A stretch of 9,393 nucleotides of DNA from a bacterium (GTDB lineage: Bacteria; CSSED10-310; JAJRTK01): contig JAJRTK010000179.1 in NCBI GenBank assembly GCA_024278345.1, forward strand, positions 1-9,393, given 5' to 3'. Under the pieces are notes generated by a model, which was given only the letters and a program-made list of their open reading frames with translations, did not search any database and had not been told where the DNA came from. A program made the translations under genes and the position numbers. Positions 1-9,393 of this stretch are shown here, piece after piece (position 1 is the first letter of the stretch; each line of letters starts with the position of its first letter).

Positions 1-6
1 GTGGGT

Positions 7-122
7 CCAGGGAGCGAGCTCCCTGGTGGGTGCAGGGCAAAGCCCTGCCGGGGACCGGGGCCGGAGGCCCCGGACGACCTTCGGGTAACGCGCAGCGTGA
101 CCCGCCGAGCGATAGCGAGGCG
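7..122. repeat. Array of consecutive hairpins (intergenic structured repeat)
   Basis: Palindromes follow one another almost without gaps. 7-26 has an 8-bp perfect stem with loop CGAG. 32-48 has a 7-bp perfect stem with loop AAA. 55-73 has an 8-bp perfect stem with loop GGA. 83-103 has two 4-bp stems separated by an A/G mismatch, with loop GCA. 103-122 pairs CGCC with GGCG, then tandem G-A/A-G oppositions, then GC/GC around a GATA loop. No T-tract follows any of them, so simple intrinsic termination is unlikely. The frames through this region are low-complexity and show no protein family. Similar hairpin strings occur between genes in many GC-rich genomes. Whether this one acts as RNA (processing, stability) or only as a DNA repeat is unknown. 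The 15-mer at 105-119 recurs with one change at 1767-1781. Confidence 0.75.
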
Positions 123-386
123 TTGGCACTAGTTCCACAGTCCTGGGATTGTCCCGCGTTGCGTGGATGCCCTTTTTGGCCCTCCGCTGGGCGCTCCCGG
201 TTGGCCGGCAAGAAGCGGGCGCAGGCCGGAAGGCCTGCACCCAAAATCCGTTCCCCGAGACCTTTTCACCTGGAGGCCCTCCGGCCACGGTCGGTTGGCC
301 AAACACCTTGGTTCAGGCTATGATCGCGTGCTTCTGATAGATTCCAGTGCAGATTCCCGTGGGCCACCCCCGGGGCCGAGGTCAAG
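123..386 (+). other. Non-coding leader upstream of the MobA-like gene
   Basis: No convincing gene lies between the hairpin array and the start codon at 387; the overlapping ORFs here have no family resemblance and no ribosome site. One perfect hairpin sits at 221-238 (7-bp stem GCAGGCC/GGCCTGC with a GGAA tetraloop). A likely promoter lies at 295-324, giving a transcript leader of roughly 55 bases. The ribosome binding site of the next gene is GAGGT at 378-382, four bases from the ATG. Confidence 0.5.
295..324 (+). promoter_or_regulatory. Predicted sigma-70 promoter for the nucleotidyltransferase-TPR operon
   Basis: The -35 box TTGGCC (295-300, four of six consensus bases) and the -10 box TATGAT (319-324, five of six) are separated by 18 bases. 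It is the only good pair seen in the leader and sits about 60 bases before the ATG at 387. This is a motif match only. Confidence 0.45.
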
Positions 387-1019
387 ATGTCGAAAGCGCC
401 CGACGAAACTCCAGTCGTTTCCCTGATCCTGGCAGCCGGGAAAGGGTCGAGAATGGGCATGGAGAAAGGACTCATTCTCATCGGCCAGTGGACGCTGGCA
501 GAGCGGATCTCCCGCATGTATGAGGCGGCGGGCCTCTCCAATTGTATCGTGGTCGTCGCACCAGACTCCCGGCTCCCCAGCCGTATGGCTTCGAGAAAGC
601 TCACCTTCCTGGAGAATCCCGATCCGAGCCGAGGGCCGATTTCCAGCATTTGGACAGCACTCGACGTCTTGCCTGCACAATGCGAGGCCCTGATTCTCCA
701 TCCAGTGGATGTCCCCGTCTTTGATGCCCGTGTCGTGGACTCTTTGATCGCCGCTTTCCGAGCAGGCCGTGGCTCCCTGATCATCCCGACCCATGGAGGA
801 AGGCGGGGTCACCCGATCCTCATGTCCCGCCGATGCTTTCCACTTCTCCGCCAGGCTCCCCTCGATGTCGGCGCCCGCTACGTCCACCGGAAACTCGCCC
901 ACCGGATCCACAACGTTGCCGTCCATTGCCGCTGGGTTACTCACAATCTCAACACACCCGTCCAGCTCGCGGAATTCCGGCGAGCTTTTACCTCCGGAGA
1001 CCATTCCCATGTCCAATGA
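387..1019 (+). CDS. MobA-like NTP transferase (molybdenum-cofactor nucleotidyltransferase family)
   Basis: A 210-residue cytoplasmic nucleotidyltransferase of the MobA/MocA type. Family members transfer GMP or CMP from GTP or CTP to molybdopterin. The N-terminal nucleotide-binding loop LAAGKGSRMG is at residues 15-24, with K27 where the family has its substrate lysine. The segment around residues 78-92 (NPDPSRGPISS) matches the guanine/cytosine-sensing loop. HPVDVP (105-110) carries the metal-binding aspartate D108. GHP is at 141-143, and NLNTPVQL (187-194) is the usual C-terminal NTP motif. Length is typical. GAGGT four bases upstream supports the start. The stop overlaps the next gene by 11 bp, so the two are almost certainly cotranscribed. 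The exact substrate cannot be read from the sequence: it could be MobA, MocA, or a related sugar/cofactor nucleotidyltransferase, and no other molybdenum gene is in the window. Confidence 0.87.
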   Translation: MSKAPDETPVVSLILAAGKGSRMGMEKGLILIGQWTLAERISRMYEAAGLSNCIVVVAPDSRLPSRMASRKLTFLENPDPSRGPISSIWTALDVLPAQCEALILHPVDVPVFDARVVDSLIAAFRAGRGSLIIPTHGGRRGHPILMSRRCFPLLRQAPLDVGARYVHRKLAHRIHNVAVHCRWVTHNLNTPVQLAEFRRAFTSGDHSHVQ

Positions 1020-1698
1020 AAAAAAGATCCTCATGGCCAGTGGAGCGCTTCTTCTCTTTGCCGGACTCTTTCTCTTGCCAGCCATCGTTAAGAATCTCAA
1101 GCCAAAGGAAGCGGAAAAAGAGGATTTCCTTCTTGCAAGGGGACCCACCGTGTCTGGCCCCGGAGCTCCCGTGGACCAAACCGGACGGGGAGCTTCCGCC
1201 CCCATGCCCGGCCTTCAGCCCTTTGGCCAAGTCCCCGACGGTGCCCCGCCCGAGCACCCGCCCATGGATAGCCCAGAGGCTTATGCCGAGCTGGGACTCA
1301 TGTTCTTCCAACAGGAGAACTACTCTGCCGCTGCCCCCTATCTACAAAAATCCGTGGAGAAAAAGCCCGACGCCTCCGTCATGGCCGCCCTGGGCTCGGC
1401 CCTACGGCGCATCGGAAAAACCCAGGAAGCTCTCAAGTGGCTCCAAGAAAGCCTCCAGCTTGAACCCAACGGCAAAGAGGCCCTCTTGAATCTAGGACTG
1501 CTCCAACAATATGATCTTGCCGATATCCCCGCGGCCATCACCACATTCCAGAAACTCGCTTCCCTGGTAGGACCGACCGAAATGCCGGATCTCCAGGACA
1601 ACCTTGCCTACCTGAGGAAAGTGCGGGACAAATTGGCGTCGCCCAACACGACACCGGATTCCATCACCTCCGGCCAACCCCCAAAAAACACTCCCTGA
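1009..1698 (+). CDS. Membrane-anchored TPR repeat protein
   Basis: A 229-residue protein. Residues 7-28 form one hydrophobic segment (uncleaved anchor or signal), preceded by two lysines, so the rest should face the periplasm. Residues 30-88 are a Pro/Gly/Ala-rich linker. About three tetratricopeptide repeats follow at 90-121, 123-154 and 157-190; in the first two, the residues after AYAELGLMFFQQENYSAA and the stretch ALGSALRRIGKTQEALKWL show the TPR spacing. The tail is Pro/Ser/Thr-rich. The open frame extends upstream to 793, but that part overlaps the MobA-like gene. The ATG at 1009 follows CGGAGA at 995-1000 with eight bases of spacing and directly precedes the membrane segment, so it is chosen. 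TPRs mediate protein-protein contacts; the partner is unknown. The operon link with a nucleotidyltransferase does not reveal a shared pathway. Confidence 0.85.
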   Translation: MSNEKKILMASGALLLFAGLFLLPAIVKNLKPKEAEKEDFLLARGPTVSGPGAPVDQTGRGASAPMPGLQPFGQVPDGAPPEHPPMDSPEAYAELGLMFFQQENYSAAAPYLQKSVEKKPDASVMAALGSALRRIGKTQEALKWLQESLQLEPNGKEALLNLGLLQQYDLADIPAAITTFQKLASLVGPTEMPDLQDNLAYLRKVRDKLASPNTTPDSITSGQPPKNTP

Positions 1699-1750
1699 CA
1701 ACGTCCAGCGCGTCCAGGAATCAGCCGCGGCAGTAGATGCACGGCGGTGG

Positions 1751-1805
1751 TCATCGGTGGCCGGGGCCGAGCGACAGCGAGAGCTGCCGGAGGCACCACC
1801 GATGA
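1751..1805. repeat. Large imperfect hairpin in the convergent gap
   Basis: A perfect 10-bp inverted repeat, TCATCGGTGG (1751-1760) and CCACCGATGA (1796-1805), encloses a 35-base GC-rich loop that can pair further (CCGG/CCGG). It lies between the TPR gene stop at 1698 and the end of the convergent zinc-ribbon gene at 1832, where a terminator is expected, but no T-tract follows on either strand. The loop holds CCGAGCGACAGCGAG (1767-1781), nearly identical to 105-119 in the hairpin array, so it may be a relative of that repeat rather than a plain terminator. Confidence 0.6.
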
Positions 1806-1816
1806 GCAAGACCGGT

Positions 1817-1831
1817 GGGTCTTTCAGACCC
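1817..1831 (-). terminator. Short hairpin directly after the FmdB-type gene
   Basis: GGGTCT/AGACCC forms a perfect 6-bp stem with a 3-base loop, directly abutting the stop codon (1832-1834) of the minus-strand gene. Downstream on that strand the sequence is only weakly T-rich, so a role in termination or 3'-end protection is a guess. Confidence 0.35.
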
Positions 1832-2155
1832 TCAGGCCGCGGCGCTGTCAGATGTTTTCAACGCGGGCTTTTCCGTGGGTGAAGAGCTGCTGCTCTTCTC
1901 CGAGGCCTTGGACGAATCGCTCTTCTCCTTCACCTTTTCTGAGGAACTGCTACTCTTCCTGCCGGCGGATTTGTCCTTCAGACCGTAGTGGTCGTTGTAC
2001 CAGCCTCCTCCCTTGAGGTGGAACGCCGCTAGAGAAATGAGTTTTTTCATCTTGCCTCCACATTCTTCGCAAGTGGTGAGCGGAGGATCTTGAAAACTCT
2101 GGATGACTTCGACGACATCTTCACAACTTTGGCATTGGTACTCGTAAATCGGCAT
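1832..2155 (-). CDS. FmdB-family zinc-ribbon protein with Ser/Lys-rich tail
   Basis: A 107-residue protein starting MPIYEYQC, the hallmark start of the FmdB/CxxC_CxxC_SSSS family. Two CxxC knuckles (C8/C11 and C29/C32) would bind one zinc. Residues 46-58 are Gly/Trp/Tyr-rich (GGGWYNDHYG), as in the family. The tail from residue 61 to the end is Lys/Ser/Glu/Ala-rich with two SSSSS runs. The frame is open ten codons further upstream (to 2185), but the family start and GGAG seven bases before the ATG at 2155 fix the start; the longer version would also begin inside the CIRCE operator. The function is not established in the family; members are called putative regulatory or nucleic-acid-binding proteins. 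Here a strong promoter with a CIRCE element precedes it, so it is inferred to be HrcA-repressed and heat-induced. It diverges from the small membrane protein gene at 2283. Confidence 0.9.
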   Translation of the reverse strand: MPIYEYQCQSCEDVVEVIQSFQDPPLTTCEECGGKMKKLISLAAFHLKGGGWYNDHYGLKDKSAGRKSSSSSEKVKEKSDSSKASEKSSSSSPTEKPALKTSDSAAA

Positions 2156-2178
2156 CTTCTTGCTCCAACGGGAACAGA

Positions 2179-2205
2179 TTAGCACTCGCTAGCGCTGACT
2201 GCTAA
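2179..2205. promoter_or_regulatory. CIRCE operator (HrcA binding site)
   Basis: TTAGCACTC, nine spacer bases, then GACTGCTAA. This matches the CIRCE consensus TTAGCACTC-N9-GAGTGCTAA at 17 of 18 arm positions with exact spacing; the only change is C for G at the third base of the right arm. It starts one base downstream of the predicted -10 box of the minus-strand zinc-ribbon gene, over the expected transcription start. This is the usual place for HrcA to block initiation, and for the transcript leader to carry the hairpin. Confidence 0.92.
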
Positions 2206-2206
2206 T

Positions 2207-2235
2207 AATCTATTTTCTAGGAGTCCGGCTGTCAA
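2207..2235 (-). promoter_or_regulatory. Sigma-70-type promoter of the FmdB-type gene
   Basis: On the minus strand, TTGACA (2235-2230, perfect -35) is followed after exactly 17 bases by TAGATT (2212-2207, four of six -10 bases). The CIRCE element lies immediately downstream. A housekeeping promoter overlapped by CIRCE is the standard arrangement of HrcA-controlled genes. Confidence 0.75.
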
Positions 2236-2282
2236 GGTGAAATTCCGGTTTTTTGAGCATCCGTTGGAATGGAGGGTGAAAC

Positions 2283-2477
2283 ATGCTTCTGTTCGGGTTG
2301 GTTCTCTTTGCCGCTCTCGTGGTCTATTTCAGCCTCAAGGGCGAACTCGAATACGTGCGAGACAACCTTGAGATCCAGCTTCGTCAGGTTCGCTTTCGGG
2401 TCCATCGGCTTCAGCAAAGGCTGGAAGAGCTGGAGGAAAAAGAAGGCGAGGCCACCGTCACTCCGGCTTCTGAATAG
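2283..2477 (+). CDS. Small membrane protein with coiled coil
   Basis: A 64-residue protein. Residues 2-17 form one hydrophobic helix. From about 20 to 54 there is a highly charged heptad-like helix rich in Leu, Arg, Gln and Glu, ending in an acidic stretch (LEELEEKEGE). The topology is probably an N-terminal anchor with a cytoplasmic coiled coil, as in many short envelope or septum-associated proteins; no specific family is recognised. GGAGG at 2271-2275, seven bases before the ATG, strongly supports translation. Its last 20 bases overlap the 3' end of the broken Nudix gene on the other strand. No clear promoter was found between CIRCE and the start codon. Confidence 0.72.
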   Translation: MLLFGLVLFAALVVYFSLKGELEYVRDNLEIQLRQVRFRVHRLQQRLEELEEKEGEATVTPASE

Positions 2478-2955
2478 GGGGGCACAATCTAAGTTTGCGG
2501 AGAAGCCGGAGATTCGACGGGAGAAACCCGCTAGGAAGGGCGTCAAGGGCAAAGAACCCCGCCTCGGTTGACTCCATGGATGTCTTGATCTCCTTCGACG
2601 TCGAACTAGCCAGAAAGGCGATTTCCACAAGATTGGAGGGGTGGAGGCAGACATTGGCCAAGACCGGAGGGCTGATGGTGATTCCCGTTTACTCGTAGAC
2701 CTCCCGGGCGAGGCATTCCTCCGGTTGTTCTCCTCGCTGCATGAATCCGGCCGGGAGGCCCCAGGGGTGCTCCCGGGGCCGAAAGACGTGGCGGACGCAG
2801 AGAAGCCGCCCTTCTTCATTCCGGACAATGCCCACGGTGGCCACTCGGAAGTTCGGCATGGCGAGGCTGACGAGACCGCGGCGCAAGCTCCGGGGAATCC
2901 GTATCCAGCCAGCGCGGAGTAGGGTCTGGGCAAGGTTTTTTTTATGGTGTGGCAT
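2458..2955 (-). pseudogene. Nudix hydrolase interrupted by a single in-frame TAA
   Basis: One uninterrupted frame of 166 codons except for a TAA at codon 89 (plus-strand 2689-2691). The N-terminal part reads FRVATVGIVRNEEGRLLCVRH, a typical first Nudix strand (residues 36 on), followed by WGLPAGFMQRG. The Nudix box G-x5-E-x7-REVxE runs from G70 to E88. The next codon, which should encode the last box glutamate before TGI (residues 90-92), is TAA instead. After it the same frame continues for 76 residues with a normal Nudix C-terminus (VCLHPSNLVEIAFLA and an SxExxFF-like segment). GAA to TAA is one G-to-T change. The family hydrolyses nucleoside diphosphates linked to X and needs this glutamate for Mg2+ binding. 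With the stop, only an 88-residue fragment is made, probably inactive. The ATG at 2955 has no good ribosome site. It could be a young pseudogene, a sequencing error or, less likely, readthrough. Confidence 0.85.
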
Positions 2956-3238
2956 TTTGCAAAAAGAAAATGGGTTTCAGGAGTCTTGCCCCGAAGATGC
3001 TATACGCCCGAAAACTGGTGGTGAGACGCCTTGAGGGCAGTGAGTCCGGTTGAAGGGCGATGACTGGGGAGGGGCGGCGGACGGATTGCCGCCGACCCGA
3101 CCGGAACTCAACCAAAAGAAACGAAAGCAGTTTTCTGGAATTGTGCCCTGAAGGTCTTCCACGCCCGACAGACTCTCGGGCCCCTTTGTTCACGATGGAA
3201 TTGTTCGAATATGCTCCGCCCGCCGGTCGCGGGTGCCA
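2956..3238. other. Intergenic region between the kinase and Nudix genes
   Basis: No gene is supported here. It holds repeat copy A (3046-3135) and a 6-bp stem GCCCGA/TCGGGC at 3163-3168/3176-3181 with a 7-base loop, about 60 bases past the kinase stop. That stem has no T-tract and is only a weak terminator candidate. No convincing promoter for the Nudix gene was found. Confidence 0.45.
3046..3135 (+). repeat. Dispersed repeat, copy A
   Basis: About 90 bases that recur on the minus strand at 9253-9337 with roughly ten substitutions over the whole length by eye. Shared parts are CCGGTTGAAGGGCGATGA, a GGGG-rich step, the core GGCGGCGGACGGATTGCCG, GACCCGACCGGA, and a tail of CAACCA followed by A-rich DNA with AAAGCAG. 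The core forms a 6-bp stem CGGCGG (3075-3080) / CCGCCG (3089-3094); CCGGT (3046-3050) can also pair with ACCGG (3100-3104). It lies between the kinase and Nudix genes. Confidence 0.8.
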
Positions 3239-5524
3239 TTACATGGGGCTGGCCTGGAATCCGCGGTTTCCTTGTCTGTCTTTTGCCTCGAAGTAGTAGC
3301 TGATGTCGCGGCCTTTGTGAACTGATTCGGGGATTTCGAGGGTAAAGCTGCCATCGGGGTTTCGTGTCATGCGATGGCTTGTGAATTCGGCGGTAGCCTC
3401 GAAACGGTAGTGCAGGAGGATCTGTTCGACTCCACTTTTGTCGTTGGCCACCACCAAGAACTTCAAGGGACCCGAAGCTAAGTACAAGGGGCGATCATAG
3501 AGGACGCTTGGCGGTTTGCAATCGACAGCGCAGGCGCTCCGGTATTCTTCCAGGACTTTTCTTGCGGCTGGAAGCTCTTTTTCCCCGGTTCGGAGCCCGG
3601 CCAGTACGGATCCGGTCGTGGCGGCGTCTCCCTTCGTGAGAGCTTTTTCAGCCTTGAGAAGGGAAGTGGTCAGGTTTTCTCGATTTTTTTCTAGGCGTTT
3701 TTCCCAGGCTTCAAGGTCTTGAATGGGCGGGAAAGCCAGTTTTTTCAGCTTCTGGAGCTCTTCCAGCGCCTCGTCGTAGCGTCCACTGTTTTCCAGGCGC
3801 TGAATGCGGCCCAGCCGTCCCATTGCCAGGTTGCCTGGCGGTCCGCCAGCCATGCCCGGACTCCCAACCGCGGTGGAAGAATCGGCCCGCCAGCCGGGCG
3901 TAGCAGTTTTCGTGGGGCTCGGGGATGGGGGAAGCGCTCGGGTTGGCGATGGAGGTCTTGGGCTTCTGGAAGCCGTGGGTGAGGGTGTCCTGGATGGCGT
4001 GCCGGATGGTGTTCGGGATGGGATCGAGGTCTTGGTTGACGTTTTTGAGGGCGGCGGCGTAGCCGTTCTGGTGGGAAAGGGCGTGGCCGTTTTACCGGGA
4101 ACCGGGGTTTTGGTGGCCGTAGCCGTCTTGGTCGGGACGGGAGTTGCCGCTTGGGCGGGAACCGGGGTTTTGGTGGCCGAAGCCGTCTTGGTGGCAGCCA
4201 AAGTCATTCTGCCTGGAGAGACCTTGGCCACGAGGGCCGGTGTTAGAGCTGTGGGAGAGGAACTTTTTGTGGGAATTGTCGGGCTCTTTCCCGTTCCCCC
4301 GGCGGAAAGGACCGGGGGGGGGGGCCCAAAGGGGGTCATCGCGTGCGGGGTCGTGGTTTGAAGCCACAATCGCTTGGCCCTGGGAGCCACCTTCATCCAA
4401 GTCACCGTCTCAACGATCGCGAAAAACATGGCAAGGAGGGACAGGAGTCCCAGAATCCACCTGGAAGGAGCTTCGGGGTGGGAGGCGTCGTCGCAATCGA
4501 CCGGTGTCTTGGCGGGGGCTCCGGTTCGGCGGTGTTGGCCGGATGTTTTCCCATGGCGCTTGGGATATCGAGTTGGCGAAGCCTTGGCCTCCGGCGAGCC
4601 CGGAAGGACCGGCTGGCTGCCAGAAGGCGGGAAAGGCCGGACAGTTTCCCGTGCTCGCGCGTTTTGGGCCGGCCCGCTGGCCAGGCGGCTTGAGATTCCC
4701 TGTAGAGCACTCGCCACATCCGTCATGCTCGCCGGGCGGTTTCCCAGTTCTTTGTCCAGGCAATTTCTCACCAGCCTGAGAAGTTCCGGTGGCAGACGGT
4801 CTTCGATGGCGCCCATGGGCTCGGGCGGGGCCGTTGCGATCTTGTAGATGAGTGCCGCCAGGTCCGGGGCGGTGTAGGGCGAGTGATAACAGAGAAGCTC
4901 GTAGAGGACGACCCCAAAGGAATAGATGTCGGAATGAATTCCGGACCCCTTTCCTTGAAGTTGTTCCGGAGCCATGTAGGCTGGCGTTCCGATGGGCCGC
5001 CCCGTGAGCGTCGTGTGTTGGCTGGCCAGCTTGGCGATACCAAAGTCCACGAGCTTGATCTTGCCGCCTGGAAGAACCTGGATGTTGCCCGGTTTTACGT
5101 CGCGATGGATGACCGAATTTTGGTGGGCGTGTTCCAAGCCTCGGGCTATCTGAAGCGCCAGATCAAGCTTTTCCGGGAGGGCCAAGGGGAGCTTCTTGTC
5201 GATAATTCGGCAAAGGGACTGCCCGGGCAAGAACTCCATGGCAATGAAAGGGACGCCGCTTTCCTGGCCGAAGTCATAAATGACGATGATGTTGGGGTGA
5301 TGAAGGGATGCCGCGGCCCTGGCTTCCCGCAGGAACCTCTCCTGCATCTCCGGAACCCCAAAAAGCTGCGCGTTCATGAGCTTCAGGGCAACGACCCTTT
5401 CCAGCACCGTGTCTTTGGCCTTGTAGACGACGGCCATCCCGCCTTCTCCAAGTTGCTCGATGATTGTGTAGCGCCCAATCCGCTTCATGGGGGGGGCCGC
5501 TCTTGTGAAAAGTTGGGTGGTCAT
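3239..5524 (-). CDS. Transmembrane Ser/Thr protein kinase (PknB-like) with stalk and extracytoplasmic domain
   Basis: 761 residues from the chosen ATG. The cytoplasmic kinase domain (about 19-275) has all catalytic motifs: GEGGMAVVY (26-34), ATP-anchoring K48 in ALKLM, helix-C E67, HRDVKPGN with catalytic D142, DFG with D160, GTPAYMAPE ending at E187, and DIYSFGVVLYELL. A basic Pro-rich linker follows, then one membrane helix (356-377). Next come a Thr/Pro/Lys-rich stalk (about 439-543) with 20-residue tandem units, a helical charged segment (568-660), and a C-terminal domain (about 673-761) ending in alternating beta strands (LLHYRFEA, SFTLEIPE, ISYYFEAKD). That end resembles Ig-like or FnIII-like sensor folds. 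It is probably a receptor kinase sensing the envelope. The start is uncertain: ATGs at 5665, 5524 and 5488 all lack a clear ribosome site; 5524 gives the usual short lead-in. It contains C11 and C8 runs. It diverges from the Memo fusion. Confidence 0.9.
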   Translation of the reverse strand: MTTQLFTRAAPPMKRIGRYTIIEQLGEGGMAVVYKAKDTVLERVVALKLMNAQLFGVPEMQERFLREARAAASLHHPNIIVIYDFGQESGVPFIAMEFLPGQSLCRIIDKKLPLALPEKLDLALQIARGLEHAHQNSVIHRDVKPGNIQVLPGGKIKLVDFGIAKLASQHTTLTGRPIGTPAYMAPEQLQGKGSGIHSDIYSFGVVLYELLCYHSPYTAPDLAALIYKIATAPPEPMGAIEDRLPPELLRLVRNCLDKELGNRPASMTDVASALQGISSRLASGPAQNARARETVRPFPPSGSQPVLPGSPEAKASPTRYPKRHGKTSGQHRRTGAPAKTPVDCDDASHPEAPSRWILGLLSLLAMFFAIVETVTWMKVAPRAKRLWLQTTTPHAMTPFGPPPPVLSAGGTGKSPTIPTKSSSPTALTPALVAKVSPGRMTLAATKTASATKTPVPAQAATPVPTKTATATKTPVPGKTATPFPTRTATPPPSKTSTKTSIPSRTPSGTPSRTPSPTASRSPRPPSPTRALPPSPSPTKTATPGWRADSSTAVGSPGMAGGPPGNLAMGRLGRIQRLENSGRYDEALEELQKLKKLAFPPIQDLEAWEKRLEKNRENLTTSLLKAEKALTKGDAATTGSVLAGLRTGEKELPAARKVLEEYRSACAVDCKPPSVLYDRPLYLASGPLKFLVVANDKSGVEQILLHYRFEATAEFTSHRMTRNPDGSFTLEIPESVHKGRDISYYFEAKDRQGNRGFQASPM
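4061..4200 (-). repeat. 60-bp tandem repeat inside the kinase stalk
   Basis: Units at 4061-4120 and 4121-4180, plus a partial third at 4181-4200. 37 bases (4096-4132 and 4156-4192) are almost identical at a period of exactly 60. In the protein they give 20-residue units of the type TATATKTPVPGKTATPFPT. Because the period is a multiple of three, copy-number change would lengthen or shorten the stalk without breaking the frame. Confidence 0.8.
4314..4324 (-). repeat. C11 homopolymer tract within the kinase gene
   Basis: Eleven consecutive G on the plus strand, that is eleven C on the coding strand, encode the prolines just after the membrane helix (residues about 401-404 of the 761-residue protein). 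As given, the frame is intact through the tract. A one-base slip would separate the kinase and membrane segment from the whole extracytoplasmic part. Confidence 0.8.
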
Positions 5525-5731
5525 CGCTACCGACAAGCGGAGGCTGGAACTGGTAACAGAATGACTATACGGCTTCAGGAAGTCTCTGGAAAAAACGCGC
5601 CAACGAGGCATACGATGAATCAGAGAAAGGCGACACTGGCCGGAACTCCTGATTCCATTTTTCATTCAGGGAAAAGTGCTCGGGGTTCTCTGGGGCGATG
5701 AAAGGCGAGGGTTGGCGGTCGGGGGGAACTC

Positions 5732-5804
5732 GCGATGAAGGCGAGTGGCGGCGGACGGATTGCCGTCGCCGCGAGCGGAACGCAACCCAAAGAAAAGAAA
5801 GCGA
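5732..5804 (+). repeat. Dispersed repeat, copy B (diverged)
   Basis: It contains the same core as copies A and C, GGCGGCGGACGGATTGCCG (5748-5766), and the tail CGGAACGCAACCCAAAGAAA, then AGAAAGCG. Its core folds better than in copy A: GCGGC-GGACGG, loop ATTG, CCGTC-GCCGC, with one bulge. The left part is shortened relative to A and C. The right half matches copy D closely. Confidence 0.7.
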
Positions 5805-5829
5805 GCATTCACCATGAGTCTTGACCCCG

Positions 5830-5838
5830 TGATAAGAT
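5830..5838 (+). promoter_or_regulatory. Possible extended -10 promoter of the Memo fusion gene
   Basis: TGATAAGAT (5830-5838) is an extended -10 element: TG, one base, then TAAGAT (five of six consensus). No -35 is visible at the right spacing, which extended -10 promoters tolerate. It would give a leader of about 45 bases before the ATG at 5889. Confidence 0.35.
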
Positions 5839-5888
5839 CAAGTCCTGTGTGGCTCCTTGTGCTCTTTTGATCCTTATAGGAGGGCGGC

Positions 5889-7346
5889 ATGAACAATTCT
5901 CTCGGAGCGTCCAAGGTTATTCGGAGGCCGGCTCTGGCCGGTGCCTGGTACGAAGGCGCCGAGAAGAACTTGCGGGGCCAGGTGTCGGAGTTGCTCGATT
6001 CCTGTCCGCACCGAGTGGCGGGGGATCTCCTTGCGCTCATCGAACCGCATGCCGGTTATGCTTACTCGGGGCGCAGTGCGGCCGCCGGCTACCGTTTGGT
6101 GAAGGGCCGGAAAATCGACCGCGTTCTGCTTTTGGCACCGAGCCATTATTCGGCGTTCCACGGATTCTCCATACCGGATGCCACCCATTTCAAGACGCCT
6201 CTCGGTTTGTGCGAACTCGAACTTCCCGTCCTGGATATCCTCCGGCGGAGCCGGTTCCATCAGAGACGGCCCGAGGCTCACGGTCCGGAGCATTCCATCG
6301 AGATCCACCTGCCTTTTCTTCAGTTCTGTTTGCCTGGCGCAAAACTCGTTCCAGTTTTGGTGGGGGATCTCCATGGCGAGGAGTATCAAGAACTGGCCAC
6401 GGAGCTCGATCAATGCGCCGTCGATGATGGAACGTTGGTGGTTGTCTCCTCGGACTTTACCCACCAGGGACCTCGCTTTGACTACCGTCCCTTCACCCAG
6501 AGGGTTCAGGAAAAACTGCAAGATCTCGACCATGGCGCCGCCCGGCACATCCAGAATCTCGATGCTCAAGGCTTTTTGGATTACCAGCGGAAGACCGGGA
6601 TCACCGTCTGCGGATTCCGGCCGATTGCTCTCTTGCTCCAGATGCTTCCCGCCGATACCCAAGTGCGGATCATCAGCTACACCACGTCGGGCGACATCAC
6701 GGGAGACTGGCTGAATACGGTGAGCTACATGACAATTCTTTTTCAGAAGCCCGATCCTCACCCCCCCTTCCAGCTCCCAGTGCTTCAACCAAGCGAGCAG
6801 GCCATGGCTCTAAAAATCGCCCGCGAAGCCGTCATTCGCCGGGTCAACGGGGAAGATCCTCCCCATCCGCCGGTGGACCTGCCCCCGGCTCTCTTGGAAC
6901 GAGCCTCCTGTTTTGTGACCATCCAGAAGAACCAACGGCTTCGGGGTTGCATCGGGCAGTTGGAGGCCAGTGGCCGACTGGTTCATTCCATCGTGGAAAA
7001 CGCCGTGAGCGCAGCTTGCCGAGACCCGCGTTTCAAGCCGATCCAGCCAGAAGAGCTTTCCGATATCCAGTTCGAAATCAGCGTGATGACCCCTCCAGTA
7101 ACTGTTTCCGGACCCGCCGAGATCGAGCTCGGCCGACACGGCATCATCCTGAGCAGCCATGGGCGAAGAGCGGTCTTCTTGCCCCAAGTCCCCGTGGATC
7201 AGGTTTGGACTTTGGAAGAGACTTTCGAGCACCTTTGCGCGAAGGCCAGACTCCCAGCGGACGCCTGGACCCGCGACACCCGGTTCCAGGTTTTCGAGTG
7301 CCAGGTCTTTTCAGAGGCGGACCCGCGGATTCAAGACGGAGGCTAG
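5889..7346 (+). CDS. amrB/amrA: Memo-AMMECR1 fusion (AmmeMemoRadiSam system proteins B and A)
   Basis: 485 residues, two domains in one chain. Residues about 10-286 are the Memo domain, a metal-binding fold related to extradiol dioxygenases. Metal-site residues sit in family motifs: H54 in EPHAGYAYSG, H86 in APSHYSAF, D189 and H192 in SSDFTHQG, and C241 in TVCGFRPIALLL. Residues about 305-475 are an AMMECR1 domain with its signature LRGCIG (351-356), a preceding helix (ALKIAREAV), ENAVSAACRDPRF (370-382) and a typical WTLEETFEHLC (440-450). Homologues are called AmmeMemoRadiSam proteins B and A and occur beside a radical SAM protein; that partner is not in this window. The biochemical role in bacteria is not firmly established. 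The AGGAGGG at 5878-5884, four bases before the ATG, fixes the start. A terminator follows the gene. Confidence 0.93.
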   Translation: MNNSLGASKVIRRPALAGAWYEGAEKNLRGQVSELLDSCPHRVAGDLLALIEPHAGYAYSGRSAAAGYRLVKGRKIDRVLLLAPSHYSAFHGFSIPDATHFKTPLGLCELELPVLDILRRSRFHQRRPEAHGPEHSIEIHLPFLQFCLPGAKLVPVLVGDLHGEEYQELATELDQCAVDDGTLVVVSSDFTHQGPRFDYRPFTQRVQEKLQDLDHGAARHIQNLDAQGFLDYQRKTGITVCGFRPIALLLQMLPADTQVRIISYTTSGDITGDWLNTVSYMTILFQKPDPHPPFQLPVLQPSEQAMALKIAREAVIRRVNGEDPPHPPVDLPPALLERASCFVTIQKNQRLRGCIGQLEASGRLVHSIVENAVSAACRDPRFKPIQPEELSDIQFEISVMTPPVTVSGPAEIELGRHGIILSSHGRRAVFLPQVPVDQVWTLEETFEHLCAKARLPADAWTRDTRFQVFECQVFSEADPRIQDGG

Positions 7347-7406
7347 AACGTCGCTCCGCACCGTGAATCGATGGCTGTCGCCACTGATGAGGAAGGCCAT
7401 TCTCAT

Positions 7407-7437
7407 GGAGCGCTGGCGACGCCGGCGCTCCAGTTTT
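7407..7437 (+). terminator. Intrinsic terminator of the Memo fusion gene
   Basis: An 11-bp stem, GGAGCGCTGGC (7407-7417) with GCCGGCGCTCC (7421-7431), has one T-G wobble and loop GAC, and is followed by AGTTTT. It lies about 60 bases after the stop at 7346 and abuts the end of the convergent ankyrin gene. On the opposite strand no T-tract follows, so it works best for the plus strand. Confidence 0.7.
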
Positions 7438-7439
7438 AC

Positions 7440-8840
7440 CTATTTGCCTGGCACACCACCGCTTGAGCGAATCAGTCTCCGGATCCTGGGATCGTCGGTC
7501 ATGTCCATGGGCGTCCTTCCGCTCTTGCTTCGCCAATTCACGGTTGCACCCTCCTCGATGAGCAGGCGAACCATCTCGATCTGCTTTCTGTACGCCGCTC
7601 GATGCAGCGGGGTTTCTCCGTTGGCATCCACCTGGTCGATTTCGGCACCGGCTTCCAATAGCAGGGTGGCGACCTCGATGCGCCCGTAGAAGGCCGCCGA
7701 ATGGAGCGGCCCGCCTTGGCCAGAGCCATCGGGGTTTGCATCGTGATCCAGCAGATACCCCGCGATTTGCCTGTTGGGCGCATGGCTCAATGGAGTGTCG
7801 CCGTAGGCTGTTTCCGCATCTACGTCCACGCCAAGCTCCAGGAAGCGGGCCACGACCTCCCCATTGCGCCTCATCACGGCCCGGTGCAAAGGCGTGAAGC
7901 CATATTCGTCCCTGGCGTCTGGGTTGGCGCCCTTGCTCAACAGCAGATTGACCATGGCCAGACTGCTGGCATGATGCAGGGGAGCCGTATCCTGTTTTCC
8001 AACTTCTTTTGCGCGTTCGGGCTGTTTGGCCAGCATCAGTTGCAGGCCAAAGAGGTCTCCTTTACGCAAGACCTCCCAGATGTCCGTGGGCAGTTCGACG
8101 ACCCGTGTCGGGCTGCTGTGAGGTTTCTTGCCGGAGCAACAGACTGCCACGTTAATGACGGCGGAGGCGGCTTCTTGCCGGCAAGCGACAACGGCGACAT
8201 GGAGGATGCGTTGTGGCTCCTTGACTTGGGGTGCCGCAGTACGACAAGCCCGCTTGTAGTGTCCGCTGTTCAGTTGTGCCTTTGCGCGCGCAACGGCTTC
8301 GCCACAATCTGAGTCGGGGTGGTAGAGATCGGGCGTCATGGCTTGAACGTTGCCAGGAGGACACTGGAGATCGGCATCGTAGGTCAGAACCACCGGCGTC
8401 GCCTCAGGTTCTGGTGCATGACAGCAGACCTCTATCGACGCGTAGCTTCCGCCACCCGGCAATGGTCCGCATTCTTTGATCCGCACGCGGTCCACGGACT
8501 TCGGGGGGGTAGATGCACCTGTTTCCTGTTGGCATCGCCCCTTGAGATTCCCAACGTTGAGGGTCTCATTGTCGAGTTGAGCGGCAATTTCCCGGCATTG
8601 CAGCTCGGGGAAGTTATAATAGCCGGTGACAAGGCTCACCTGATCAGGGTGACAGCCATCGACCGCTGACTCGGGTGTCGCTTGAGACATCGCCCCCATG
8701 GCCAACGGTGTCAAATCAAGCTGGTTGCTGGCGATTTCAGGCGATTCATTCGAGGAGCAGGCGACCATCGCCGTCATGGCTATGGACGTGATCACGGCAC
8801 GCAAACTGTTTTTTCGTACGCTCCAAAGGGCGTGGCTCAC
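7440..8840 (-). CDS. Ankyrin-repeat lipoprotein with duplicated six-cysteine module
   Basis: 466 residues. The N-terminus has basic residues, a hydrophobic stretch (13-27) and MVAC-S, a plausible lipobox with C28 as the lipidated residue, so it is probably exported and anchored. Two similar cysteine modules follow: C63, C82, C103, C124, C139-C140 and C160, C179, C199, C220, C234-C235, with nearly equal spacings, each ending in VCC. About five ankyrin repeats then run from about 284 to 441 (DTAPLHHA, FTPLHRAV, DTPLSHA, GPLHSAAF, ETPLHRAA), with a degenerate leading and a trailing repeat. The start is GTG at 8840, chosen because AGGAGGG (8849-8855) lies eight bases upstream. Ankyrin repeats bind proteins; the Cys modules are not a family I recognise and are likely disulfide-bonded in the periplasm or outside. 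The gene converges on the Memo fusion. Its function is unknown. Confidence 0.9.
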   Translation of the reverse strand: MSHALWSVRKNSLRAVITSIAMTAMVACSSNESPEIASNQLDLTPLAMGAMSQATPESAVDGCHPDQVSLVTGYYNFPELQCREIAAQLDNETLNVGNLKGRCQQETGASTPPKSVDRVRIKECGPLPGGGSYASIEVCCHAPEPEATPVVLTYDADLQCPPGNVQAMTPDLYHPDSDCGEAVARAKAQLNSGHYKRACRTAAPQVKEPQRILHVAVVACRQEAASAVINVAVCCSGKKPHSSPTRVVELPTDIWEVLRKGDLFGLQLMLAKQPERAKEVGKQDTAPLHHASSLAMVNLLLSKGANPDARDEYGFTPLHRAVMRRNGEVVARFLELGVDVDAETAYGDTPLSHAPNRQIAGYLLDHDANPDGSGQGGPLHSAAFYGRIEVATLLLEAGAEIDQVDANGETPLHRAAYRKQIEMVRLLIEEGATVNWRSKSGRTPMDMTDDPRIRRLIRSSGGVPGK

Positions 8841-8867
8841 CGGTGGTACCCTCCTGTCCCAGATGAC

Positions 8868-9185
8868 TCACCACGGGTTGTGAGCCTCTTGCAGTGAAAA
8901 ATTCGAGAAGCCGCTTTCTTTTTTTGAGTTGCGTTCGGCTCGCGGTTGCGGTTTCGACGGTCTGCCGATGACCGATCCCCGTTTAGGCATCGGAGCGGCG
9001 AGCCAGGCCAGCCCGGCGTGTTCCAGCGGATCCAGGAAAATCACGTTGACCCGAGCGCCCTTCGGCAGCGGAAGGCAGGTCGCCAGGAGGGTTCGCGGCG
9101 CTGCGGCTGTTGCCGGAAGGATGACCTTACGACGGTTGCTTTTCTCCGACACGACCCCGGTGCTCCAAGATCCGGTTGCATGCAC
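8868..9185 (-). CDS. Doubtful hypothetical protein upstream of the ankyrin gene
   Basis: A 105-codon frame from a GTG, with AGGA about nine bases upstream, ending 27 bp before the ankyrin gene start. The middle (residues about 16-70) has GC-rich third positions and a plausible beta pattern (KVILPATA, LLATCLPLPKGARVNVIFL, AGLAWLAAP) that vaguely recalls small PilZ-type domains, but no key motif is present. The C-terminal 25 residues or so fall within or next to dispersed repeat copy D, so the natural end of the gene may have been replaced. It may be non-coding: no domain is recognised and the start is weak. Confidence 0.3.
   Translation of the reverse strand: MHATGSWSTGVVSEKSNRRKVILPATAAAPRTLLATCLPLPKGARVNVIFLDPLEHAGLAWLAAPMPKRGSVIGRPSKPQPRAERNSKKESGFSNFSLQEAHNPW
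8910..8946 (-). repeat. Dispersed repeat, partial copy D (tail only)
   Basis: On the minus strand this reads CCGCGAGCCGAACGCAAC, then TCAAAAAAAGAAAGCGGC. It matches the right half of copy B (5769-5803) with only a few differences. The hairpin core of copies A-C is not recognisable to its left. Confidence 0.6.
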
Positions 9186-9393
9186 TTGTGTAAATCCTGA
9201 GCCATCCCCTCATTTTTTGCTTCGGGGACGCATCCAGGTCAAGGACTCCGACAACTGCTTTTTTCTGCTGGTTGGGGTCCGGTCGGGTCGGCGGCAGTCC
9301 GTCCGCCGCCCCTCCCCTCTCATCGCCCTTCAACCGGTCAACGAGCCCCCAAACACTCTTTCCGCCTGGAAATGAGTGGATGTTTCAGGTGTA
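9186..9393. other. Window end, no gene seen
   Basis: No coding sequence is supported. The stretch contains repeat copy C at 9253-9337; the last 56 bases show nothing recognisable. A gene could begin just outside the window. Confidence 0.4.
9253..9337 (-). repeat. Dispersed repeat, copy C
   Basis: On the minus strand this is the closest relative of copy A, over its whole length: CCGGTTGAAGGGCGATGA, GGGGAGGGGCGGCGGACGGA, TGCCGCCGACCCGACCGGA, CAACCA and the AAAGCAGTT end. The 6-bp CGGCGG/CCGCCG stem is unchanged; the loop differs by one base (T to C). Confidence 0.8.

Follow-up and report, generated by a model that had tools for sequence, protein, structure and literature searches.

A CIRCE operator predicted at the promoter of a ruc-type zinc-ribbon gene

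The window, which is the whole analysed stretch of 9,393 nucleotides, contains a minus-strand gene that, judging from its sequence, is a homologue of the redox-regulated chaperone Ruc (Rv0991c) of Mycobacterium tuberculosis. The gene very probably belongs to the heat-shock response, encoding a Ruc-type chaperone under HrcA control, with its repression and induction, its binding of zinc, its redox switch and its activity as a holdase being proposed by analogy. The explanation is based on a CIRCE operator and promoter, a single hrcA gene, co-regulated groEL copies and the architecture of the protein, as well as on cysteine spacing and numbering equal to those of Ruc and on the recurrence of the CIRCE–ruc arrangement in other phyla.

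Promoter, operator and encoded protein

The features of the region 1832–2235 are as follows.

2230–2235, minus strand: −35 hexamer TTGACA (sequence and promoter scan)
2207–2212, minus strand: −10 hexamer TAGATT, separated by 17 nt from the −35 hexamer and by 1 nt from CIRCE (sequence and promoter scan)
2179–2205, minus strand: predicted CIRCE operator TTAGCAGTC-N9-GAGTGCTAA, 17 of 18 positions, over the expected transcription start
2163–2166, minus strand: Shine–Dalgarno-like GGAG, 7 nt before the ATG (sequence)
1832–2155, minus strand, stop codon included: ruc-type (FmdB family) gene, 107 aa, above the cut-offs of TIGR02605 and PF09723

The TTGACA-17-TAGATT site is the sole promoter-like site found by the promoter scan of positions 1650–2500, where 0.2 would be expected by chance. 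The promoter (2235–2207) is followed by CIRCE (2205–2179) and then by the ATG at 2155, leaving 23 nt between the operator and the gene. The operator differs at one of 18 positions from TTAGCACTC-N9-GAGTGCTAA and has a spacer of exactly 9 nt, and only 0.01 sites with up to three mismatches are expected by chance in the shuffled window. Both the promoter and the palindrome just behind it, as given in a preliminary description made from the sequence, are confirmed by these results. The inverted repeat, its 9-nt spacer, its position at the promoter and the presence of hrcA resemble HrcA/CIRCE control at groE and dnaK operons, whereas the target differs, being a small zinc-ribbon gene instead of a classical chaperone.

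Translation from the ATG at 2155 begins with MPIYEY, which fits the first positions of both TIGR02605 and Zn_ribbon_8, and with this start CIRCE lies outside the coding sequence. The GTG at 2185, which would lengthen the frame, was discarded as the start, as it falls inside the operator and upstream of the conserved MPxYEY start. The protein scores 68.8 bits against TIGR02605 (FmdB family zinc ribbon; curated cut-off 31.3) and also exceeds the cut-off of PF09723 (Zn_ribbon_8). Its N-terminal zinc ribbon carries four cysteines, C8, C11, C29 and C32, in a CX2C-N17-CX2C arrangement. In an AlphaFold2 model built from 28 aligned sequences, residues 1–40 form a three-stranded ribbon (pLDDT 93–95), while the Ser/Lys/Glu-rich tail after residue 40 is without secondary structure (pLDDT about 50), pointing to a disordered, hydrophilic C-terminal region. 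A sequence search found no solved structure among relatives, the best PDB chain having an E-value of 0.29.

The family is named after FmdB, a regulator of a formamidase operon. This name, the many functions served by zinc ribbons and the presence in the genome of two more FmdB-family members, both without CIRCE, favour another reading, in which the gene is controlled by HrcA but encodes a zinc-ribbon transcription or RNA-binding factor, or a co-chaperone with a different role, and not a redox chaperone. Such a function is unlikely, since the family member that has been tested, M. tuberculosis Ruc, is a chaperone (PMC7448276), profile searches revealed no adjoining formamidase or transporter gene in the window, and the regulation is apparently common to groEL.

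The assignment as a Ruc-type chaperone draws on detailed work in M. tuberculosis. Ruc combines a four-cysteine zinc ribbon with a disordered C-terminus and functions as a redox-regulated holdase, whose oxidised form prevents aggregation and aids refolding by DnaK; its published mutants are C8S/C11S and C29S/C32S (PMC7448276). The window protein is likewise an FmdB-type zinc ribbon with identical cysteine numbers (8, 11, 29 and 32) and a disordered hydrophilic C-terminus. The preliminary description was accurate in recognising an FmdB-type zinc ribbon, but the function is more settled than it assumed, as the homologue Ruc is known as a chaperone. Identity to other family members is only about 28–54% and the ribbon is short, both of which count against the preferred explanation.

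The HrcA regulon of the host genome

The genome assembly (6.06 Mb, 550 contigs, 88% complete), in which the window is contig C101, contains exactly three CIRCE-like sites at a limit of three mismatches, each with one mismatch, while the reversed pattern used as a control gave one match at the same threshold. Apart from the site in the window, one lies upstream of each of two groEL genes, which are the only Cpn60 genes found. A single copy of hrcA is present (PF01628, E 1.5e-56). The predicted HrcA regulon is composed of two groEL genes and the ruc-type gene. The preliminary description had suggested a genome scan for further CIRCE sites and hrcA, and its refuting condition of a genome lacking hrcA does not apply. 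Its proposal that the gene belongs to the protein-quality-control response is well supported by the presence of hrcA, by CIRCE upstream of homologues in other phyla and by the HrcA-repressed Ruc homologue.

The fetched hrcA locus contains no detected CIRCE, which differs from the HrcA regulon of groE and dnaK operons. The single groES gene (L008, G000:C358) sits apart from both groEL genes (L002, L003) and, unlike the groEL copies, has no CIRCE with up to four mismatches in its fetched locus. In M. tuberculosis, ruc is heat-induced and HrcA directly represses ruc together with groES, groEL1 and groEL2 (PMC7448276). This regulon, restated in PMC8557902 and PMC13091356, nearly equals the one predicted here. 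The two systems are alike in having an HrcA operator in the ruc promoter (here predicted) and two co-regulated groEL genes. They differ in that M. tuberculosis adds SigH at ruc, whereas the window promoter is sigma-70-like, and in that groES is under HrcA there but lacks the operator here.

Additionally, Hsp33 was not found in this genome, an absence that is uncertain given 88% completeness. This fits the reported anticorrelation, in which a scarcity of Hsp33 goes with frequent Ruc (PMC7448276). An analogous role, combining a zinc–cysteine redox switch with holdase activity, is proposed for the window protein, although its sequence is unrelated to that of Hsp33.

Elsewhere in the window, a dispersed repeat of about 60–98 bp occurs at 3031–3128 (plus strand), 5740–5802 (plus) and 9257–9352 (minus). 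A genome search yielded 40 scored copies with 81–100% identity, out of 379 first-look candidates. The repeat is thus probably a REP- or MITE-like element that this genome carries in large numbers. The window also encodes a 485-aa fusion of Memo and AMMECR1 domains, corresponding to AmmeMemoRadiSam system proteins B and A (5889–7346, plus strand), a Ser/Thr protein kinase whose Thr/Pro-rich linker derives partly from a 60-nt tandem repeat at 4058–4177 (3239–5665, minus strand), and a NUDIX domain that ends after 54 of 134 profile positions and looks truncated or frameshifted (2689–2955, minus strand).

CIRCE–ruc loci in other lineages

Of 60 diverse genomes sampled and scanned for both elements, 48 have the homologue and 40 at least one CIRCE-like site. 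CIRCE lay directly upstream of the homologue in three of them, namely the window genome, G039 (a site without mismatches, 40 nt from the start) and G047 (one mismatch, 28 nt from the start). A stricter combined pattern applied to 386 genomes matched the window alone and missed G039 and G047, and is therefore an undercount. The combined pattern found 31 contigs in GTDB r220, with CIRCE 14–44 nt upstream of the homologous start codon: 2 from Chloroflexota, 1 from Ignavibacteriota and 28 from Actinomycetota, many of these being Acidimicrobiia, where 28 is a count of pattern matches and not a share of actinobacterial ruc genes. CIRCE is absent upstream of the homologue in all seven genomes sampled from the same phylum, which counts against the preferred explanation. 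Conservation upstream of orthologues, named in the preliminary description as a check, is thus lacking within the sampled phylum but present in G039, G047 and the 31 contigs, and on balance the outcome is positive.

The promoter geometry is also shared. A −10-like hexamer occurs at the upstream (5') edge of CIRCE in 31 of 34 CIRCE–ruc loci, compared with 19% in shuffled upstream sequence, and usually its last T is the first T of CIRCE; in that position, bound HrcA would sit over the start of transcription. This common geometry argues against the palindrome being a chance sequence or a relic at which HrcA is inactive, as do the low chance expectation in the window and the location of the genome's only other two sites at groEL. 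Even though the palindrome is not kept in the seven same-phylum genomes, an inactive site is highly improbable.

At CIRCE position 7, 13 of the 34 loci (those of the window, L069, L074, L075, L077, L079–L082, L086, L092, L093 and L095) have G in place of C in the upstream half, and none shows the mirror change downstream, a count of 13 against 0 that comes from related, not independent, sequences. The asymmetry perhaps arises because the upstream half overlaps the transcription start, with position 7 near the expected first transcribed base, which is only a lead.

In the protein tree, which has 62 columns, low resolution and tips partly picked for having CIRCE, the CIRCE label must change at least three times across well-supported branches. 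The window protein is placed outside the actinobacterial branch, close to homologues that lack CIRCE, and in this placement it differs from M. tuberculosis Ruc. Since it does not group with the actinobacterial proteins, the CIRCE–ruc link appears to have arisen or survived several times; repeated gain and an ancient origin followed by losses both fit. Transfer of gene and operator together from Actinomycetota, considered because the TTAGCAGTC half-site is common to both, is not supported, as the tree, at its low resolution over 62 columns, places the window protein elsewhere.

Proposed regulation and its meaning

GroEL keeps HrcA active. In unstressed cells, GroEL-activated HrcA on CIRCE would block the sigma-70-type promoter by occupying the transcription start. 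Under heat or oxidants, unfolded clients would fill GroEL and HrcA would lose its activity, so that Ruc would be produced along with both GroELs. The Ruc-type protein would bind zinc via its four cysteines; upon oxidation, zinc would be lost and unfolded proteins would be held and then handed to DnaK.

A broader and more tentative proposal, possible but somewhat short of probable, is that Ruc was independently placed under HrcA several times in distant phyla, in most cases with a −10 box that runs into the first bases of CIRCE, making HrcA–Ruc a recurrent heat-plus-oxidation module in bacteria lacking Hsp33.

The pairing of HrcA with a ruc-type gene was already described, and all that is new is its occurrence in a further, poorly sampled lineage. 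The finding extends the idea of Ruc-type proteins in the core heat-shock regulon to another phylum beyond Actinomycetota. Moreover, the regulation favours a chaperone role for part of the very widespread 'FmdB family zinc ribbon' annotation, this branch at least. In addition, genomes outside mycobacteria are suggested in which the role of Ruc can be tested.
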